From the NCBI RefSeq assembly GCF_000427095.1, contig NC_021487.1, positions 1,866,674 through 1,930,673 of the forward strand: a DNA stretch of 64,000 bases. The letters are read 5' to 3'. The position numbers and the translations under genes are program-made. The stretch comes from Chthonomonas calidirosea T49 (lineage in GTDB: Bacteria; Armatimonadota; Chthonomonadetes; Chthonomonadales; Chthonomonadaceae). The notes beneath the pieces were generated by a model. The model searched no databases. It was not told the origin of the DNA and saw only the letters and a program-made list of their open reading frames with translations. Positions 1-64,000 of this stretch are shown one piece after another (position 1 is the first letter of the stretch; each line of letters begins with the position of its first letter).

Positions 1-1
1 C

Positions 2-340
2 AGCAGTCTTGTCTTGGGTTCGGACGGGGCCATCTACGGAAACCTCGATCTGGCTCATTATGAACCTCCAACTCGCTTTTACGAAGCCATCTTCCGTATC
101 AACACCGACGGAACGCACTTCCAGATTCTGCACCTTTTCAAATCATCCTCCTCTTCCATGCCCAAGCCGTTGCAGAAGCTGTTTCCGTTTCTCCACCTCT
201 CGGGCTCAACCCACCAATATGTAGAATCCCCCATCGTTAAGCGTCTCCTTTGGGGTGGCAATAACACCCTCTACGGCATCCTAATCGATCGTGCCCATCC
301 CAACGGAGCCATCTTTCGTCTACAGGTGCCTCCCTCTTGA
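2..340 (+). CDS. C-terminal end of a GloVer (Gloeo/Verruco) tandem-repeat protein, 5' end outside window
   Basis: The reading frame is open from the left edge to a TGA at 338-340, so only the last 112 codons are seen. It carries the repeat signature of TIGR03803-type proteins: a G-S-D-G start, a short 'IYGN/LYGI' strand, then 'F-R-I-N-T-D-G-T-x-F-x-I-L-H-L-F'. The same unit occurs about 14 times in the complete protein at 36884-39925. At least two repeats are present here, the last one degenerate, and no further domain follows. Such repeats are predicted beta-propeller-like modules of secreted or surface proteins; their ligand is unknown. Family membership is well supported; the function is not known. 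Confidence 0.8.
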   Translation, partial: SSLVLGSDGAIYGNLDLAHYEPPTRFYEAIFRINTDGTHFQILHLFKSSSSSMPKPLQKLFPFLHLSGSTHQYVESPIVKRLLWGGNNTLYGILIDRAHPNGAIFRLQVPPS

Positions 341-371
341 ACTTTAGGCCTAAAAACGGCTAAAATAGAAT

Positions 372-698
372 ATGACTACTGAGGCGGGACATGGATACCA
401 GCAAGCGCAGCTAGAAGACCTCGCGAAGCGGATCTGCGGGCACATCCAAAGCGAATGGGCTGCATTCAACACGCAGGTGTTCTACCGCCTTCATACCGAT
501 AAGTACATAGATGTCACGGTTATTTCGTCTCTCTTTGAGGGGCAGATGGGGCCGGAGCGCGAAGGAGCCCTGTGGCAGCTTTTAGCGCCGTTCTCACCAC
601 AAGAGCTACTGCATTTAACGGGTTGCCTCTTATTGACTCCGTCGGAAGCACAGCGCCTTGCCATCGAGCGCCCCACATCTACAAAGGGAGAACTATAA
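372..698 (+). CDS. Hypothetical protein, 108 aa, cytoplasmic
   Basis: ATG start 31 bases after the upstream stop, with no strong ribosome-binding site visible. The product has no signal peptide or membrane segment. A pattern of hydrophobic strand (IDVTVISSLFEG), helix-forming segment and 'LLHLTGCLLLTPSEA' suggests a small alpha/beta fold. I see a loose resemblance to BolA-like patterns but not enough to name it. The gene ends 19 bases before the next start on the same strand, so the two small genes are probably co-transcribed. Codon use matches the neighbours, which supports a real gene. Confidence 0.6.
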   Translation: MTTEAGHGYQQAQLEDLAKRICGHIQSEWAAFNTQVFYRLHTDKYIDVTVISSLFEGQMGPEREGALWQLLAPFSPQELLHLTGCLLLTPSEAQRLAIERPTSTKGEL

Positions 699-717
699 AA
701 GATGAAGGAGCGTTCTA

Positions 718-1014
718 GTGAAGCTTTTTAGCGGCCGTAAACGCATCTTTTTCGGGTTTTTGGCGCTCTTAGGTTTGGCAGCGCTCGCCGGTTGCGATGC
801 TTTTCCTATTCACTACACGTCACCGGGCTACGAAAGCGACTTTGTGGAGGGAGATAACGGCACCGGTCGTCAACTCGGCGCCGGCGGCACCGGTGTAGGG
901 CGCATTAGTCAGCAGGGTGGTACCGTTGAGCAGACCGGCACGACCACTCAACGGCTTAGTAGCGGCAATGCCGGCGTGGTCTCAAGCCCAGGCCCCGGCC
1001 GCTCAGGGCGCTAA
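718..1014 (+). CDS. Small lipoprotein, 98 aa
   Basis: Starts at GTG 718, preceded by a good ribosome-binding site (GAAGGAG at about 704-710). A short basic N-terminus (KLFSGRKR) is followed by a hydrophobic stretch and a lipobox L-A-G-C near residues 23-26, so it should be lipidated on the cysteine and anchored to a membrane. The mature part is short, rich in Gly, Thr, Ser and Gln, and looks disordered. No known domain is recognised. It may be a structural or spacer lipoprotein. It is probably transcribed with the hypothetical gene at 372-698. Confidence 0.65.
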   Translation: MKLFSGRKRIFFGFLALLGLAALAGCDAFPIHYTSPGYESDFVEGDNGTGRQLGAGGTGVGRISQQGGTVEQTGTTTQRLSSGNAGVVSSPGPGRSGR

Positions 1015-1091
1015 TCATTACAACGTGGCTTTAGGCTCTATCTTTTTTAGAGCAGGCCGTAGGTAGATTGGACGCGATCCTCAAAAGAGCT

Positions 1092-1655
1092 CTACCCCTT
1101 GGCGGCCTCTAACTCGCGCTCCACTGGTCGAATAGAGGAAGCGGGAACGGTGGGTGCAAGAGGAGCCGGCTCCAAAAGCATCTCTTTGGTGTACAGGAAA
1201 TCTAGGCGATCGTAATCGGCCAATTCGAAATCTTTGCGCAAGACAATAGCCCCTGTGGGACACGCGTCCTGGCAGTAGCCGCAGAAAACACAGCGCAGCA
1301 TGTTGATCTCGTAGCGCGCCGCGTAGCGCTCTCCCGGAGAGTAGCGTGCCTCATCGGTGTTATCGGCCGCCTCAACATAGATGCAGCGAGCTGGACAAGC
1401 GCCCGCACAAAGGCTGCACCCGATACACTTCTCCAGTCCATCATCGTAGCGAGTGAGGTAGTGACGCCAGCGCGTGCGTGGGTACTGTTCGCGCCGCTCT
1501 TCAGGATACTGCACCGTTCCACTCGGTTTCAGCTTGAGCTGCTGCTCCACATAGTGACGCAGCGTAATGCCCATGCCGATGGCGATGGCTTTAGCACCTC
1601 CCACGGTGGCCCCCGCCTGGTTCTTAAGGGCATTAAGGCGCGTTAGGAATCCCAT
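1092..1655 (-). CDS. nuoI: NADH-quinone oxidoreductase subunit I (NuoI)
   Basis: This is the 23-kDa 2x[4Fe-4S] ferredoxin-like subunit of respiratory complex I, which passes electrons through clusters N6a and N6b toward NuoB. Both binding motifs are intact: [12 protein letters not shown] around residue 78 and [12 protein letters not shown] around residue 122. At 187 aa the length is normal for the family. It starts 4 bases after the nuoB stop, so the two are one transcript. The other nuo genes are not beside it; in many bacteria nuoB and nuoI lie in a full A-N operon, so the pair is split off from the rest. Confidence 0.95.
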
Positions 1656-1659
1656 GACC

Positions 1660-2238
1660 TTACTTTCCCTCCCTAGCTGTTCCCGAAGTCTCTTTTTGCA
1701 AAGGGGTCAACTCGATCAGCTTGCCCGCCCCTTGCGCCTTGATCTTCTCTTGCAGCTTCATCACAGCGTAGATAAGGGCATCTGGAGTTGGTGGGCAGCC
1801 GGGAACGTATACATCCACCGGAATGATCTGATCCACGCCCTGAATGATCGCGTAGTTATTGTACATACCGCCCGTGCTGGCACAAGCCCCCATGCTGATG
1901 ACCCATTTGGGGTTGGGCATCTGTTCGTAGATTGAGCGCAGCACAGGCCCCATCTTTGTGGAAACCCTTCCGGCCACGATCATCACATCGGCCTGACGTG
2001 GCGAGGCGCGAAACACCTCCGATCCGAAACGACTGATGTCGAATCGGGTGGCGGCAGAGGCCATCATCTCAATGGCGCAACAAGCTAAACCGAATGTTAA
2101 TGGCCATAAACTGTTGCGTCGCGCCCAATTCACCAGCTCATCGAGCTTGGCAAGCACATAGGGCGTGCCCCCGGGCCCAAAGCTCGGAACCGGCGTGGCC
2201 GAATCGTGCAGTGCAAGCTCAACCGTCTTATAAGCCAT
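1660..2238 (-). CDS. nuoB: NADH-quinone oxidoreductase subunit B (NuoB)
   Basis: NuoB carries cluster N2, the last iron-sulfur centre before quinone in complex I. The four cluster ligands are visible: the tandem Cys pair at residues 53-54 (ACCAIEMM), Cys119 (GACAS) and Cys148 (GCPPTP). The 192 aa length is typical. The sequence reads through '[19 protein letters not shown]', a conserved core. It is the first gene of a two-gene unit with nuoI. Its promoter should lie in 2239-2362, where I cannot pick a clear site. nuoA, nuoC and nuoD are absent next to it. Confidence 0.95.
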
Positions 2239-2362
2239 AACTCACTCCCGTAAACCAAGTCGCTGCAACATCTGTTTGCGCTACCCTCTTTCCGATACGT
2301 TTTAGCGCTGCCCTGGGTTCTGCTCATTATACCTCTTGTACAGTTTGTACGGTGGTACGCGG

Positions 2363-4300
2363 CTATTTTGGTACGGTAGGATTGGTGCCTGGACGCGGAT
2401 TGAAGTCGGGCGGGATCTCGTTTTTGATCCCTAGCCGATAGTCGGTCGGAACGATTCCTATCTGGCGCAGACCGTAGCCACTCAGCTGTGGTAAGATGCG
2501 CACGACGTTTTCAGGTATCTCGACGTAGCTCGGTGGAAGCGCAGCGGCCTTCCCGGCCAAACGGGCTGGGTCAAACGCCGAAAGGAGGTCGGTGATATCG
2601 GGCGTTATGTCGTCAAAGGGCCCCATGTTCTGAAGTCCCTTCTGCTCCCCTATGGCACGCCCCTTCTTCTCATCCGGCAGATCGGCCAAAGGGGTAAGGC
2701 CGAACACGGCATCTACAAACTTCACCACGGAGGCGGTGTCACCTACCTCGTGGATAATAGCGTGCGTGCGGGCGAAGGGAGAGATGAAGATAAGCGGCAC
2801 GCGTGGCCCATCCGAAAGCCACTTGCCGTCTGGCCCAACAGCCCGCAGAGGAGGCGGCACATGGTCGTAATCGCCCTCCGAATCGTCCCAGGTGATGATG
2901 ATCGCACACTGTTTCCAATAAGGACTATGCGCAATATGGTTGATCGCCTCCGCCACCATCGCTTCGCTGATCTGCGCGTCAGAGTAGCCTGGGTGGTCAT
3001 CATCGCCGAGAAAACTCTTTTGAACCTTGGGGTCAGGGTCGCCCGGCTTCATACCAAAGATATTGCGGTAGCCACCTTTTACATAAAACACACCGCGATC
3101 CGGCAGCTTTCGATGGTCAATGGCTTCAAAGAAGTCCTTAAGTCCGCGCAGCGATTTCGACATCTCCGGATTATTGGCGATATAACCGAAATACTGCGGA
3201 CCGTTATGATGGGTGATATAGGACGCGTGGAGGCCTGCAGCGTCCGTGGGATCGGCATCGTTGTCGTCGGTTGGCTCCTTGTCAAAACCCTCCTCAAACC
3301 AACCCCATGGAATACGATCCCCTCCCGAGTTGGAAAGAAAACTCACATCGTCTAGCACGTCGGCAAGGTCCTTATCAGGGTCACGGTCGTGCTGAGTCAC
3401 CTCTTTGGCCTGCTTCCCCGTTAGCGACAGTGGCAAGGTGGCAAAGGTGAGATTTAGTTGTGGAGGATAACGCAGATCCTCCGGATTGTAGGGCATGCGC
3501 CCCTCCGTAGTCTTATCTTCACTCGATCCCCAGAAGGGGTTGGCATCGTTCAGCACCGGCACGCCGGGGCTATAACCCCCTTTAAAGGCTAGCTCAGGGT
3601 GCAGCATCCATTGAGTCATCCCACTTTGTGCAGCGATAATGGAAAGATTACCTGGAGTGGAAGGGCCGGTCATCTGCTGAAAAATGTGATCGAACAGCAC
3701 AAAGCGATTGGCATAACGCCAGTAGAAAGGAACCGTGTCTCCATCCACGTAGGCCATGGTAAGCTCGCCGAACTGTACCGCTTTCAGCGATGGATTGCCC
3801 TCTCGCGAAATGCGTCTCTCTTCCGTAAGCGCGAAGCGATCCATCTGCGGCTTTCCATCCACAATGTGCATCTTGGTGACGATGCCATCGTGCGAATGAT
3901 CCACATCGTCCGTATCGGCGGCAAACTCGGCCGGTCCAATACGAAACGGATGAATGGTGCGCGTTAGCCCATCTACGCCGATCAGGGGCTGGTAAAACCC
4001 GGGCGTCTCCGCCGCCGGATGAGAGAATAACCCCTCGGCCCCCGGAAATGTCCCGAAATAGTGATCGAAAGAGCGGTTCTCCTGATAGAGAATAAAGACA
4101 TAGCGGATCTTCTTGCGGACAAGCTGCAGCAACTCTTCTCGCGAAAGAACCGGCTCCTTATTCTCCGGCACCGTATAACGAGCGATCGCAGGGTCGGGTT
4201 TCACATCCGCTAGAGGGTTTTGCTGTGGAAGGCAAAAAGCGAGCCCCAGCGCCATCATACTTACCCCCGCCAGGACAGACCCCAATGTCCTTCGTAACAT
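2363..4300 (-). CDS. Secreted phosphoesterase family protein (phospholipase C / acid phosphatase-like)
   Basis: A 645-aa protein with an N-terminal signal peptide (basic start, hydrophobic residues 8-24). Residues 66-84 contain the phosphoesterase family (PF04185) motif F-I-x-x-x-Q-E-N-R-S-F-D-H-Y-F-G-T-F-P-G, where Glu74 and Asn75 are expected metal or catalytic ligands. Later segments 'GPSTPGNLSIIAAQSG', 'IIITWDDSEGDYDH' and 'GPRVPLIFISPFAR' are typical of the family. It likely hydrolyses phosphate esters outside the cytoplasm, perhaps phospholipids, but the substrate cannot be read from sequence. It is a single-gene unit; the next gene downstream on this strand ends before 2238. Confidence 0.85.
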   Translation of the reverse strand: MLRRTLGSVLAGVSMMALGLAFCLPQQNPLADVKPDPAIARYTVPENKEPVLSREELLQLVRKKIRYVFILYQENRSFDHYFGTFPGAEGLFSHPAAETPGFYQPLIGVDGLTRTIHPFRIGPAEFAADTDDVDHSHDGIVTKMHIVDGKPQMDRFALTEERRISREGNPSLKAVQFGELTMAYVDGDTVPFYWRYANRFVLFDHIFQQMTGPSTPGNLSIIAAQSGMTQWMLHPELAFKGGYSPGVPVLNDANPFWGSSEDKTTEGRMPYNPEDLRYPPQLNLTFATLPLSLTGKQAKEVTQHDRDPDKDLADVLDDVSFLSNSGGDRIPWGWFEEGFDKEPTDDNDADPTDAAGLHASYITHHNGPQYFGYIANNPEMSKSLRGLKDFFEAIDHRKLPDRGVFYVKGGYRNIFGMKPGDPDPKVQKSFLGDDDHPGYSDAQISEAMVAEAINHIAHSPYWKQCAIIITWDDSEGDYDHVPPPLRAVGPDGKWLSDGPRVPLIFISPFARTHAIIHEVGDTASVVKFVDAVFGLTPLADLPDEKKGRAIGEQKGLQNMGPFDDITPDITDLLSAFDPARLAGKAAALPPSYVEIPENVVRILPQLSGYGLRQIGIVPTDYRLGIKNEIPPDFNPRPGTNPTVPK

Positions 4301-4373
4301 CTCGATGAACTCCTCTTACTGGGTGTTATAAAAACGATGGCATTAGTCTACTCCATTTGAGTTTAAGAGCAGA

Positions 4374-6257
4374 TTAAGAGAGCGGGTCGTGGCGCCAATT
4401 TCCAAAACAAGCTGCAAATGCAGCTAGTAGAAGCAAAGGCACTACCTGCAAAAGCAGCCGGTCCATGCTGGTGGCGATATGCCAATGGAGATCGTGCGGT
4501 GTGATCAGATAGACACCCGAGTCGAAGGTCAGTAACAACAACCCCATCAGCCCGAAGAGCCGAGCCGTTTCTCGTACATGTCCTCCACAACAAAACAGAC
4601 CCAAGCCTATCCACACCCCCAACAGTCCCCAAGCCGGATACCAAGGGCCGAAACGCAATAGGTGGAAGATCCACTCGGAAAGGATGTAGAGCAGATGGGG
4701 CAGCGTCTGGCTCGTGGCACGCTGCAGCACGCCGGGCACAAAAAGATCGCTGGTAAGCTGCCACCTATGTTTCATCAGTGCCCAAGGCAGGTAAGCTAAC
4801 AGCAGAAAACTGAGCCATAGCGCGAGCCCTTGACGCTTTAAACGCAGCCGACCTCGTGTGCTGTAGAGAAAGGCGAGGAGCATGGCAAGAACCGCGGCCA
4901 AACCCTCGTTTTTCGTTAAGACAAGCCCTGCCAGTAACCATCCGGTAACCCAAAGCGCGCCTCGCTCTCCCCAAAGCGTTAGTGTACCCCCTACTCCTAC
5001 CGCAATGAGATAGGCTGCGAGAGGAATATCGGCAAAGCCGGAAAGCGCCATATGACTGAAAACGGGCATAGCCAGCAGAAGCGCGCAACCAACCACAGCG
5101 GGAGTGCGCCCTACAACGCGCAAGCAGAAATCGGCAAACAAGGCGAGAATGTCCATAGTGAAGAGCAGCCCTATGCCCTGCACCCACAGCTCTGAATAGC
5201 TGCCCGCATGCGCGCATGTCCACCAGGTCTGTATGGGCACCAACAGCGGATAGTCGAGATGAGCATAAAAGAAGTGATAGCTATCGTGCAAAACGCTCAA
5301 TGAGCCGCCCTGTGTTACAAAAGCTTTTGCCTTGAGCTGCCAAATAGAATAACCGTCCCAGTCAATGCCTAGCGCTAACCCCTGCCAAACCGTCACGCAA
5401 AACGCTATTCCCAGCACGCCCCATGCGATAACGGAAAGCACACGCTCCTGTGGGAAGTGAGGAAAGGCGGTCTCTCTCTGCAATACGGTGGCCTCTTGCC
5501 GGCCCCTTAAAAAGATATGGGATCCAGCCCACGAGAGCAGCACACCAGACACCAATCCCACATAGCCCTCCCAGAGCGCGAAATGCTGTGCGATGAACGC
5601 GATCGGCGAGCAACCACAGGTCAACATCGCCGCCCCCACCAGGTGCGCTACGGCAAGCTCGCCCCACCAAGTAGCCATTATCCGCGCAGGGGAGACCGCT
5701 CGAAGGGCACACCAGCCCCCTATCACCAAAACCATCAGGCTCACAAGCCCTAAGCATGCGGCGAGAGAAGCAGAGAAAAACCCAGGAGGCCTCTGCTCAT
5801 GGCGGCGAAGATTGCCATAGCTCGAAGAAACGGAGAGTGAGGCGCGTTGCGCTCGCCCAACGAGTCTCCAACCAGGTGGAAGAGGCTGGGCTTGCGCCGC
5901 CCCATAGGTAATGAGAAAAGCGAACCGTCTGTTTGCATTTTGTGGCAGGACATCCCAAAACAGATCGAAGTTCCGCGGCAAAATCAGGTAGTGCAGGCGA
6001 TAGTCGAACCAGATGGCGTTTGGGTTGCGATGCGAGAGCAACAGTGCGATGGCCGCCGGCCGCGCCCCGAAAGCTTCTATTTGGCGCGCCGCCCACTGCG
6101 CGCTCAACTCGTCCGGATTCCTTTTCCATGCTGCTTCGAGAATAGCGGTACGTCGCCAGGCGGCTAGGGTATTGACGAGGGCCACCAGTAACGAGGCGAA
6201 GAGCAACCCCGCAAGAATCTTTTCACGGCGCGCCTGTAAGGGTCTTGTTAGATGCAA
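4374..6257 (-). CDS. Polytopic membrane protein, GT-C glycosyltransferase-like
   Basis: A 627-aa protein with roughly 11-13 hydrophobic segments, the first at residues 14-32. The start is TTG 6257, with GATGAGGA 8-15 bases upstream as ribosome-binding site; no ATG exists in the first 170 codons. A large soluble N-terminal loop is followed by 'GIDWDGYSIWQLKAKA' and 'HLDYPLLVPIQTWW', the acidic-plus-aromatic loop seen in GT-C/ArnT-like enzymes that take sugars from polyprenyl carriers. The exact donor and acceptor are unknown. A role in surface glycan or protein glycosylation is inferred from topology only. It ends 73 bases upstream of the phosphoesterase gene region on the same strand. Confidence 0.7.
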   Translation of the reverse strand: MHLTRPLQARREKILAGLLFASLLVALVNTLAAWRRTAILEAAWKRNPDELSAQWAARQIEAFGARPAAIALLLSHRNPNAIWFDYRLHYLILPRNFDLFWDVLPQNANRRFAFLITYGAAQAQPLPPGWRLVGRAQRASLSVSSSYGNLRRHEQRPPGFFSASLAACLGLVSLMVLVIGGWCALRAVSPARIMATWWGELAVAHLVGAAMLTCGCSPIAFIAQHFALWEGYVGLVSGVLLSWAGSHIFLRGRQEATVLQRETAFPHFPQERVLSVIAWGVLGIAFCVTVWQGLALGIDWDGYSIWQLKAKAFVTQGGSLSVLHDSYHFFYAHLDYPLLVPIQTWWTCAHAGSYSELWVQGIGLLFTMDILALFADFCLRVVGRTPAVVGCALLLAMPVFSHMALSGFADIPLAAYLIAVGVGGTLTLWGERGALWVTGWLLAGLVLTKNEGLAAVLAMLLAFLYSTRGRLRLKRQGLALWLSFLLLAYLPWALMKHRWQLTSDLFVPGVLQRATSQTLPHLLYILSEWIFHLLRFGPWYPAWGLLGVWIGLGLFCCGGHVRETARLFGLMGLLLLTFDSGVYLITPHDLHWHIATSMDRLLLQVVPLLLLAAFAACFGNWRHDPLS

Positions 6258-6378
6258 CTATCCGTCCTCATCCGCCTGAAGATCGAGCACCGATCGCTTC
6301 ATCGGCAGGAACTCATCGGTTCTATGATGAATTTTATTTTAACATTGAACCCTTTCAAAACCTCTAGGAGGAATAGGC

Positions 6379-9183
6379 ATGACTCATCCCAGACGATGGG
6401 AAAAGGTCTTCTGGGTGTTTGCCCCTCTTCTGCTCAGCTTTCTTTTCACCACACTACCGAGCCAAAAAGGGAACGCCCGCGTGCGTACGCGCCTAGACGA
6501 CAACTGGCGCTTCCATTTGGGCGATATACCCTCCAGCCTGCAGGGAGTACCCATTACCCAGTGGTATTGGCAGCAAGGCGAAAACGACCCAAAGGATGTG
6601 ATAACCTACTCCAACCCACAATTCGACACCTCTCAATGGAATACGGCCACACCAGGCCAAGATACGTTTCACGGCAGAGTGGGCTACAGCTGGTATCGCA
6701 CCCTCCTTCCTTCCGTCACCTATCCTCAGCCCATGCTCCATTTTGACAGCGTAGACGACAACGCAACGGTCTATCTTAATGGGAAGTTCCTGCTTCATCA
6801 TGAAGGCTGGGACGATCCTTTCAATGTTCCTCTACAGAGCGCATGGCGTCCAAATGGCCCAAACGTCCTGCTTGTGCTCGTGCAAAACACTGCGGGCGCA
6901 GGCGGCATCGGCAACACGCTCCTCATGCCTTATGTGAATCTAGATGCCGCCAGAGGCCCTGCCCTACCCTCCTACAACGATAGTCTGTGGCGGGTCGTTC
7001 ACCTCCCTCACGATTTCGTGGTTGAAGGAAACTACGATGAAAAGGCCGATGGATCCCATGGATTCTTGCCAACCAACGTGGCGTGGTACCGCAAACATTT
7101 CTATATACCTGCCTCCGCAAAAGGCAAGAGCATTTGGCTCTACTTTGAGGGCATCTACAGGGATAGCCGCTTCTGGCTCAACGGGCACTTCCTGGGACGA
7201 CATCAGAGCGGCTATATCGGGGTGCGCTATGATATCTCTCCCTTCCTACACTATGGAGCATGGAACGTGCTCGCCGTGCGCGTGGATGCGCGCCGCGCCG
7301 AAGGGTGGTGGTATGAAGGAGGGGGTATCTATCGCCATGTTTGGCTTACCATCGCCGACCCAATCCATATCACTCCTTGGGGTGTCTTCGTCACCTCCCA
7401 ACTTCCCTCCTCTCGTCAAGCCCTGCTTACGATACAAACGACGGTCACCAATGCATCGCATCAGAGCCGCGGCCCAGTGCGCCTTCTCTCCCTCATCCTC
7501 GACGCCACTGGACAGACGGTAGCGCGTTCATCCTCAACCCTTTTCGTTCCTCCAGGGCAGACGCGCCAGCTCGTTCAAAATATCTCTTTATCTAACCCAC
7601 ATCTCTGGTCGCTCGAATCGCCCTATCTCTACACAGCCATTAGTCGCATCGAGCAGGGCAATGACGTGCTCGATGAGGTGAAAACCGAGTTTGGCGTTCG
7701 CACCATCGAGTTTCGCGCCGACACCGGCTTCTACCTCAACGGCAAGCCCGTTAAGCTCCTAGGAACCTGCAACCATCAAGATTTTGCCGGCGTCGGCATC
7801 GCCATGCCCGATAACCTCTTGTGGTGGCACATCGCCAAACTGAAGGAGATGGGGTCGAACGCCTATCGTTGCTCCCATAACCCACCCTCCGAAGAGCTGC
7901 TTACCGCCTGCGACCATCTTGGAATGCTTGTGATGGATGAGAACCGTCATCTGGGAGATGTCTATTCACCCAAAACGCCCCACGGCGCCCCCTACTCGGA
8001 CCTTTCCGACTTAAAAGCCATGATTCAACGCGACCGAAATCACCCCTCTATCATCATGTGGTCTATGTGTAACGAAGAGCCGCTACAAGGCACGGAGGAG
8101 GGAGCGCGTATCTTTGCCGCCATGAAGCGGGTGGTGCTTTCGCTCGATCCAACACGCCCCGTGACCTGTGCGATGAATGGCGACTGGGGAAAAGGGATTT
8201 CGAATGTGGAAGACCTTCAAGGCGGAAACTATAATCCCGGAGGCTATGACTGGTTTCATGAGCATTTTCCCAATAAGCCCTTCTTTGCAAGTGAAGCCGG
8301 CAGCACCGTATCCGACCGCGGCATCTATGAAAACGACCCCCAAAAAGGATACGTCAGCGCGTACGACCTCAATGCGCCTCCATGGGCACAGACCGCCGAA
8401 GATACCTGGCGCCCAGTGGCCGAAAGACCTTTCGTCGCCGGATGCTTCGTATGGACGGGCTTCGACTACCGTGGCGAACCGACCCCCTATTGGTGGCCCT
8501 GTGTAAACTCGCACTTCGGCCTTATGGATATGTGCGGCTTTCCAAAAGATAACTACTATTACTACAAAGCGTGGTGGGGAGATAAACCCATCGTTCATAT
8601 CCTCCCCCACTGGAACTGGCAGGGACAGGAGGGAAAACCTATCTCGGTGTGGTGCTACAGCAATGCCGATGAAGTCGAGCTTTTCCTCAACGGCCAAAGT
8701 CTAGGCAAGAAGCCCATGCCGAAATGGGGCCATGTGGAATGGAGCGTTCCTTACCAGCCCGGCACGTTAGAGGCCAAAGCCTACAACGCCGCGGGCCAAA
8801 CAGTAGCTACCGATGTGGTTGAAACAACCGGCCCTGCAGCGGCTTTGCGACTTCGACCAAGCACAACCACACTTCCCGCCGATGGAGAGGAGGTAGCGCT
8901 TATTGAAGTGGATGTGGTGGACGCACAAGGTCGCACGGTTCCAACCGCCGATAATTTGGTGCATTTCCAAGTGAGCGGTGCAGGCACCATTGCCGGTGTT
9001 GGGAACGGCGATCCGAGCTGCCATCAGCCAAACATCGCCGACTACCGCAGCGCTTTCAACGGAAAATGTATGCTGGTGGTAAGAGCTGGTGAACATGCCG
9101 GCCTCATCCACGTGCGGGCCTCAGCCGATGGGCTTGCACCGGCTGAAGTTACCCTAACAACCACGCCCTCTTCTCTGAAATAG
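6379..9183 (+). CDS. Secreted beta-galactosidase, glycoside hydrolase family 2
   Basis: A 934-aa protein with signal peptide (residues 8-30) and an ideal ribosome-binding site (AGGAGG, 6363-6371). It has an unusual extra N-terminal jelly-roll before the GH2 sugar-binding domain (about 40-260), then the Ig-like domain, the TIM barrel (about 440-720) and two C-terminal beta domains including an Ig/invasin-like module (about 825-930). The acid/base Glu566 lies in 'MWSMCNEE' and the nucleophile Glu639 in 'FFASEAGS'. Family 2 retaining enzymes of this shape hydrolyse beta-galactosides, but beta-glucuronidase-like specificities cannot be excluded. It is followed after 8 bases by the GH95 gene, so both are made together for attack on the same glycan. 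Confidence 0.9.
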   Translation: MTHPRRWEKVFWVFAPLLLSFLFTTLPSQKGNARVRTRLDDNWRFHLGDIPSSLQGVPITQWYWQQGENDPKDVITYSNPQFDTSQWNTATPGQDTFHGRVGYSWYRTLLPSVTYPQPMLHFDSVDDNATVYLNGKFLLHHEGWDDPFNVPLQSAWRPNGPNVLLVLVQNTAGAGGIGNTLLMPYVNLDAARGPALPSYNDSLWRVVHLPHDFVVEGNYDEKADGSHGFLPTNVAWYRKHFYIPASAKGKSIWLYFEGIYRDSRFWLNGHFLGRHQSGYIGVRYDISPFLHYGAWNVLAVRVDARRAEGWWYEGGGIYRHVWLTIADPIHITPWGVFVTSQLPSSRQALLTIQTTVTNASHQSRGPVRLLSLILDATGQTVARSSSTLFVPPGQTRQLVQNISLSNPHLWSLESPYLYTAISRIEQGNDVLDEVKTEFGVRTIEFRADTGFYLNGKPVKLLGTCNHQDFAGVGIAMPDNLLWWHIAKLKEMGSNAYRCSHNPPSEELLTACDHLGMLVMDENRHLGDVYSPKTPHGAPYSDLSDLKAMIQRDRNHPSIIMWSMCNEEPLQGTEEGARIFAAMKRVVLSLDPTRPVTCAMNGDWGKGISNVEDLQGGNYNPGGYDWFHEHFPNKPFFASEAGSTVSDRGIYENDPQKGYVSAYDLNAPPWAQTAEDTWRPVAERPFVAGCFVWTGFDYRGEPTPYWWPCVNSHFGLMDMCGFPKDNYYYYKAWWGDKPIVHILPHWNWQGQEGKPISVWCYSNADEVELFLNGQSLGKKPMPKWGHVEWSVPYQPGTLEAKAYNAAGQTVATDVVETTGPAAALRLRPSTTTLPADGEEVALIEVDVVDAQGRTVPTADNLVHFQVSGAGTIAGVGNGDPSCHQPNIADYRSAFNGKCMLVVRAGEHAGLIHVRASADGLAPAEVTLTTTPSSLK

Positions 9184-9191
9184 GTTCATAG

Positions 9192-11696
9192 ATGATGAAG
9201 CGACGTCACAAACCTTCGGCTATCAGCCGAAGGGCCCTGTTTCAGGCTCTCGCATCGTTGTGGCTAACGAGAAAAATGGGCCTCGCAGAAGGCAAAGGCA
9301 ACCAAGAAAGGAGCGAACAGAACATGCGATTGTGGTATAAGCAACCTGCACGCGCTTGGGAAGAGGCGCTGCCGCTGGGAAACGGGCGCTTGGGCGCAAT
9401 GGTGTTTGGCGGTTGGCCGACCGAGCGCCTGCAGTTGAATGAGGACACCCTTTGGTCTGGCGCCCCACGTGATTGGAACAACCCACAAGCGCGGGAGGTG
9501 CTTCCGGAAGCGCGCCGCGCCCTGCTAGCCGAAGACTATCACGAAGGCGATGCACTTTGCCAGAAAATGCAAGGCCCCTATAACGAGTCTTACCAACCCC
9601 TCGGCGATCTCTACCTAGACTTCGATGCGGGGCCGGCGTCGCCCGAAGACTATGTACGCGCCCTCCACTTAGACACGGCGATCGCCACCGTTGACTATCG
9701 GCTCGGTACCACCCGTTTTACACGCGAAGTCTTCGCCTCCTATCCTGCCAATGTCATCGTGATGCGCCTAACTTGCGATACACCAGGGGGCCTCACATTT
9801 ACGGCACGTCCCACCAGTCCGCACCCCTCCACACTCGAAGCCGTCTCCGCCGACACATTGCTGTTACAAGGGCGCTGCCCTGCCCATATCGCCCCAAACT
9901 ACCTCAACGCTCCGAACCCGGTCATCTACTCCGATACTCCTGACGGGCCGGGCATGCGGTTCGCCCTCTATGTGCATGTCAACGCAAAGGGTGGTCATCT
10001 GCAAACCTCCGCCAACGGTCTCCATGTGGAAGGGGCGGATGAGGTTGTTCTGACCTTATCGGCCGGCTCAAGCTTTAACGGTTTCCGCCACCCACCCAGC
10101 ACCGACGTAAAAACCGCCATCGCCCGCGCTCATGCCCCCCTCGTCAAAGCCCAAGGACGCACCTACGAGGCGCTCAAAGCAGAACATGTGCGCGATCACC
10201 AAAACCTATTTCACCGGGTAAGTCTCGATCTAGGCTCTTCAGAAGGGGAGACACTGCCCACCGACGAGCGACTTGTGCAGAGCAAACACCGCCCCGACCC
10301 AGGCTTGGCAGCGTTGCTTTTTCAATATGGCCGCTATCTGCTCATTGCTTGCTCACGCCCTGGAACGCAACCGGCGAACCTACAAGGCATTTGGAACCAT
10401 GAGTTGCGCCCACCCTGGAGTTCAAACTACACGCTCAACATCAATGCAGAAATGAACTACTGGCCTGCCGAAAGCTGCAACCTCTCGGAATGCGCTGAAC
10501 CGCTCTTCACGTTTATTCGTGAGCTTTCCGAAAACGGTCAGAAGACGGCCCGGATCAACTACGGGGCACGCGGATGGACTGCCCACCACAACGCAGATCT
10601 CTGGCGACAAACCGCTCCGGTTGGAGAGGGGCACGGCGATCCCGTATGGGCGAACTGGCCTATGGGAGGTGCCTGGCTCTGCCGACATTTGTGGGAGCAC
10701 TATCTCTATACCGGTGACCTCCATTTCTTACGCGAGTTCGCCTATCCTTTGATAAAGGGCGCGGCAGAGTTCTGCCTTGACTGGCTTATCGAAGACGGAA
10801 AAGGACATCTGGTGACGGCTCCATCCGTCTCACCGGAGCTGCGCTTTATTGCGCCCGACGGACGGTCGGCTGCCTCTAGTGTGGCCACCACCATGGATAT
10901 GGCCATCATTCGCGAACTGTTTGGACACTGCATCGAGGCGGCCGAAACGCTAAAAACCGACCGTGAGTTCGTCGAGCAGCTGCGTAGAGCGCAGGAACGA
11001 CTTTTTCCCTATCAGATCGGCTCTCAAGGGCAGATTCAGGAGTGGTACAAAGATTTTCCACCGACCGACCCTCATCATCGCCATATGTCGCCTCTCTACG
11101 GGCTATTTCCAGGCAACGAGATAACGCCTGACCAAACACCGGAGCTGGCTCAGGCGGCCCGACGTTTTATGGAGATACGTGGCGACGCCGGCACCGGCTG
11201 GTCGCTGGCATGGAAAATCAATCTCTGGGCTCGCCTGCGGGATGGCAACCACGCGCATAAACTGGTAAACGACCTGCTTACCCCTGTGGATGTAACCGGC
11301 ATACAGGTGCATGGCGGCGGAGTCTATTTAAACCTATTCGATGCCCATCCTCCTTTCCAAATAGACGGCAACTTTGGGTTTACCTCCGGCGTGGCCGAGA
11401 TGCTCCTGCAAAGCCATGAAGGCTATATTGCGCTGTTGCCAGCTCTACCTACCGCTTGGCCAAAAGGTTCGGTTCGCGGGCTTCGCGCTCGCGGCGGTTT
11501 CGAGGTAGATATAGAATGGGATAAGGGCGCCTTGACGGGGGCGAAGGTGCGTGCGTTGCGCTCGGCTCCGTGTTATATACGCGCTGCAGCCAGAATGACC
11601 GTCTTTCATGCGGGCAAACAGATAACACAAGGCGATAAGGAGCTGCGCTTCGAGGCGCATGCTGGGGAGGAGTACACTATTTCTGCGGCCTCCTAG
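9192..11696 (+). CDS. Alpha-L-fucosidase, glycoside hydrolase family 95
   Basis: An 834-aa protein. The N-terminus (SRRALFQAL, then hydrophobic residues) resembles a Tat-type signal, suggesting folded export. Residues about 45-270 form the GH95 N-terminal beta domain beginning '[21 protein letters not shown]'; the (alpha/alpha)6 barrel follows, with the hallmark N396-L-Q-G-I-W-N and '[18 protein letters not shown]'. These are the substrate-contacting and catalytic-Asn segments of inverting 1,2-alpha-fucosidases. The C-terminal beta domain ends around 830. It starts 8 bases after the GH2 gene, and together they should remove fucose and galactose from a branched polymer such as xyloglucan; that substrate is inferred. 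Confidence 0.9.
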
Positions 11697-11729
11697 CCCC
11701 CACCCGAATCGGTCGGTAACAACAGCGTG

Positions 11730-12498
11730 CTACCCCAGAAGTACTCCTAACAGCGCCCCTCCAGCCATGCTTGCAGGCCCTAAAACCGGGTTGAAGCAGC
11801 CCACAATAGCCGTCGCCGCCCACATCGCTTGTAGCGTGATGGTGAAAGCGAGCAACCCCTAACAGCCTTTACAACAAAATAAGCGGAGAGCAAAAGCAGA
11901 ATGCCTCCTATGATGCCAAACTGCGCTAACCACTGCAAAACGAGATTCTCGGGGTCGTACACCCCATAGTCCGTCACATTATCTTCCGTGGCCAACGAGA
12001 TGTAACCCAGGCCGGCTCCAAACAACCAGTGATGGGTAAAACCCTCTAATCCGTTATACCATAGGCGTAGATGGCCTAAAGAGGAGCGGTCGGTAGAGGT
12101 TTGATCGACGCGCTCCCACATCCGTACTCCGTTGACGAAGCGGGCAACGCCCAAAGGAATTGCAAGCCCACCCCAAAACCCCACCGATCTCAATGGGTTT
12201 TGCTTGCGTTGTTGCGCAACCTGCTACAGCATCCAAAGCGCTGCCACCAAGGCCCCCAGTGTCGCTGCCCAGTTGCCAGAGAGCACGATCATCCCCATCA
12301 GCCCAACGCCATACAGCCCGCTCAGCCCTCGCTGCCAAAAAGGCCGCCGCTCTAACAAAAAAAGAGGTAGGTTATTGGCAACGCCGCAGCAGCCAGCAGA
12401 CCCAGCATATTTGGCTCGTAGAATGTGCCGTCAGTGCGCCTCATGGTTCCCGAAACGATCGTCTGCTGCGCATGGCAATAGGCGCTAAAGGCATAGCC
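11730..12498 (-). pseudogene. Decayed O-antigen ligase / polymerase (Wzy_C family)
   Basis: Read on the minus strand, three frames join into one protein typical of O-antigen ligase C-terminal halves: 'SGTMRRTDGTFYEPNMLG' (near 12400-12460) with transmembrane 'LLAAAALPITYLFF', then after a frameshift at about 12358 'LLERRPFWQRGLSGL' and 'VLSGNWAATLGAL', an in-frame stop near 12225, then 'HHWLFGAGLGYISLA' and 'NLVLQWLAQFGIIGG'. A second frameshift near 11855 leads to a hydrophobic end and a stop at 11730-11732. The 5' half is missing: the remnant begins just past the ppdK terminator. Wzy_C proteins join or ligate O-antigen or similar polymers in the inner membrane. This copy cannot be functional. 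Confidence 0.85.
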
Positions 12499-12510
12499 TT
12501 ACCTCTTATG

Positions 12511-12545
12511 AAAAACCCCCTCTCTGCCTCGGCAGAGAGGGGGTC
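12511..12545 (-). terminator. Rho-independent terminator of ppdK
   Basis: A perfect 13-bp stem (12516-12528 pairs with 12531-12543) followed on the minus strand by five T residues. It lies 22 bases after the ppdK stop codon. Confidence 0.9.
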
Positions 12546-12566
12546 GAATACGCGAACGATCTTAGG

Positions 12567-15260
12567 TTACTTATCGCCCTCCGCGGCGTTCTCGATGGCG
12601 GCCTGTGCAGCGGCCAAACGCGCTATGGGCACCCGAAACGGGGAGCAGGAGACGTAGTCTAGCCCAATGCGATGACAGAACTTCACGCTATCGGGGTCAC
12701 CGCCATGCTCTCCGCAGATACCCAACTTAATATCCGGCCGAACCCTCTTGGCCGATTCGGTGGCCATGCGCATCAGTTTGCCAACGCCCTCCTGATCGAT
12801 CGTCTCGAAAGGATCGGTGGGCAGTATCTTCTGCTCCAAGTAGGGCACGAGGAACTTGCCCGCATCGTCACGGCTAAAGCCGAACGTCATCTGGGTAAGG
12901 TCGTTGGTACCAAAGCTGAAGAACTCGGCGTTGCCGTTTTGCGGGTCAGCCAGTTGATCGGCTACAAGCGCGGCACGTGGTATCTCAATCATGGTGCCGA
13001 ACTTATAGTCTATGGCTACTCCTGTCTCCTCGATCACCTTTTTCGCCACACGTTCCAAGTTGGCGCGAACCGTTTTCAGCTCGTTGACATGGCCGACGAG
13101 CGGGATCATGATCTCGGGATACACGTCTATGCCGCGTTTTTTCACGGCCACAGCCGCTTGCAAAATCGCCCGCGTCTGCATCTCGACGATCCCAGGGAAG
13201 ACGATGGAGAGTCGACAACCGCGCAAGCCCATCATTGGGTTGGCCTCGCGCATGCCTTCCACGGCTCGCAGCAGTTTCTCCTTCTCGGCAAGCTCCTGCG
13301 GGTTATCGCCGCGCACGCGCAGCTCGACTACCTGCGCTAAAAGCTCGTCATGCGAGGGCAGGAACTCGTGTAACGGCGGGTCAATGAGGCGAATGGTAAC
13401 CGGTTTGCCGGCCATCACCTCAAAAATCTCCTCGAAATCCTTCTGTTGGATGGGCAGCAGGCGATCGAGTGCGTTTTGACGCACCGCCTCATCTTGCGCG
13501 AGAATCATCTCCTGAACGATAGGCAGGCGATCTTGCTCGAAGAACATATGTTCGGTACGGCAGAGACCGATGCCTTCCGCGCCCAACTCCACGGCTTGCC
13601 GTGCATCGCGCGGATTGTCGGCATTGGTCCGCACCCGCAGCTTGCGAATGCTATCGGCCCAACTCATAAGCTCGGCGAAGGCCCCGCTCACCTCCGGCGC
13701 GATCAGCGGCAAAGCGCCAAGATAGACCGCCCCCGTTGAGCCATCTAGGGTGATCACATCTCCCTCGTGTACGGTGGTTCCGTTGACGGTAAAGGTTTTG
13801 GCCTCCTCGTCAATCTTCAACCCCTCAGCGCCCACCACACAGGGGATGCCAAAACCGCGAGCGACGACCGCCGCATGGGAGGTTTTGCCGCCTCGCGCCG
13901 TCAATACCCCCTGCGACGCCAACATACCGTGCACGTCATCCGGGTTCGTTTCATCGCGCACCAAAATAACTTTTTCCCCCGCTCCTCCATGCACACCGAG
14001 TTTGGCTGCGGTATCGGCATCGAACACCACCTTCCCCACTGCCGCACCTGGAGAGGCGGGAATGCCGGTGATCAGAGGCTTCTTCCCCTCAAGAGCTTTG
14101 GGGTCTATGCGCGGATGCAGCAGCTGATCGAGGTGCGATCCGGTAACACGGGTTACGGCTTCCTCTTTCGTAATAAGTCCCTCATGCACCATATCCACGG
14201 CGATCTTCACCGCCGCTGGGCCGGTGCGCTTCCCGGAACGACACTGCAGCATGAAGAGGCGCCCATGCTCAATGGTGAACTCCAGGTCTTGCATGTCTCG
14301 ATAGTGTCGCTCCAAGATATTGCATATCTCGACGAACTGCCGATACAGCTCCGGGTTTTGCGACTGCAGTTCCGAGATGGGCACAGGAGTGCGCACGCCA
14401 GCGACCACATCTTCGCCCTGGGCGTTCATGAGATACTCACCGAACATCACCTTTTCACCAGTGGAAGGATCGCGTGTAAAGGCGACACCTGTGCCCGAAT
14501 CGTCGCCGGCGTTCCCAAACACCATAGCCTGTACGTTCACCGCGGTGCCGAGATTGTCGGGGATCTTTTCCGTACGCCGATAGACGATGGCGCGCTCGTT
14601 GTTCCAACTCTTAAACACAGCCTCGATGGCTAGCTCGAGCTGCTCATAAGGGTCGGTGGGGAAATCACGACCGGTTTTCTCACGAACATACTCCAAAAAC
14701 TTTTCGGAGATGAGCTTCCAATCCTCTGCGCTCATCTCCAAATCGCTTTTGTAACCCTTTTGCTCCTTGTAGGCCTGCAAAATTTTGTTGTCGAAGTCGT
14801 GCTTGCTTAACCCCAACACCACGTCGGAAAACATCATGATAAATCGCCGATAGGCATCGTAGACAAACCGAGGGTTGTTGGTCTCTTCTATAAGAGCCTT
14901 TGCGGTGGTCTCGTTCAAGCCTAGATTAAGAATGGTATCCATCATGCCGGGCATAGAGAACTTAGCCCCAGATCGCACGGAGACCAACAGGGGCCGATAG
15001 CTTCCCCCAAACGTGCGCCCCATCTTCTCTTCCACAAACTTCATTGCGGCGCGCACGTCGTCCATAAGGCCGGCAGGAAGCTTTTGGCCGTTGGCATAGT
15101 ATTCGTTGCAGACCTCAGTGGTAATGGTAAAACCAGGGGGAACCGGAAGGCCGATGTTGGTCATTTCGGCCAAGTTCGCGCCTTTACCGCCCAGAAGATC
15201 GCGCATCTTCGCATTACCTTCATGGAACAGATAGACGCGCTTCGTAGCAACTGCGGTCAT
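12567..15260 (-). CDS. ppdK: Pyruvate, phosphate dikinase
   Basis: Interconverts pyruvate + ATP + Pi and phosphoenolpyruvate + AMP + PPi in the cytoplasm, allowing PPi-linked glycolysis or gluconeogenesis. I place the start at ATG 15260, which has AAGGAGA 11 bases upstream and begins 'MTAVATKRVYLF'; a longer frame to 15308 lacks such a site. The 897 aa include the nucleotide-binding domain ('GGKGANLAEMTNIGLPVPPGF', near the N-terminus), the phosphohistidine domain with His462 in 'GGKTSHAAVVAR', and the PEP-binding barrel with 'GICGEHGGDP' near the C-terminus carrying the catalytic Cys. All key motifs look intact. It is a single-gene unit closed by its own terminator. Confidence 0.96.
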   Translation of the reverse strand: MTAVATKRVYLFHEGNAKMRDLLGGKGANLAEMTNIGLPVPPGFTITTEVCNEYYANGQKLPAGLMDDVRAAMKFVEEKMGRTFGGSYRPLLVSVRSGAKFSMPGMMDTILNLGLNETTAKALIEETNNPRFVYDAYRRFIMMFSDVVLGLSKHDFDNKILQAYKEQKGYKSDLEMSAEDWKLISEKFLEYVREKTGRDFPTDPYEQLELAIEAVFKSWNNERAIVYRRTEKIPDNLGTAVNVQAMVFGNAGDDSGTGVAFTRDPSTGEKVMFGEYLMNAQGEDVVAGVRTPVPISELQSQNPELYRQFVEICNILERHYRDMQDLEFTIEHGRLFMLQCRSGKRTGPAAVKIAVDMVHEGLITKEEAVTRVTGSHLDQLLHPRIDPKALEGKKPLITGIPASPGAAVGKVVFDADTAAKLGVHGGAGEKVILVRDETNPDDVHGMLASQGVLTARGGKTSHAAVVARGFGIPCVVGAEGLKIDEEAKTFTVNGTTVHEGDVITLDGSTGAVYLGALPLIAPEVSGAFAELMSWADSIRKLRVRTNADNPRDARQAVELGAEGIGLCRTEHMFFEQDRLPIVQEMILAQDEAVRQNALDRLLPIQQKDFEEIFEVMAGKPVTIRLIDPPLHEFLPSHDELLAQVVELRVRGDNPQELAEKEKLLRAVEGMREANPMMGLRGCRLSIVFPGIVEMQTRAILQAAVAVKKRGIDVYPEIMIPLVGHVNELKTVRANLERVAKKVIEETGVAIDYKFGTMIEIPRAALVADQLADPQNGNAEFFSFGTNDLTQMTFGFSRDDAGKFLVPYLEQKILPTDPFETIDQEGVGKLMRMATESAKRVRPDIKLGICGEHGGDPDSVKFCHRIGLDYVSCSPFRVPIARLAAAQAAIENAAEGDK

Positions 15261-15421
15261 AGATTTTAAATCTCCTTCTCCTCGTCGTGTCGAAACTCTC
15301 GGCTGCAAGGCCTTTGCAGCTTATGATCGCACGGATAACTTCATCTTTTTTCTAAGAGATTTTACCTCATCCGCTGTCTCGCAGAGTTTCGCTTCTGAGG
15401 CAAGCGATATTCCCTCTCAAT

Positions 15422-16729
15422 CTACTTCTTGGGCTGTTGCTCTGGCGTGCCCAAAATCTGTATCTGCGTTGACAGGGTAAAGCGCTGCCCATCCTGCTCA
15501 AACACAAGCTCCCCAAACAGCGCGGCACAGCCTTGAGATGGCGTTGGCAAATGGCCGATACACACGTTGTTTTTAATCTCCATTGGCTCGAACGTCCAAT
15601 GCGAATCGCGGAAATCCAGAGTCGGTGCGTACGTCCTCCATAACCGTGCCTCCACCGGCGCTGGCTCGCTTTGCACCTCCAATGTCGCCCCTTGCGCGTT
15701 CACGGTGTATTTCCAATGCATCTGAGGCCATCTTTTGCCCCCGGCAATGGCCCGTATAAACGCTATTAAGGTGGCATATACCCGCGACCGATCTTCTAAC
15801 CCGTGCCCACTGTTGGGATCATAAAGAATCCACTTAGGCCCTTTGAGGCCGTCCCAATAAAGATTGAGCGAATCCTGCGACCAATACCGGTCGTTCGTAC
15901 CGAGGATAATGAGCTTGGGCAGCGTCAGCCGATCACGATAGCTGTAGGGATCTTCCAGCTGAATCAACTCATGACCACGAGGGGTCTGCAGCTTTTGAGG
16001 AATGTCTGCCTTTGTGTAGTCATCCACCTGCTCGCTCAAAGCGCCGTACGCGGCCAGTTGATGGGGAATTTGAGCCGGCAAGTTCAGCATATCAATGACC
16101 ATGGGGGCAATCGCTTTCACCCGTGGATCGCCGCTTGCACCCACCAACCAAGCCGTCCAACCTCTTTTGGAGGCACCGGTTACCAAGAACCCGGTGATCT
16201 CCGGCTTTTTTTCCTCTTTCATCAGCGCCTGGATAGTATCCATCGCCTTAATAACAGCCTTCGCCATGGGAAAATGCAGGGGCCAAGTCGTATCTCCCGT
16301 ATCTAAAAACTGGAGCCACGTGTAGACGACCAGAGCGTCCTCCGTGCGCCCATCAAAAAGCGGCTGGTTGGGAATGTCGAACAAAATGGCAAAGGGACAG
16401 CCCGACATCTTAGCGGCCATAATGCCTAACTGTGTCTCCTCCGGCGAGCCATCACCCCCCGTGTTCAGCAACGTGCAGAAGTGCGGATAGGTGGCGTTAT
16501 CCGGCACAAAAACTTGCAGATGGTGATGCCAAGTGATATCGTGCCATGTTAGAGAGGTCATCTGCAGATCGTAGAGGGTAACTCCGCCTGCATGAGAGGT
16601 CTGTGTTAGGCTCCAGTGGTAAGCAGGTTCCGGTTTTTTGATATAGTCTTGCAAGGCATCCCCCTTTGCGGCCAGAGATAGGCTCGTCATGAAAGCGAAG
16701 AGCAGTACTTTGCCTAGTTGTTTTATCAT
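15422..16729 (-). CDS. PhoPQ-activated pathogenicity-related (PqaA-type) secreted protein
   Basis: A 435-aa protein with a signal peptide (residues 5-22). It matches the PqaA family (PF10142), an alpha/beta-hydrolase-like group: N-terminal 'DALQDYIKKPEPAYHWSL', 'HHLQVFVPD', and the nucleophile-elbow region 'GFLVTGASKRGWT' around residues 195-207, followed by 'DPRVKAIAPMVID' and 'LILGTNDRYWSQDSLNLYWDGL', the Asp/Glu region. The name comes from Salmonella; the enzymatic substrate is not established for the family. It stands alone between ppdK and the DprE1-like gene. Confidence 0.85.
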   Translation of the reverse strand: MIKQLGKVLLFAFMTSLSLAAKGDALQDYIKKPEPAYHWSLTQTSHAGGVTLYDLQMTSLTWHDITWHHHLQVFVPDNATYPHFCTLLNTGGDGSPEETQLGIMAAKMSGCPFAILFDIPNQPLFDGRTEDALVVYTWLQFLDTGDTTWPLHFPMAKAVIKAMDTIQALMKEEKKPEITGFLVTGASKRGWTAWLVGASGDPRVKAIAPMVIDMLNLPAQIPHQLAAYGALSEQVDDYTKADIPQKLQTPRGHELIQLEDPYSYRDRLTLPKLIILGTNDRYWSQDSLNLYWDGLKGPKWILYDPNSGHGLEDRSRVYATLIAFIRAIAGGKRWPQMHWKYTVNAQGATLEVQSEPAPVEARLWRTYAPTLDFRDSHWTFEPMEIKNNVCIGHLPTPSQGCAALFGELVFEQDGQRFTLSTQIQILGTPEQQPKK

Positions 16730-16800
16730 AGTTTCTCAGTCCTTTCTAAGAATCCTCCATCGCCGATGCCTGCCTCACTAGGGTTTTTTGCCCCCTTAAA

Positions 16801-18285
16801 CTACTCGTAGAGCGTAGGGAAAAGGCGCCGAGAGAGCGCACTCTGCAGCAAACCCTCCGGGTCGCACTCCCTTTTTAGCTTCACAAAACGGGCGATGGTC
16901 TCTTCACCGAGGTAGGCGCGCGCGGTATCAGGGTCGAGGGTGCTGTCCTTGGCAAAATAAAAGCGCCCACCCGCCTCCAGCACAAGCTGATTCAGTTGCT
17001 TGGCCAACGCCCATACCCGCGCTCGCGTGTGCGGGTACATCGGAATGTCCAGCGCCAACGAATAGCCATCTACACTGTGGGTCATGAGAAACCGATCGCG
17101 CCGATGCCGTTTAAACACCCCCAACCACGGTACGATGCCCATCTGTTGGCAAAGAGTAAGCTGGTCAGCAAAACAACGCGCGGCTTGCTCGGCAGGGATG
17201 AAGCTTTGATACTGAATAAGGCAGCCCGGTTTGTAGGCCCACTTCCAATTGGGCACATAATCTAACAAAAAGGCAAACGCCGCATGCGATTGCCGCACCC
17301 GCTTGTGGTTGCCGATGGTGTTGCCCGCCGTGAATCTAGCCCAGTTCACAAGCCGCATGCCCAGGTTGTTCGCGAAAGGCTTCATGCATCGCCACATGAC
17401 AGACTTTGGAATGATGCCCATCAACGTATCGGGCAGCTCCTGATTCTCTACCCGCAGCGTTTGCGCAGGAATGGGGTCTTCCCCAGGAGCAAGGTACCGT
17501 GCAGCATGTACCAGTCCCCGGCCTAGATGTCGCCCTGTTGCGAAGCAGTCAATCCAGCCAACAAGGTAGTCGTACGAATCCATGCGACGTTCAAACTGCT
17601 CCACGATATCCTCAAAGTTTTGAGTAGAGAAAGCATCCACCTCCAAAAGGCCACTGTAGACGCGCTTGAGCTGTAATGTTAGGCGGGTAAAGCAACCTAA
17701 CATTCCAAACCCTCCGATGGCCGCATAAAAAAGATCGGAATGCCTCTCCGAGCTACAGGTCACGATCTCGCCTGTCGGCAACAGAAGATCGAACTCTAGA
17801 ATATGCTCCCCGATGGGCCCTACCTTCCAGTTGTTTTTGCCATGGATGTTCATTGCCGCCCCGCCGCCCAGCGAAACGTACATTGTGCCGGAGACCACAG
17901 GCGGCCACCAACCGTCTCCAATGGCGTAACGCCAAATGTCGCCAATCGTCGCCCCAGGTTCCACGGTAATGCGGCCGGTGTGGGGGTTCCAATCTAAAAT
18001 GCGATTCATGCGGGTGAGGTCTAGGCAGATGTTCTCGGCCAAAAGCGCCGCATCGCCGTAGCTGCGTCCCATGCCGCGTAGGCAGACTTTACGCCCATGG
18101 CTTCGCGCCAGAGCAAACACCTCCTGAACCCCCTCTAATGTGGAAGGGCGAAAGACATAGGCTAGAGCAGCGGTGTTCATACCCCAAGCCTCGATTCGCT
18201 CCAAGCGATCGGAGGGCAAAGGCTTGATGGGCCTATCCGCCAAGCAGGAGGTTTGCGGTGCAGGAGTGGTTTCTGAAAGACTCAT
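16801..18285 (-). CDS. FAD-linked oxidoreductase, DprE1-like (decaprenylphosphoryl-ribose 2-oxidase family)
   Basis: A 494-aa FAD-binding PCMH-fold protein. Residues 70-80 (GMGRSYGDAAL), 110-116 and 139-150 (LGGGAAMNIHGK) are the flavin-binding segments; His148 in the HGKN motif and Lys446 in 'FAKDS' match the active-site His and Lys known for mycobacterial DprE1. The position of the DprE1 Cys that reacts with benzothiazinones (sequence I-C-V-D-F-P) is Ala411 here (L-A-L-D-I-P). DprE1 oxidises the C2 hydroxyl of polyprenyl-phosphoryl ribose. It lies 15 bases after the DprE2-like SDR on the same strand, which strongly supports the same two-step epimerisation. Substrate is inferred. Confidence 0.8.
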   Translation of the reverse strand: MSLSETTPAPQTSCLADRPIKPLPSDRLERIEAWGMNTAALAYVFRPSTLEGVQEVFALARSHGRKVCLRGMGRSYGDAALLAENICLDLTRMNRILDWNPHTGRITVEPGATIGDIWRYAIGDGWWPPVVSGTMYVSLGGGAAMNIHGKNNWKVGPIGEHILEFDLLLPTGEIVTCSSERHSDLFYAAIGGFGMLGCFTRLTLQLKRVYSGLLEVDAFSTQNFEDIVEQFERRMDSYDYLVGWIDCFATGRHLGRGLVHAARYLAPGEDPIPAQTLRVENQELPDTLMGIIPKSVMWRCMKPFANNLGMRLVNWARFTAGNTIGNHKRVRQSHAAFAFLLDYVPNWKWAYKPGCLIQYQSFIPAEQAARCFADQLTLCQQMGIVPWLGVFKRHRRDRFLMTHSVDGYSLALDIPMYPHTRARVWALAKQLNQLVLEAGGRFYFAKDSTLDPDTARAYLGEETIARFVKLKRECDPEGLLQSALSRRLFPTLYE

Positions 18286-18300
18286 AGTTCCTCTTCTGCC

Positions 18301-19068
18301 CTATACGTTAAGGCGTTTGAAGATGAAGGAGGGAATGAGGCGCACAATCGCCATAATCGGTCGCCAAATGCGCGGTACATAGACCACGCCATCTCGATGT
18401 GCTCCCTTTAGAATCAACTCTGCCGCCCTGTCTGCTGAGATGAGAAATGGCAAGTTCTTCAATCCCTTTACCAAAGGTGTGTCCACCGGCCCCGGCTTCA
18501 CCGTCACAACGCGCACCCCATAGCGCCCTGTGCGATTACGCAGCCCCTCTAAGTAGGTATCTAAAAAGGCCTTGGAAGCGCTGTAGACCGGAAAATGGCG
18601 ACGCCCCCGATCTCCTGCTACCGATGAGATACCTACTAAGGTTCCCGACCCAGCCCGTTCAAAGCGCTCCGCCGCCATGTCCAACCAAGCGACCGCGCCG
18701 CGCACGTTCACATCTATGGTCGCAAGGTCTTTTTCCAAACTGTACTCATGCTCTGCAAGAATGGGCATGATTCCGGCAGAATAGATGATAAGATCAAGCC
18801 CACCCAAATCGTGGGTGATCTTCTGAAAAAGCGCCGGCACGCACTCCACCTCGCACACATCATGGCGATAGAGAAGCGGTTTGGGAGCACCAGATGCCGC
18901 GATCTCTTCGGCGATCCGCTCCAACTGCTCCAAGCGCCGTGCCACCATCGCAACCAAACAGCCCTGGGATGCTAACCTCCGCGCCAGCGCCTCCCCAATT
19001 CCAGAGGAGGCTCCGATAATCAATGCATGTTGCCAGCTCTTCTGCATTCTTTGCTCCAACCATGCCAT
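18301..19068 (-). CDS. Short-chain dehydrogenase, DprE2-like
   Basis: A 255-aa Rossmann enzyme. The nucleotide-binding G-x-x-x-G-x-G is 'GASSGIG' near residue 20, and the catalytic set is complete: Ser in 'GISSVAG' and Y-S-A-S-K. The hydrophobic, basic C-terminal tail (VPRIWRPIMAIVRLIPSFIFKRL) resembles the membrane-associating tail of DprE2. DprE2 reduces the 2-keto intermediate made by DprE1 to give polyprenyl-phosphoryl arabinose. The start ATG 19068 has GAGGATAG just before it. Transcribed first, with the DprE1-like gene following after 15 bases. Confidence 0.82.
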   Translation of the reverse strand: MAWLEQRMQKSWQHALIIGASSGIGEALARRLASQGCLVAMVARRLEQLERIAEEIAASGAPKPLLYRHDVCEVECVPALFQKITHDLGGLDLIIYSAGIMPILAEHEYSLEKDLATIDVNVRGAVAWLDMAAERFERAGSGTLVGISSVAGDRGRRHFPVYSASKAFLDTYLEGLRNRTGRYGVRVVTVKPGPVDTPLVKGLKNLPFLISADRAAELILKGAHRDGVVYVPRIWRPIMAIVRLIPSFIFKRLNV

Positions 19069-19108
19069 CTATCCTCAATAGCATACCTTAGGAGTGCTAA
19101 CAAGCCCT

Positions 19109-19636
19109 CTACTCTTTGCGGCCCTGTTGCGTATAAGCGAGCCAATCCACAATCTGCCGAATATGATAGACATCGTGCGCTACCATCTGAGCGATCCAGC
19201 TCTCGATGGTCATAGGCCCCTTAACGCGTGGGCTCTCTTCCATGTAGCGCCCCTTTCGCTCCCATGCCCTGTTCGGCAACCCCTTAACGATCTCCACAGT
19301 AGCCTGCCGACGCTCTGCAAAGAGATCGCGCTGCCGATGCGGGTCGCTTGCCGCATAGTGATGTTGCTGTGCAAACTCGTCGGGATCGAGGTCGGGAAGT
19401 TTTGGAAGATATTCGTCACGAATGCGGATGATACGATTTTGAAAGACCTCTTCCCAATCGGCGAGATGTGCTAAAACTTCGCGCAAAGTGAACCGCTTTG
19501 GGTCTGGGCGTATGTCCCAGATAGGCGACCCAAGCGGCACAGAGGCCGTTAAGGCCTCTAACACCGTTGGTGTGTTCTGCAACGCACTCACCAAGTTGGC
19601 GCGCACAAAAGGGGGTAGCATAGCCATATCCCTCAT
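19109..19636 (-). CDS. DinB-family protein
   Basis: A four-helix-bundle DinB/YfiT-like protein of 175 aa. I chose ATG 19636, which follows a GAGGAG site; the frame runs upstream to 19813 but that part looks non-coding. Recognisable elements are 'FTLREVLAHLADWEEVFQNRIIRI' in the first half and 'IAQMVAHDVYHIRQIVDWL' at the end; His in 'HLADW' and the HDVYHIRQI histidines are the usual metal ligands. Members include thiol (mycothiol or bacillithiol) transferases and damage-inducible proteins; the activity here is not known. It is divergent from the methyltransferase gene at 19844, with a palindrome between them. Confidence 0.85.
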   Translation of the reverse strand: MRDMAMLPPFVRANLVSALQNTPTVLEALTASVPLGSPIWDIRPDPKRFTLREVLAHLADWEEVFQNRIIRIRDEYLPKLPDLDPDEFAQQHHYAASDPHRQRDLFAERRQATVEIVKGLPNRAWERKGRYMEESPRVKGPMTIESWIAQMVAHDVYHIRQIVDWLAYTQQGRKE

Positions 19637-19687
19637 TTTTTGAACCGTACTCCTCGCTTCACCAAGAGAGGTTGGCAGGGCAAAATC

Positions 19688-19701
19688 TTTTACCGGTAAA
19701 A
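19688..19701. promoter_or_regulatory. 14-bp perfect palindrome in a divergent promoter region
   Basis: The sequence TTTTACCGGTAAAA is fully self-complementary and sits in the 207-base spacer between dinB-like and ICMT-like genes. A second, 7-bp inverted repeat lies at 19713-19719 and 19728-19734. A symmetric repressor or activator site is a plausible reading; the cognate regulator is unknown, though a Crp-like gene lies 0.8 kb away. Confidence 0.45.
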
Positions 19702-19843
19702 TATTACCTAGAAAAGGAGTTGTTCCCCTCCTTTGGGCGTAGTTACTTTTTAGAGACGCATTGCGCCGAGGTGAATTCCCCCCTCTCAGAATCGTTTTCG
19801 GCGCCAACTGCACGGAATTTTTGTAAGGAGAGAGTGCTTTCGT

Positions 19844-20473
19844 ATGTCAAACTTCTCATTACGCGCCACCACGGCGCGGATGCTTCATCGTCCCCCCCGT
19901 GAATGGGGCGCCTGGATATTTCAACGGAGAACGTGGCTTCCCCTTTTGCTTCTTCCTATCTTGGCGATACCTTTTGGCATAGAGACCAATCTGCGCTTCG
20001 ATATTCTCGCCGGCATCCTCCTAGTCGCCTTGGGCGAAACCATCCGCATTCTTGCCGTTGGCTATGCCGGAACCATCACTCGAACCCGCCATGGACGTCT
20101 CGCTCCTCTCATTACCGCCGGGCCCTACCGTATCGTCCGTAACCCCCTCTATATCGGCAATCTGCTTATCTTTGCAGGCCTTCTTGGACTTCTTGGGCGT
20201 TGGCTCTGGTTGCCGCTCCTCTTGCCCTTGGCGCTAGGCTACTATCACCTTGTCGTGCTGTGGGAGGAGCAGCATCTGAAACGTATCTTCGGTGAGGAGT
20301 ACGAGGCCTACGCCCGCCAGGTTGGACGATGGTGGCCCCGGTTTGGAAACCTTACTCCACCCTGCATTCACCGATTCTATCTGGCAGTAGCTCTGCGCAG
20401 CGAACGCGGCACGCTGGGAATGTTGATGTTGGCTGTTCTCGTCTGCCTGCTCTACTGGACGATCCTCCTTTAG
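19844..20473 (+). CDS. Membrane methyltransferase, isoprenylcysteine carboxyl methyltransferase/PEMT family
   Basis: A 209-aa integral membrane protein with 4-5 hydrophobic segments. The C-terminal half carries the family signature: 'GPYRIVRNPLYIGNLLIF' (residues about 95-112) followed by 'WEEQHLKRIFGEEYEAY', which bind S-adenosylmethionine. Related bacterial proteins methylate isoprenoid, lipid or other small hydrophobic acceptors; the acceptor here cannot be told. The start has GGAG 13 bases upstream. The gene is followed after 13 bases by the Crp-like regulator, so they form an operon. Confidence 0.85.
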   Translation: MSNFSLRATTARMLHRPPREWGAWIFQRRTWLPLLLLPILAIPFGIETNLRFDILAGILLVALGETIRILAVGYAGTITRTRHGRLAPLITAGPYRIVRNPLYIGNLLIFAGLLGLLGRWLWLPLLLPLALGYYHLVVLWEEQHLKRIFGEEYEAYARQVGRWWPRFGNLTPPCIHRFYLAVALRSERGTLGMLMLAVLVCLLYWTILL

Positions 20474-20486
20474 GAGCTGTCATACG

Positions 20487-21200
20487 ATGAACCCTATCTG
20501 GTACCTTAAATTCTACCCCTATCAACGGCTGCTCACCCCCGAGGAAGAGGAGAACCAAGCGCTTTGGCTACCCCCTCATACGCCATGGGAAATACCTGAC
20601 GACAGCGCCAAGGCGTTTATTGTGACCTCAGGCCACATGCGCATTGTACGCCAGATGCCCAACCATACCGCCCTTACCGTAGAGGTGCTCAATCCGGGTG
20701 AAATTGTGGGCACGTTTTCCGTAAAAAAAGATGGTTCCGACGGAACGGAACAGGCCATCGCGATGGCCGATGGCTGCAAAGGGGTGCTTCTCGACAGAAG
20801 CACCTTGTTGCGCAGGGCGGCTACCTGGGAGCTTCCTCCCATCACCGTCCGTTGCTTCATCGGATTATCTTTGGCGACCTTACAGACTCATCCGCTTCAT
20901 CTGCTTTTTAGACCTTTAGAGGCTCGCATAGCCTCCGCGTTACTGCTTATCGCGCAAAGCGGTTCGGAAGAGGGGCAGGGACGTTTTCTTGTCATCCCAC
21001 CTCCTCCACCGTCTCTTTTAGTGATATCTGACCTGGCCGGCTGCAACCATGAGCTAGCCTATGAGGTGCTTTCGCGTTGGCGCGAACAGGGTATCGTTCA
21101 ACGGCCTTATAAATGGATCACCATTCTCGATAAAGAAGCGTTGATAGAGATCGCGCAAACTGCAGATGAACAGGAGGAACATGCGACCACTACCACCTAG
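20487..21200 (+). CDS. Crp/Fnr-family-like transcription regulator
   Basis: A 237-aa protein with a cyclic-nucleotide-binding-like jelly roll in residues 35-125 ('AFIVTSGHMRIVRQM', 'EVLNPGEIVGTFSV') and a long helix in the middle. The last 70 residues resemble a winged helix ('LLVISDLAGCNHELAYEVLSRWREQGIV', then a wing 'QRPYKWITILD'). The cAMP-contact residues of Crp are not obvious, so a different or no ligand is likely. It follows the methyltransferase gene by 13 bases and has its own GGAG site. Targets are unknown; the divergent dinB region with a palindrome is a candidate. Confidence 0.75.
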   Translation: MNPIWYLKFYPYQRLLTPEEEENQALWLPPHTPWEIPDDSAKAFIVTSGHMRIVRQMPNHTALTVEVLNPGEIVGTFSVKKDGSDGTEQAIAMADGCKGVLLDRSTLLRRAATWELPPITVRCFIGLSLATLQTHPLHLLFRPLEARIASALLLIAQSGSEEGQGRFLVIPPPPPSLLVISDLAGCNHELAYEVLSRWREQGIVQRPYKWITILDKEALIEIAQTADEQEEHATTTT

Positions 21201-21225
21201 CTGTTGATAGAGGAGGTATGGAAGC

Positions 21226-21525
21226 ATGCTACAACAAGAGTTTGTTGAGCGAGAAGGTGCCGTGCGAAGCACCGTCGGTATTGAAGTGGACGCCCTTACC
21301 GGGCGCCCTATCTACCTTGCCGGCCAACGGGTAATGCCTGGCCGTTACCGCCAACTCGAAACCGGCCGCGAGGTTGTTCTCGAGCACGAAGATCGCTTGC
21401 CAGCCAGCCTCGACGGCCGTATTGCCTGTTATATCTGGCTAGGCCCTAGCTCCGCCCCTCGACTACCTCAAGAGCCAGCTCCGCCCAATCGGCATCACCC
21501 CGTCCACGAGCTATCCGTGCTGTGA
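21226..21525 (+). CDS. Hypothetical protein, 99 aa
   Basis: A strong site (GAGGAGG, 9 bases before ATG 21226) and close spacing after the Crp-like gene (25 bases) support a real gene at the end of this operon. The first 75 residues look structured ('GIEVDALTGRPIYLAGQRVMPGRYRQLETGREVVLE'), resembling short beta-rich domains with a 'PGRYR' turn. The last 27 residues are proline-rich and lie over the 3' end of the convergent dehydrogenase gene (80-base overlap), so the tail may be a fortuitous extension. No family is recognised. Confidence 0.6.
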   Translation: MLQQEFVEREGAVRSTVGIEVDALTGRPIYLAGQRVMPGRYRQLETGREVVLEHEDRLPASLDGRIACYIWLGPSSAPRLPQEPAPPNRHHPVHELSVL

Positions 21526-22324
21526 GCCGATTGTGTACGAGATCGGCGAGTGGCATCGGGACGAGGCTTGTCCATGCGGTCTGCAACACAAGCTCCATAT
21601 CTTTGCGAATAAGGGTTGCGGTAGCCCCTACCGGCTCGTAGGTCTGGTGGGCGATCATGCGTCCATAGTTCTGATAGACTGGGCAGGCGAAAAGGGTTGT
21701 GGAGATCATCTCATGAAGGGCCTCACGCGAGATCCCATTCTTCTCGGCCAACGTATAGGCTTCGGCCATCGCCTCAATGGCCGCACCAATGAGCATATTG
21801 CCGGCAAGTTTCACGATGTTGGCTGCACCGGGGTCTTCACCAAAGTCGAAGAGGCCCTGCCCCATAGCCCGCAGCACAGGCTGAACCCGCATCTTTGCCT
21901 CTGCCGGTCCCGACAACACGATCCAGAGCTTCGCTGCAGCAGCCGCATCCGGGCGCCCAAACACCGGTGCCGCCACGTAGTGGCCGCCATGTTGCCGATG
22001 ATGTTCTGCCAAACGACGCGAAGTCTGCGGAGAGATGGTGCTCATTGAGAGATGAACTCCATTCTCCCCTAACCTATCCTGCAGTCCCTCTGCACCGAAA
22101 ACGATCTCATCGAGAGCGGCATCGTTTGTCAGCATCGTGATAACGATGCCCCCAGGCTCCGCCACCTCGAACGGATGCGCGGCAGCGATCGCACCCTGGG
22201 CTACAAGTGGCTCCACTTTTTGAGGCGTCCGGTTGTAAACTCGCAGGCGGTAACCGGCCTTCAACAGGTTTGTTGCCATGGCGGCGCCCATGCGCCCTAA
22301 ACCGATAAACCCTATCGTTTCCAT
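21446..22324 (-). CDS. NAD(P)-dependent beta-hydroxyacid dehydrogenase (3-hydroxyisobutyrate dehydrogenase family)
   Basis: A 292-aa enzyme. The N-terminal Rossmann domain starts 'IGFIGLGRMGAAMATNLLKAG' with G-x-G-x-x-G and continues 'VYNRTPQK'. The catalytic-Lys region 'GAANIVKLAGNMLIGAAIEAMAEA' around residue 170 and the helical C-terminal domain are complete. Members oxidise 3-hydroxyisobutyrate, tartronate semialdehyde, glyoxylate or similar; specificity is not clear. The usual substrate motif 'D-A-P-V-S-G-G' is altered to 'VAAPVFGRPDAA', which fits glyoxylate/succinic semialdehyde-type or uncharacterised members. It is a single gene; its 3' end overlaps the 99-aa gene on the other strand. 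Confidence 0.88.
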   Translation of the reverse strand: METIGFIGLGRMGAAMATNLLKAGYRLRVYNRTPQKVEPLVAQGAIAAAHPFEVAEPGGIVITMLTNDAALDEIVFGAEGLQDRLGENGVHLSMSTISPQTSRRLAEHHRQHGGHYVAAPVFGRPDAAAAAKLWIVLSGPAEAKMRVQPVLRAMGQGLFDFGEDPGAANIVKLAGNMLIGAAIEAMAEAYTLAEKNGISREALHEMISTTLFACPVYQNYGRMIAHQTYEPVGATATLIRKDMELVLQTAWTSLVPMPLADLVHNRLTARIARGRGDADWAELALEVVEGRS

Positions 22325-22371
22325 AGAACCTCCATTTTAAAGAATTTAAAAGCATCCCAAATAGTCTAGAA

Positions 22372-22584
22372 GCGGCGGCACCAACCGCCGACAGCCCTCG
22401 CTTGCCATTGGGTTCTTGGCAAAGCAAGGCGAGAGAGGGTAAGATAGAGTTCAGTGATCCGGTGAGACCTACTAGCATCGAGAAACGTGCCAGAGGCCGC
22501 TATGGGAGAGCTATCTCATCCGTTGTTTGGTCTCGCGTCTACAGCGGCCTGAATCGCAAGTAGGCCTTCGGCAAAACACGATTC
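22372..22584. other. Structured spacer with several stems, candidate leader RNA
   Basis: Within the 538-base divergent spacer, stems can be drawn at 22373-22378/22385-22390 (6 bp, loop 6), around 22397-22442 (9-bp stem with one bulge), 22494-22501/22543-22550 (8 bp, loop 41) and 22551-22556/22579-22584 (6 bp). No known riboswitch consensus fits. The strand is unknown: it could lead the dehydrogenase (minus) or the fused E1 gene (plus). The region also has a 49-codon minus-strand frame that I do not regard as a proven gene. Confidence 0.3.
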
Positions 22585-22719
22585 ATACGAACATCTTCAT
22601 CGGTCTCTCTTTCCCATTACGGATACGCTTAAGTGGGGCGTGTTTCGCCTTGTCTCTACAACATACCTCTAACGATGCCTCTGCAGAGGACGTATAGGGT
22701 AGTAGAAAAGTCCTGCTTT

Positions 22720-22872
22720 ATGGAAAAACCAAAGGAAAAAGCAGGAATCTCTATTGAGAAAACGAAACTAAGTAGGCGAATCGCCCAAAAGGCGTATCTG
22801 GATCTGGAAGAAAACCGAGACCCGGTAGAATTTACATACTGGCCACACACTGGGAGCAAGCTATGGAGCTAA
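22720..22872 (+). CDS. Possible small protein, 50 aa, overlapping the E1 start
   Basis: ATG 22720 begins a lysine- and glutamate-rich 50-codon frame (MEKPKEKAGISIEKTKLSRR..) whose stop codon overlaps the fused-E1 start by 10 bases, an arrangement that could couple translation. It lacks a clear ribosome-binding site and has no recognisable domain. It may instead be part of the E1 leader. Low confidence. Confidence 0.3.
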   Translation: MEKPKEKAGISIEKTKLSRRIAQKAYLDLEENRDPVEFTYWPHTGSKLWS

Positions 22873-24842
22873 CCCTTACTCCACAGGAGACGGTGCTACC
22901 CGCCCGCGCTCTCCTACACCTTATGGCTCTTGCGCGCGAAGGAGATCGTCGCGAGGGCATTCTACTTCGTCAAGGAAAAGGATGGTTTCAGGTTTCGGGC
23001 TCCGGCCATGAGGCGTTAGCCGCTCTCGTCCTCGCTCTGCGACCCGACGACTATCTCTTTCCCTACTACCGTGACCGCGCTATGGCGTTGGCACGGGGGG
23101 TTACCAACTACGAGTTGGCCTTAGGCTACTTTGCGAAACGAGATAGCAGCAGCGGCGGCCGACAGATGCCCAGCCACTACAGCGATCGCAAACGTCACAT
23201 TTTTTCCGTTGCCACCCCCACTGCCTCGCAGTGTCTGCCCGCCTGCGGCATGGCGTGGGCGCTGCGCCTTGAAAAAAGCGATCGCATCGTTCTAGTAAGC
23301 CTTGGGGATGCAGCCACCCGACAGGGAGAGTTCTACGAGGCGCTCGCGTTCGCCATCCAAGAGCATCTGCCCATTGCCTTTGTCATTGAAGATAACCGCT
23401 ATGGCATCAGCACCCCAACCGAAAAGTTCTTTCCCTATCGGCTTGGTGTGCTTGGCGACAAACACCTGGTAAAGCTCAACGCCCGCGATCCCTATCAACT
23501 GTTTACTACAGGGAAACAGGTTTTTGAACGGCTCCGACGGGGCGAGGGCCCCGCTGTGCTCTGGTGCGAGCTCGACCGTCTCTGCTCTCATACTAGCAGC
23601 GATGACCAGCGGATCTATCGCCCCGCAAAGGAGCTGGAAGAGGAGGCTCAACGCGACCCCATCGAGTTGTTGGCTCAACGACTTATTCAAGAGGGGCAAC
23701 TAACCTTAGAGGAGTGGCAAACGGAACGCGAAGCCATTGCTAATCAGGTGGATGAAGACTACCGCGTGGCCGAATTGGCGGCCGATCCCTCCCCTTCAGA
23801 GGTCACTCACCATATATTCGGCCCGCCGCCCACTTCAGTCCTACCTCCTTTACCGATCAGCGGCACGACAACCATGGTGAGCGCCGTCAATCAAACGCTT
23901 CTGAAAGCTCTCGAGGAGAATCCAAAAGTCCTCCTCTTTGGGGAGGATATCGAGGATCCCAAAGGTGGTGTCTTTGGATTGACAAAGGGCCTCTCGCAGC
24001 GTTTTCCAGATCGCGTCTTCAACTCGCCCCTGGCAGAAGCCACCATTGTAGGAGCCGCGGTTGGGCTGGCCGCAGCTGGCTGGCGTCCGGTCTTCGAGCT
24101 GCAGTTCATAGACTTCATCTGCCCCGCCCTCAACCAGCTAATGACACAAGTCTCCTCCTTACGTTGGCGCACCTGTGGCGACTGGGCGTGCCCTCTCATC
24201 CTCATCGCTCCTTACGGCGCCTATCTTCCCGGCGGAGGGCTATGGCATAGCGAGAGCAACGAGGGCATGTGGGCGCATATTCACGGCATCCAAATCGCCA
24301 TTCCAAGCACCCCCGAAGATGCCGCGGCGCTTCTATGGACGGCCATCCACGGCAACGACCCCACGCTCTTTCTGCTTCCGAAGCACATTTTTCGAAAACG
24401 TGTGCCGTTCACTCCGTCCCATGAGCCGCTGCCCTTTGGCCGCGCCGCTATTCGTCGCCCTGGAGAGGACGTTACGTTAGTGACCTGGGGCAACTGCCTT
24501 GAGCTTGCCGAGCAAGCGGCCGAACATCTTCAGGCAGAAAACAGATCGGTTGAGATCATTGACTTACGGACCATTGTGCCGTGTGACTACGCCACCATCG
24601 AAACCTCCCTCCGCAAAACCGGTCGTCTCGTGGTCGTGCATGAGGACTCGCGCACCACAGGCTTTGGACAGTGTATTATCACGGAGATGGTGTCGCGCCC
24701 CGAACGGTTCAATCTGCTGCTCTCACCACCGCAACTCGTAGCTCGTGAGGATGTTCCCGTTCCCTTCAACCCTCAGCTAGAATATGCGGTGCTCCCTGAT
24801 GTCGAACGTATTCTAGAAGCGATACGGCTTACTTTGGAGTGA
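22863..24842 (+). CDS. Fused E1 component (alpha+beta) of a 2-oxoacid dehydrogenase
   Basis: A 659-aa protein joining an E1-alpha-like domain (about 1-310) and an E1-beta-like domain (about 335-655). The thiamin-diphosphate motif in the alpha part is 'GDAATRQGEFYEAL...EDNRYGIS' (about 148-185). The beta part reads 'LLFGEDIEDPKGGVFGLTKGL' and 'FNSPLAEATIVGAAVGLA', then 'VTWGNCLELAEQAA'. E1 decarboxylates pyruvate or a branched-chain 2-oxoacid and acylates the lipoyl group of E2. The branched-chain type is likeliest from resemblance, but no E2 or E3 gene is nearby. A GGGAG site lies 6 bases before the ATG. A terminator follows. Confidence 0.88.
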   Translation: MELTLTPQETVLPARALLHLMALAREGDRREGILLRQGKGWFQVSGSGHEALAALVLALRPDDYLFPYYRDRAMALARGVTNYELALGYFAKRDSSSGGRQMPSHYSDRKRHIFSVATPTASQCLPACGMAWALRLEKSDRIVLVSLGDAATRQGEFYEALAFAIQEHLPIAFVIEDNRYGISTPTEKFFPYRLGVLGDKHLVKLNARDPYQLFTTGKQVFERLRRGEGPAVLWCELDRLCSHTSSDDQRIYRPAKELEEEAQRDPIELLAQRLIQEGQLTLEEWQTEREAIANQVDEDYRVAELAADPSPSEVTHHIFGPPPTSVLPPLPISGTTTMVSAVNQTLLKALEENPKVLLFGEDIEDPKGGVFGLTKGLSQRFPDRVFNSPLAEATIVGAAVGLAAAGWRPVFELQFIDFICPALNQLMTQVSSLRWRTCGDWACPLILIAPYGAYLPGGGLWHSESNEGMWAHIHGIQIAIPSTPEDAAALLWTAIHGNDPTLFLLPKHIFRKRVPFTPSHEPLPFGRAAIRRPGEDVTLVTWGNCLELAEQAAEHLQAENRSVEIIDLRTIVPCDYATIETSLRKTGRLVVVHEDSRTTGFGQCIITEMVSRPERFNLLLSPPQLVAREDVPVPFNPQLEYAVLPDVERILEAIRLTLE

Positions 24843-24851
24843 TTGCGTAGC

Positions 24852-24887
24852 ACGAGGGCAGTCCGAAGGCTGCCCTCGTAAAATTTT
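24852..24887 (+). terminator. Rho-independent terminator of the fused E1 gene
   Basis: A 10-bp stem, 24852-24861 with 24870-24879, loop of 8 bases, followed by AAAATTTT. It lies 10 bases after the E1 stop. Confidence 0.85.
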
Positions 24888-25125
24888 CAGCGAAACAGAT
24901 AGTGTTGCTCTTATGTTACGCTCCGCTCGTCTGCTCTCTTCATTCAGCCCCGAAGCTTAGCAATTGACAAGGAGATTTGACTAGTTATTTAAATCTGAAA
25001 TATCTTATATGACTATTCATACTGAGCATGAGTGAGCAATTATTCTGGAGTATCATTTGAATATCCACCTTCCTGCAGATATGTGATGCCTAATTAGTAC
25101 TTTCCAAAGGCGGAAGTAACAAAAC

Positions 25126-25428
25126 ATGACCACGGAAAATGCTCAACCAGATATTATATATCAGTATCAACGTATCAAGAACGATATAAAAGAGGAAATA
25201 AAATGTATTTAAGACAGAGAATTTCTCCTATCCTCCCTTGGCGATAACGGTCGGGTGCAATTAAAGCTTTTAGACTATATTGACCGCGCTGGCACCAAAG
25301 CTCAAATTTTTACTCGACCAAGAACGTCCCAGCGCCCATGGCATCAAATCAAAATACAGAGCAATAACCATAGAGAGGTACAGTTTGAAATCACACCTGA
25401 TCAAGAATATCTGATTACGTTTCATTAA
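25126..25428 (+). pseudogene. Small frame split by one in-frame stop, probable pseudogene
   Basis: From ATG 25126 the frame codes 28 residues (MTTENAQPDIIYQYQRIKND..), hits TAA at 25210-25212, and stays open in the same frame for a further 71 codons to TAA 25426-25428. The downstream half ('FLLSSLGDNGRVQLKLLDYIDRAG' ... 'VQFEITPDQEYLITFH') looks like a beta-rich small protein, which makes a real ancestral gene likely. The region is much richer in A+T than its surroundings, suggesting transfer. No family is recognised. GGAAG 9-14 bases upstream could serve as ribosome-binding site. It overlaps no other gene; rarA ends 8 bases downstream on the other strand. Confidence 0.5.
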
Positions 25429-25435
25429 AACGACA

Positions 25436-26821
25436 TTAGGATGTACCTTTTTTGGTTATGTTATCTGCAAGAAGCCTACGCTGCATCCCCCTTTTTATTT
25501 CCGCCTCATAGCCTTGGTCCGTCGGTTCGTAAAAAGGTAGGCCCTCTACACCCTCCGGTAGATAGCTCTGGGCAACGTAATGGCCTGGGTAGTTGTGCGG
25601 ATAGAGATAGGGTTGTTCGGTTAGATGCCCCTCCACCGAATGGGCATCCAGCAGGTGCGCTGGAACCGGTTTCGCACCGTGGGCACGTATTTCGGCAAGG
25701 GCACGCTCTATGCCCAAATAGGCCGCGTTGCTCTTGGGCGCCGCCGCTAAATAGGCGGTCGCCTGAGCCAATAAAATGCGCGCTTCCGGCAACCCTACCC
25801 GCTCTACCGCCTCCGCCATGGCCGATGCAACCACCAACCCCATCGGGTCGGCGTTGCCGACATCCTCCGCAGCCAGAATAAGCAGGCGCCTCGCGATAAA
25901 ACCGATGTCCTCGCCACCTTCGAGCATCTTGGCAAGCCAGTAGAGGGCAGCATTCGGGTCGGACCCACGTACCGACTTGATGAACGCCGAGATCGTGTTG
26001 TAGTGTTCATCACCCCTCCGATCGTAGCCGAAAACCTCCAAATGCTGCTGCACTAGCTGCATCGTAAGATGGCGTCGTCCCTCTCCATCGGGCGAGAGCA
26101 GACTGGCAACGGCCTCTAAAGCGTTCAGCGCACGGCGCGCATCCCCATGGGCATTGATGGCCAACAGCTCTAAAGCCTCAGGTTCCGCCACAATAGCCAG
26201 AGAACCGAGACCTCTTTCTTCATCCTGCAGGGCGCGTTCGAGAAGTTTGTAGAGCGTTTGAGGCTCTAAAGGCTCAAAATGAAAGAGCTGCATTCGGGAA
26301 AGCAAGGGGCCTGCAATCGTGAAGTAGGGGTTTTCGGTCGTAGCGCCGATCAGCACCAAAGTGCCGTTTTCTACAGGCTCTAAAAGCGCGTCCTGCTGCG
26401 CTCGATTCCAGCGATGGATCTCATCGAGGAATAGAATCGTCCGCCTACCGCTTTGCTTCAAACGACGCGCCGTCTCAACGATCTTGCGCGCCTCAGCCAC
26501 CCCCAATGTCAGGGCGCTATAGCTCTCAAAATGAGACTTCGTTGTTCGTGCAACGATCTGCGCCAATGTGGATTTTCCGCAGCCGGGCGGCCCCCAAAAC
26601 AGCGCTGAAGGGATGTGATCCGCCAAAATGGCTCGGCGCAGCGGCCCCTGCGCTCCCACGATCTTATGTTGGCCTAAAAACTCTTCTAGAGAGCGCGGGC
26701 GCATGCGAGCTGCAAGCGGCATGTGGCCCTCTATCTCCTGCGCCCCCATGCTGGGATGCGATTCCAGCTCCTCCTCTTGAAAAAGGTGAGGCCCCTGCGA
26801 TCCGCCTGTCGAAAACCCCAT
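25436..26821 (-). CDS. rarA: Replication-associated recombination protein A (RarA/MgsA), AAA+ ATPase
   Basis: A 461-aa clamp-loader-related ATPase that acts at stalled replication forks. Walker A is 'GPPGCGKST' (77-85) and Walker B 'FLDEIHR' (131-137); the sensor-1 region is 'LVLIGATTENPYFTI'. The C-terminal tetramerisation part is complete ('VRGSDPNAALYWLAKMLEGGEDIGFIARRLL', 'AHSVEGHL', 'YLYPHNYPGHYVAQSYLPEG'). The N-terminus is about 20 residues longer than in Escherichia coli; the start ATG 26821 has GGGAGGGAAG before it, but Met25 could be used. It is a single gene. Confidence 0.94.
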   Translation of the reverse strand: MGFSTGGSQGPHLFQEEELESHPSMGAQEIEGHMPLAARMRPRSLEEFLGQHKIVGAQGPLRRAILADHIPSALFWGPPGCGKSTLAQIVARTTKSHFESYSALTLGVAEARKIVETARRLKQSGRRTILFLDEIHRWNRAQQDALLEPVENGTLVLIGATTENPYFTIAGPLLSRMQLFHFEPLEPQTLYKLLERALQDEERGLGSLAIVAEPEALELLAINAHGDARRALNALEAVASLLSPDGEGRRHLTMQLVQQHLEVFGYDRRGDEHYNTISAFIKSVRGSDPNAALYWLAKMLEGGEDIGFIARRLLILAAEDVGNADPMGLVVASAMAEAVERVGLPEARILLAQATAYLAAAPKSNAAYLGIERALAEIRAHGAKPVPAHLLDAHSVEGHLTEQPYLYPHNYPGHYVAQSYLPEGVEGLPFYEPTDQGYEAEIKRGMQRRLLADNITKKGTS

Positions 26822-26962
26822 CTCTCTTCCCTCCCCTCATAGCCTATTCTACCTCCTTCATCGCTTTCAGCAACAGAGCCCAAAAGCGCTTCATGGTGGC
26901 AGAGGAGTTGCTTAGCAAAGGCTCGGGTGGTTGAGGAGATGGCCGAAACAAAATTCCAAGCC

Positions 26963-28009
26963 CTATTTTACCGGCCAAGGGGAAGGTAGAGATAGCGTCC
27001 AATAGGTGGCGGGATAGGGACTTGTAGCAAGCAAAGCGTTTCTTTTTAAGACATGGGGGCCGGACGCTATCTCGTTTGCGGTCAGCCCATAAAACTGGTT
27101 TTCAAGAATCTGTACCGGATCGGCTGAAGCATTGCGTATGGCTATCGGAGGATGTGCCGTTTGATCGTTAAGAATAGTGTTGTCCTGCACTATAAGAGAG
27201 GATGGATTTTTGAGATGGCCTTCCTCGCCAAAAGCGACGATGATGCCGGTCTCCGCTTTCGGCCCTTTCTCGATCAGATTGTTCTGAAGGCGTGCGATGC
27301 CGCCGTTGGGCAGGTCAACGCTGAAACTGGCTGTGCCATCAGGGCCATCGGCGATGACGGAGTCGGTGATGACGGTGCGCTGGGCACGGCTTTTGATGTT
27401 GTGCCCTACAACGGCCGCATAGAAATAGCTGTGCTGTACCACCAAACTGTCGGCATTGCCAACGTAGAGATTGTGTGTAAAACCGTCGCCGGCACCGTTA
27501 TGTGCGAACTCACAGTTCCGAATGGTCAGCGTGCCTCCCTGGCCCAGAAGGCCGTCCTGATTATCATGAAAATAGCAGTGTTCGAGAGTTAAATTGCCAC
27601 CCTGCCAACGAATGCCGGCATCGTTACCGCTGGGGCCTTTCGCTCCAGAAAACTCTAGGTTTTCGAGGGTGCAGTCGGTGTTAACGATGAAAATCCCCTT
27701 GTCGTTTGGAATAGGCTTCGTGCAAATAAAGTGCGCCTTCCCGCCAACGCCCACAATCCGAACCTTGGCATCTATGCTGGCGAAATCGTTGATGTAGGTG
27801 CCTGCCACTACATGAAGCGTATCTCCATCGTGTGCGGCCGCAAGCGCCGCCGCCAGCGTTGCAAACTCCTGCCCTGGCCCCACGGTAAGCACCCGACGGT
27901 TCGATAGGGATGGCATTGGCAAAAAAAGCGTTTCCTTGTTGCGGCCACCTATCCAACCGGTTACGAGGAGCGCAATTCCTATAAAACGCCAAAAGGTTGT
28001 TCCGAACAT
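26963..28009 (-). CDS. Secreted right-handed parallel beta-helix protein
   Basis: A 348-aa protein with a signal peptide (residues 7-22). The mature part begins 'VGPGQEFATLAAALAAAHDGDTLHVVAGTY', the standard entry of pectate-lyase-like beta helices, followed by rungs such as 'CTLENLEFSGAKG', 'LTLEHCYFHDNQDG', 'LTIRNCEFAHNG' and 'LVVQHSYFYAA'. No catalytic set of a known polysaccharide lyase is evident. It could be a carbohydrate-processing or binding protein. It ends 19 bases downstream of the HEAT-like gene's stop (28029), which is upstream on the same strand, so they may share a transcript. Confidence 0.82.
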   Translation of the reverse strand: MFGTTFWRFIGIALLVTGWIGGRNKETLFLPMPSLSNRRVLTVGPGQEFATLAAALAAAHDGDTLHVVAGTYINDFASIDAKVRIVGVGGKAHFICTKPIPNDKGIFIVNTDCTLENLEFSGAKGPSGNDAGIRWQGGNLTLEHCYFHDNQDGLLGQGGTLTIRNCEFAHNGAGDGFTHNLYVGNADSLVVQHSYFYAAVVGHNIKSRAQRTVITDSVIADGPDGTASFSVDLPNGGIARLQNNLIEKGPKAETGIIVAFGEEGHLKNPSSLIVQDNTILNDQTAHPPIAIRNASADPVQILENQFYGLTANEIASGPHVLKRNALLATSPYPATYWTLSLPSPWPVK

Positions 28010-28028
28010 CTAATGTCTCCAAGATAGG

Positions 28029-29249
28029 CTAAAAAGCTTGCGGTGGCCCATCCGCTTGGAACAGTTTGGCCTCGGTCTCTGGCGACAAAGCGGGAGGCGC
28101 CGCACGATCTAACTCCACACGTGCCTGCAGATATGTCAGACACTCTTGAGCCGATGTAGCCACCGCTTGCGGTAGTGAAGGCAATTGAACCAGCTCTTTT
28201 AAAAAGGGGATGGCACGCGGATCGCCGCGCCGTTTTATGTCCTCAATGATCGCCAAAGCAATATCGGCTTCGCATTGCGCGCCAGATTGACCAGCGCGGA
28301 GCAGCTCTTCGGGCATCCCCTGACACGCGGTCATGGCCGGCCGCAGAAGCTGTTCCGGCCTAGCCGGCTCGGCCTGCGAGGCGCGTAGCAGAACCCTTGT
28401 CTCTTGCTCACGCCGCAGACGCTCCTCGATGCAGAGCTGCGCCTTAACCGCCGCCTGACGAACGTGAGGCAGATGACCGTACTTCCCCTTCCCACGCGCA
28501 ATGACCTTTACATAAGAGAGCACGCTTCGGTTGCCTACTTTTGCAAAAGCCTCTAGGATACGTTGCACAAGCAGCTCGTTGGGGGCATTCAAAAGGTAAG
28601 AGAGCAGCTGCAATGTAGATGGTCTGAGCATGCCGTAGTGTGCTGGGGTTAGGAGGGGAAGCAGATGGCAGAGAGCGGTACGCGCCTGTAAACGTACGAA
28701 CCGCATGTCGTGCACCGCCGCAACCGTGAGCAGGTCGAGCGTCTCCACGGCCTGAAGGGTCTGCAGAGCGCGTACGGCTTCTCCTCTGATCTGGGCGGCA
28801 TGCGATCGTGCGGCATCCCTTACAAACAGATGTACGATGGGATAGACCGTAATGGCCAACGCGATGAGACCAAGCGGATGAACTGCTATCAGCCCGATAA
28901 AGAAGCTGATAAGAGCCGAGCGTTTCACAATGCTCCAGAGCGATGGGTTATATCGCTTGTTGACAACATCGGCGAGCGTTTGTATCGCGATGGAGCGCTG
29001 ATGAGGCGACTGAGAGAGATTCGGTAGACACCAAGCCGCTAAGCGCGATTCGCGCCAATGGTATTGATGAGGAGACACAAGGGCCTGCTGGAGCTCTGTA
29101 AAAGCCGTCGCCGACGGCGTCGCGTTCGTGACGAGCTGCTCGGCTATCGCACGAATGCGGCTTCGTTGCGAAACCTGGTCGAGTAACGAGAAGGCATGAC
29201 GTATCTCTTCGTTACTTAGAGGAGGCGGTTGCAAGGGCGTCTTTATCAT
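28029..29249 (-). CDS. HEAT-like repeat protein with a central membrane hairpin
   Basis: A 406-aa protein from ATG 29249; a GTG at 29285 would add 12 residues and overlap a preceding frame. Two adjacent hydrophobic segments near residues 105-140 (SALISFFIGLIAVHPLGLIALAITVYPIVHLF) form a membrane hairpin. The rest is made of paired helices typical of HEAT/Armadillo-like repeats ('RGEAVRALQTLQAVETLDLL', 'MRFVRLQARTALCHLLPLL', 'DPRAIPFLKELVQLPS'). Such proteins scaffold complexes at the membrane; no specific role can be given. Probably co-transcribed with the beta-helix gene downstream. Confidence 0.65.
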   Translation of the reverse strand: MIKTPLQPPPLSNEEIRHAFSLLDQVSQRSRIRAIAEQLVTNATPSATAFTELQQALVSPHQYHWRESRLAAWCLPNLSQSPHQRSIAIQTLADVVNKRYNPSLWSIVKRSALISFFIGLIAVHPLGLIALAITVYPIVHLFVRDAARSHAAQIRGEAVRALQTLQAVETLDLLTVAAVHDMRFVRLQARTALCHLLPLLTPAHYGMLRPSTLQLLSYLLNAPNELLVQRILEAFAKVGNRSVLSYVKVIARGKGKYGHLPHVRQAAVKAQLCIEERLRREQETRVLLRASQAEPARPEQLLRPAMTACQGMPEELLRAGQSGAQCEADIALAIIEDIKRRGDPRAIPFLKELVQLPSLPQAVATSAQECLTYLQARVELDRAAPPALSPETEAKLFQADGPPQAF

Positions 29250-29278
29250 AGCCTTCAATAAGCCTTTCTCTAGTGATA

Positions 29279-29521
29279 TTACCACCGTTTGCCATCAAAA
29301 TCGTTGTTGTGCACCCCCAACGATAATGGAGAAATAGAGCCTCGTGTTCCATCTCTGAATTTCTGCAGCGCTGCTAGGCTCTCCAATAGGGTGCTTTCCG
29401 CTTTTTGTCCCTCATGCGCATTTCTATCTAGCAAGCCGATAGCTTCGCGAAGAATGCGGAGGCCCCGAGGTAAAGCTCTGCTGAACGCCGCTCGTCGAAA
29501 CAACCCTTCTGAGGCTGGCAC
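29279..29521 (-). CDS. Uncertain small protein, 80 aa
   Basis: A frame beginning at ATG 29521 and ending just before the HEAT-like gene, in step with the same strand. It contains 'GLRILREAIGLLDRNAHEGQKAESTLLESLAALQKF', which could be a helical segment, but no ribosome-binding site is clear and no family is recognised. It could be a remnant, as the adjacent region 29665-30572 is degraded. Confidence 0.3.
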   Translation of the reverse strand: MPASEGLFRRAAFSRALPRGLRILREAIGLLDRNAHEGQKAESTLLESLAALQKFRDGTRGSISPLSLGVHNNDFDGKRW

Positions 29522-29664
29522 ATGGATACGGCAATGGGCAGTTCATGGACAATTGGTCAGATCCTGACAAAAAGAGGCGGAGACAAGCAGTGTAGGTCCT
29601 TGAAAAGGTGCGGGCTGTGAATACATGAACAAGATGCTTTTGGATGCGATGTTATCTGTTTTGA

Positions 29665-30293
29665 GCTTGCCTGTCTCGGCATGAGAGCTGGAACGAGATT
29701 TATGGGCGTGTTAAAACTCTCACGCTAGCCTTTGCCAATAGACGCGAAAGCCTGGTCTACGATATCGCCGACGCGATCTACCACAAGCAGGCCCATCCCG
29801 ACCGTGCCCAGAAGGTTCCTATGGAGGAGCACGCTCCTACGCCGGCATCCTTTTCACCCCCGATAACAGCCCGCAGCAAAACATGGCACAACCGACGCAT
29901 GGCACCGCGAGCGGGCTCCAGGCTCCCGCAGAGCTCACAACGCCGCAAGAAGACAACAAGCAAGTGGCCTTGGCCGTCGTCCATCAGAAAGTCGCGAACG
30001 AGTTACTACCCGTCCAGCCCAGCTTTAACGCTTCAAAGGCCTATACAGAAAGCACAACTGCGAACACCGCGATTCCCAACAACGTTTCCGAGAGCCGCAA
30101 GGCGGAAGCGTCGCAAGCCGGGCCCTCTCGTGAGAAGCTTGGCGAATATGCAGCGGCCATTCTAGAGTGTGCCACCCTTGAAGAACAGCACCAGTCCATC
30201 AAAGAGATTTTAGGTAGCTCCGTACAACGCTACCAGAATCAGATCCAGCAGCTAGAACAACGTCGTCAGCAGCTGTACCAACAGATCCAATAG
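29665..30293 (+). pseudogene. Unidentified gene remnant with a frameshift, coiled-coil C-terminus
   Basis: One frame is open from 29665 ('LSRHESWNEIYGRV', 'TLTLAFANRRESLVYDIADA') with no start codon. Around 29812-29830 sense switches by one base into a second frame that reads 'ARSYAGILFTPDNSPQQN' and continues through ATG 29883 to TAG 30291-30293. The last 45 residues are a Gln/Glu-rich coiled coil ('YQNQIQQLEQRRQQLYQQI'). Both the missing 5' end and the shift suggest decay. The 136-codon stretch from ATG 29883 could still be translated. Function unknown. Confidence 0.45.
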
Positions 30294-30572
30294 CCTCAAT
30301 GGAATCTCTCGGAAGAGAGTCAAGTAAAGATATCGATCACCTATCTTGACTATCATTCGGCCATCAAAGCCTTTGACGGCTATCTCCATCGCTCTCTCAT
30401 GCCGCGCATTCGGATGCGACTTGCCGGCGGCTGGATCTGCTACGTTTGGAGCATCGTGTGGTGCAGGCCCATTGCGCTGCTGGAGGACAAACCAGGGCTA
30501 AACATGCTCTCTGAAGCAGCCCAAAAAGAGTTGCCCCGAGGAGAGCTTGACGGGCAGAAGACAACGCCGTAG
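30294..30572 (+). pseudogene. Unidentified remnant without a start codon
   Basis: Directly after the TAG at 30291-30293 and in the same frame, 92 codons are open to TAG 30570-30572. The segment reads 'ITYLDYHSAIKAFDGYLHRSLMPRIRM' and 'WICYVWSIVWCRPIALLEDKPGLN'. No ATG, GTG or TTG is found near its beginning. It could be the readthrough extension of the preceding frame or a separate truncated gene. Confidence 0.3.
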
Positions 30573-30622
30573 GGTTTTCGTGGTATATTATTCTGCGCCA
30601 AAGCCCTGTTTTGGAGAGATGA

Positions 30623-30850
30623 ATGCGTCGTTACCTAAACACCTTCAATGTGGTTGGGGTCCTACTGGTCATACTGAGCCTTTTTGGTTTTGCAACCGGC
30701 GGCCGTGCTCTCACGGAGCCGGGGTCGAAAACCGAGGCGATTTCGTCTTTGGTCTATCTCGGCACCGGGGTGCTCATGCTGATTAACGGTTTCGTCTCTG
30801 TGAAAATGCACCCAGCCGATCCTTCCTTAGAAAGCACAAAGAAGAGGTGA
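30623..30850 (+). CDS. Small membrane protein, 75 aa
   Basis: ATG 30623 has GGAGAG 5-10 bases upstream. Two predicted membrane segments occur: residues 8-26 (FNVVGVLLVILSLFGFATG) and 43-60 (SLVYLGTGVLMLINGFVSV), separated by a short polar loop, with a charged C-terminal tail. No family is recognised. It runs directly into the next gene on the same strand, so they are likely co-translated. Confidence 0.65.
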   Translation: MRRYLNTFNVVGVLLVILSLFGFATGGRALTEPGSKTEAISSLVYLGTGVLMLINGFVSVKMHPADPSLESTKKR

Positions 30851-30852
30851 AA

Positions 30853-31218
30853 ATGACAACTGAGGCTACTGTTTCAGGAGGACAGGTAGAGATGCCTAAG
30901 CCCGATGAACCTGTACAAGAGGTGCGTTGCTACAAGACAGGAAAACCTTTACCTAAAGTTCCCCAATGGTTGGCCACCGTTAAGGTAAAGTTCGTCAGCG
31001 ACGAAGCTCGCCAAAAAGAGCCGCCTGCACCCAGCATATTGGATAGCCCAGCTCCTCTGCTCGCTCGTTTACCTTTGGTACATGACGATGACGACGCCGA
31101 CCTTAGCGCCGCCGCTACTCTCGTTGAGGACGAAGAGATAGAGGACATCGCCCCGGAGGAGCTTGATGTTGAAGAGGAGATAGAGGTAGAAGGTGAGCTC
31201 GAGGAGGATTCCGCCTAG
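30853..31218 (+). CDS. Acidic hypothetical protein, 121 aa
   Basis: ATG 30853 has AGAGGTGA 4-11 bases upstream, better than GTG 30847. The N-terminal half contains '[33 protein letters not shown]', a short folded-looking stretch; the last 50 residues are strongly acidic ([32 protein letters not shown]). The Cys-x3-Gly-Lys-Pro pattern could be a small metal or nucleic-acid contact, but this is a guess. Its stop codon is interlocked with that of the convergent histidine kinase: both TAGs share the CTAG at 31215-31218. Confidence 0.6.
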
Positions 31219-32270
31219 CTCTTCTCCGCTGTCGTCAGCAGGGGCAGCCGAAACGAAAAGGTGCTGCCCCTTCCATATTCGCTTTGAACTCCCACTTGGC
31301 CGCCGTGCGCCTCGATGATGTGCTTCACAATGGAAAGCCCTAACCCAGTTCCTCCGGTGCGCCTTGAGCGCGCCTTATCGGCCCGATAAAAACGTTCCCA
31401 AATGCGCGGTAGGTCTTGGCTTAAAATGCCGATTCCGGTGTCGCGAACCTCCACCGCGATCTCCATCTCCGTCTTTCTGGCGCACACCTCCACCTGGCCT
31501 CCTTCCCGGTTGTACTTAATGGCGTTGTCAATCAGGTTCACAAGCACCTGCTCCATCTGGTCGCGATCGGCGGAAATCGGTAAAGACGTCTCCAGAAGGC
31601 ATTGTAAGCTGACCCCGTGTCGCTCGGCCTGTTTTTGAAAGCGCTCTACAACGTCTCGAATCATCTCCGCCAGATCGAAGGAGACGCGCTGCACCGGCTG
31701 CGATTCGGCACGCGAGAGCACTAGCAGGTCGGAAAGAATGCGTGTAAGCCGCTCCACCTCGCCGAGAATGATCCCAATAAACCGGTCGGCGACGTCGGGG
31801 TCTTGCAGCGCCCCATCCCGTAGCGTTTCGGCAATGGCGCGAATAGAGGTAAGGGGAGTATGCAGTTCGTGTGAAACGTTGGCCACAAAGTCGCGCCGTA
31901 CGGTTTCCAGATGACGCAGGGTGGTGACATCTTCCAGAAGTATCAGAAAGAACAGGGTTTTCGTCTCATCATTCGGTGTGGGAGAGTGGTAGAGAGGGAT
32001 CACGCGGACTTTGAGAATACGGCCGGTGGCCTCTCGGTAACGTATCTCCCCCTCTTGAGGTTCCAAGCGGTTTCGGGCGAGTTGCAGCAGTTCAAGCATG
32101 TCGTAGGAAAGGGTGGCTTCCAACAACGTGCGTCCGACCAAACCTGCATCGGGCGCGCCTAACATCTTTCTCGCCGCAGCATTGTCCCGTCGAATTCGGC
32201 GCTTCTCGTCTACCAGAAGCACCCCTATTTCTAGCTCTTGGAGAAGCGGCTCCAGCAAAAAGGCATCCAT
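31215..32270 (-). CDS. PhoR-like sensor histidine kinase
   Basis: 351 aa from ATG 32270, one base after the response-regulator stop. A PAS domain covers about residues 5-118, with '[17 protein letters not shown]' as its first strand. The dimerisation domain has the phospho-accepting His134 in '[23 protein letters not shown]'. The ATP-binding domain shows the N box '[10 protein letters not shown]', G1 'VRDTGIGI', F box 'IWERFYR' and G2 '[14 protein letters not shown]'. No membrane segment is present, so it senses a cytoplasmic signal, unlike the membrane PhoR of Escherichia coli. It is co-translated with the OmpR-type regulator. Confidence 0.92.
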
Positions 32271-32271
32271 G

Positions 32272-32958
32272 CTATTCGGCGAACTTGTAGCCCACACCCC
32301 TCACCGTAATAAGTCGGCGCGGATTGGAGGGGTCTTCTTCTATCTTCTCCCGTAGCCAGCGGATATGCACATCCACCGTGCGTTCATCCACAAAAGCCTC
32401 CGTGCCCCAGACGCGATCGAGAAGCATTTGGCGTGTAAATACACGGCCGGGATGGGTAGCAAGAAAACGCAGGAGGTCGAACTCTTTTGGAGCGAGGTTT
32501 AAGGGCCTCTCACCCAATCGAGCTTCATGCCGACCAACATCTATAAAGAGGTTCCCTATCTTAATGGTCTCATCTTTGTCGTGCGAGGGCGCGGTACGCC
32601 GCAGCACGCTTCGCACGCGCGCAATAAGCTCACGCATGTTGAACGGCTTGGTAACATAATCGTCGGCACCGAGTTCAAGCCCTTTCACGCGGTCGTGTTC
32701 CCCCGTGCGAGCCGTTAGCATAATAATGGGGATGTCTCCCTGGCGACGCAACAGGCGACACACGTCGAAGCCACTAATGGAGGGCAGCATAATGTCGAGA
32801 ATGACCAGAGAGGGCGGTGTCGTGCGCACAAGTTCAAGACAGGTCTCGGCATCGGCTGCCGTCTGCACAGAGAACCCCTCTTTTTTTAGGTTGTAGGCTA
32901 TTGCCTCCGCGATTGGCTGCTCATCGTCCACCACAAGAATGCGAGCGGCTTCAGACAT
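32272..32958 (-). CDS. OmpR/PhoB-type response regulator
   Basis: 228 aa. The receiver domain has acidic residues Asp11-Asp12, phospho-acceptor Asp55 ('[13 protein letters not shown]') and Lys104 ('[10 protein letters not shown]'); the winged-helix DNA-binding domain runs from about 130 to 226 ('[33 protein letters not shown]', '[16 protein letters not shown]'). It is upstream of and nearly overlapping the PhoR-like kinase, its evident partner. Phosphate control is possible from the PhoB-like sequence but not shown; no pho genes are beside it apart from a secreted phosphoesterase 28 kb away. Confidence 0.93.
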
Positions 32959-32973
32959 CTTTTCTCCTCTCGA

Positions 32974-34284
32974 TTAGGTTCCCCCAGAGCTGGTGCTTGA
33001 GGAGGCATTCGGTGGGGGAGAACCGTTGCCAAAATATTGAAAGTTCTGTAGATGCGCCGTGAGGTCTTGCAAGGAAGCGTTGTCTGGGTTCATGCTCATC
33101 GCATCGGTGCGAAGCAGGTTGGCTTGCGCTATCGCTAAAGGGGCGCCTGCTTGCGGCGATGGAACCTGTACAAACACAGTGGCAGAAGCATAGTAAGAGT
33201 TTGCAAACACAAAGCGCGCTGCACGATAGATATTGCGAATGATGGTGGCCTGGGCGGTAGAGCTTGTATCGGTTGCATAGCTTGCCGGTGCTAACAGAAA
33301 AACGGCGACCTCCCCCCTCCCCAGGTTGTTTTCGCCAGTAAGCTGAAAGCCATTGGTCAGACCGGATGGGTCTGGAGAGGGCGCGGACGTTTGTGGCAGG
33401 GTGGTTTGAGGTTCATCGGGCACATGCGCTAGCTGGGTAGGCTGCACCGACAACGGAGCGGTGCCCTTTACCGGTGCCGAAGGCAGACTGGGCGGCAAAG
33501 GCGAGGAGGAGGCTGCGGATGTTCGATCGTTCTTGGCGGCCGACACCGCGCTGCTACTTGTCGGAGGCGCCTGAGAAGCCGCGGGGCTCTGCAGAGAGGA
33601 TGGGGCGGAAATGGGAATATAGGGGCTTGTGGTGTAAGTGGGCGGCAGAGAGGCAACCCCGTTGCCGAACCCACCGCTGGTTTTCGGCGCCGCGTAATAG
33701 GAGGGTGATATAGGAGGAGAAGAGTGCGTTCGCATCGCGATGAGCATGAGGAGCACACCGGCGAGAAACCCTAACGATACCAACCAAAGTCCCAGAAGCC
33801 AACGCTGTGGTGGCAACCCCATGAGGGGCATGGTGCCGGCTCGCAGCTCTGGATCGGAGGGGATGGCGTATGGGAGAGCCTGTTGGCGACGAAGTAACTC
33901 CTGCTCAGCGCGTTGGAGACGCGCCTCATCTACGGCGCTTGGGCGAATCTCCACGGCCATACGGTACCAGCGCACGGCCTCAGCCCAATTTTCCTGATCA
34001 CGATAGATATCTCCAAGCATGGAGTGAGCGGCCTGACAGTCGGGACGGCGACGAATGGCCGCAATGCAGCACTCCACGGCCTCAGCGTACTGCTTGCGCA
34101 AACGATGGAGGTTCGCTCTTACTAAAAGGTGGCGTATCCCTGCTTCGCCCGGAGGAATGGAGGGATCCTCTCCGATGTTCGCTAAAACCCCTCCCTTAGC
34201 GGTATCCGTCGGCTCTTGTTGGGTCGGAATACTTGAGTCGGGCTCTGATGGGGTCTCGGTCTTTCTTTCCTCTGGTGTATCCAT
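32974..34284 (-). CDS. TPR protein with a membrane anchor and Ser/Pro-rich region
   Basis: 436 aa from ATG 34284, with AAGGAG 7-12 bases upstream (a frame to 34353 is less likely). Residues about 45-115 contain two tetratricopeptide repeats ('QYAEAVECCIAAIRRRPDCQAAHSMLGDIY', 'NWAEAVRWYRMAVEIRPSAV'). A single membrane segment lies around 163-183 (WLLGLWLVSLGFLAGVLLMLIAM). A long Ser/Pro/Thr/Ala-rich linker then leads to a folded C-terminal domain ('NNLGRGEVAVFLLAPASYATDTSSTAQATIIRNIYRAAR'), placed outside the membrane. It may be a scaffold or sensor. It lies 16 bases upstream of the response regulator gene and could be in the same transcript. Confidence 0.7.
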   Translation of the reverse strand: MDTPEERKTETPSEPDSSIPTQQEPTDTAKGGVLANIGEDPSIPPGEAGIRHLLVRANLHRLRKQYAEAVECCIAAIRRRPDCQAAHSMLGDIYRDQENWAEAVRWYRMAVEIRPSAVDEARLQRAEQELLRRQQALPYAIPSDPELRAGTMPLMGLPPQRWLLGLWLVSLGFLAGVLLMLIAMRTHSSPPISPSYYAAPKTSGGFGNGVASLPPTYTTSPYIPISAPSSLQSPAASQAPPTSSSAVSAAKNDRTSAASSSPLPPSLPSAPVKGTAPLSVQPTQLAHVPDEPQTTLPQTSAPSPDPSGLTNGFQLTGENNLGRGEVAVFLLAPASYATDTSSTAQATIIRNIYRAARFVFANSYYASATVFVQVPSPQAGAPLAIAQANLLRTDAMSMNPDNASLQDLTAHLQNFQYFGNGSPPPNASSSTSSGGT

Positions 34285-34319
34285 CCGTTCGCTCCTTCGT
34301 GCACCTTGCAAACTCCCCA

Positions 34320-34805
34320 CTACGTGGTATTTACTGTGCCCGGGCGACAACAAATTCCCGTGCTGCCAAACCCTCCATCGCCACGTTGCGTGGCGTCTAG
34401 TGTCGGCGTCTCTTCCAAAACAGCCTTCGTTACAGGAGAGATCACCAGTTGTGCAATACGCTCGCCGCGCCGCACCGTGAAGGGCATTTCTCCCCAGTTG
34501 ATCAGCAACACTTTCAAGACGCCACGAAAGTCCGCATCTATCGTTCCCGGTGCGTTCACCAACCCGATGCCATAGTTGAGTGCCAAACCGCTCCGCGCTC
34601 GCACCTGCCCCTCGAACCCTGAGGGAATGGCTATTCGCAGTCCTGTGGAGATCAGTCTTCTTTCACCAGGTCGGATGATAACCTCCTCATTTTCCGGTAG
34701 AGCCGCATAGAGATCCAGCCCCACCGCTCCCGGCGTAGCGTATTCCGGCAAGGGCAGCCCTTCGGCCTCGGGCTCGCGTTGGATACGTACGATCACAGGC
34801 TGCAC
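34320..34805 (-). CDS. dut: dUTP diphosphatase
   Basis: Hydrolyses dUTP to dUMP and pyrophosphate, keeping uracil out of DNA and making the dTMP precursor. The five trimeric-dUTPase motifs are visible in 161 aa: 'PGAVGLDLYA' (motif 1), 'RSGLALNYGI' (2), 'GLVNAPGTIDADFRG' (3), 'RGERIAQLVI' (4) and 'RGDGGFGSTG' (5) near the end. A short extra tail 'ICCRPGTVNTT' follows motif 5. It is just upstream of the TPR gene on the same strand, so it may lead that unit. Confidence 0.95.
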   Translation of the reverse strand: MQPVIVRIQREPEAEGLPLPEYATPGAVGLDLYAALPENEEVIIRPGERRLISTGLRIAIPSGFEGQVRARSGLALNYGIGLVNAPGTIDADFRGVLKVLLINWGEMPFTVRRGERIAQLVISPVTKAVLEETPTLDATQRGDGGFGSTGICCRPGTVNTT

Positions 34806-34855
34806 CGTTGTCTCCTTTTATTCTCTACGCAGATTCGGACATAACGTCATCGCCG

Positions 34856-36676
34856 CTAGCTCGCCTTGGCCACTTCATCCTGTTTCGGCTGTCGCAGCGG
34901 AATGCGGAACCAGAATGTGCTCCCTTTGCCAAGCTCGCTCTCAACCCACATATAGCCACCATGGCGGGCGATGAGATGCTTCACCAAAAACAGCCCGATA
35001 CCGGTGCCCCCCACCGCCCGCACCTTTTTGTTGTCGGAGCGGAAGAACTTCTCACCGATTCGCTTGATCTCTTTCTCTGAAAGCCCAATGCCCTGGTCTT
35101 TCACGCCGATCCGCACGGAGCCTTGAGGAAACTCCTCAGAGGGCGGCTCTTGCCGCGCGATGATGCGCACTTCACCCCCCTCCGAATATTTGATGGCGTT
35201 AGAGACGAAGTTTTGAAGTATGTTCTGAATCTTGTCCGGGTCGGTTTCAACCTCAATGTGCTCTGGCTCAAAGTCAATTACCAACGTATGTTTATCTGTA
35301 CGGCCTTTTTGCGTGTTGACGACGACCTCGGCAGCCTTCCGAAGGTCGGTGATCTCCCAGTTCATCTCAATGCCGGCCGCGCCCATCCGTTCGATGCGAG
35401 ACACATTCAGCAGGTCGTTGATCATACGGCTGAGCCTATCCACGTTCTCCTGAATGATCTGGTAGTACTCCCTTTGCTCCTCTTTGGTGAGCCATCCCTC
35501 CTCAAGGCCATCAATCAACATCTGAATGAAGCCTTTCATAGGCGTTAGAGGCGTACGCAGCTCATGCGACACAATGGAGACAAACTCGGTTTTCATGCGC
35601 TCGATGTTTCGGATATCCGTGATGTCGTTAAAGATAAAGACGGTTCCGATCAGCTTATCGGCGCTCTCGCGTACCAAAGCGGCATGCACCTGATAGATAT
35701 ACTGATCCTCATCTTCATCGGTAATGGTGATCTCGTTCTGCTGGGCGCGCTCCTCTATAGAGGTTGAATCGGATTCGGGAAGCGACGGATTCATCAACTC
35801 CAGCATCTTGCGCTGTAGAATGGCGATGGCCTGCTCGTTTCGAATGACCTCTTGATAAGGCTTACCGATAGGGTCGAGATGGGAGGGGATCTGGAAAATA
35901 GCGCGCGCCTGCGCATTCATCTGGGCAATGCGACCGTCAGGACTGATCAGCAAGATACCGGCGGAGAGGCTCTCAATGGTATGAGCAAGCTTCTGCTTCT
36001 CTTCCACCACCTGCATATAGATCTGGATGTTGGCGATAACCGCCGCCGTGTTGCGGGCTAAGCGTTCGAGGAGGCGTAGATCCTCCTCGTTAAAGCGGTC
36101 TTCGAATCGCTTGTTGAAGCAGTGCAAGACGCCAACCGTCACCCGATCGACAATCTGATTGTTCTCATCGCGTTTTTCAAGGATGAGAGGAACCGAGAGG
36201 GCGTTGCGAACACCATAGGTATGAAGCTGTTCGAGACGCGCTCTCGGAGATGCCGATGCATCCTCCAAGAAGGCCGGCTTCCCTGTCTTATAGATTTCAC
36301 CAGAATAGCCCACGTCGGGCGGCACTCGAAACCGCCTTACCTCCTCATCGGTCATGCCCCAGGCGGGCTTACAGGCAACCAGATCGCCTGTCTCTTCATC
36401 TCGTACCATGATCACGCACTTTTCGGCCTGCACGATCATGGCCGTGCGCTGTACCACCCGACGCAGGGTGGCCTCATATTCGGTGATCACCACGGGGGTT
36501 TCGGCGATCTCAGTGGGGGCGGGGGCACTACCTTTGGCTTGCTCTAGCTCTGTTCTGCGCTGACGCTCTGCGGCAAGCTGCTCCCGTACCTCAGCAAGCT
36601 CTTTGCGGAGCCTCTCAACCTCTGCGCGGAGGCCCACAATCTTCTCGTTTTCATTGCACATGGGATGGTTGCTCAT
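34856..36676 (-). CDS. GAF-PAS sensor histidine kinase
   Basis: 606 aa, soluble. An N-terminal coiled coil (10-50, heptads of Leu/Val/Glu) leads to a GAF domain (about 65-225), a PAS domain (about 228-352), a HisKA domain with His371 in 'FVSIVSHELRTPLTPMKGF', and a HATPase domain (about 475-595) with 'NFVSNAIKYSEGG', 'VKDQGIGL' and 'GGTGIGLFLVKHLI'. GAF and PAS domains usually bind small molecules or cofactors; no ligand is apparent. No response regulator is adjacent, so it is an orphan whose partner is elsewhere or could be the PhoB-like protein 2 kb away. Confidence 0.92.
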   Translation of the reverse strand: MSNHPMCNENEKIVGLRAEVERLRKELAEVREQLAAERQRRTELEQAKGSAPAPTEIAETPVVITEYEATLRRVVQRTAMIVQAEKCVIMVRDEETGDLVACKPAWGMTDEEVRRFRVPPDVGYSGEIYKTGKPAFLEDASASPRARLEQLHTYGVRNALSVPLILEKRDENNQIVDRVTVGVLHCFNKRFEDRFNEEDLRLLERLARNTAAVIANIQIYMQVVEEKQKLAHTIESLSAGILLISPDGRIAQMNAQARAIFQIPSHLDPIGKPYQEVIRNEQAIAILQRKMLELMNPSLPESDSTSIEERAQQNEITITDEDEDQYIYQVHAALVRESADKLIGTVFIFNDITDIRNIERMKTEFVSIVSHELRTPLTPMKGFIQMLIDGLEEGWLTKEEQREYYQIIQENVDRLSRMINDLLNVSRIERMGAAGIEMNWEITDLRKAAEVVVNTQKGRTDKHTLVIDFEPEHIEVETDPDKIQNILQNFVSNAIKYSEGGEVRIIARQEPPSEEFPQGSVRIGVKDQGIGLSEKEIKRIGEKFFRSDNKKVRAVGGTGIGLFLVKHLIARHGGYMWVESELGKGSTFWFRIPLRQPKQDEVAKAS

Positions 36677-36811
36677 CGTCCTACGCTGTCTTTGTTTGAG
36701 TCTCTCTCGATTTCGCTACGGCAGCACAAGCCCTCAACGCCATAGCGCGAAAGTAGTTAAAGCGACAGATAGAGTATACCCTTCAAAAGCATGCTGACCG
36801 AACGCTCCTAC

Positions 36812-36850
36812 CAAAAATATGCCTTCCGAAGTTGGCACTCCGGAAGGCAT
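36812..36850 (-). terminator. Rho-independent terminator of the GloVer-repeat gene
   Basis: 10-bp stem, 36819-36828 with 36841-36850, followed on the minus strand by a T-rich run. It lies about 35 bases downstream of the stop. Confidence 0.8.
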
Positions 36851-36883
36851 GCATGACAGCCGCTCTGGGCAAAACAAAGCAGA

Positions 36884-39800
36884 CTATGGCACTTTCACCC
36901 GGAAGCTTCCACCAAAACTCCCTCCCGTGTAAGTACCTTTCACCGATAACAACGCGACTCCAGATGACACAGAGTTCGGAAACGACAACGTGACCGTGCT
37001 CGAACTCCCTACACCCACCGTCCCCACACTCAATGGCACGTTGGTGGAACTTAGGGCATTCAGGCCCGCAGAGCTTATCGTCACGTTCTTTGCATCCGCC
37101 CCTCCCGTGTTCGCTACCGTCAGCGTCACATGAACGCCTCCGCTATCCCGCGTCACCGACACCACCTTCATTTGCAGAGCAGCTTGGCCTATCAGGAAGA
37201 CCAAAGACTGGGTCGTTACCTGCAAAATCGGGTCGTAGACCTGCACCAGAGCACTGCCCGAAGTGGACAGGGAGCTCTTTGGCACGGTAACCTGCAAGTG
37301 ATTGCTGTCAATCTGCGTCGTGGGCAGGGCCTGTCCGTTCCACAACACCTGGTCGTTCGTGCCAAAACCGGAGCCGACCACCGTGAGGCTCAGGTCTGAG
37401 CTGACCCCGGCAGCGCTGTGGTTGGGAGAGAGGGAGCTCACTGCTGGGCCTATGCGGATGACAGCTCCGCCTCCTAGCAATCCTCCTGCTTGGGTCACCC
37501 CATAAAGGTCACCGTCCGACAGTTGGATGAGCTGGGTGGCTGCAAACGGCAGTCCATCCACGTTGGTGCCATCGGGGTTTGGGGTGGAGAAGGTGTGAAG
37601 AATCTGATAGTTGTTGCCCGAGGTGTCTATTTGGAAGAGATAGGCCTTCATTTGCGCCGTTGGTTGCCACAGATTGGTATCTGGCAGGATGCTGATGCCG
37701 TAAAGCATGCCGTTTTTGGCCAGGAGCGGGGTGGAATCCTGGTACAACACGCCCGCTGGGGTATCGAAGTTGTAGAGCACGCTGAAGGTGCCGGAGGGGT
37801 CAATTTTGTAGAGCACGCCGGATGCATTCGTGCCCATGCCGCCATCGCGAGTGAACCCGTAGAGGTTCCCCTTGGCATCCTGCACCAGCCCTCCATAGGG
37901 CAGGGCGCCATCGGTGTCCTGGTTATAGAGGACCATTAGTGCCCCAAACGCGTGGAGGATCTGGTAGTTGTTTGGGTTTTTGGGGTCGAGGCGATAGACG
38001 GTACCGGTGTCGTTGGTGCCTCCGTAGAGGGTGGTGCCGTAGAGCATGCCATCTTTGCCCAATAGAACGCCGGATAAGGGACGCGCCCCATCCCCATTCG
38101 GAATGCCGCCAAAACCCGCACTGCCGCCAAAAGCGTGCAGCACTTGGTAGTTGGAGCCATCGGGGTTCACGGAAAACACAATGCCATAACCCCATTCCCC
38201 CCCATCAGAACAAGTTCCATAGAGCACGCCGTTGGCATCTTGAACGAGCTTAACATACTCAGGATTACGCCCATCGTTCCCAAACCCGCCAAAACTGTGG
38301 ATCAGCGAGAAGCCAGTGGTGGGGCTCCAACGGTAGACCGTTCCTCCGCCCCAAAGCCCTCCGTTATAAGTAACTCCATAGAAGGCTCCATCTTTGCCTT
38401 GGATGGGTGGGGCGAAAGGTTCATATCCATCATCGCCGTTAGTACTGTCAAACCGATGCAACACCTGAAACTGCGAGCCGTCAGGTTTGACTCGGTAGAG
38501 CACACCGGAGAAATAGTCGCCACGGAAGGAAGAACCTGCCGAAGTATCGGCACCGGCTGCCGTGGTGCCATAGAGGAAGCCATCCGTGCCCTCGGTAACC
38601 CCTGTATAGGGCTGAGTGCCATCTGAGGGAATGGTGAAGTTGTGTAGCACCGAGAAGTTGTTCCCTGAGGTGTCCATCTGAAAGACCTCGCCCTGATTTT
38701 CACTCCCACCCTGCGTGGTCGTTCCATAGAGGAGGTTGTTGCTGCCAAGGGCAAGCACACATTCCGGATGAGCGCCATCCGTCCCGCTGAAGGTGTGGAG
38801 GATCTGGTAGTTGCTGCCATCGGTGGCTAGGCTAAACACGATGCCGTCATTGGAGGCTCCTCCTTGCCAGGTCACTCCATAGAGAGTTCCATTCTGGAGC
38901 ACTAAAGCGGTGTAGAGATACTGTCCATCGTTTGCCACACTGCCAAAACTGTACAGCACAGAAAAGCTCGCTGTACTAGGATCATACGAGAACACGACCC
39001 CATTGTTAGAAGGAGAGCCATTTGCCATGCCTCCTATAACGGTAGTGCCATACAGCACCCCGTTGGCATCTATCACCATCGGTGCGGTAGGTTGAGCCCC
39101 ATCCGCAGGATAGTTGAAATCGTGAACTTTGGTGAAGTCGAAGCCGGTTGAGGCGTTGGAGTCGGGAGTGAGTTCGAAGATAACTCCAGCGTTATTCGCA
39201 CCTCCCGCTACCGTGGTTCCCCACAGATTGCCGTTGCCATCTTGAACCAGGGCGGCTCGCGGCCCGTTACCGTCCGACCCCCCAAAATCGTGAATGTCGT
39301 TATAGACCGAGCCATCGGTGGAGAGTTGAAAGACCACGCCATCATTATTCGCCCCTCCAAACTCAGTAGTCCCGTAGAGGTATCCGTCGCTGCCTAAGAT
39401 GAGCGCTGCCCACGGACCTGCTCCATCAGAGTAGACAAAGGTATGGAGGATCTGATATCCGCTCCCGTCAGGGTTGAGCTTGAAAATAGACCCTGCATTA
39501 AATACCCCTATACCAATCGCGGTACCGTACAACGTGCCATCGGGGCCTTGCATCAAGGCGGCCTGAGGATAAGCTCCATCGTAGTTAAAACTCTCGAGTC
39601 CATCCAAATTCAAAAAGGTAGGCTCAAACACATGGAGTACCTGGAAGTTCGAGCCATCGGGGTTCATCCGGTAGATGACGCCCTTCCCATAGCCCCCGAG
39701 TGTAGTGACCCCATAGAGCATCCCATCTTTGCCAAGAATAGGGCTTCCGTTATACGGTTGCAAACCCTGTGCAAACGAAAAGTTGTGTAGCAGCACCGGC

Positions 39801-39925
39801 GGTTCATCTGGGGTGCCTTGTGCTGCACGCGAACCCAACAGACCCAATACCACCAAAAGGCCATAGACCCCTACCAGCGATATCCCTCTGCTGGGAAACC
39901 GCCTTATCCATTCCCGAAGTCTCAT
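36884..39925 (-). CDS. Large secreted GloVer-repeat protein with C-terminal Ig-like domains
   Basis: A 1013-aa protein with a signal peptide (residues 12-37). It consists of about 14 GloVer units of 55-65 residues, each following the pattern 'G-x-D-G-x-L-Y-G-T-T-x-x-G-G-x-x-x-x-G-x-V-F-x-x-x-x-D-G-x-x-x-x-x-L-H-x-F'. The repeats span about 45-830. An IPT/TIG-like beta domain follows (about 830-920) and then an Ig-like/CARDB-type domain with 'ANTGGADAKNVTISSAG'. The architecture fits a beta-propeller-like surface protein; ligand and role are unknown. The truncated frame at 2-340 is a second family member. A promoter should lie in 39926-40227, where 'TTAGCCTTTG' is repeated twice at about 39959-39978. 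Confidence 0.88.
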   Translation of the reverse strand: MRLREWIRRFPSRGISLVGVYGLLVVLGLLGSRAAQGTPDEPPVLLHNFSFAQGLQPYNGSPILGKDGMLYGVTTLGGYGKGVIYRMNPDGSNFQVLHVFEPTFLNLDGLESFNYDGAYPQAALMQGPDGTLYGTAIGIGVFNAGSIFKLNPDGSGYQILHTFVYSDGAGPWAALILGSDGYLYGTTEFGGANNDGVVFQLSTDGSVYNDIHDFGGSDGNGPRAALVQDGNGNLWGTTVAGGANNAGVIFELTPDSNASTGFDFTKVHDFNYPADGAQPTAPMVIDANGVLYGTTVIGGMANGSPSNNGVVFSYDPSTASFSVLYSFGSVANDGQYLYTALVLQNGTLYGVTWQGGASNDGIVFSLATDGSNYQILHTFSGTDGAHPECVLALGSNNLLYGTTTQGGSENQGEVFQMDTSGNNFSVLHNFTIPSDGTQPYTGVTEGTDGFLYGTTAAGADTSAGSSFRGDYFSGVLYRVKPDGSQFQVLHRFDSTNGDDGYEPFAPPIQGKDGAFYGVTYNGGLWGGGTVYRWSPTTGFSLIHSFGGFGNDGRNPEYVKLVQDANGVLYGTCSDGGEWGYGIVFSVNPDGSNYQVLHAFGGSAGFGGIPNGDGARPLSGVLLGKDGMLYGTTLYGGTNDTGTVYRLDPKNPNNYQILHAFGALMVLYNQDTDGALPYGGLVQDAKGNLYGFTRDGGMGTNASGVLYKIDPSGTFSVLYNFDTPAGVLYQDSTPLLAKNGMLYGISILPDTNLWQPTAQMKAYLFQIDTSGNNYQILHTFSTPNPDGTNVDGLPFAATQLIQLSDGDLYGVTQAGGLLGGGAVIRIGPAVSSLSPNHSAAGVSSDLSLTVVGSGFGTNDQVLWNGQALPTTQIDSNHLQVTVPKSSLSTSGSALVQVYDPILQVTTQSLVFLIGQAALQMKVVSVTRDSGGVHVTLTVANTGGADAKNVTISSAGLNALSSTNVPLSVGTVGVGSSSTVTLSFPNSVSSGVALLSVKGTYTGGSFGGSFRVKVP

Positions 39926-40227
39926 CGTTGCTTCTCCTTTGTGTAAGATAGTGCTTGTTAGCCTTTGTTAGCCTTTGTCCACGGGGCAGACCTTCTTCCT
40001 ATCCCCATCCCACAACGACTAACAGCTCCATTCTACAAACCTAGCGTGAAATTATCGTGAAATTTTTGTCCAACAACCCCTCCTACGCCCGCTACAAGGC
40101 GGCTCCTCTCTTTCATGGAACGCTAGGCAGGAAATCAACGGTTCGGTGAAGAACGGAAGTGTGTCCTCAATCCTTTTGAACGCTTTTCAAAAAGCAGTGC
40201 CCTCACAAGGAGGAACCGACGCCATCG

Positions 40228-41406
40228 ATGAAGATCACGGCCATTGAAACCCATGTCTGCAACGCGCGCATGCGCAACTGGATTTTTGTGAAAGTGCTGA
40301 CCGATGAACCCGGCCTTTGGGGTTGGGGCGAAGCGACTTTGGAGTGGCATACGCGCTCCGTGGTGGGTGCCATCGAAGACCTAGCCTCCCTGCTGATAGG
40401 TGAAGACCCCACACGCATCGAGTATCTTTGGCAAATGATGTATCGTCAGCATTTCTGGCACGGCAACGGCATCGTGCGCGCCACTGCCATCGCCGGCATA
40501 GATATTGCCTTATGGGACATCCTCGGAAAATCGCTGGGTATCCCCTGCCACAAACTATGGGGCGGCCCTGTACGCGATTATATCCGCCTCTACTGCCACC
40601 TCGGCGGCGGCAAAATGGAGGACTTCTACGAGACCCACCCCGCCGATGCCAAACGCTTCGCCGAGTTGGCGCAGCAGGCGGTGCAGGAGGGGTTCACTGC
40701 TTTCAAAGCGATGGCCGTGCCCGAAACCATGCCGTTAGAGGGGCTGCGTCCCCTTCATTACGCGGAAGCCTGCGTTCGCGCCATGCGTGAGGCCGTAGGG
40801 CCGGACATTGACATCATGGTGGATTGCCATGCCCGCCCCTCCCCACGTATGGGGTTGCTGTTCGCCAAAGCCCTCGAACCTTATGGGCTTTACTGGCTCG
40901 AAGAGCCGTGCTGGCCCGAGGTGGTGGACGATATCGCCCTCATTCAACGCGCCGTAAAAACCCCCATCGCTACCGGAGAACGCCTAACCTCTCAACATGC
41001 CGTGCGAGAATACCTGGAAAAACGCGCCTGTAGTGTGCTTCAATGCGACATCACTCACTGCGGAGGCTTTACAGAGATGCGGCGTATTGCCGGCATGGCG
41101 GAGGCCTATCGGGTAGCGCTTGCTCCCCATAACCCTCAAGGGCCGGTGAGCACCGCGGCCTCGATAGAGTTCGGCTTCGCAACCCCTTCCTACATCCTCT
41201 GCGAGTCGGTGCACAAAGATGTGCCCTGGCGCCAAGATGTGGTCAGCGAAGGCTTTACGGTGGAACCAAAAGGGCAGATCGTCCGTCCCTCCAATCGCCC
41301 TGGACTGGGCATTGAGATCAACGAAAAAGAGGTAAAAAAACATCCCTTCCAACCGGAGGTGTTACAGCGCACCTTTTACCCTGACGGCAGTGTAGGCGAC
41401 TGGTAA
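40228..41406 (+). CDS. Enolase-superfamily dehydratase, D-galactonate dehydratase-like
   Basis: 392 aa. The Mg2+-binding residues of mandelate-racemase-group enolase enzymes are present: Asp in '[10 protein letters not shown]', Glu in '[10 protein letters not shown]' and Glu in '[10 protein letters not shown]'; a His in '[11 protein letters not shown]' is the catalytic base. The N-terminal capping domain begins '[11 protein letters not shown]' and keeps '[25 protein letters not shown]'. Overall it is most like D-galactonate or related sugar-acid dehydratases, which give 2-keto-3-deoxy acids; the exact sugar acid is not fixed by motifs alone. AAGGAGGA precedes the start. It fits breakdown of galactose released by the secreted GH2 enzyme. 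Confidence 0.85.
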
Positions 41407-41457
41407 GTAAGCCGTTTCGGCTCCCCTGTGCCGTTTAGAAGGACACGATCTTTCTCC

Positions 41458-42669
41458 TTAAGGGCAGATATCGGCGCGGGTAAGCGGCAGTGAATCAACG
41501 ACCTCCTTGCTAACCAGAGTTTGATGCACACCATGCGTCCCCACTCGAAAGGCGGCCGAGGCCCCACGCAAATAGAGCCGCCACATTCGAACAAAGCGCT
41601 CTCCGTACATCTCACGCACCTTCGCTACATTCTGCTCGAAACGCTCAGACCACCTATCCAGAGTAAGCCGGTAGTGAGGTCGAAGGTTCTCCACATCCAA
41701 TATGATAAACCCTTGTTCGGATAGGTGGCCCAACATTTCGGGCAGTGTAGGGATGTAACCACCTGGGAAGATATATTTCTGCTCCCAAGAGACCGTGTGC
41801 TGCGCATATTCGGGTGTTGGGGTGCGCAACGTGATGTGGTGCAGCAGCGCCACACCCTGCGGCGCAAGCAACTTGCGTACACAACGGACAAACTCTTTGA
41901 GATGAGGCTTCCCCACGTGCTCGATCATCCCTATGCTGATGATCTTATCGAAGATGACCCCCTCATCGGCAAGCTGTTGGTAATGTTGTAATCGCACCTG
42001 CACGCGATCCTCCAACCCCCGTGCCTTAATCGCATCTAGCGAAGCGTTGTACTGCTCTTGGCTCAGAGTGATGCCCATGGCGTAGACCCCATACTGTTCC
42101 GCGGCGCGCAGGATTAAAGCGCCCCAGCCCGAACCGATGTCGAGCAGCCTTTCGCCAGGTCGGAGCCGCAGCTTCTTCAGCGAGTAGTCCAGCTTGTTGC
42201 GCTGTGCTTCCTCAATGGTGTCGTCGGGTGTGCGGAAAAAGGCACAAGAGTAGGTCATAGTCTCATCGAGCCACAAACGGAAAAAGGCGTTTCCTAGGTC
42301 GTAGTGTGCGGCCACATCCTTTTGCTGCTGTTTGAGAGAGCGCCTTTTTCCACCTGTTACACGCCTAACAAAGCGGAACATTCCCATCGAACGCCACGAG
42401 GACTCTAGCGCGATATTGCGCAGCGCCAGCGCCACTAGGTCGGCGAGATCGCCCTCTACCTCGATATCACCGTTCATGTAGGCCTCTCCGAAAGCAAGGG
42501 CAATGTTCTCGATAAAGGCTCCGATATCTACCGGCTTCAACAACTTCACAGTAAAAACCGGCTCCCCCTCATCTCCATAGCAGCCCGATGAACCGTCCCA
42601 ATAGACGACACGAAAGGGCTCGCCCTTAGCACGAGAGAAGAGGTCATGCAAAAGATGTTTTGCATTCAT
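41458..42669 (-). CDS. cfa: Cyclopropane-fatty-acyl-phospholipid synthase
   Basis: 403 aa from ATG 42669 with AAGGAGA upstream; a longer frame to 42750 lacks this. It transfers a methylene group from S-adenosylmethionine to double bonds of membrane lipid acyl chains. The SAM motif is 'LLDIGSGWGA' (175-184), preceded by 'AHYDLGNAFFRLWLDETMTYSCAFF' which is hallmark for the family, and followed by 'ISIGMIEHVGKPHLKEF'. It acts on the cytoplasmic side of the membrane. An 8-bp inverted repeat (42767-42790) lies about 100 bases upstream, between it and the insertion sequence. Confidence 0.92.
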   Translation of the reverse strand: MNAKHLLHDLFSRAKGEPFRVVYWDGSSGCYGDEGEPVFTVKLLKPVDIGAFIENIALAFGEAYMNGDIEVEGDLADLVALALRNIALESSWRSMGMFRFVRRVTGGKRRSLKQQQKDVAAHYDLGNAFFRLWLDETMTYSCAFFRTPDDTIEEAQRNKLDYSLKKLRLRPGERLLDIGSGWGALILRAAEQYGVYAMGITLSQEQYNASLDAIKARGLEDRVQVRLQHYQQLADEGVIFDKIISIGMIEHVGKPHLKEFVRCVRKLLAPQGVALLHHITLRTPTPEYAQHTVSWEQKYIFPGGYIPTLPEMLGHLSEQGFIILDVENLRPHYRLTLDRWSERFEQNVAKVREMYGERFVRMWRLYLRGASAAFRVGTHGVHQTLVSKEVVDSLPLTRADICP

Positions 42670-42766
42670 TGGCTTTCTCCTTAAAAGCACAAAAGCCCTC
42701 AGCGCACGAGACGTTTTATCTCTTCCATCGTGTGCTAGCGGCTTCCACAACCTCGAACCTCGTTAA

Positions 42767-42790
42767 GATAGCGCCAGCAAGAGCGCTATC
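42767..42790. repeat. Inverted repeat between cfa and the insertion sequence
   Basis: GATAGCGC at 42767-42774 pairs exactly with GCGCTATC at 42783-42790, loop of 8 bases. It lies about 98 bases upstream of the cfa start and next to the presumed right end of the IS. It could be an operator of cfa or part of the IS end region. Confidence 0.5.
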
Positions 42791-42838
42791 TACTTTCATT
42801 GTGAAGCTCCCAACCCACAAGGGGTGGGGGTTCCAAGT

Positions 42839-43999
42839 TCAGCGGGAACTGCTGACTTTCGCCAGTCTGACGTTCCCTCCCTTGTCGTTTTGACTCTCCG
42901 GGCTTCCCACGGCGAGTATTCTCATGCCCTCAAGGAGCAGATTGATGGCGGCGTTGGGGTCACGGTCGTGGATCACGCCACAGCCCCCACACGTCCATTG
43001 CCTGTCCGAGAGTTCGAGATGCTGACGATGGTTACACGGGTGGCACGTTTGGGAGGATGGGAAGAACCTATCCACCTTGACGATACGACAGCGATTCCAT
43101 TCGGCTTTATAGACCAGCATCCGAACAAACGCCCCCAGGGACGCATCGGTGAAACTCTTTGCCAGTTTGGTTTTCACTAAGCCTTTGAGGTTCCAATCTT
43201 CGATGCAGAGGGTGTCGTAGCGGCTGATGAGTTTTGACGAAATCTTGTGAAGCCAGTCGTTACGCTGGTTTCTCACTCTGGCATGGTATACAGCCAGAAC
43301 CTTCTTGCGCTTGCAACGTCTGCGGCTGGTCTTCTGGCTTCTGGAAACAGCACGTTGCAGGCGTTTGAGTTTGCGCTCTGCCTTGCGGTAGAACTTCGGA
43401 GGCTTAACCTTCTCCCCGTTGTCCAGGGTGAAGAAAGACTCCAGACCGACATCTATCCCGACAGGAGCATCCCACACGGGTTCCACATCAGGCAGTTCGA
43501 TGTGGCTGATGAAGCAGACATACCAGTGTCCGTTCGGCTCCTGCTTGATGGTCGCGGATTTAATAGTTCCTTGCATCTCGCGGTGCAGACGGGCTTTCAC
43601 CAGTCCCACTTTGGGGATGGATACCCTTCCGTCCACGATGGTCACGTTCTGCGGAATACGGAAAGCGTTCGGAGTCCGCTTCCTGCTCTTGAACCGGGGA
43701 AACTTTGTCCGCTTCGCGAAGAAGGAGACGAACGCTTTGTCCAAATCCATCAAAGTCTGCTGCAACGCCTGGGAGTGGCACTCTTTGAGGAACGCGGTTT
43801 CAGGCTGTTTCTTGAGAGCCACCAGTTCGGACGCCAGGGCGTTGTAGCCGAGGGTCTTCCCCGTCTCTTTGTAGACCGCTTGCTTTCGTGCCAAGGCCCA
43901 ATTCCAAACAAAGCGACGGCAACCTGCAAAGCGCAGGAACTCTTGCTCCTGTTCGCGGGTCGGGTCGAGTCGGAACTTGTAGGTCTTGGTGGTAATCAT
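42839..43999 (-). CDS. tnpB: TnpB, RNA-guided nuclease of an IS200/IS605 element
   Basis: 386 aa from ATG 43999; the frame extends upstream to 44260 over tnpA but that part is a shadow. The RuvC-like active site is complete: Asp183 ('VGIDVGLESF'), Glu267 ('LCIEDWNLKG') and Asp347 ('HDRDPNAAINLL'). A Cys4 zinc ribbon uses Cys319, Cys322, Cys337 and Cys340. TnpB proteins, ancestors of Cas12, cut DNA as directed by an omega RNA copied from the element's right end; that RNA would here overlap the gene's 3' end and run toward 42790. It starts within 4 bases of the tnpA stop, so the two are coupled. Confidence 0.93.
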   Translation of the reverse strand: MITTKTYKFRLDPTREQEQEFLRFAGCRRFVWNWALARKQAVYKETGKTLGYNALASELVALKKQPETAFLKECHSQALQQTLMDLDKAFVSFFAKRTKFPRFKSRKRTPNAFRIPQNVTIVDGRVSIPKVGLVKARLHREMQGTIKSATIKQEPNGHWYVCFISHIELPDVEPVWDAPVGIDVGLESFFTLDNGEKVKPPKFYRKAERKLKRLQRAVSRSQKTSRRRCKRKKVLAVYHARVRNQRNDWLHKISSKLISRYDTLCIEDWNLKGLVKTKLAKSFTDASLGAFVRMLVYKAEWNRCRIVKVDRFFPSSQTCHPCNHRQHLELSDRQWTCGGCGVIHDRDPNAAINLLLEGMRILAVGSPESQNDKGGNVRLAKVSSSR

Positions 44000-44466
44000 G
44001 CAGGTTTGGACCTCTGATCCTCGATAGACATGGCGATGGTCTTGGCAGACACAGTTCCAGCGGAACCATAGTAACAGCCATCCGACCACAGACCGCTTCC
44101 CCAAAAACGTTTCTGCTTCAAGGTGGGAAAGGTCTTGAAGAGTGAGACAGCCAGGATGCTTTTCAGTGTTTTGGCGATGGTGACGGGAGCCGTTGTTGGC
44201 GGAGCCGATACAAACAGGTGAACGTGATCGGGCATCACCTCCAGAGCCAACTGCTCCCACCCATAGCGTTCACACAAAATCGGCATCTGCTCTTTGATGT
44301 GGTCTTCTATAGCCCCCGTCAGGACTTTGTTGCGATACTTAGTGACGAAGACGATGTGATAGTTGAGAGTATAGACGCTATGCGCTGTGGTCTTGGTCGG
44401 TGTCTGTATCCTCGTCCTTCGGCATGGGATAGGTGTGGACGATAGTCTCACGGATGAGGTCGGCAT
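43996..44466 (-). CDS. tnpA: TnpA, Y1 HUH transposase (IS200/IS605 type)
   Basis: Single-strand 'peel and paste' transposase. The HUH motif is 'MPDHVHLFV' around residues 78-86, and the catalytic Tyr lies in 'SDGCYYGSAG'. The frame is open from ATG 44466, giving 156 aa, but residues 1-25 (MPTSSVRLSSTPIPCRRTRIQ..) look unlike the family and lie inside the upstream RHH gene. The conserved core begins 'VYTLNYHIVFVTKYR' near residue 32. No other good start is present, so translation depends on a start within the RHH gene or on frameshifting. The 3' end overlaps tnpB by 4 bases. Confidence 0.88.
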   Translation of the reverse strand: MPTSSVRLSSTPIPCRRTRIQTPTKTTAHSVYTLNYHIVFVTKYRNKVLTGAIEDHIKEQMPILCERYGWEQLALEVMPDHVHLFVSAPPTTAPVTIAKTLKSILAVSLFKTFPTLKQKRFWGSGLWSDGCYYGSAGTVSAKTIAMSIEDQRSKPA

Positions 44467-44575
44467 ACGTCACATCCTGGTCACGCTTGAAAGACTCGTA
44501 ACGGGCAACCCGTTTTAGGTTCTCAATCACCTGTTTGTCCAGTCGGATGCTGACAGGTTGAGTGTCGGTAGGCAT
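44378..44575 (-). CDS. Ribbon-helix-helix (CopG/Arc-like) protein upstream of tnpA
   Basis: 65 aa. 'QPVSIRLDKQVIENLKRVARY' is a classic first strand plus helix A of an RHH DNA-binding fold, and 'TYADLIRETIVHTYP' fits helix B; the C-terminal tail is acidic. AAGAAGCG lies upstream of ATG 44575 as a possible site. It overlaps the tnpA frame by 89 bases in another frame, so the two are translationally linked. A DNA-binding partner of a Y1 transposase is not part of the textbook two-gene IS200/IS605 layout; it may autoregulate tnpA or bind the IS ends. Confidence 0.7.
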   Translation of the reverse strand: MPTDTQPVSIRLDKQVIENLKRVARYESFKRDQDVTYADLIRETIVHTYPMPKDEDTDTDQDHSA

Positions 44576-44786
44576 GGTACGCTTCTTCGTTGGGTAGTTT
44601 GTTACTACATTCTACTGCATGGAAGCGGAAAATACCTGCCGACTTTGTGCGTTTTTGCGGAAGTTTTTTACACTGGAAGGGGAACACGGCTCTCATCCTC
44701 CCGCTAAAAGCCTCTACTCTAGAAAAACTGCCCCGAAATTCCGATAGCATTAACAGGGCTTATTCCCAACAGAGAGGCCATCTATC

Positions 44787-47003
44787 ATGTCGTCAAACCG
44801 GTTCGTCACAGCCACACGTCCCGTCACCTATCCCCTCTTATCGGAGGGTGCCGTGGCCTTCAACGGCTCGACCATCAGTGTAGACCACAGCTCCTATATG
44901 GCGCAGCACGACCTCGTGTATCACATGATGCCAACGTTAAGCGCTTTGGCCATGCCTCTTGGTGACGGCGATCTCGGCGCCATGGTGTGGTGCCCGGAAA
45001 AGCTCACCGTTCAACTCCAAAAAGCCGATCTATGGGACGATCCGTTGCCCTTTTTAGAGCCTTCCACTCCCCTTGAACCAGGCGAGCCTATCGCAACTAA
45101 TGCAGAATCGTGGAGAATGCTCTCTGCAGGCCAACTAGCCATAGATTGCACCCCTTCGCTTTTCGCCGAGCCGGTTCGCTATGAACAGCGCCTCTCTCCC
45201 TACTCGGCGACGCTCCATATCACGTCCGACTCGCCGGCCGGCTCCTGCCAGGTCACCGCATTCGTGGCCGCAAACACCGGAGTGCTCGTACTGCGGTACC
45301 AGGATCAGAGCCTACGTAACGTGCAACGGCGCATAGAGGTCTCCTTGTGGCGTCAGGCCCATCTGTTCGCACTAGGAGAGACGATAGGCATTCTTCAAGC
45401 ACTGGCAGATAGGCGCTATGCCCTTATGGCACGCGTACAAGGGCGCGAGGTGAAAGCGGGGATGCGCGACTCGCATCACGTCTATCTTGAAATCGCTCCA
45501 AGCCGCTCGTGCGATTTCACTCTCTACGTGGCGGTGGCAACCGTTCCGCGCAACGGCGACCCTGTGAGCGCAGCGCGCGCCCAGCTGCAGTCGGCCATGG
45601 CCAAAGGCTACGACACACTGCTGCGAGAGCATCGCCAACACTGGGCCGCCTTCTGGCAAAAGTCTTTTCTCCGCCTAGATGGAGGCGAATACGACCCCTT
45701 CGCCGCCTATCTGGAGAACTTATGGTATTTGAACCTCTACTATCTGGCCGCCTGTGCGCGCAGCGCCGATGCGCCGCTGCCCAACGGCGCGCTTTGGCTT
45801 AGCCAACAGGATAAGCGCCCACACCCCGCTCTCTACAGCGGCACAGCCCTGCGCACTCTGTTGGCGCCACTGCCTGTGGCCAATCATCCCGAAATCGGCG
45901 TGCCCATTGTGGAGACCTACCACCGCCTCTTGCCGACCATGGCGGCCAAAACGAGCCGCGACATGGGGCTAGGCGGCGCCTATTTTCCGGAACGTTTCAA
46001 TCGCTTGGGGCAAAGTTTCGATGCCTCTTGCACTACCCATAACAACGGCCTCTACACAGCCCTGCTGTTATGGCAACTATGGCGCCACGCGCCCGATCCG
46101 TTTTTGCTGAAGGAGCGGGTCTACCCTCTGTTGCGTGCCTGTACGCAGTTCACCCTGGAGCAGCGTGAAGCGATGAGAAGCAACAACCCTCTCAGCGACG
46201 CCCAGGAGGACTTCCGAGAGCGCGCGGCGCTCTCACGAGCCCTACGCGCCCTGTTGTGGATGAGCACGACGCTCGACATCGGAGAAGAGGAAACACGTGC
46301 CCAGTGGCGCCGGGCGTTGCAGGAATTGGGTGGGGATATGCCTTTCGACCCCCTTCAAGACCTCTTACCCTTCTCGTGCCAAAACGCCGAGCAGCTCTCG
46401 CTGCAGCTACGTCAGTGGCTTCAAGAGAGGCATCAGACACCACAGGGTTGGCTTGCTCCGGAGATGCATGTGCCGCAATTGGACTACAGCGCTCAGCTGC
46501 TTCTGATCATTCAATCGTTACTCCTGCGGGAGGAATCGCTGCCTAGCCTAGCTCTCACGCGCTCCGACATTAACCCTATCGCCTGGGAAGAGGGTTTTGG
46601 CGGAGAAGTTCCCACCGCCATCCACCTGTTTCCGTCGCTGCCCTCTCACTGGAGTGCGGCCTTTACCCTAGCGGCACCGGGTGGTTTTCGCGTAAGTGCC
46701 GAGGTTTTAGAAGGCAAAGTACGGTATATCGCCGTTCGCAGCCTTGTTGGTGGTCTATGCCGATTGGTGAACCCTTGGGGAGCGGGCGCTACCGTTCGCA
46801 TTCTGGACGGCCGGCAAACGCTGGCCGAGGTCTCCGGACCCATACTTGCGTTTGAAACCGTGGCCGGAGGCACCTACCTCATAGAGCGCAGCGACTTTCC
46901 TCTTTCTCGCGCGGTGCGCATTCGTTTTCATGGAAGACGAAACGAAGCTTGTAAGACCGTGGGGCGTCTTTTGCTCGGACTGCCAGCACTGCCAACCTCG
47001 TAA
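44787..47003 (+). CDS. GH95-like (alpha/alpha)6 barrel protein
   Basis: 738 aa, no signal peptide seen. The N-terminal beta domain starts 'MMPTLSALAMPLGDGDLGAMVWCPEKLTVQLQKADLWDD', which mirrors the GH95 opening of the enzyme at 9192. The barrel part has 'AAYLENLWYLNLYYLAACAR' in place of the GH95 '[11 protein letters not shown]', and the hallmark 'NLQGIWN' is lost. The usual catalytic Asn and Glu segments cannot be located with certainty. It may be a divergent fucosidase or galactosidase, or a DUF5703-type protein. The start ATG 44787 has AGAGAGG upstream. Cytoplasmic location suggests work on imported oligosaccharides. Confidence 0.65.
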   Translation: MSSNRFVTATRPVTYPLLSEGAVAFNGSTISVDHSSYMAQHDLVYHMMPTLSALAMPLGDGDLGAMVWCPEKLTVQLQKADLWDDPLPFLEPSTPLEPGEPIATNAESWRMLSAGQLAIDCTPSLFAEPVRYEQRLSPYSATLHITSDSPAGSCQVTAFVAANTGVLVLRYQDQSLRNVQRRIEVSLWRQAHLFALGETIGILQALADRRYALMARVQGREVKAGMRDSHHVYLEIAPSRSCDFTLYVAVATVPRNGDPVSAARAQLQSAMAKGYDTLLREHRQHWAAFWQKSFLRLDGGEYDPFAAYLENLWYLNLYYLAACARSADAPLPNGALWLSQQDKRPHPALYSGTALRTLLAPLPVANHPEIGVPIVETYHRLLPTMAAKTSRDMGLGGAYFPERFNRLGQSFDASCTTHNNGLYTALLLWQLWRHAPDPFLLKERVYPLLRACTQFTLEQREAMRSNNPLSDAQEDFRERAALSRALRALLWMSTTLDIGEEETRAQWRRALQELGGDMPFDPLQDLLPFSCQNAEQLSLQLRQWLQERHQTPQGWLAPEMHVPQLDYSAQLLLIIQSLLLREESLPSLALTRSDINPIAWEEGFGGEVPTAIHLFPSLPSHWSAAFTLAAPGGFRVSAEVLEGKVRYIAVRSLVGGLCRLVNPWGAGATVRILDGRQTLAEVSGPILAFETVAGGTYLIERSDFPLSRAVRIRFHGRRNEACKTVGRLLLGLPALPTS

Positions 47004-47048
47004 AGAGACCAGAATGTTGGCTGGAATTGTAGAATCGCACAAAAACGC

Positions 47049-47077
47049 TTGCCAAAAGCTTTGAAAGCGTGTATAAT
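47049..47077 (+). promoter_or_regulatory. Sigma-70-type promoter for the lipoprotein gene
   Basis: TTGCCA at 47049-47054 and TATAAT at 47072-47077 with 17-base spacing. The expected start of transcription near 47084 leaves a leader of about 120 bases before ATG 47207. Confidence 0.75.
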
Positions 47078-47206
47078 ACAATTTGTAGGAAATCCCTCTC
47101 TCGATGAGTCTGCGCTCGTTCCCCCCTTCTACGAGTGTAGGTTTTGTTTCGCCAGCTTTTCCGGCCGGCAAAAAAACAAACAACATACCAAAAGGCAGGA
47201 CTTCGT

Positions 47207-47737
47207 ATGTTCAGAAGCGTTGCAAACTACTTACGATGGGTTATGCTTACCTCGGTGCTCGCGCTGCTCGTGCTTGTAGGGGCGCTTATTAGCGGTTGTG
47301 GCGGCGGTGGAGGTGGTGGTGTACCCGCAGGCAACGGCAGTGGCGGTGGCTCCTCATCGGGCTCTTCTGGCGGCCCACCGCCTGTAGGAAACCCTAACCT
47401 CGCCACCATCACCGGTCAGGTCACCGATATCGCCGGTAATCCGGTTGCCGGAGCCGCCATCAGCATTGTTGGAACCAACCTCACCGGCAGCAGTGCTTCC
47501 GATGGCTCCTTCACCATCTACAACGTTCCGCTCACGGCCACACAGTTCACGGTAACCCCGCCTAGCGGCTACTATAGCTTCGACGTGCGCTATCTGGGAA
47601 ACGACTATAACCTCCAAAAACCGTGCCCCCTCCCCCTGCCAAATCCGCTACAGAAGGGTGCCGATCCGTTGCCCGGCCCTGTTCAGCTCTATCCAACGAG
47701 TGGGCCGCCACCAGCGCCCACCTATGGCTGTCCGTAA
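47207..47737 (+). CDS. Lipoprotein with carboxypeptidase-regulatory-like Ig domain
   Basis: 176 aa from ATG 47207; the frame is open from 47144 but the conventional signal begins here. Residues 9-30 form the hydrophobic signal ending in the lipobox 'LISGC', followed by a Gly/Ser-rich tether. The domain 'ATITGQVTDIAGNPVAGAAISIVGT...ASDGSFTIYNVPLTATQFTV' is a CarboxypepD_reg-like seven-strand beta domain, a common cell-surface module. The tail is Pro-rich. It stands alone with its own promoter (47049-47077) and terminator (47758-47790). Confidence 0.82.
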   Translation: MFRSVANYLRWVMLTSVLALLVLVGALISGCGGGGGGGVPAGNGSGGGSSSGSSGGPPPVGNPNLATITGQVTDIAGNPVAGAAISIVGTNLTGSSASDGSFTIYNVPLTATQFTVTPPSGYYSFDVRYLGNDYNLQKPCPLPLPNPLQKGADPLPGPVQLYPTSGPPPAPTYGCP

Positions 47738-47757
47738 GCTACTGCTGACTTATTCTC

Positions 47758-47790
47758 ACACGGTGCGCATTAGCCGCACCGTGTTTTTTT
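47758..47790 (+). terminator. Rho-independent terminator of the lipoprotein gene
   Basis: 9-bp stem, 47759-47767 with 47775-47783, loop of 7, followed by seven T residues. Confidence 0.92.
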
Positions 47791-48000
47791 GTTCAGAGCC
47801 CTCCTTTCAACTTCAGTGCAGGCGAAACTCCTATCGGACCTACTTCAACGGGAGGTGTGTTTTTTGCCGCTGAGGAAAGCGCATGAGAGGTAGCTCTAAG
47901 CTCTCCGTAAAAATAGGCGAAACATTACCCCCTACTCTTGTATTCTATATATAGAGGCTGTACGACATATCCTACGAGATTTTGGAGAAAGGACTGCAGA

Positions 48001-50514
48001 ATGGTTTTTCAGACGGTTAACCGATGGCTTGTTGCGCTGTTTGCCCTTGGTCTTTTCGCTTTTGGCGGAGGCCGTGCTGCCATCGCAGTGCAGAGTACCG
48101 TTTCCTCTCCCGATCAGCAGGCGTTTCATATCCAAGCACAAAGCGACTTCTACCAACTTGCTTGGAACGGCACAAGCGGCACACTTACCCAGATAGAGCC
48201 CTCCAGTGGACAGCGCACTGTGTATCTACTGACCCTCTTGCGCATAGATAGCGGCCCTGTAGGCTATGCACACTATCTGGTTTGGTTTCTGGCGCGTAGT
48301 CCCCAGAGTTTTGCCATTCTTTGGTGCTATCTTAACGATACGGGAAACGACTTCTACTGCTGGCTCTATCGCTATCCTGGCACCCAACTCAATGGCGTTC
48401 ATTTTCGAGGGGACTATTCGATCCCTCCGCAAGTTCCTATACCAACCCCTCTATCCATGCCCACTCTGCAGCTTCCTGCTCCACCCATCTATACCGGCCC
48501 TAGCTTCACTTACCGCAACTGGACCACTCAAGGAGGAACCATCCCACGGCTGCCTCTTTGGACCGCCGACCACTCCAGCTTTGCACAACCCGTCGCTCAA
48601 ACCGATCAAAAACCGGAACGCGTCCTCACCGATCTGCAAGTAACCCCGCTCCATCAGGTAAATGTGACCCCGAATAACGGCTGGCGGTCAGACGGATGGA
48701 GCGAACTGCACGCGCTTGCCTACGATTCGGCCAAGAATCCCTACTATCTGATCCTCTATTCCAACACCGCACACGGCTACGTGATTGACCTTAAAGAAGG
48801 ACGCATCTATGTGGCCGATTTTGGTACCCCGGTGGTCTTTGCACCAGGAACCACCCTCTTCGGCGTTGCACAAAACGACTTCTCGCCCCCGCCGTCCCCG
48901 CGCGTTCCTGCCTATAGCCTACAGGAGATCACTCTGTATGCTTCCGGGCACTATACAAACCCCTATACGCAGGTGCGGTTTGAGGTGGAGTTTAGCCGCC
49001 CAGATGGACAGGTTGTTACCGTTCCTGGATTTTGGGACGGCGGACAGACCTGGCGCGTGCGCATTGCCCCAACGCTGATAGGCGATTGGCAGTGGAAAAC
49101 GCTCTCGAACGACCCTGGCCTTAACGGCCAAGTAGGCCGCTTTACTTGCATTACGGAGGCCAGAGAGATTGACGGTTTTCTCATTGTAGATCCGGAAAAC
49201 CCGCGCGAGTTCCGCTACGCCGGCGGCAGCCATTTTCTGCCTGTGCCCGTTTGGCTTTCACTGACATCCGGCGCCCCCACAGCGCCGGCACCTAACGCCG
49301 CGCCGAAAGCAGCGACAACGGCCTCGCTGTCTCCTAAGCCGGCGTCCTCTTTCGACGATCCGCCGCAGACGAATGCGGATGTGCTTACAACCCTACAAAA
49401 GCTGCATGACCTTGGTGTGAATCGCCTTATGGGCACTTGGATACTGGACGCAGGTTCGCAGGCACTGGTTAACGATAACCCAGATTCCATCAATCCAACC
49501 TTCTTTCAGATGCTCGATGCAAAGGTGCGCGCCTGCAATCTGCTTGGGATCGTGCCGGATATTGGGTTGAGCCGAGCCGATTCGCCTCTGCTTAAAACCA
49601 TGAGCGCTGAACAGCTGCAGCGCTTCTGGAGCTATGTGGTGGCGCGGTACTCCGCCTATAACGTCTGCTGGAATCTGCTCGACGCCTCGTCTGGCTTTTC
49701 CAGCGACGTGCAAGCTCTCCTCCAAAACCTCATTGAGCTCACCCACAAGGTGGACATCGAACAGCACCCGATCACGGCCATCCTGCCCGGCATTACCTCT
49801 TTGCCCTCTGCCCCTCAATTTCTGGGCATGCCCTCAGATGAGAGCACATCCGAAGGCGCCATCTTTATCAGCTCGCCGGCGGGGATGCCCCTTTGGCCAA
49901 CCAACACCAACGCGGACGAGCAAGAGCTTGCGATGGAACGGCTCGTGGCGGCGCAAACTCCCAGCGCACAGGTACACGACCTCGATATCATCACTATCAA
50001 AGGCGGCAACCTGCTATCGGTAGCCGCCGATCAGACGTACCGAAAGCCCATCGTCATTTGCGATCCCGTCTCTTCCACTGATGAGGCGCGCAGGCGGCTA
50101 TGGGAAACACGCCTTTCTGGAGGCTATTGGGTGGCCGAGGGCGCACCTATTTTTGAGGGCACTCAGATATCGCCCATTATCGCTCAGAGCCTTGCTAGCG
50201 CTCATCTTTTCAACATGATCTCCTACTGGCTGCTACGCCCCCACGATGACCTGCTCTCCGCACCAGACGGCGGCCAGCTTCTCCCCGATATCCACGCGTT
50301 GGCCAATCCGGGCTGGTTTTATGTGGTCTACTTCCCGACCGGAGGTTCCGTGCAGCTCGACCTTCTTGAAGCGACCGGCCAGCTCGAAGCGGCTTGGTTT
50401 AACCCAAGAACCGATTCCATCGCCAACACGTTCCGCTTCAGCGGAGGACAAAAACGCGTTTTCCGCACCCCCGATTCACAGGACTGGGTGTTGCTGATAC
50501 GCTACCCCAACTAA
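48001..50514 (+). CDS. Secreted DUF5060/apiosidase-like glycoside hydrolase
   Basis: 837 aa from ATG 48001, which follows GGAGAAAGGA; the frame runs upstream to 47938 but the signal peptide starts here (residues 9-29). An N-terminal region of unknown fold is followed by a DUF5060 beta domain (about 300-390: 'EITLYASGHYTNPYTQVRFEVEFSRPDG', 'VPGFWDGGQTWRVRIAPTLIGDWQWKT') and a degenerate DUF4038-type TIM barrel starting 'FRYAGGSHFLPVPVWLSL'. An Ala/Pro-rich insert occupies about 425-450. DUF5060-DUF4038 proteins include apiosidases and other plant-glycan hydrolases. Catalytic acids are not clear, so activity is uncertain. It may be co-expressed with the neighbouring kinase gene. Confidence 0.72.
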   Translation: MVFQTVNRWLVALFALGLFAFGGGRAAIAVQSTVSSPDQQAFHIQAQSDFYQLAWNGTSGTLTQIEPSSGQRTVYLLTLLRIDSGPVGYAHYLVWFLARSPQSFAILWCYLNDTGNDFYCWLYRYPGTQLNGVHFRGDYSIPPQVPIPTPLSMPTLQLPAPPIYTGPSFTYRNWTTQGGTIPRLPLWTADHSSFAQPVAQTDQKPERVLTDLQVTPLHQVNVTPNNGWRSDGWSELHALAYDSAKNPYYLILYSNTAHGYVIDLKEGRIYVADFGTPVVFAPGTTLFGVAQNDFSPPPSPRVPAYSLQEITLYASGHYTNPYTQVRFEVEFSRPDGQVVTVPGFWDGGQTWRVRIAPTLIGDWQWKTLSNDPGLNGQVGRFTCITEAREIDGFLIVDPENPREFRYAGGSHFLPVPVWLSLTSGAPTAPAPNAAPKAATTASLSPKPASSFDDPPQTNADVLTTLQKLHDLGVNRLMGTWILDAGSQALVNDNPDSINPTFFQMLDAKVRACNLLGIVPDIGLSRADSPLLKTMSAEQLQRFWSYVVARYSAYNVCWNLLDASSGFSSDVQALLQNLIELTHKVDIEQHPITAILPGITSLPSAPQFLGMPSDESTSEGAIFISSPAGMPLWPTNTNADEQELAMERLVAAQTPSAQVHDLDIITIKGGNLLSVAADQTYRKPIVICDPVSSTDEARRRLWETRLSGGYWVAEGAPIFEGTQISPIIAQSLASAHLFNMISYWLLRPHDDLLSAPDGGQLLPDIHALANPGWFYVVYFPTGGSVQLDLLEATGQLEAAWFNPRTDSIANTFRFSGGQKRVFRTPDSQDWVLLIRYPN

Positions 50515-50590
50515 ATTCCGTATTTTAGCAGGAAGTCGCACCTTAAACGGTGAAATGAGATCGTAATGGTTTTTCGGAGTTATACCACGC

Positions 50591-52267
50591 ATGTCGGGTG
50601 AACAGGTCGCTTGGGAGCGGTTGAAGACCGGTGATATTCTTAACGAGCGTTACCGCATCTTACGCATATTGGGCAAAGGGGGTATGGGCACCGTCTATAT
50701 GGCGGAGCACCTACACCTCAACACGCTTGTGGCCATTAAAGAAGTACGCCTGCCCAAGGCTAGCGACTCAGAGCAAGAGCCTAAGGAGCAAGAGGCCGTT
50801 CTGCATGAAGCGCAAGTTCTCGTGCAGCTTCATCACCCTAACCTGCCCAAAGTAACCGACGCCTTCATCGAAAACGATAAGTTCTACCTTGTTATGGAGT
50901 ACATCGAGGGCGTTACTTTGGAGACGTTTCTACGAAACCAAGAACGTACCCACCTCGATGTGTCCAAAGTAGTGGCCTGGGGAATTCAGATAGCGGATGT
51001 GCTTGATTACCTACATCGTCAAGACCCTCCCATTATCTTTCGTGACCTCAAACCCTCCAACGTCATGCTGCGAGCCGACGGCAGCATCTGCCTCATTGAC
51101 TTCGGCATCGCTCGCCGTTTTCAGCCGGGCGCTAGCCGCGACACCGCCCTGCTAGGGAGCGTGGGTTACTCGCCACCCGAACAGTTCGGTAAGCGTCAAA
51201 CCGATATGCGCTCCGATATCTATGCGCTCGGAGCCACTCTCCATCACCTTCTGACAGGCCACGACCCGGCTTCACAACCCTTCAAATTTCCCCCCATGCG
51301 CAGCCTCAATCCAAAGGTGCCGGAAAGCCTCGAGAGGCTCGTTGCTGCCTGCCTTGCCCTAGAACCAGAAGCGCGCCCGCAAACCGCCCGTGAAGTAAAA
51401 GAGGCTCTTGAAAACATTCAAAAGGAGATAGTGCTCTCTGGCTCTCTATCGGGCTCCTATTCACCTAGCGGCAGTGTGGCAATTCCTTCCGCTTCTGCCG
51501 CTCTTACCTCAAGCCATCTGGAGTCCACCACCAAGAAATGGGCGCAGCTCGGCATCGTCGTTGGTGCTATCATCGTCATCGGGCTCGTCGGCGTGGTCAT
51601 CGCCGTAACGCGCCAGCTCCATAAAGAGGCGAAACCCTCCGTTGTTGTCACCACCCAAGTGCCCTCGTCTCCCACCTTGCCGACACCAGACACGTCTCCT
51701 CCTAGCAACTCCACCACGACCCCCTTAACAACCGTGCCTGTTGAGCCAACAGCCCCACCACCACAACCGCTCATAGATACCTCTACGGTAACCCTTGCGC
51801 CCCAACCGGCTCTTCAAAAACCGAACAACCCCGTTTTGCCGATCACCGTTAGTGGGAGCATTGTGGGACATGCTGGGACAAACGCTATGATAGTCGTCTA
51901 TTTCTATCGTGACGATAAAGCGCTCGTGCCTCTTCTCGCCGCAGACCCTACCAACAACTCTTACGCCACCACTAACGGGCAGCTCGGCATCGCGGCTCAG
52001 CTAACAGTAACCTCCGATCCCCAGCCCTTTACCTGGAACACCGCCGTTCCCCTCAAAGAGATCCCAATAGATGCAGTCTCTGCAGGACAGGTCTATGCAC
52101 GTGCTGAAGTGCTCATCGGAGGACAACGCATCTGCATCTCGCCTATAGTCAACCTTATGCTCTACCTGCCCCCGCCTACTCCGGCCAACGGCAGCAATCC
52201 ATCTAACTCGATTTCGGGAGGCATGTCTACCGCCAATCCTCTTTACGGCACTACAGGCCAGCCCTAA
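50591..52267 (+). CDS. Membrane serine/threonine protein kinase
   Basis: 558 aa. Hanks-type kinase domain, residues about 21-275: glycine loop 'GKGGMGTVY' (28-36), Lys50 in 'VAIKE', Glu73, catalytic Asp152 in 'FRDLKPSN', DFG Asp170, and 'SVGYSPPEQFG' of the activation segment. A Ser/Gly-rich linker leads to one membrane segment (318-340), then a Pro/Thr-rich stretch and an extracytoplasmic beta-rich domain (about 415-530). There are no PASTA repeats, so the sensed ligand is unknown. The 'H' of the usual HRD is Phe, as in many bacterial kinases of this group. Its gene stands apart by 76 bases from the preceding one. Confidence 0.9.
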   Translation: MSGEQVAWERLKTGDILNERYRILRILGKGGMGTVYMAEHLHLNTLVAIKEVRLPKASDSEQEPKEQEAVLHEAQVLVQLHHPNLPKVTDAFIENDKFYLVMEYIEGVTLETFLRNQERTHLDVSKVVAWGIQIADVLDYLHRQDPPIIFRDLKPSNVMLRADGSICLIDFGIARRFQPGASRDTALLGSVGYSPPEQFGKRQTDMRSDIYALGATLHHLLTGHDPASQPFKFPPMRSLNPKVPESLERLVAACLALEPEARPQTAREVKEALENIQKEIVLSGSLSGSYSPSGSVAIPSASAALTSSHLESTTKKWAQLGIVVGAIIVIGLVGVVIAVTRQLHKEAKPSVVVTTQVPSSPTLPTPDTSPPSNSTTTPLTTVPVEPTAPPPQPLIDTSTVTLAPQPALQKPNNPVLPITVSGSIVGHAGTNAMIVVYFYRDDKALVPLLAADPTNNSYATTNGQLGIAAQLTVTSDPQPFTWNTAVPLKEIPIDAVSAGQVYARAEVLIGGQRICISPIVNLMLYLPPPTPANGSNPSNSISGGMSTANPLYGTTGQP

Positions 52268-52323
52268 TCTGCAAGCCCTACAGCGTCATCAAGTAGGAAT
52301 TCTCACAAAATCGGTCGAAAAAC

Positions 52324-52353
52324 TTGACAAAGGAACCGACTGAAGCATACAAT
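52324..52353 (+). promoter_or_regulatory. Sigma-70-type promoter for squalene-hopene cyclase
   Basis: TTGACA at 52324-52329 and TACAAT at 52348-52353, spacing 18. Transcription should start near 52360, leaving a leader of about 190 bases before the TTG start, long enough for leader control. Confidence 0.7.
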
Positions 52354-52547
52354 AGTTTTGCAGCGTAGCCTATGTGCTGCCATTGGTTGGTTTTACTCGC
52401 GAAGGTATTCCGAACGACCGAATGTCACTTTCGCAGTCCCTCCCCGTCTACGAGGAAAAGTAAGAAGGGCCTCTTTCACAGAGATGGCGACGGGGCAGAA
52501 TAAGGACAGTTAGTCTATTAACACTATACATTAGGGGTGGTGACTCT

Positions 52548-54626
52548 TTGAAAACACGACTGGATCACGCGGAAACCGAGTCTGTACAAGCGATCGTTCC
52601 TTCAGCTGCACGCACACACTCCGTTCTTAACGGCCATCTTACCTCCACCATCTCTCTAGAAGCGATCCGCCAAGCCCTTCGCGGCGCCATTCACTACCTG
52701 CGTGATCGCCAACAGCCCGACGGCCACTGGGTGGCGGAACTGGAAGGCGATACGATTTTGGAAAGCGAGTATATTCTCCTGTTGCAGTTTCTAGGTAAGA
52801 ACGACCCTGAGAAGTTCCGTAAACTCGCCAACTATATCCGCAGCAAGCAGCATCCGGAGGGCTATTGGGCCATCTATCCCGGAGGGCCTCCCGAAGTCAG
52901 CGCATCGGTGAAGGCCTATTTCGCCTGCAAACTGGCTGGTTTCAGTGAAAGTGAACCGTTCATGATCCGCGCCCGCCGCGCCATCTTGTCGCTGGGCGGC
53001 GTAACACACTGCAACACCTTCACCAAGCTCTATCTCTCCATTTTTGGGCAGTACGACTGGTACGGCGTTCCCGTTATCCCTCCCGAACTCATTCTTATGC
53101 CGAAATGGTTTTACTTTAATATCTATGAGATGTCTTCGTGGTCACGAGCCATTCTTGTACCGCTATCCGTTATCAATGCGCTGCGTCCCTACCGCCCCAT
53201 ACCGGCTCACGCAACCATTGATGAGCTTTTTGTAGGCGGGAAAAGCCGCAAACGGATGCGGTTGCCCTGGGATAGTCGCCCCCTCACCTGGCGTAACGTC
53301 TTTTTGATCGTAGATAAGATTCTGAAACTCTACCATGCCAGCCCCATTAAGCCGTTCCGTAAGCTTGCGCTTCAACGCTGCTTGCAGTGGCTTTTGGAGC
53401 GCGAGGAAAACAGTGGTGGACTGGGTGCCATTTTCCCCGCGATGACCCACGCGATCATGGCCTACAAGTGTATGGGTCTACCCGATGACCACCCCGCTAT
53501 CCAAAAAGAGCTAAAGGAGCTTGCCGCTTTTGAAATTGAAGAGGGCGATACCATCCGCCTGCAGCCTTGCGTTTCACCCGTTTGGGATACGGCCATTTCG
53601 CTGAACGCCCTGCTGGATAGCGGATATCCGCCAGAAAGCGAGGAGATTCGCAAAGCCGCCGAATGGCTGCTCAGTAAGCAGACTCGCAAAAAGGGCGACT
53701 GGGCTGTAAAAGTGCGAAATGTAGAGCCAGGTGGATGGTATTTTGAAAACGAGAACGAGTTCTACCCCGATGTGGACGATACCATCATGGTGTTGATGGC
53801 TCTCTATAAAACCTACTGCCATGATGGACGCCCCTGGACAGAGGCGCCTCCCGAGGTGCGGGAGGCGATGCGTAAAGGCCTCAATTGGGTGTTTGCTATG
53901 CAGAATCGGGATGGCGGATGGGCTAGCTTCGACAAAGACAACAATCGTATTCTTTTCCAATATGTGCCCTACGCCGATCATAACGCGATGCTAGACCCCT
54001 CCTCGGCCGACATCACCGCGCGCGTTCTGGAGATGTGCTCCTACTACGGCATCGGTAAAACCGACCCAAGGGTAAAACGCGCCATCGCCTATCTCTATAA
54101 AGAACAGGAGGAGGATGGCTCCTGGTTTGGTCGCTGGGGCGTGAACTACCTTTATGGCACGTGGCAGGTGTTGCGTGGTTTGTCGCGTATTGGAGAGGAT
54201 ATGCGCTCGGAACGCATCCAGCGCGCCGTTCGCTGGCTGCACTCCGTGCAGAACGAAGACGGCGGTTGGGGGGAAAGCTGCCAAAGCTACGAACCCGGTC
54301 ACCCCAAAGCCACCGGCCCCTCCACGCCCTCCCAAACCGCTTGGGCTCTCATGGGGCTTTTTAACGCCGGCGACCTCTCAAGTTGTGCCGTCCAACGCGG
54401 TATCGAGTACCTTTTGAAAAACCAAACCGACGACGGCACCTGGTTGGAAGAGTGGTTTACCGGCACTGGTTTCCCGCGCGTCTTCTATCTGCGCTACCAC
54501 TTCTATCGGCACTACTTCCCCCTCTGGGCGTTGGCTCAGTATCATCGGTTTGTAACGGGGGAGCCGGCCTATACTCCCGAACTTGCTCAACCCTCCACCG
54601 ATCGCTTTGCTAACTTGGAGGTTTGA
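52548..54626 (+). CDS. shc: Squalene-hopene cyclase
   Basis: 692 aa, start TTG 52548 preceded by GGGGTGGTGA. Catalyses one-step cyclisation of squalene to the pentacyclic hopene, giving hopanoids that order the membrane. The protonating motif is Asp408-Val-Asp-Asp411 ('YPDVDDTIM'). Multiple QW motifs are present, for example 'RDRQQPDGHWVAELEGD', 'FAMQNRDGGWASFDKDN', 'KEQEEDGSWFGRWGVNYLYGTW' and 'LHSVQNEDGGWGESC'. The protein is a monotopic membrane enzyme. It is transcribed alone from the promoter at 52324 and followed by an aldo/keto reductase gene with its own site. Confidence 0.96.
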   Translation: MKTRLDHAETESVQAIVPSAARTHSVLNGHLTSTISLEAIRQALRGAIHYLRDRQQPDGHWVAELEGDTILESEYILLLQFLGKNDPEKFRKLANYIRSKQHPEGYWAIYPGGPPEVSASVKAYFACKLAGFSESEPFMIRARRAILSLGGVTHCNTFTKLYLSIFGQYDWYGVPVIPPELILMPKWFYFNIYEMSSWSRAILVPLSVINALRPYRPIPAHATIDELFVGGKSRKRMRLPWDSRPLTWRNVFLIVDKILKLYHASPIKPFRKLALQRCLQWLLEREENSGGLGAIFPAMTHAIMAYKCMGLPDDHPAIQKELKELAAFEIEEGDTIRLQPCVSPVWDTAISLNALLDSGYPPESEEIRKAAEWLLSKQTRKKGDWAVKVRNVEPGGWYFENENEFYPDVDDTIMVLMALYKTYCHDGRPWTEAPPEVREAMRKGLNWVFAMQNRDGGWASFDKDNNRILFQYVPYADHNAMLDPSSADITARVLEMCSYYGIGKTDPRVKRAIAYLYKEQEEDGSWFGRWGVNYLYGTWQVLRGLSRIGEDMRSERIQRAVRWLHSVQNEDGGWGESCQSYEPGHPKATGPSTPSQTAWALMGLFNAGDLSSCAVQRGIEYLLKNQTDDGTWLEEWFTGTGFPRVFYLRYHFYRHYFPLWALAQYHRFVTGEPAYTPELAQPSTDRFANLEV

Positions 54627-54726
54627 GGCCGCAGGAAACTTTGAAACATCGTGAAGCACCCTCTTCGTGCTCCACGAATAGAGCGCATTTGCGCTGTGCT
54701 TATCTCTTTTTAGAAAGGAGCAGGTT

Positions 54727-55689
54727 GTGACAATGCACTATCGCCGACTTGGCCACAGCGGGCTCATGGTCTCCGAAATCTGTTTAGGTAGCTGGCTCAC
54801 CTATGGCAATGCTGTGGAAGACGAACGTGCGGAACGCTGCATTGATAAAGCCTACGAGCTTGGTATCAACTTTTTTGATACCGCCAACGTGTATGCGCGC
54901 GGTCGCAGCGAAGAGGTGGTTGGGCGCGCCCTGCGCAAATATCCGCGAGATACCTATGTGATCGCCACCAAAGTGTTCTTCCCTATGAGCGATGGCCCCA
55001 TGCCCAATAACCAAGGCCTCTCTCGCAAGCACATTATGGAGCAGTGCCATGCGAGCCTTAAACGCCTCGGCGTGGACTATATTGACCTCTACCAGTGCCA
55101 CCGCTACGACCCCAATACGCCTCTTGAGGAGACTTTACGCGCCCTTGATGACCTCATTACCCAAGGGAAAGTGCTCTACATCGGCTTTAGCCAGTGGAAC
55201 GCCTACCAGATAGCGGACGCCGTGAAGTTTCAGGAGGCCCACAACATGGATCGCTTCATCTCCAGTCAACCCTACTACAACCTCTTGGGACGAGGAATCG
55301 AAAAAGATGTTATTCCGGTGTGCGAGCGGGAGGGCATTGGTCAAATCGTCTTTTCTCCTCTTGCACAGGGCGTGCTAACAGGGAAATACAAGCCGGGACA
55401 GCCGCCGCCTGAAGGCAGCCGTGCAGCCGACCCAAAGCAGAACATGTTCATGAACCAGGGACGGCTCGATGACAGCGTGTTAGAGAAGGTACAGCGACTA
55501 GAACCTATCGCAAGGCAGGCGGGGCTTACCATGGCGCAGTTGGCTTTGGCCTGGTGTCTGCGCCTTTCGAATGTCGCCAGCGTGATCATCGGCGCCTCAC
55601 GCCCCGAACAGATAGAAGAGAACGCTGGAGCCGCAGGGGTAAAGCTCAGCCCTGACATTCTCAAGGCCATTGACGAGGCTTTGGCTTAG
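54727..55689 (+). CDS. Aldo/keto reductase (YghZ / Kv-beta-like)
   Basis: 320 aa NADPH-dependent reductase with a TIM barrel. The catalytic tetrad is complete: Asp51 and Tyr56 in 'FFDTANVYARG', Lys82 in 'IATKVF', and His125 in 'DLYQCHRYD'. 'SPLAQGVLTGKYKPGQPPPEGSRA' and 'VIIGASRPEQI' (cofactor binding) are typical of the AKR12/14-like group. The natural aldehyde or ketone is unknown. GTG 54727 is the likely start (AAGGAGCAGG just before); ATG 54733 would remove two residues. The terminator at 55681-55727 overlaps its stop codon. Confidence 0.9.
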   Translation: MTMHYRRLGHSGLMVSEICLGSWLTYGNAVEDERAERCIDKAYELGINFFDTANVYARGRSEEVVGRALRKYPRDTYVIATKVFFPMSDGPMPNNQGLSRKHIMEQCHASLKRLGVDYIDLYQCHRYDPNTPLEETLRALDDLITQGKVLYIGFSQWNAYQIADAVKFQEAHNMDRFISSQPYYNLLGRGIEKDVIPVCEREGIGQIVFSPLAQGVLTGKYKPGQPPPEGSRAADPKQNMFMNQGRLDDSVLEKVQRLEPIARQAGLTMAQLALAWCLRLSNVASVIIGASRPEQIEENAGAAGVKLSPDILKAIDEALA

Positions 55690-55727
55690 CCTATAGAGAA
55701 ACCCTCTGTGGGCTAAGCCAAACTTTT
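55681..55727. terminator. Rho-independent terminator, usable in both directions
   Basis: 11-bp perfect stem, 55681-55691 with 55711-55721, loop of 19, followed by ACTTTTAG on the plus strand. It overlaps the aldo/keto reductase stop codon and faces the end of the GH5 gene. Confidence 0.65.
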
Positions 55728-55745
55728 AGCCTAGCAATAGTGCGA

Positions 55746-56996
55746 TCAACGACCAACTCTTCCGTTGAACGGCCCTTCTTGTACGCTGGCTTTGGCTTGC
55801 GCCTCTGCTTGAGAGCACGCTGCCGCCATTTCGATCATAAAAGCGCGGTCGTTGTCGAAGGTCACATTCCAATCCGCATCTTGCGCCGCAAAATCAAAAA
55901 CCCAAAACGCCGCCAGGGGAACGCCATACCGCGAAAAGACATCGAGAAACTCCTGAAATAGCACGCGCTGTTGGGCGGGCGTTCCCTCCTGGCGACTTAC
56001 GCCAAACTCCTCGATAACAAGAGGTTTTCGGGTTTTTTGAGCGACCTGATTTGCCAACGCAACGACTTCACCGAGGTTCTTGGCGCCACCCGGATAGATG
56101 TTTTTTGAGTCACGATAGAGATGAATGCAGATGGTATTAAAGGGGTTGGGGTTATCGCGCCGGAGGATGGTCTCGAACTGCGCTGCTGTATCGAGTTGCC
56201 AAGTATGGTCGTGCAGATTATGATAGGCGGACGGGCGCGGAATAGCGTTGCCGGTCAGTAGAATACGCTGCGGGTCGTATAAGCGAACGGTATGAGCAAA
56301 GGTCTCCAATGCTACCTGAATGTCGCTCCAGTGCAGTTCATCTCGCGCAGAGCGGCTGGTGGGCGTGCCCAAGGTGGGTACAACGGGCGGCCGGTGTTCC
56401 GAGGCGTTTGGAAGGTCGGCCGTCAGATTGTATTCGTTGCCGAACTCCCAGCCCCAAATGGCCTCCGAACCCCGGTATCGGGTGACAACCTGCTTGGTGA
56501 ACTGGTGTATGTAGGCGTTCGTTCGACTTTTTGGATCGCCATAGGCCTGCATCGGTTCGCCCATAAGGTCGGGCACGGTGGAGTAGTTCCAAAACAGAGA
56601 GGGAATAAGCCCTACGCCGCACCGCTCCGCCGCATCTACCACCCAATCGAGTCGGGCGAAGAACTCGGCCGGTTTTTTAAGGTAGAGGCTCTGCTCGGAC
56701 GGCCAAAACCCTCCACACATAAAGCGTACAAAAGGAATGCCGTGCTGCGCTAAACGGCGCAGATTCGCGAGCGAAGAGCTATCGCTGGGGTTCCTCAACA
56801 GCCGATAGAACAGGTCGAAATAGTTGGCGCCAATGCCCCGATAGGGACGTCCAGCTCGCATCAGCGTTCCGCGCTCAACGTAGAGTCCCTTCGGCCTTGC
56901 CTTGGCGGTTTGAGAGGGAGGCGCCAACAGACCGGTTAGCGCTCCTCCGGCAACGATCTCCAGAAACCCGCGGCGATTCAGCCCATCCCGGCTCAT
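55746..56996 (-). CDS. Exported glycoside hydrolase family 5 (mannanase/cellulase-like)
   Basis: 416 aa with a twin-arginine-type signal (SRDGLNRRGFLEIVAGGALTG). The TIM barrel has acid/base Glu188 in 'IWGWEFGNEYN' and nucleophile Glu330 in 'LVIEEFGVSR', both at the ends of strands 4 and 7 as in clan GH-A. The pattern 'GTLMRAGRPYRGIGANYFDLFYRLL' at the N-terminus is like GH5 endo-mannanases. Specificity is not certain. It overlaps the preceding SDR gene by 4 bases (ATGA), so it is translated with it. The 3' end meets the terminator of the opposite gene. Confidence 0.85.
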   Translation of the reverse strand: MSRDGLNRRGFLEIVAGGALTGLLAPPSQTAKARPKGLYVERGTLMRAGRPYRGIGANYFDLFYRLLRNPSDSSSLANLRRLAQHGIPFVRFMCGGFWPSEQSLYLKKPAEFFARLDWVVDAAERCGVGLIPSLFWNYSTVPDLMGEPMQAYGDPKSRTNAYIHQFTKQVVTRYRGSEAIWGWEFGNEYNLTADLPNASEHRPPVVPTLGTPTSRSARDELHWSDIQVALETFAHTVRLYDPQRILLTGNAIPRPSAYHNLHDHTWQLDTAAQFETILRRDNPNPFNTICIHLYRDSKNIYPGGAKNLGEVVALANQVAQKTRKPLVIEEFGVSRQEGTPAQQRVLFQEFLDVFSRYGVPLAAFWVFDFAAQDADWNVTFDNDRAFMIEMAAACSQAEAQAKASVQEGPFNGRVGR

Positions 56997-57790
56997 AAGG
57001 CCACCGTCTGCCCCCCATCTACCAAAATGGTCTGCCCCGTAACATACGCGGCCGCATCGGACGCGAGGAAGGCCACCATATGGGCTAGCTCCTCAGGCCG
57101 CCCAAGTCTTCCTAGGGGTATGGCGGCCTCCATCTGCCGACGCGCCTCCTCCACCGAGATGCCGCGCTCGCGAGCGCGTCGTTCCAACAGAAGTTTGATA
57201 CGATCGGTGTCGAAACTGCCCGGCCCCACGTTGTTCACGGTGATGCCATAGGGGGCTAGCTCTTGCGCCAGCGTTTTACATAGTCCTACCACGCCGGTGC
57301 GCAAGGTGTTCGAGAGCAAAAGCCCAGGTATGGGCTGACGTACCGAGGTGGACGTAATCACCACAATGCGGCCCCAACCTGCCTGTTGTAGATGCGGCAG
57401 GGCCTCTCGAATGAGGCGTACCGTAGACAGCAGCGTGCTTTCAATGGCGGTGTGCCACTCGGCCTCGCCCAAAGAGGCGAACGTTCCCGGCGGTGGCCCA
57501 CCGCTGTTGGGCACTAGAATATGAAGGGCTTTAAAATGTTCCACGGTCTTCGACACCGCGTTAGCGATATCCTTCTCCTTTGTTACGTCGGCCACGAGCG
57601 GCAACGCTTCGGCGCCGGTCTCCTCCCGAATGCGACGGGCAGCAGCTTGAATAGCCTCCTCGGTTCGCGCGAAGAGAGCCACTTTGGCGCCTTCCCGCGC
57701 TAACTCCAGCGCACAAGCAAATCCTAGCCCCTTACTGGCGGCAGCCACTAGGGCCACGCGATCTTTAAGTCCTAACTCCACTCTCTTCAC
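56993..57790 (-). CDS. Short-chain dehydrogenase/reductase with altered active site
   Basis: 265 aa, FabG-like fold. The nucleotide motif is 'AAASKGLGFACALELA' with one Gly changed from T-G-x-x-x-G-x-G, then 'NVGPGSFDTDRI' near the C-terminus. The usual Y-x-x-x-K is missing: by alignment the segment 'LLLSNTLRTGVVGLCKTLA' puts Ser at Tyr and Arg at Lys, although Ser of 'ITSTSV' is kept. Proteins of this kind are widespread but their chemistry is uncertain, so it may have another activity or bind NAD(P) without reduction. It is the first gene of a two-gene unit with the GH5. Confidence 0.82.
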   Translation of the reverse strand: MKRVELGLKDRVALVAAASKGLGFACALELAREGAKVALFARTEEAIQAAARRIREETGAEALPLVADVTKEKDIANAVSKTVEHFKALHILVPNSGGPPPGTFASLGEAEWHTAIESTLLSTVRLIREALPHLQQAGWGRIVVITSTSVRQPIPGLLLSNTLRTGVVGLCKTLAQELAPYGITVNNVGPGSFDTDRIKLLLERRARERGISVEEARRQMEAAIPLGRLGRPEELAHMVAFLASDAAAYVTGQTILVDGGQTVAL

Positions 57791-57933
57791 TCCATCCTCT
57801 GTTCTGAAAACTTATTTCGTCCCTCCACTTCTCTCTTCCTGCCGACCTCTATCTTTCGAGCCCCTCGCCTATAGACGGAAGGTAAGGGAAAAGTGTAGAC
57901 TCTCTCTACACGATTCTAAAAAATGGAGCGATC

Positions 57934-58902
57934 ATGAGGATGTTACGTGCTCTGCAGGGAGCGCTTCTGTTGCTAGCAATCACCACTACCACCTATGCCT
58001 ACGCCATCTCCCCATCGGTTCCTACCTTCTCCGAGGCATGTCGCCTGGCCTGGTACCAATACGATAGCGATCTACCGCTCCACCCCACCCTAAAACCCCT
58101 CGACACCACTTCGACCGGTATTCGCTACCTGCTGACCTACGATAGCATTCACGATCAGCGCGTTACCGCCATTTTAGCGCTCCCCAAACAGGGTAAAGCT
58201 CCCTACCCGGCCGTCATCGTGATGCACGGTTCGGGAGGGAATAAAGATAGCTCCTATGTAAAGGCCAGTGCCGAAATGCTCAACGGTATCGGCTGTGCCG
58301 CTCTTTCTATAGATGCACAGTATTGCGGCGATCGAAAGCGCCCCGAACGCAGCGGCGATATCTTCCTGCCAAACTCCTACACAGCCCGCGATGCCTGGGT
58401 ACAGACCGTGGTAGACCTGCGACGGGCCATAGATTACCTGCAGAGCCGCCCCGACATCGCCAAAAACCGCATCGGCTATCTTGGCTTCTCCATGGGCGCC
58501 ATGCTTGGCAGCGTGTTAGGGGGCGTGGACAGTCGAGTAGCAGCCCTCTGTTTGGCCGTTCCGGGCGGAGGGTTCGTGCAGATCGCCGAACATATCGCCT
58601 CCTACCCCCTGCTGCGAGCTCACTGGCCGATCACCATCAACCCACAGGTGATGAAGGTCATTCAAAGCGTGTCCCAGATCACCGATCCCATCTACTATAT
58701 TGGGCGCATTGCCCCACGGCCCATGCTCATCTTCACCGCCAAGTACGACGAGATCATTCCGCCGGCCGCCTCAAAAGCGCTCGTCACCGCTGCGCGCAAC
58801 GATAAAAACCTACGCGTCATCGAGGTAAACTCCGGCCATATCCTTAATCCGGAGATCATTTTTACTATCCGCGACTGGTTTCAAAAACATCTTCTTCGTT
58901 AA
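57934..58902 (+). CDS. Secreted alpha/beta hydrolase, dienelactone-hydrolase/acetyl-xylan-esterase-like
   Basis: 322 aa with a signal peptide (residues 5-24). The nucleophile elbow is 'GYLGFSMGAM' with Ser186; Asp in 'KYDEIIPPAA' and His in 'VNSGHILNP' complete the triad. The oxyanion strand is 'PAVIVMHGSGGNKD'. Members include dienelactone hydrolases and carbohydrate deacetylases; a role in removing ester groups from glycans is inferred from the neighbouring hydrolases. GGAGCG precedes the start at 57934. It is divergent from the SDR-GH5 pair and appears to be a single gene. Confidence 0.82.
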   Translation: MRMLRALQGALLLLAITTTTYAYAISPSVPTFSEACRLAWYQYDSDLPLHPTLKPLDTTSTGIRYLLTYDSIHDQRVTAILALPKQGKAPYPAVIVMHGSGGNKDSSYVKASAEMLNGIGCAALSIDAQYCGDRKRPERSGDIFLPNSYTARDAWVQTVVDLRRAIDYLQSRPDIAKNRIGYLGFSMGAMLGSVLGGVDSRVAALCLAVPGGGFVQIAEHIASYPLLRAHWPITINPQVMKVIQSVSQITDPIYYIGRIAPRPMLIFTAKYDEIIPPAASKALVTAARNDKNLRVIEVNSGHILNPEIIFTIRDWFQKHLLR

Positions 58903-59086
58903 ACCACAAGCCTCAACCTTCCTTAATACCTTTGTCGCTCAAATCTGAATTTAGGTTTGACATGAGAGGCAAAAGGCTTTTGTTTTGGCATTTTCGCCTT
59001 CGCAAAACAAGATGTGCCTTTTGCTATCTCGCCGCTTGCTCATCGGCAGCAGTCAGACAATTAAAAATAGCTTGATAAAATCTTTA

Positions 59087-59117
59087 TTGACATTGGAAGC
59101 AAACCATGTCATAATAT
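59087..59117 (+). promoter_or_regulatory. Sigma-70-type promoter for the small secreted protein gene
   Basis: TTGACA at 59087-59092, then CATAAT at 59110-59115 (17-base spacing) or TAATAT at 59112-59117 (19-base). It lies 58 bases before the ATG at 59175. Confidence 0.65.
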
Positions 59118-59174
59118 TTGTAGGCTATTCGCATGGAACTCGCCTACAACAAAAAAGAAAAAGGAGATATCTAT

Positions 59175-59632
59175 ATGCAACGGGCTTATCGTGGGTCGTT
59201 GATCCCATTCTGCTCTGTCTTTGCGAGCTTGTGATCTTAGGTTCACATGCTTTTGCACAAACGGTCAAGACCAGCGGATTACCTATTCCGCCTACGGGCG
59301 TGGGACTTGGACAAACATACTCCATCACCGTTCGAGCCACAGCACCCACTGGACTTACTGTCATGAGCGTGACGATAAAATCTGTTCAACAAGATGAATC
59401 CACAGGTAACTGGCATCTAGGTGGCGCCTACACCTTCAATGGGAGTGGGTTAGGGCCGACTATCATCCATACCTTTTCAGTAGCCAATTATTCGTGCGTT
59501 GAAGTTTACTGGTCTGGAGAGGCACAGTGGTCGAATGGAACAGTTACTGCCTGGGTACCTCCTTTACAACCTTATGGTTCGGGTTATGGTCCCTATATAA
59601 CCTATGATCCGAGCTGTGGCAATGTGCCCTAA
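59175..59632 (+). pseudogene. Small secreted protein gene with a frameshift in the signal peptide
   Basis: ATG 59175 follows a near-perfect site (AAGGAGATATCTAT) and begins a signal peptide 'MQRAYRGSLIPFCSVFASL', then reaches TGA at 59232-59234. One base offset, the second frame continues 'VILGSHAFAQTVKTSGLP' and reads on to TAA at 59630-59632. Joined, they give a normal signal with A-x-A cleavage and a mature domain of about 125 residues of beta-rich sequence ('YSITVRATAPTGLTVMSVTIKSVQQD'). A frame open from 58985 without a good site is an alternative. Either the gene is inactive or a base is missing from the sequence. Function unknown. Confidence 0.65.
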
Positions 59633-59683
59633 CGATAACTGAAGGAAACGATTGTTTTAAGCTGCTGCCCATTAAGGGCTCGC

Positions 59684-60340
59684 ATGGAGACCAAAATGCA
59701 ACTAAGAACTCTGTGGGTTCACCAGGGCACCGCCCTGCTAGCTCTGCTTCTGCAAGGCTCCCTTGTTCTCCAAAAGGCCGTTGCAGCCCAAATACCAAAC
59801 CACGAAGATGAACCGCCCCCCGATCTCGTCGAAAAAATGAGTTCATGGCTCAGCAAACAGCGCTGTATTGATTGGAACGATCTGCAAGCCTTTGGAAAAC
59901 TAACCGATGCCCAGGTGGATTTACTGTGGTATCAGCGGGTTAATGAAAACCTGCATGCAGACATCCCAGACTTACAAAAAGGGCGTGAACCCTCTCTACA
60001 TCCCGTATGGAATCGATGGGCGTTGCGCCTGCTCGCTTCCCTCACTCCCCAACAACGCCAGCAAGCGAAGTCGCCTGCCGGCCTTTCCATCAATGGGCTT
60101 ACACAAGAACAGCGAACGCTTTTCGAATTGGTCGCAAATACCGGTGTGGATGTCCATGCACTTCCTCAAAGCAAAGATAAGCGACCGGTACTCTACCTAC
60201 AGGAAAATAGATGGCCTAATGGCGCTCTGCGATCCCTACAGTTACATACAGTAGATCTGGAACCCTACTGCCATGAAACATTTGTAACGCTACTGCTTAA
60301 CAGCACCGCTCAAGGCGGCTATTCCGGCCCTGTGCACTGA
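59684..60340 (+). CDS. Hypothetical secreted protein, 218 aa
   Basis: The start ATG 59684 has AAGGG 6 bases upstream; ATG 59696 is a second option. Residues 14-35 form a signal peptide ending 'AVAAQ'. The mature part is helix-rich, 'DLVEKMSSWLSKQRCIDWNDLQAFGKLTDAQVDLLWYQRV' and 'LRLLASLTPQQRQQAKSPAGLSINGLTQEQRTLFELV', with repeated small-residue turns; two Cys may form a disulfide. No family is recognised. It follows the frameshifted small-protein gene by 51 bases and may share its promoter. Confidence 0.6.
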   Translation: METKMQLRTLWVHQGTALLALLLQGSLVLQKAVAAQIPNHEDEPPPDLVEKMSSWLSKQRCIDWNDLQAFGKLTDAQVDLLWYQRVNENLHADIPDLQKGREPSLHPVWNRWALRLLASLTPQQRQQAKSPAGLSINGLTQEQRTLFELVANTGVDVHALPQSKDKRPVLYLQENRWPNGALRSLQLHTVDLEPYCHETFVTLLLNSTAQGGYSGPVH

Positions 60341-60481
60341 GAGAGGCTCAAAGGGTATTGCCTTAAGCCTAGCCGAAATACCTGCATTTAGGTTTGACGC
60401 AAAAGGGTAGGGTGATGTCTGTAGGGGCGCATAGCCGGGCGCCCCTACTCTCTGTCAGCGATAGCGACCGGTTTTCGTTTT

Positions 60482-62677
60482 CTAGCGCTCCCCGACAGAT
60501 GGCGAGGTTTGTGCCTCAGCCTCCTGAGCGCGCTGCGCCCATTTATGCCATAGGGTGGGATCGGCCAATAGCTTGATGGCGATGCCACCAACCACAGAGC
60601 GCGCTTGAAAACCCATCTGCTTTGCCGTGATCGTGTCGTACCAGTCGGTAAGCGGAACGCGATTCGGGGTGTTGTTCATAAACGCCTCGATGTGGCGCAT
60701 AAACACATCGAAGTCGGCGCGGCTTTCCGCAAGGGTCGCCGTCCACACCTCCCAATCGAGTTTGGTGTAGGTAGCCCGATTGTCCAGTGGTAGACCGTAG
60801 GGGTTCATCTTGGTGAGATAGAAGGCCACCTCCTTGCGTGCGACGCTTTCAGGGAAAAGGTTGAGATGAAGAATTTTATCCCAAACCAAGTTATACTTTT
60901 GGCTCCAGGTGCCCGGCTTGTCAAAAGCAAGGCGATAATGGTCCCCGTCGTCGGCCATCTTCATCCACTGCTGCGCCATCGAATGCGCTAACTGCGCGTA
61001 CTCTTGCGCTTGCTCTGTACGCCCTGTCATCTGACAAAGCTTTGCGAAGCAACCCAAGGCTACAATGGCCTTAATCGAAAGGTTGCAGTTATGAGCAAGA
61101 TGACCGGCGAAGTCGTCGGTGCAGAGCTGGTTGGCTGGGTCAAGCCCGTTCTGCCTTAGATAGTTGGCCCACTTCTCCAGCTCCGGCCAGTAGCGTTCGG
61201 CAAAATGGGCGTTCCCATCAATGCTGGCCTCGGCCGCCATGAGGATAAGCAGATTGCCACTCTCCTCCACCGGCATCTGATCCACCTCGCTCTTCTCCCC
61301 TCCACCATACACCTGGCCATTGGCGAGCGGATAGGTGCCGAGGTCATGAGGAGCGAAAGGAAACTTCCAGCGCGGAGAGGCCGCATAGTCCATTACCGGC
61401 GTCAACAAAGCCTTGAGCAGGTTGGTGTTGAGGAGGAGGAACAGAGGTGCAGATGGATAGATAACATCCACCGTGCTAATGCAGCCGTTGCTGAAGTTCT
61501 CTTTCGGAAAGAGAAGGAGTTGACCCTCTGGGCCGGCAGCATAGCCGTGTGCCGCCAAACACTGCGGATAGGCCAACGTCATAAGGCGCTCATATGGCTG
61601 CCCTCCAACATGGCGCATATCTTCCATAAACTGCTGGTCAAAAAGACGACAGCGTTTTTCGAGCGCGGCGTAGTCGGCTAGCGCTGTAGGCAGCAGCTGA
61701 GATATCGTCGCCCCGTTACGACGCCAATAGGGGCGTAAACGCTGCCCCATCAATTCGATGCTGTAGCGCTCATCGTAGGCCAGAAGAAGCTGGTGCGTGA
61801 CAGGCGAATCGGCAACAGGAAAGGTGGGGAACGTAACAGCCAGCACCGGCCAATGGTCATTGGCAGCCCGTGGCCATTGGGTGATAGGAGGCTGCTCGGA
61901 AAGCAGGCCGCCGGCCGCAAAAGCGCCTCGCGCCACCTGATCGCTCAGCAAGTGTACCTGCCCCTTTGATGCGGCCGCCAGATAAAAATAACCCCAGTCA
62001 ATGCGTCGGTTATCGCCGGCGGCGCCAAGAATGGGCTGGGCCTCCGTGCCAAAACGTCCTACGGAGAGGCCTTTGAGGCTCTCTACCTGCCCCACCACAA
62101 GCTGATCGGGCGTGTTGACAGCCCATTCCGCCGAGCAGTCATAGTAGAGGCTGACCTCATGTTGCCTGTGATCGGTGGAGCGCACACGGAGGGTGAGATA
62201 GGTAAGAGGACGCGCGAGCACGTCGGGTTCATTTGGCAACAGGGGGTTGAAAAACTCCACTTCTAACTCCACACCGTTTGCGAGGAACCGATAGGTTGTG
62301 TGGGTGGGCGTAATGGTAAGGCCCTTCTGCTCCATTGGGGGGATTTCGGTGGGAAGATGCGCACCGCTGGGCAGCACCAACCCGACCTCTTGCGGCGTTT
62401 GAGGCAGGTTCGGCTGCGGGCCAGCCCACCGATAGACTTTGCCATCAATGCGAATAAGCCCACACATCGCGTTCACAGCGCCCGTCCAGTGGCGCGTCCA
62501 GTCGTCCGTTAAATGGTCGCTCATGCTCCAGACGCTGAAATAGGGGTCATGAACCACCAACGGCACAGCCGGCGGGCGATAGTGCGCCGTCTCTACGACC
62601 TGTGCGGCGACCGCGGCGCTTGGAAGCAGAAAAAGCAGCGGCAGCAGCGAATGCGCGAAATGGGTGAAAAAAGTCAT
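60482..62677 (-). CDS. Secreted DUF4965/DUF5127/DUF1793 protein (glutaminase-A-like)
   Basis: 731 aa with signal peptide (residues 9-25). An N-terminal beta domain ('PPAVPLVVHDPYFSVWSMSDHLTDDWTRHWTG', DUF4964/DUF5127 region) leads to a long (alpha/alpha)-type barrel of DUF4965 and DUF1793, with 'FAPHDLGTYPLANGQVYGGGEKSEVDQMPVEESGNLLILM' as its best-known motif. Fungal members were named glutaminase A, but most bacterial ones are near carbohydrate genes, so the activity is uncertain. It is downstream of hisI, from which it is separated by a tandem repeat; I doubt functional linkage to histidine synthesis. Confidence 0.8.
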   Translation of the reverse strand: MTFFTHFAHSLLPLLFLLPSAAVAAQVVETAHYRPPAVPLVVHDPYFSVWSMSDHLTDDWTRHWTGAVNAMCGLIRIDGKVYRWAGPQPNLPQTPQEVGLVLPSGAHLPTEIPPMEQKGLTITPTHTTYRFLANGVELEVEFFNPLLPNEPDVLARPLTYLTLRVRSTDHRQHEVSLYYDCSAEWAVNTPDQLVVGQVESLKGLSVGRFGTEAQPILGAAGDNRRIDWGYFYLAAASKGQVHLLSDQVARGAFAAGGLLSEQPPITQWPRAANDHWPVLAVTFPTFPVADSPVTHQLLLAYDERYSIELMGQRLRPYWRRNGATISQLLPTALADYAALEKRCRLFDQQFMEDMRHVGGQPYERLMTLAYPQCLAAHGYAAGPEGQLLLFPKENFSNGCISTVDVIYPSAPLFLLLNTNLLKALLTPVMDYAASPRWKFPFAPHDLGTYPLANGQVYGGGEKSEVDQMPVEESGNLLILMAAEASIDGNAHFAERYWPELEKWANYLRQNGLDPANQLCTDDFAGHLAHNCNLSIKAIVALGCFAKLCQMTGRTEQAQEYAQLAHSMAQQWMKMADDGDHYRLAFDKPGTWSQKYNLVWDKILHLNLFPESVARKEVAFYLTKMNPYGLPLDNRATYTKLDWEVWTATLAESRADFDVFMRHIEAFMNNTPNRVPLTDWYDTITAKQMGFQARSVVGGIAIKLLADPTLWHKWAQRAQEAEAQTSPSVGER

Positions 62678-62680
62678 CTC

Positions 62681-62862
62681 TTGTTGTTAAAACCTCCGAC
62701 AGATTTAGTAGCCCTCACCCTCTTTCAGATGGAGAGGGAACGTATCTCCTGTTGTTGTGAAAAACCCCTGATAGATCTAACGGCTCTCACCCTTCCCTCT
62801 CCCAAAGGGAGAGGGGACGCAGCGCATGTTGTTGTGAAAAACCCCTGATAGATCTAGTAGGG
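62681..62862. repeat. About 77-bp tandem repeat, three copies
   Basis: Copies begin at 62681 (degenerate), 62750 and 62827 (partial). The 30-base start of copies 2 and 3 (62750-62779 and 62827-62856) is identical. Copy 2 contains a 9-bp hairpin, CCCTCTCCC-AAA-GGGAGAGGG. The third copy includes the hisI stop codon and last codons' end. The unit resembles small dispersed repeats with this hairpin found in many bacteria. Confidence 0.85.
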
Positions 62863-63225
62863 ATTGGTAAGTCGTTCCTCGACGACTTCAAGCTGATCGC
62901 CATCCTGGCTCACCTTACGGAAAAAGCAGGAGCGATAGCCCTCATGGCAGGCAGCTCCCACCTGCTCGACCTTGAGCAGTAGGCAATCTTTATCGCAGTC
63001 CACACGGATCTCCCGCACCCGCTGCACGTTTCCAGAGGTCTCTCCTTTTACCCAGAACTGCTGTCGGGAACGACTCCAGTAGGTAGCACGTCCGGTTTGG
63101 ATGGTGCGTTCCACCGCCTCCTCGTTCATATAGGCAACCATCAGCACCTCTCCGTTTTCGGCATCTTGTACCACCACCGGAATGAGGCCATTTGAGTCGA
63201 ATTTGAGATCTCGAGGCACCTGCAT
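62854..63225 (-). CDS. hisI: Phosphoribosyl-AMP cyclohydrolase
   Basis: 123 aa. Opens the purine ring of phosphoribosyl-AMP, step 3 of histidine synthesis. The metal-binding motif '[21 protein letters not shown]' near residues 75-95 has the Asp and Cys ligands expected (Asp-x-Asp-x-Asp region is 'RVDCDKDC'), and '[22 protein letters not shown]' is the family core. The hisE domain is absent, so pyrophosphohydrolase activity is separate. It starts 62 bases after the hisF stop, in the usual hisF-hisI order. AGGAG precedes ATG 63225. Confidence 0.95.
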
Positions 63226-63287
63226 CGTGAAAAACTCCTGCGTTCAAACGTTTGGTTATTCTTTCGGAAATCATCTCTATACGGCGA

Positions 63288-64000
63288 CTAACGCACACAA
63301 ACTCCGTGCTCCGCGAGATAGGCCTTGATTTGAGCGATCGTGTAGTGCCCATCGTGTACCATGGAGGCGATGAGGGCGGCATCGGCTTTGCCTTGCGTGA
63401 GCGCTTCTAAGCAGTGATGGGGCGTGCCAGCTCCGCCCGATGCGATCACCGGTATTCCTACCTTTTCAGCCACCGCTCGCGTTAGCTCAAGGTCATAGCC
63501 AAGCTGTGTGCCATCGCGATCCATACTGGTAAGCAGTATCTCACCAGCGCCCAGCGCCTCTGCCTGTTGCGCCCATTCGATGGCGTCTAGCCCCGTGGGC
63601 GTGCGCCCTCCGTTCACGTAGACCTCCCAATGCGGCCGGCCGTCTGGATAGGTGCCCACCCGACGTGGGTCTATCGCGATGACCACACACTGCCTCCCAA
63701 AACGCTCGGCTGCCTCGGTGAGGATCTCTGGGCGCTTCACGGCAGCCGTATTTACGGCCACCTTATCGGCTCCAGCACAGAGAATGCGTCGGAAATCCTC
63801 CACGCTACGAATGCCACCCCCCACCGTGAACGGAATAAAAACCTGTTCGGCCACACGCTCGGCCACCTCCACAATAAGGTCGCGCTGCTCGTAGCTGGCG
63901 GTGATGTCGAGAAACACGAGTTCATCAGCACCTTCGGCGTCGTATTTTGCCGCCAACTCCACCGGGTCGCCCGCATCGCGCAGGTTGAGAAAGTTCACCC
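63288..64000 (-). CDS. hisF: Imidazole glycerol phosphate synthase subunit HisF, 5' end outside window
   Basis: HisF is the cyclase subunit that, with HisH, makes imidazole glycerol phosphate and AICAR. The frame is open off the right edge; only about 17-20 N-terminal residues ('MLAKRIIPCLDV..' in the family) are missing. Visible landmarks are '[12 protein letters not shown]', 'DITAS', '[15 protein letters not shown]', '[12 protein letters not shown]', '[10 protein letters not shown]', '[17 protein letters not shown]' and 'VIASGGAG', including the Asp of the D-x-D catalytic pair and the phosphate-binding GG. It is upstream of hisI on the same strand. Confidence 0.95.

Follow-up and report, generated by a model that had tools for sequence, protein, structure and literature searches.

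Results

The oxidase and reductase genes

The window analysed in this study is a stretch of 64,000 nucleotides, covering positions 1866674-1930673 of the 3.44 Mb chromosome of Chthonomonas calidirosea T49. Two genes lie side by side on its minus strand, 15 bases apart, as the original prediction had described. An SDR reductase of 255 amino acids (P0002, 18301..19068) is transcribed first, and is followed by the short gap (18286..18300), which carries a Shine-Dalgarno-like AGAGGA ahead of the oxidase start, and then by an FAD oxidase of 494 amino acids (P0001, 16801..18285).

The oxidase matched the DprE1 model NF053785 with 265.8 bits over residues 29-488, below the NCBI equivalog cut-off of 500 bits, and the next model reached 70.9 bits. 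Solved DprE1 chains in the PDB matched it over the full length (E 1e-48), while the next family matched the FAD half only (E 2.7e-14). The match to DprE1 is beyond chance. An AlphaFold2 model of the oxidase (pLDDT 89.4) gave Z 42.7-45.5 and rmsd 2.0-3.0 over 401-437 residues when aligned with 29 full-length DprE1 chains; galactonolactone dehydrogenase (Z 37.0) and alditol oxidase (Z about 34) came next. By this predicted model, DprE1 is the nearest fold of the oxidase, well above the next family.

The DprE1 catalytic and pocket residues Y60, G117, H132, K134, W230, Q334, Q336, K367, Y415, and K418 were all kept. Both sequence motifs named in the original prediction were located: HGKN at residues 148-151 (17833..17844, minus strand), which corresponds to His132 and Lys134 of Mycobacterium tuberculosis DprE1 and was invariant in 20 aligned oxidase sequences, and FAKDS at residues 444-448 (16942..16956, minus strand), which contains Lys446, the equivalent of Lys418. 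Relative to DprE1, the pocket of window-type oxidases has His in place of F369, Ser in place of N385, and mostly Gly in place of N364. Alignment to the M. tuberculosis protein also placed Ala411 (17053..17055, minus strand) at Cys387, the benzothiazinone-reactive cysteine, as had been predicted. Ala was invariant at this position in all 20 non-mycobacterial sequences of the alignment.

The best model for the reductase was the uncharacterised NF005489 (PRK07102), with 205.8 bits. The DprE2 model NF053786 matched over the full length with 134.9 bits and did not reach its cut-off of 250, and the PDB DprE2 chain 21gq_C matched residues 13-254 (E 2.9e-23). The SDR partners in proteobacterial DprE1 clusters ranked the two models in the same order, PRK07102 first and DprE2 second, and PRK07102 therefore seems to cover DprE2-like partners outside the actinobacteria.

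In nearly all aligned partner SDRs, the segment around the catalytic serine follows the pattern [SGT]S-x-A-x-[DE]-R-x-R. In P0002 it is SSVAGDRGRR (residues 148-157, 18598..18627, minus strand; catalytic Ser149) and in mycobacterial DprE2 it is SSAAGERVRR; two control SDRs were without the signature. S149, R154, R156, Y162, and K166 were invariant among the aligned partners, and Tyr-x3-Lys is present in P0002. The predicted model of the reductase (pLDDT 93.7) showed a classical SDR fold followed by two C-terminal helices, at residues 235-244 and 247-253 (18310..18366, minus strand). These align with the tail of DprE2, in agreement with the DprE2-like hydrophobic tail that the original prediction had assigned to this protein. 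In the fold search all classical SDRs tied and DprE2 was not separated from them; an SDR fold alone cannot name the substrate.

Phylogeny and gene order

A maximum-likelihood tree of 50 oxidases split into two clades with support of 100/100. Since the tree is rooted between these two clades only, the outgroup L208 being unalignable (branch length 10), we claim no evolutionary direction. Clade B contains the mycobacteria, other actinomycetes, proteobacteria, a planctomycete, a hydrogenedentote, and two other Armatimonadota families. The window oxidase falls outside this mycobacterial and proteobacterial DprE1 clade, in the sister clade A. The phylogeny made the protein a distant sister of DprE1 and did not place it among the DprE1 proteins themselves. 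Two oxidases of Ktedonobacteria (L159 and L162) lie at the base of the clade A side, outside clade A proper, and no adjacent SDR was detected at their loci.

Going by record titles, clade A spans seven phyla (Armatimonadota, Chloroflexota, Planctomycetota, Myxococcota, Sumerlaeota, Ignavibacteriota, and Acidobacteriota), although titles of MAG records are fallible, and "Klebsiella" and "Bifidobacterium" among them are almost surely wrong. A related SDR was found within 1.5 kb and on the same strand at 121 of the oxidase loci examined, a count in which some genomes appear twice. The SDR is upstream of the oxidase at 103 of these loci and downstream at 18; L087, L167, and L172 are in no tree, and every downstream locus that was placed in a tree belongs to clade B. 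Clade A is a separate, widespread branch with the SDR upstream, as opposed to the downstream SDR of the mycobacterial and proteobacterial clade.

DPPR synthase and other candidate pathway genes

The C. calidirosea genome encodes four proteins of the UbiA family, one of which is a DPPR synthase, a polyprenyl-phosphate phosphoribosyltransferase (about 192771-193745, minus strand). It scored 252.6 bits against NF008977, above the NCBI cut-off of 234, matched the solved mycobacterial enzyme (PDB 8j8j) with E 4.4e-34, and carries the DPPR synthase motif NDIFDAERDRLHPQKRHRPIASG. The ubiA-type phosphoribosyl transferase that the original prediction had proposed to look for is thus encoded on the same chromosome, 1.69 Mb from the pair. 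The other three UbiA proteins were rejected as DPPR synthases, being a heme O synthase, a MqnP-like menaquinone prenyltransferase, and a weak MenA-like protein; the gene for the last lies about 3.4 kb past the end of the window. By eye, rmlB/rmlD-type genes and a nucleotidyltransferase adjoin the DPPR synthase, and rmlD is also a neighbour of the synthase that lies beside the pair at two loci of family f14 (L076 and L077).

We also observed a single GtrA-type membrane protein in this genome, 46% identical to a GtrA from another Armatimonadota genome, where its gene adjoins that of DPPR synthase. The arabinosyltransferases that had been anticipated did not appear: neither an Emb-type enzyme (PF04602) nor a GT87 transferase was found in the genome. 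Eight GT-C candidates of the PMT_2 type are present. Within the window, a 627-residue membrane protein at 4374-6257 (minus strand) has the look of a GT-C enzyme, with no Pfam match and a weak PMT_2 score, and occurs in 5 of 31 genomes, C. calidirosea included. It was considered as a candidate transferase; its score is weak and its distribution sparse.

Among 201 Armatimonadota genomes, 80 carry the oxidase and 188 a DPPR synthase. Since the synthase is near-universal in this phylum and present in 111 of the 121 genomes without the oxidase, mere co-occurrence is uninformative there, and we rejected it as functional evidence. Gene adjacency gave a clearer result. In 16 of the 45 Armatimonadota genomes with listed coordinates for both genes, the synthase and the oxidase are no more than 1 kb apart. 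The order SDR-oxidase-DPPR synthase, with gaps of 63-81 bases between matched stretches, occurs in five genomes of the window's own family, and eleven genomes of family f14 have the order DPPR synthase-SDR-oxidase. Some further f14 genomes beyond the 45 show the adjacency as well, the total being at least 16. That these three genes recur together in two arrangements points to a functional unit, and adjacency in relatives is strong evidence of a functional link between the pair and DPPR synthase. The genes flanking the operon in relatives encode an ABC ATPase, GT4, a hydrolase, TruB, DHH, UvrB, and others; no conserved transferase or phosphatase was found among them.

The neighbour of DPPR synthase is a GtrA gene in some Armatimonadota, whereas others have a small SMR-like membrane protein together with a GT2 at that place (for example at loci L049, L053, L058, and L063; L047, L050, L051, L055, L060, and L066). 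These neighbours and the genomes that have a synthase and no oxidase suggest that bacteria throughout the Armatimonadota make and flip polyprenyl-phosphoryl ribose.

In other phyla, DPPR synthase was present in 37 of 40 genomes that carry the oxidase, 38 of the 40 belonging to clade A. An even sample of 119 Planctomycetota, in which the clades were told apart by E-value, contained the synthase in 12 of 13 clade B carriers, 7 of 15 clade A carriers, and 17 of 91 other genomes, an enrichment for clade A (7/15 vs 17/91, p 0.024). No DPPR synthase was detected in the remaining eight clade A genomes (G349, G336, G318, G352, G278, G247, G299, and G348); other UbiA genes are present in them, and the loci retrieved all lack the DPPR synthase motif. 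Incomplete MAGs may explain some of these cases, but hardly all.

Discussion

Sequence, catalytic residues, and predicted fold all confirmed the oxidase as DprE1-like. Together with the homology and conserved catalytic residues of its partner, this bears out the central claim of the original prediction, a DprE1/DprE2-like pair. The pair resembles mycobacterial DprE1/DprE2 (Rv3790/Rv3791), the two enzymes that convert lipid-linked ribose into arabinose, in the full-length homology of both proteins, the catalytic residues, the predicted fold of the oxidase, and the C-terminal tail of the reductase, and in both cases the genome also encodes a DPPR synthase. It differs in several respects: the oxidase is about 28% identical to the mycobacterial protein, belongs to the sister clade, and has Ala for Cys387 and His for Phe369; the SDR is upstream rather than downstream; and no Emb transferases were found. 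Because the curated cut-offs for both DprE1 and DprE2 were missed, we file the pair as a sister variant of DprE1/DprE2.

The occurrence of such a pair outside the actinobacteria, which had first seemed remarkable, is of a known kind, since homologues have been published and related plasmid clusters were seen here. DprE1/E2 homologues were described for Gram-negative arabinofuranose systems (Kelly et al. 2024, PMC11127046), and Azorhizobium noeC/H/O was proposed to synthesise a D-arabinose precursor on the basis of similarity to mycobacterial proteins (PMC2443382). We observed plasmid clusters of UbiA, GtrA, FAD oxidase, and SDR genes in Rhizobium, Salipiger, and Azospirillum. These clusters (cf. 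Azorhizobium noeCHOP) have the same enzyme set as the C. calidirosea genome, with a DPPR-synthase-type UbiA directly beside the DprE1/DprE2-like pair. They differ from the window pair, however, in falling on the mycobacterial side of the phylogeny, in reaching 404-411 bits against DprE1, and in having a downstream SDR.

In the three-component pentofuranose systems, a polyprenyl phosphoribose synthase and an optional epimerase feed a GT-C transferase, a flippase being the further component, and DprE1/E2 homologues were named there for Araf glycans (PMC11127046). The present case shares the synthase and these homologues, whereas its synthase is neither fused to a PRP domain nor adjacent to the pair. 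This separation agrees with the published description of the C. calidirosea genome as "disorganized", with dispersed operons (PMC4959169). Relative to the main texts of the earlier papers, our study adds a separate clade, marked by a reversed gene order and a pocket signature of its own, together with the operon of clade A with DPPR synthase in Armatimonadota.

The homology, the conserved catalytic residues, the DprE1 fold of the predicted model, the DPPR synthase gene, and the operon in relatives together indicate that the pair is probably a C2 epimerase that converts polyprenyl-phosphoryl ribose to the arabinose form. The ribose lipid would be made from PRPP by the DPPR synthase, whose gene lies near 193 kb and whose activity is assigned by homology, and a 5'-phosphatase step would then follow. 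The FAD oxidase would abstract the C2 hydride of polyprenyl-phosphoryl-beta-D-ribose, yielding a 2-keto sugar, which the SDR would reduce from the opposite face, with NAD(P)H, to polyprenyl-phosphoryl-D-arabinofuranose. The lipid-linked sugar would be moved by a flippase, for which the single GtrA protein is a possible candidate, and then placed on a surface glycan by a GT-C transferase. Of the original proposal of a polyprenyl-phosphoryl arabinose or another 2-epimerised sugar, the ribose lipid pathway is now backed by the synthase gene in this genome and beside the pair in relatives; the substrate, the C2 specificity, and the arabinose product, like the flippase and acceptor steps, are what we infer. 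The alternative by which the proposal would have failed, two proteins of unrelated clades in a genome devoid of a polyprenyl ribose pathway, is not what we found. The missed cut-offs, the pocket changes, the synthase-free Planctomycetota, and the lack of Emb and GT87 enzymes in the genome all speak against C2 epimerisation.

Other readings of these points have some claim. Clade A could be a separate enzyme class, a two-gene epimerase present in at least seven phyla whose substrate is a lipid-linked sugar different from, or additional to, polyprenyl-phosphoryl ribose; we regard this as possible, though a good deal less likely, and if true it would explain both the pocket signature of the clade and its presence in synthase-free genomes. 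Somewhat less likely still is that the enzymes use the same lipid substrate and oxidise C3, leading to a xylofuranose, or release the keto sugar for another use. The clade-specific changes F369H, N385S, and N364G and the deep, fully supported split from the mycobacterial clade favour such a change of product, and polyprenyl-phosphoryl xylofuranose systems are known. These, however, work through a single SDR epimerase (PMC11127046) and have no FAD oxidase, and the window oxidase has kept all the DprE1 catalytic residues.

We hold it equally doubtful that the clade acts on some other lipid- or nucleotide-linked sugar and that Armatimonadota recruited DPPR synthase into the operon locally. Eight of the 15 clade A Planctomycetota are without the synthase, and outside Armatimonadota the clade A pairs often have no conserved third gene; yet 37 of the 40 carriers across phyla possess a synthase, clade A is enriched for it in Planctomycetota, and several of the genomes are MAGs that may be incomplete. 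Finally, the pair could be unrelated to DprE1/DprE2, with an alditol or aldonolactone oxidase lying beside a general SDR; this reading is already disfavoured and very improbable. In its favour, the oxidase belongs to a broad fold family, in which alditol oxidase reaches Z about 34 and galactonolactone dehydrogenase Z 37, and an SDR fold by itself says nothing about the substrate. Against it, DprE1 stands clearly above these families by sequence and fold, and the pair is kept both across the seven phyla given by record titles and next to DPPR synthase in an operon.

Covalent benzothiazinones need a cysteine that is Ala in every non-mycobacterial sequence checked. The natural benzothiazinone resistance of Mycobacterium avium was attributed to the same replacement (PMC3206020). 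The expectation that such inhibitors should not act covalently here is therefore sound, but it is not special to this genome. Clade A, with its own pocket signature, represents natural variants of a validated drug target. Our literature searches returned no envelope sugar data for Armatimonadota, and the surface glycans of the phylum are little known; the pair and the near-universal DPPR synthase (188/201) predict lipid-linked pentofuranose donors across it.

Two further genes in the window were noted by eye. An ORF for a TnpB/OrfB-like transposon nuclease (42839-44260, minus strand) is apparently in frame with an unrelated N-terminal stretch. A squalene-hopene-cyclase-like gene lies at 52548-54626 (plus strand), which makes hopanoid synthesis likely.

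What the first reader, a model, noticed from the sequence alone, without database searches (positions are those of the whole stretch)
42790..44690. IS200/IS605 element with a ribbon-helix-helix gene overlapping tnpA
Seen: a 65-aa RHH-type frame at 44378-44575 overlaps tnpA by 89 bases in another frame, and tnpA lacks a good start of its own beyond that overlap. tnpB is intact with Asp183, Glu267, Asp347 and a Cys4 ribbon. Known: classic IS200/IS605 elements carry tnpA and tnpB only. Inference: the RHH protein may repress tnpA or bind the IS ends, and tnpA translation may depend on RHH translation (coupling or frameshift). This would be an added control layer on a TnpB system.
Basis: partly seen in the sequence, partly recalled or inferred. 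Interest (0 to 1): 0.75.

Follow-up and report, generated by a model that had tools for sequence, protein, structure and literature searches.

The report
Jumping gene carrying its own repressor-like gene
A small bacterial jumping gene carries an extra gene for a likely DNA-binding switch that overlaps the start of its transposase; the copy found here looks like a broken fossil, but the same switch-transposase pair occurs in other elements and, with a disabled transposase, next to a heat-stress gene in another bacterial group.

Summary
I found 13 loci with an intact, homologous RHH gene overlapping or abutting tnpA: the window, IMG/VR locus L114 (with tnpB), four more IMG/VR loci (two with tnpB) and seven loci of a Bacillota group; an additional relic keeps the back of the gene. 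The 13 TnpAs plus one truncated relic lie on one side of a TnpA-tree branch (support 92/81, suggestive), so one gain of the RHH is the simplest reading. Window and L114 are 66% identical in TnpA but 33% in TnpB, so TnpB was exchanged at least once. The missing tnpA start is explained: the window has ATA where L114 and the relic have ATG, 32 nt before the end of the RHH stop. The window TnpA also has Ser for the catalytic Tyr and no left-end hairpin was found: very probably an immobile fossil. In the seven Bacillota-group loci the pair sits upstream of clpB, without tnpB and with TnpA catalytic residues lost: apparently a domesticated operon. Repression by the RHH and coupled translation are inference; binding was not tested.

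The parts
44378..44575 (-). RHH-like (CopG/Arc-type) gene, 65 aa
   Evidence: homologues in 12 other loci
43996..44409 (-). tnpA (Y1 transposase, IS200 type) from the inferred ancestral start, now ATA; the open frame extends to 44466
44407..44409 (-). ATA codon where L114 and the G011 relic have ATG; AAGGA lies just upstream
44026..44028 (-). TCT (Ser) codon at the catalytic Tyr position of TnpA; HUH motif DHVH intact
42839..43999 (-). tnpB, 386 aa, RuvC residues D183/E267/D347 and Cys4 ribbon present
42801..42838 (-). right end: imperfect hairpin with CTTGT loop, then TTCAC, aligned with the G011 relic and resembling L114
44594..44698 (-). leader: homology to the G011 relic begins at 44698; no left-end hairpin seen; holds GTAGT-N5-ACTAC (44608-44594), same arms in the G011 relic, a candidate operator
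   Evidence: the leader shows no inverted repeat beyond chance in the shuffle test

Best explanation
The window holds a single, very probably immobile copy of an IS200/IS605 element from a lineage that gained an RHH gene directly upstream of tnpA. In the working element, an RHH dimer probably binds the leader at the promoter and represses the RHH-tnpA(-tnpB) operon; tnpA starts inside or just after the RHH gene, so its translation is probably coupled to that of the RHH and transposase stays low. RHH and TnpA evolve as one unit; TnpB can be exchanged or absent. In the window copy the tnpA start is ATA, the catalytic Tyr is Ser and the left-end hairpin is not found, so transposition has very likely stopped; the RHH and TnpB frames are still open. 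Shown by sequence: architecture, conservation, the lesions, and (suggestively) one TnpA branch. Inferred: RHH fold, DNA binding, repression, coupling.
For: L114 has RHH-tnpA-tnpB, with tnpA ATGs 32 and 23 nt before the RHH stop end and HUH and Tyr present. RHH window versus L114: 40% protein identity, differences by codon position 32/10/35 over 60 codons, as for a coding gene. The G011 relic keeps the last 37 RHH codons (one in-frame stop among them), the same RHH stop, and ATG where the window has ATA. A profile of two RHH sequences gave one hit in 378 genomes of a Bacillota group, 4 nt upstream of a TnpA; 7 such loci lie in 19 genomes of its family. L226-L229, found by RHH profile, have TnpA with HUH and Tyr; L227 and L229 also TnpB. 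Tree of 55 rows: 13 RHH rows plus the truncated relic L002 against 41 others, 92/81; the RHH label needs one change if L002 is unknown, two if it counts as lacking the RHH (shuffled mean 11.8, 0 of 500 as low). TnpB of L114 is only 30th among the window's 82 non-self TnpB hits, the window 43rd among L114's 83. Catalytic Tyr in 155 of 166 TnpAs, Ser in the window.
Against: RHH is below Pfam cut-off (15.4 vs 28 bits; 17.6 vs 20.5 for L114). AlphaFold gave two helices at mean pLDDT 70.6, and Foldseek no match with E <= 0.001. The best inverted repeat upstream was reached by at most 13 of 300 shuffles in only 3 of 13 loci (L211, L212, L214), not always at the -10, and by 283 of 300 in the window. 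No sigma-70-like promoter was found. The tree branch is not starred; 0 of 200 bootstrap trees put the 13 alone on one side, because L002 joins them. L002 and L186 are 5'-truncated, so loss of the RHH there cannot be told from truncation. The window's TnpB is close to those of L227 and L229 (2nd and 5th of 84 hits, 42 and 41%), so TnpB exchange is clear only for L114. L209-L211 have tnpA 0-4 nt after the RHH, not overlapping. A start at ATG 44464 with AGGA upstream is possible in the window, though the G011 relic has no ATG there.
Confidence: 0.72

Rival explanations
1. The RHH protein acts on the transposon ends or with the TnpA protein in the transposition complex (accessory end-binding factor) rather than as a transcription repressor.
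For: It keeps company with TnpA, also where TnpB differs or is absent.
Against: In seven Bacillota-group loci the pair persists at a fixed place without TnpB and with TnpA catalytic residues lost, so no transposition is served. By eye, a TCTAYTATGRTAGAAT-like palindrome recurs at the -10 region of those leaders, though the shuffle test is mostly not significant.
Confidence: 0.15
2. The window pair has itself been exapted: RHH and a non-catalytic TnpA serve the host, as the Bacillota-group clpB loci suggest for theirs.
For: Open frames for RHH, TnpA and TnpB despite loss of Tyr and of the left-end hairpin; precedent in the Bacillota group.
Against: Loss of the tnpA ATG argues against a kept TnpA. 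Among 291 genomes of the phylum, own genome included, the only other TnpA match above 45% identity is the decayed G011 relic, so there is no sign of long retention.
Confidence: 0.1
3. The RHH frame is the antitoxin of a type II toxin-antitoxin pair carried as a passenger.
For: RHH antitoxins occur in Tn3 transposons (PMC7157771, passages); the weak Pfam hits are antitoxin families.
Against: The gene that follows is tnpA, not a toxin, in 13 of 13 loci.
Confidence: 0.03

Closest known systems
IS200/IS605 elements with tnpA and tnpB (ISDra2, IS608)
   Same: Y1 HUH transposase, TnpB, subterminal hairpins
   Different: Extra RHH gene upstream, overlapping or abutting tnpA; the standard description has tnpA and often an accessory tnpB (abstract of PMC8612924)
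Toxin-antitoxin genes inside the Tn3 transposition module (PMC7157771, passages)
   Same: Small DNA-binding regulator gene placed in the transposition module of a transposon
   Different: No toxin here; different transposase class
CvkR, MerR-type repressor of type V-K CAST (PMC9938897, listing abstract only)
   Same: A transposon that carries its own transcriptional repressor
   Different: MerR not RHH; Tn7-like not IS200/IS605
TnpA-REP/RAYT domesticated Y1 transposases (PMC8266576, listing abstract; PMC6006769, passages)
   Same: Precedent for domestication of an IS200-type TnpA
   Different: The Bacillota-group protein P0007 matches the IS200 model above cut-off; the group has lost the first HUH His in 7 of 7 loci and Tyr in 6 of 7, and is paired with an RHH upstream of clpB

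Membership tests
IS200/IS605 | Y1 HUH TnpA | tested here: met
   Pfam Y1_Tnp 115 bits vs 23; NCBIfam IS200 133 vs 55
IS200/IS605 | Catalytic Tyr in the window copy | tested here: not met
   Ser at the column that is Tyr in 155 of 166 TnpAs; so a member by descent, not an active one
IS200/IS605 | Subterminal hairpins at both ends | tested here: not met
   Right end present; left-end hairpin not found in the window, present in the G011 relic and L114
TnpB RNA-guided nuclease | RuvC D/E/D and Cys4 ribbon | tested here: met
   D183, E267, D347, Cys319/322/337/340; guided_TnpB 331.7 bits vs cut-off 100
TnpB RNA-guided nuclease | Guide RNA and nuclease activity | not testable with these tools
   Rfam gave no match in 42600-44900, which neither shows nor excludes a guide RNA
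RHH (MetJ/Arc/CopG) superfamily | Ribbon plus two helices, DNA-binding dimer | tested here: inconclusive
   Two helices at 14-33 and 37-48 but low confidence and no fold match; RHH_1 17.6 vs 20.5 bits in L114
Type II toxin-antitoxin | Adjacent toxin gene | tested here: not met
   The gene that follows is tnpA in 13 of 13 loci
RAYT / TnpA-REP | REP-associated tyrosine transposase model | tested here: not met
   26.9 bits vs cut-off 80

The most novel reading that the evidence does not exclude
RHH plus TnpA is a self-contained repressor-effector module of a distinct IS200/IS605 branch, and in a Bacillota lineage it was domesticated whole: a conserved RHH and a catalytically dead TnpA form an operon with clpB, with the transposon's autorepression turned into control of a heat-stress chaperone.
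Probability: 0.45. Interest if true: 0.82.

Novelty: new variant of a known kind. Interest (0 to 1): 0.66.

Why it matters
IS200/IS605 elements are described as tnpA plus, often, tnpB. A branch with its own candidate repressor, with copies that look intact (L114, L227, L229), makes the control of the simplest transposons testable. The clpB operon would be an unusual case of a transposase and its regulator taken over together for a stress gene.

Tried and rejected
Rejected: frameshift expression of tnpA (relatives have an ATG in or just after the overlap); chance ORF; type II TA; an RHH as a common IS200/IS605 feature. On that last point: of 181 loci then held, 172 gave a TnpA; 134 upstream ORFs of 40-200 aa in 103 of these loci were scanned with the two-sequence profile and only L114's passed. 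Pfam on 132 ORFs (the window's plus 131 of the 134; one ORF each of L153, L159, L160 left out as near-duplicates) gave RHH_1 once (0.0037, L114's value) and CopG_antitoxin once, the window.

Led nowhere: RHH queries in phages (none) and plasmids (12 Aeromonas records at E 5-8; 2 records at E 0.07-0.1; none); of these only the Criblamydia neighbourhood was read, and no tnpA is annotated there. Cyanobacteria 0 of 386, without a positive control in that set. Chloroflexota 1 of 400 with two weak matches, no TnpA in those loci. Order search 4 of 19, all known already. Viral scans with P0001 and with P0007 gave nothing. Rfam none. Foldseek none. No description of this pair in the listings, of which I saw at most 20 rows each and read passages of five papers. 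Operator palindromes: weak.

Own error: one search translated the window's tnpB in a wrong frame. The TnpB comparison was redone, but the wrong query stayed in the file used; one search repeated the TnpB searches of L208 and L219-L229 with the right protein (TnpB only in L227 and L229, as before).

Full report
Observation. The window lies in a 3.44-Mb single-contig genome and the element occurs once in it. From the size I recall Chthonomonas (Armatimonadota); no call names it. On the minus strand lie an RHH-like gene (44378-44575), tnpA (open frame 43996-44466) and tnpB (42839-43999). TnpA and TnpB are far above family cut-offs. The RHH is below them.

Is the RHH real? L114, an IMG/VR locus and the closest TnpA relative with an intact 5' end, has RHH, tnpA and tnpB in the same order. 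Its RHH is 40% identical to the window's, with differences at codon positions 32/10/35. The relic in G011 (same phylum, TnpA 71%) has lost the front of the RHH gene and both HUH histidines and has an in-frame stop in tnpA, but keeps the RHH tail (with one stop inside), its stop codon and alignable ends. Among the 80 genome loci kept (of 425 relatives) none has a recognisable RHH; these TnpAs are at most 55% identical, and the 55% one (L002) lacks its 5' part.

A wider family. A profile of only the two RHH proteins hit one of 378 genomes of the phylum of Peptococcaceae bacterium CEB3 (Bacillota in the NCBI ranks); the hit lies 4 nt upstream of a 29%-identical TnpA. In 19 genomes of its family, 9 gave TnpA matches, 10 matches in all; seven loci (L209-L215) carry the RHH, L216 is an ordinary TnpA without one, and L217 and L218 were not inspected. 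A last viral scan with nine RHH proteins gave four more loci, L226-L229, each with TnpA having HUH and Tyr; L227 and L229 have TnpB. L229 has hairpin-like sequences at both ends (by eye). RHH hits without a tnpA nearby were weak ones: the Criblamydia plasmid and two Chloroflexota matches.

Start of tnpA. Relative to the end of the RHH stop, tnpA ATGs lie at -32/-23 (L114), -8, -4, -23, -32 (L226-L229), -8 (L212, L213, L215), -11/-8 (L214), and 0 to +4 (L209-L211). The window has ATA at -32; the G011 relic has ATG there. By eye no strong ribosome site precedes the L114 ATGs, which suits coupling (inference).

A fossil copy. Beside the ATA codon, the window TnpA has Ser for Tyr. Of 166 TnpAs 155 have Tyr; the other 11 are the window, one gap, L164 (Ile, match broken off early) and eight distant relatives (L092-L097, L101, L106; 25-27% identity) with Met, Leu or Ala. 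Tyr is the nucleophile of these enzymes (PMC6006769, passages). The left-end hairpin seen in G011 and L114 is not found. TnpB looks intact.

Descent. In a 166-row FastTree window and L114 are sisters (0.863), while their TnpBs are only 33% identical and their common ancestor spans 58 of 84 TnpB rows. The window's TnpB is nearer to those of L227 and L229 (42 and 41%; 2nd and 5th of 84 hits), so exchange of TnpB is clear for L114 but not general. With the Bacillota-group rows added, the RHH-bearing TnpAs and the relics L002 and L186 make an 11-row group of 173 (0.701). In an IQ-TREE of 55 rows chosen by me (13 RHH, L002, 41 others; L186 left out) the 13 plus L002 are one side of a branch, 92/81, not starred; 0 of 200 bootstrap trees separate the 13 without L002. 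An earlier 58-row tree without L226-L229 gave 60/70 for the corresponding split. One gain of the RHH is the simplest reading.

The clpB loci. In 7 of 7 Bacillota-group loci the pair lies upstream of clpB on the same strand, with 8-288 nt between the tnpA frame and the clpB frame. ClpB is identified by NCBIfam in L220 and the other six are 78-88% identical to it. No TnpB was found in the 9-16 kb read. The first His of HUH is lost in 7 of 7 and Tyr in 6 of 7, L214 keeping a Tyr. RHH is the more conserved gene: L210-L211 dN 0.038, dS 0.86, against 0.172 and 1.66 for TnpA; many other dS values are saturated or undefined. This looks like a vertically kept, non-transposing operon; that it is one transcript is inferred.

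Mechanism. I think the RHH is an autorepressor and tnpA is coupled to it. For: constant position, descent with TnpA, a small RHH-like protein, and, by eye, a palindrome at the -10 region recurring in the Bacillota-group leaders. Against: the shuffle tests are mostly not significant, the window repeat GTAGT-N5-ACTAC is of another arrangement, and the RHH fold is unconfirmed.

Print. Listings of searches of open papers showed no description of this pair (capped lists). Most subscription papers are outside that library, so the claim of novelty is limited to it.

Noticed in passing
L219-L225 (the same loci as L209-L215, longer): Seven Bacillota-group loci with RHH and a TnpA that has lost catalytic residues, upstream of clpB.
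   Followed up: partly
L226:3561-5171, L228:3561-5171: A 536-aa frame follows tnpA directly in two IMG/VR loci with RHH and intact TnpA; no Pfam family for either, and no NCBIfam family for the L226 one.
   Followed up: partly
L085 / L177 (G011): Decayed relative of the window element in another genome of the phylum.
   Followed up: partly
L186 near 3001-3183: Fragment of a tnpA, 79% identical to that of L114 over 61 residues, 5' part missing.
   Followed up: no
L179 2501-2647 (Criblamydia plasmid): An RHH-like protein matching the two-sequence profile at E about 1e-5, with no tnpA annotated nearby.
   Followed up: partly
G000:C1:2365335-2365637 and 2382064-2382297: Two further, distant Y1-transposase-like frames in the window's genome, 30 and 26% identical.
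   Followed up: no
42766-42791: Terminator-like stem-loop on the + strand just outside the right end of the element; the scan finds fewer than its shuffles do (1 vs mean 2.5).
   Followed up: no
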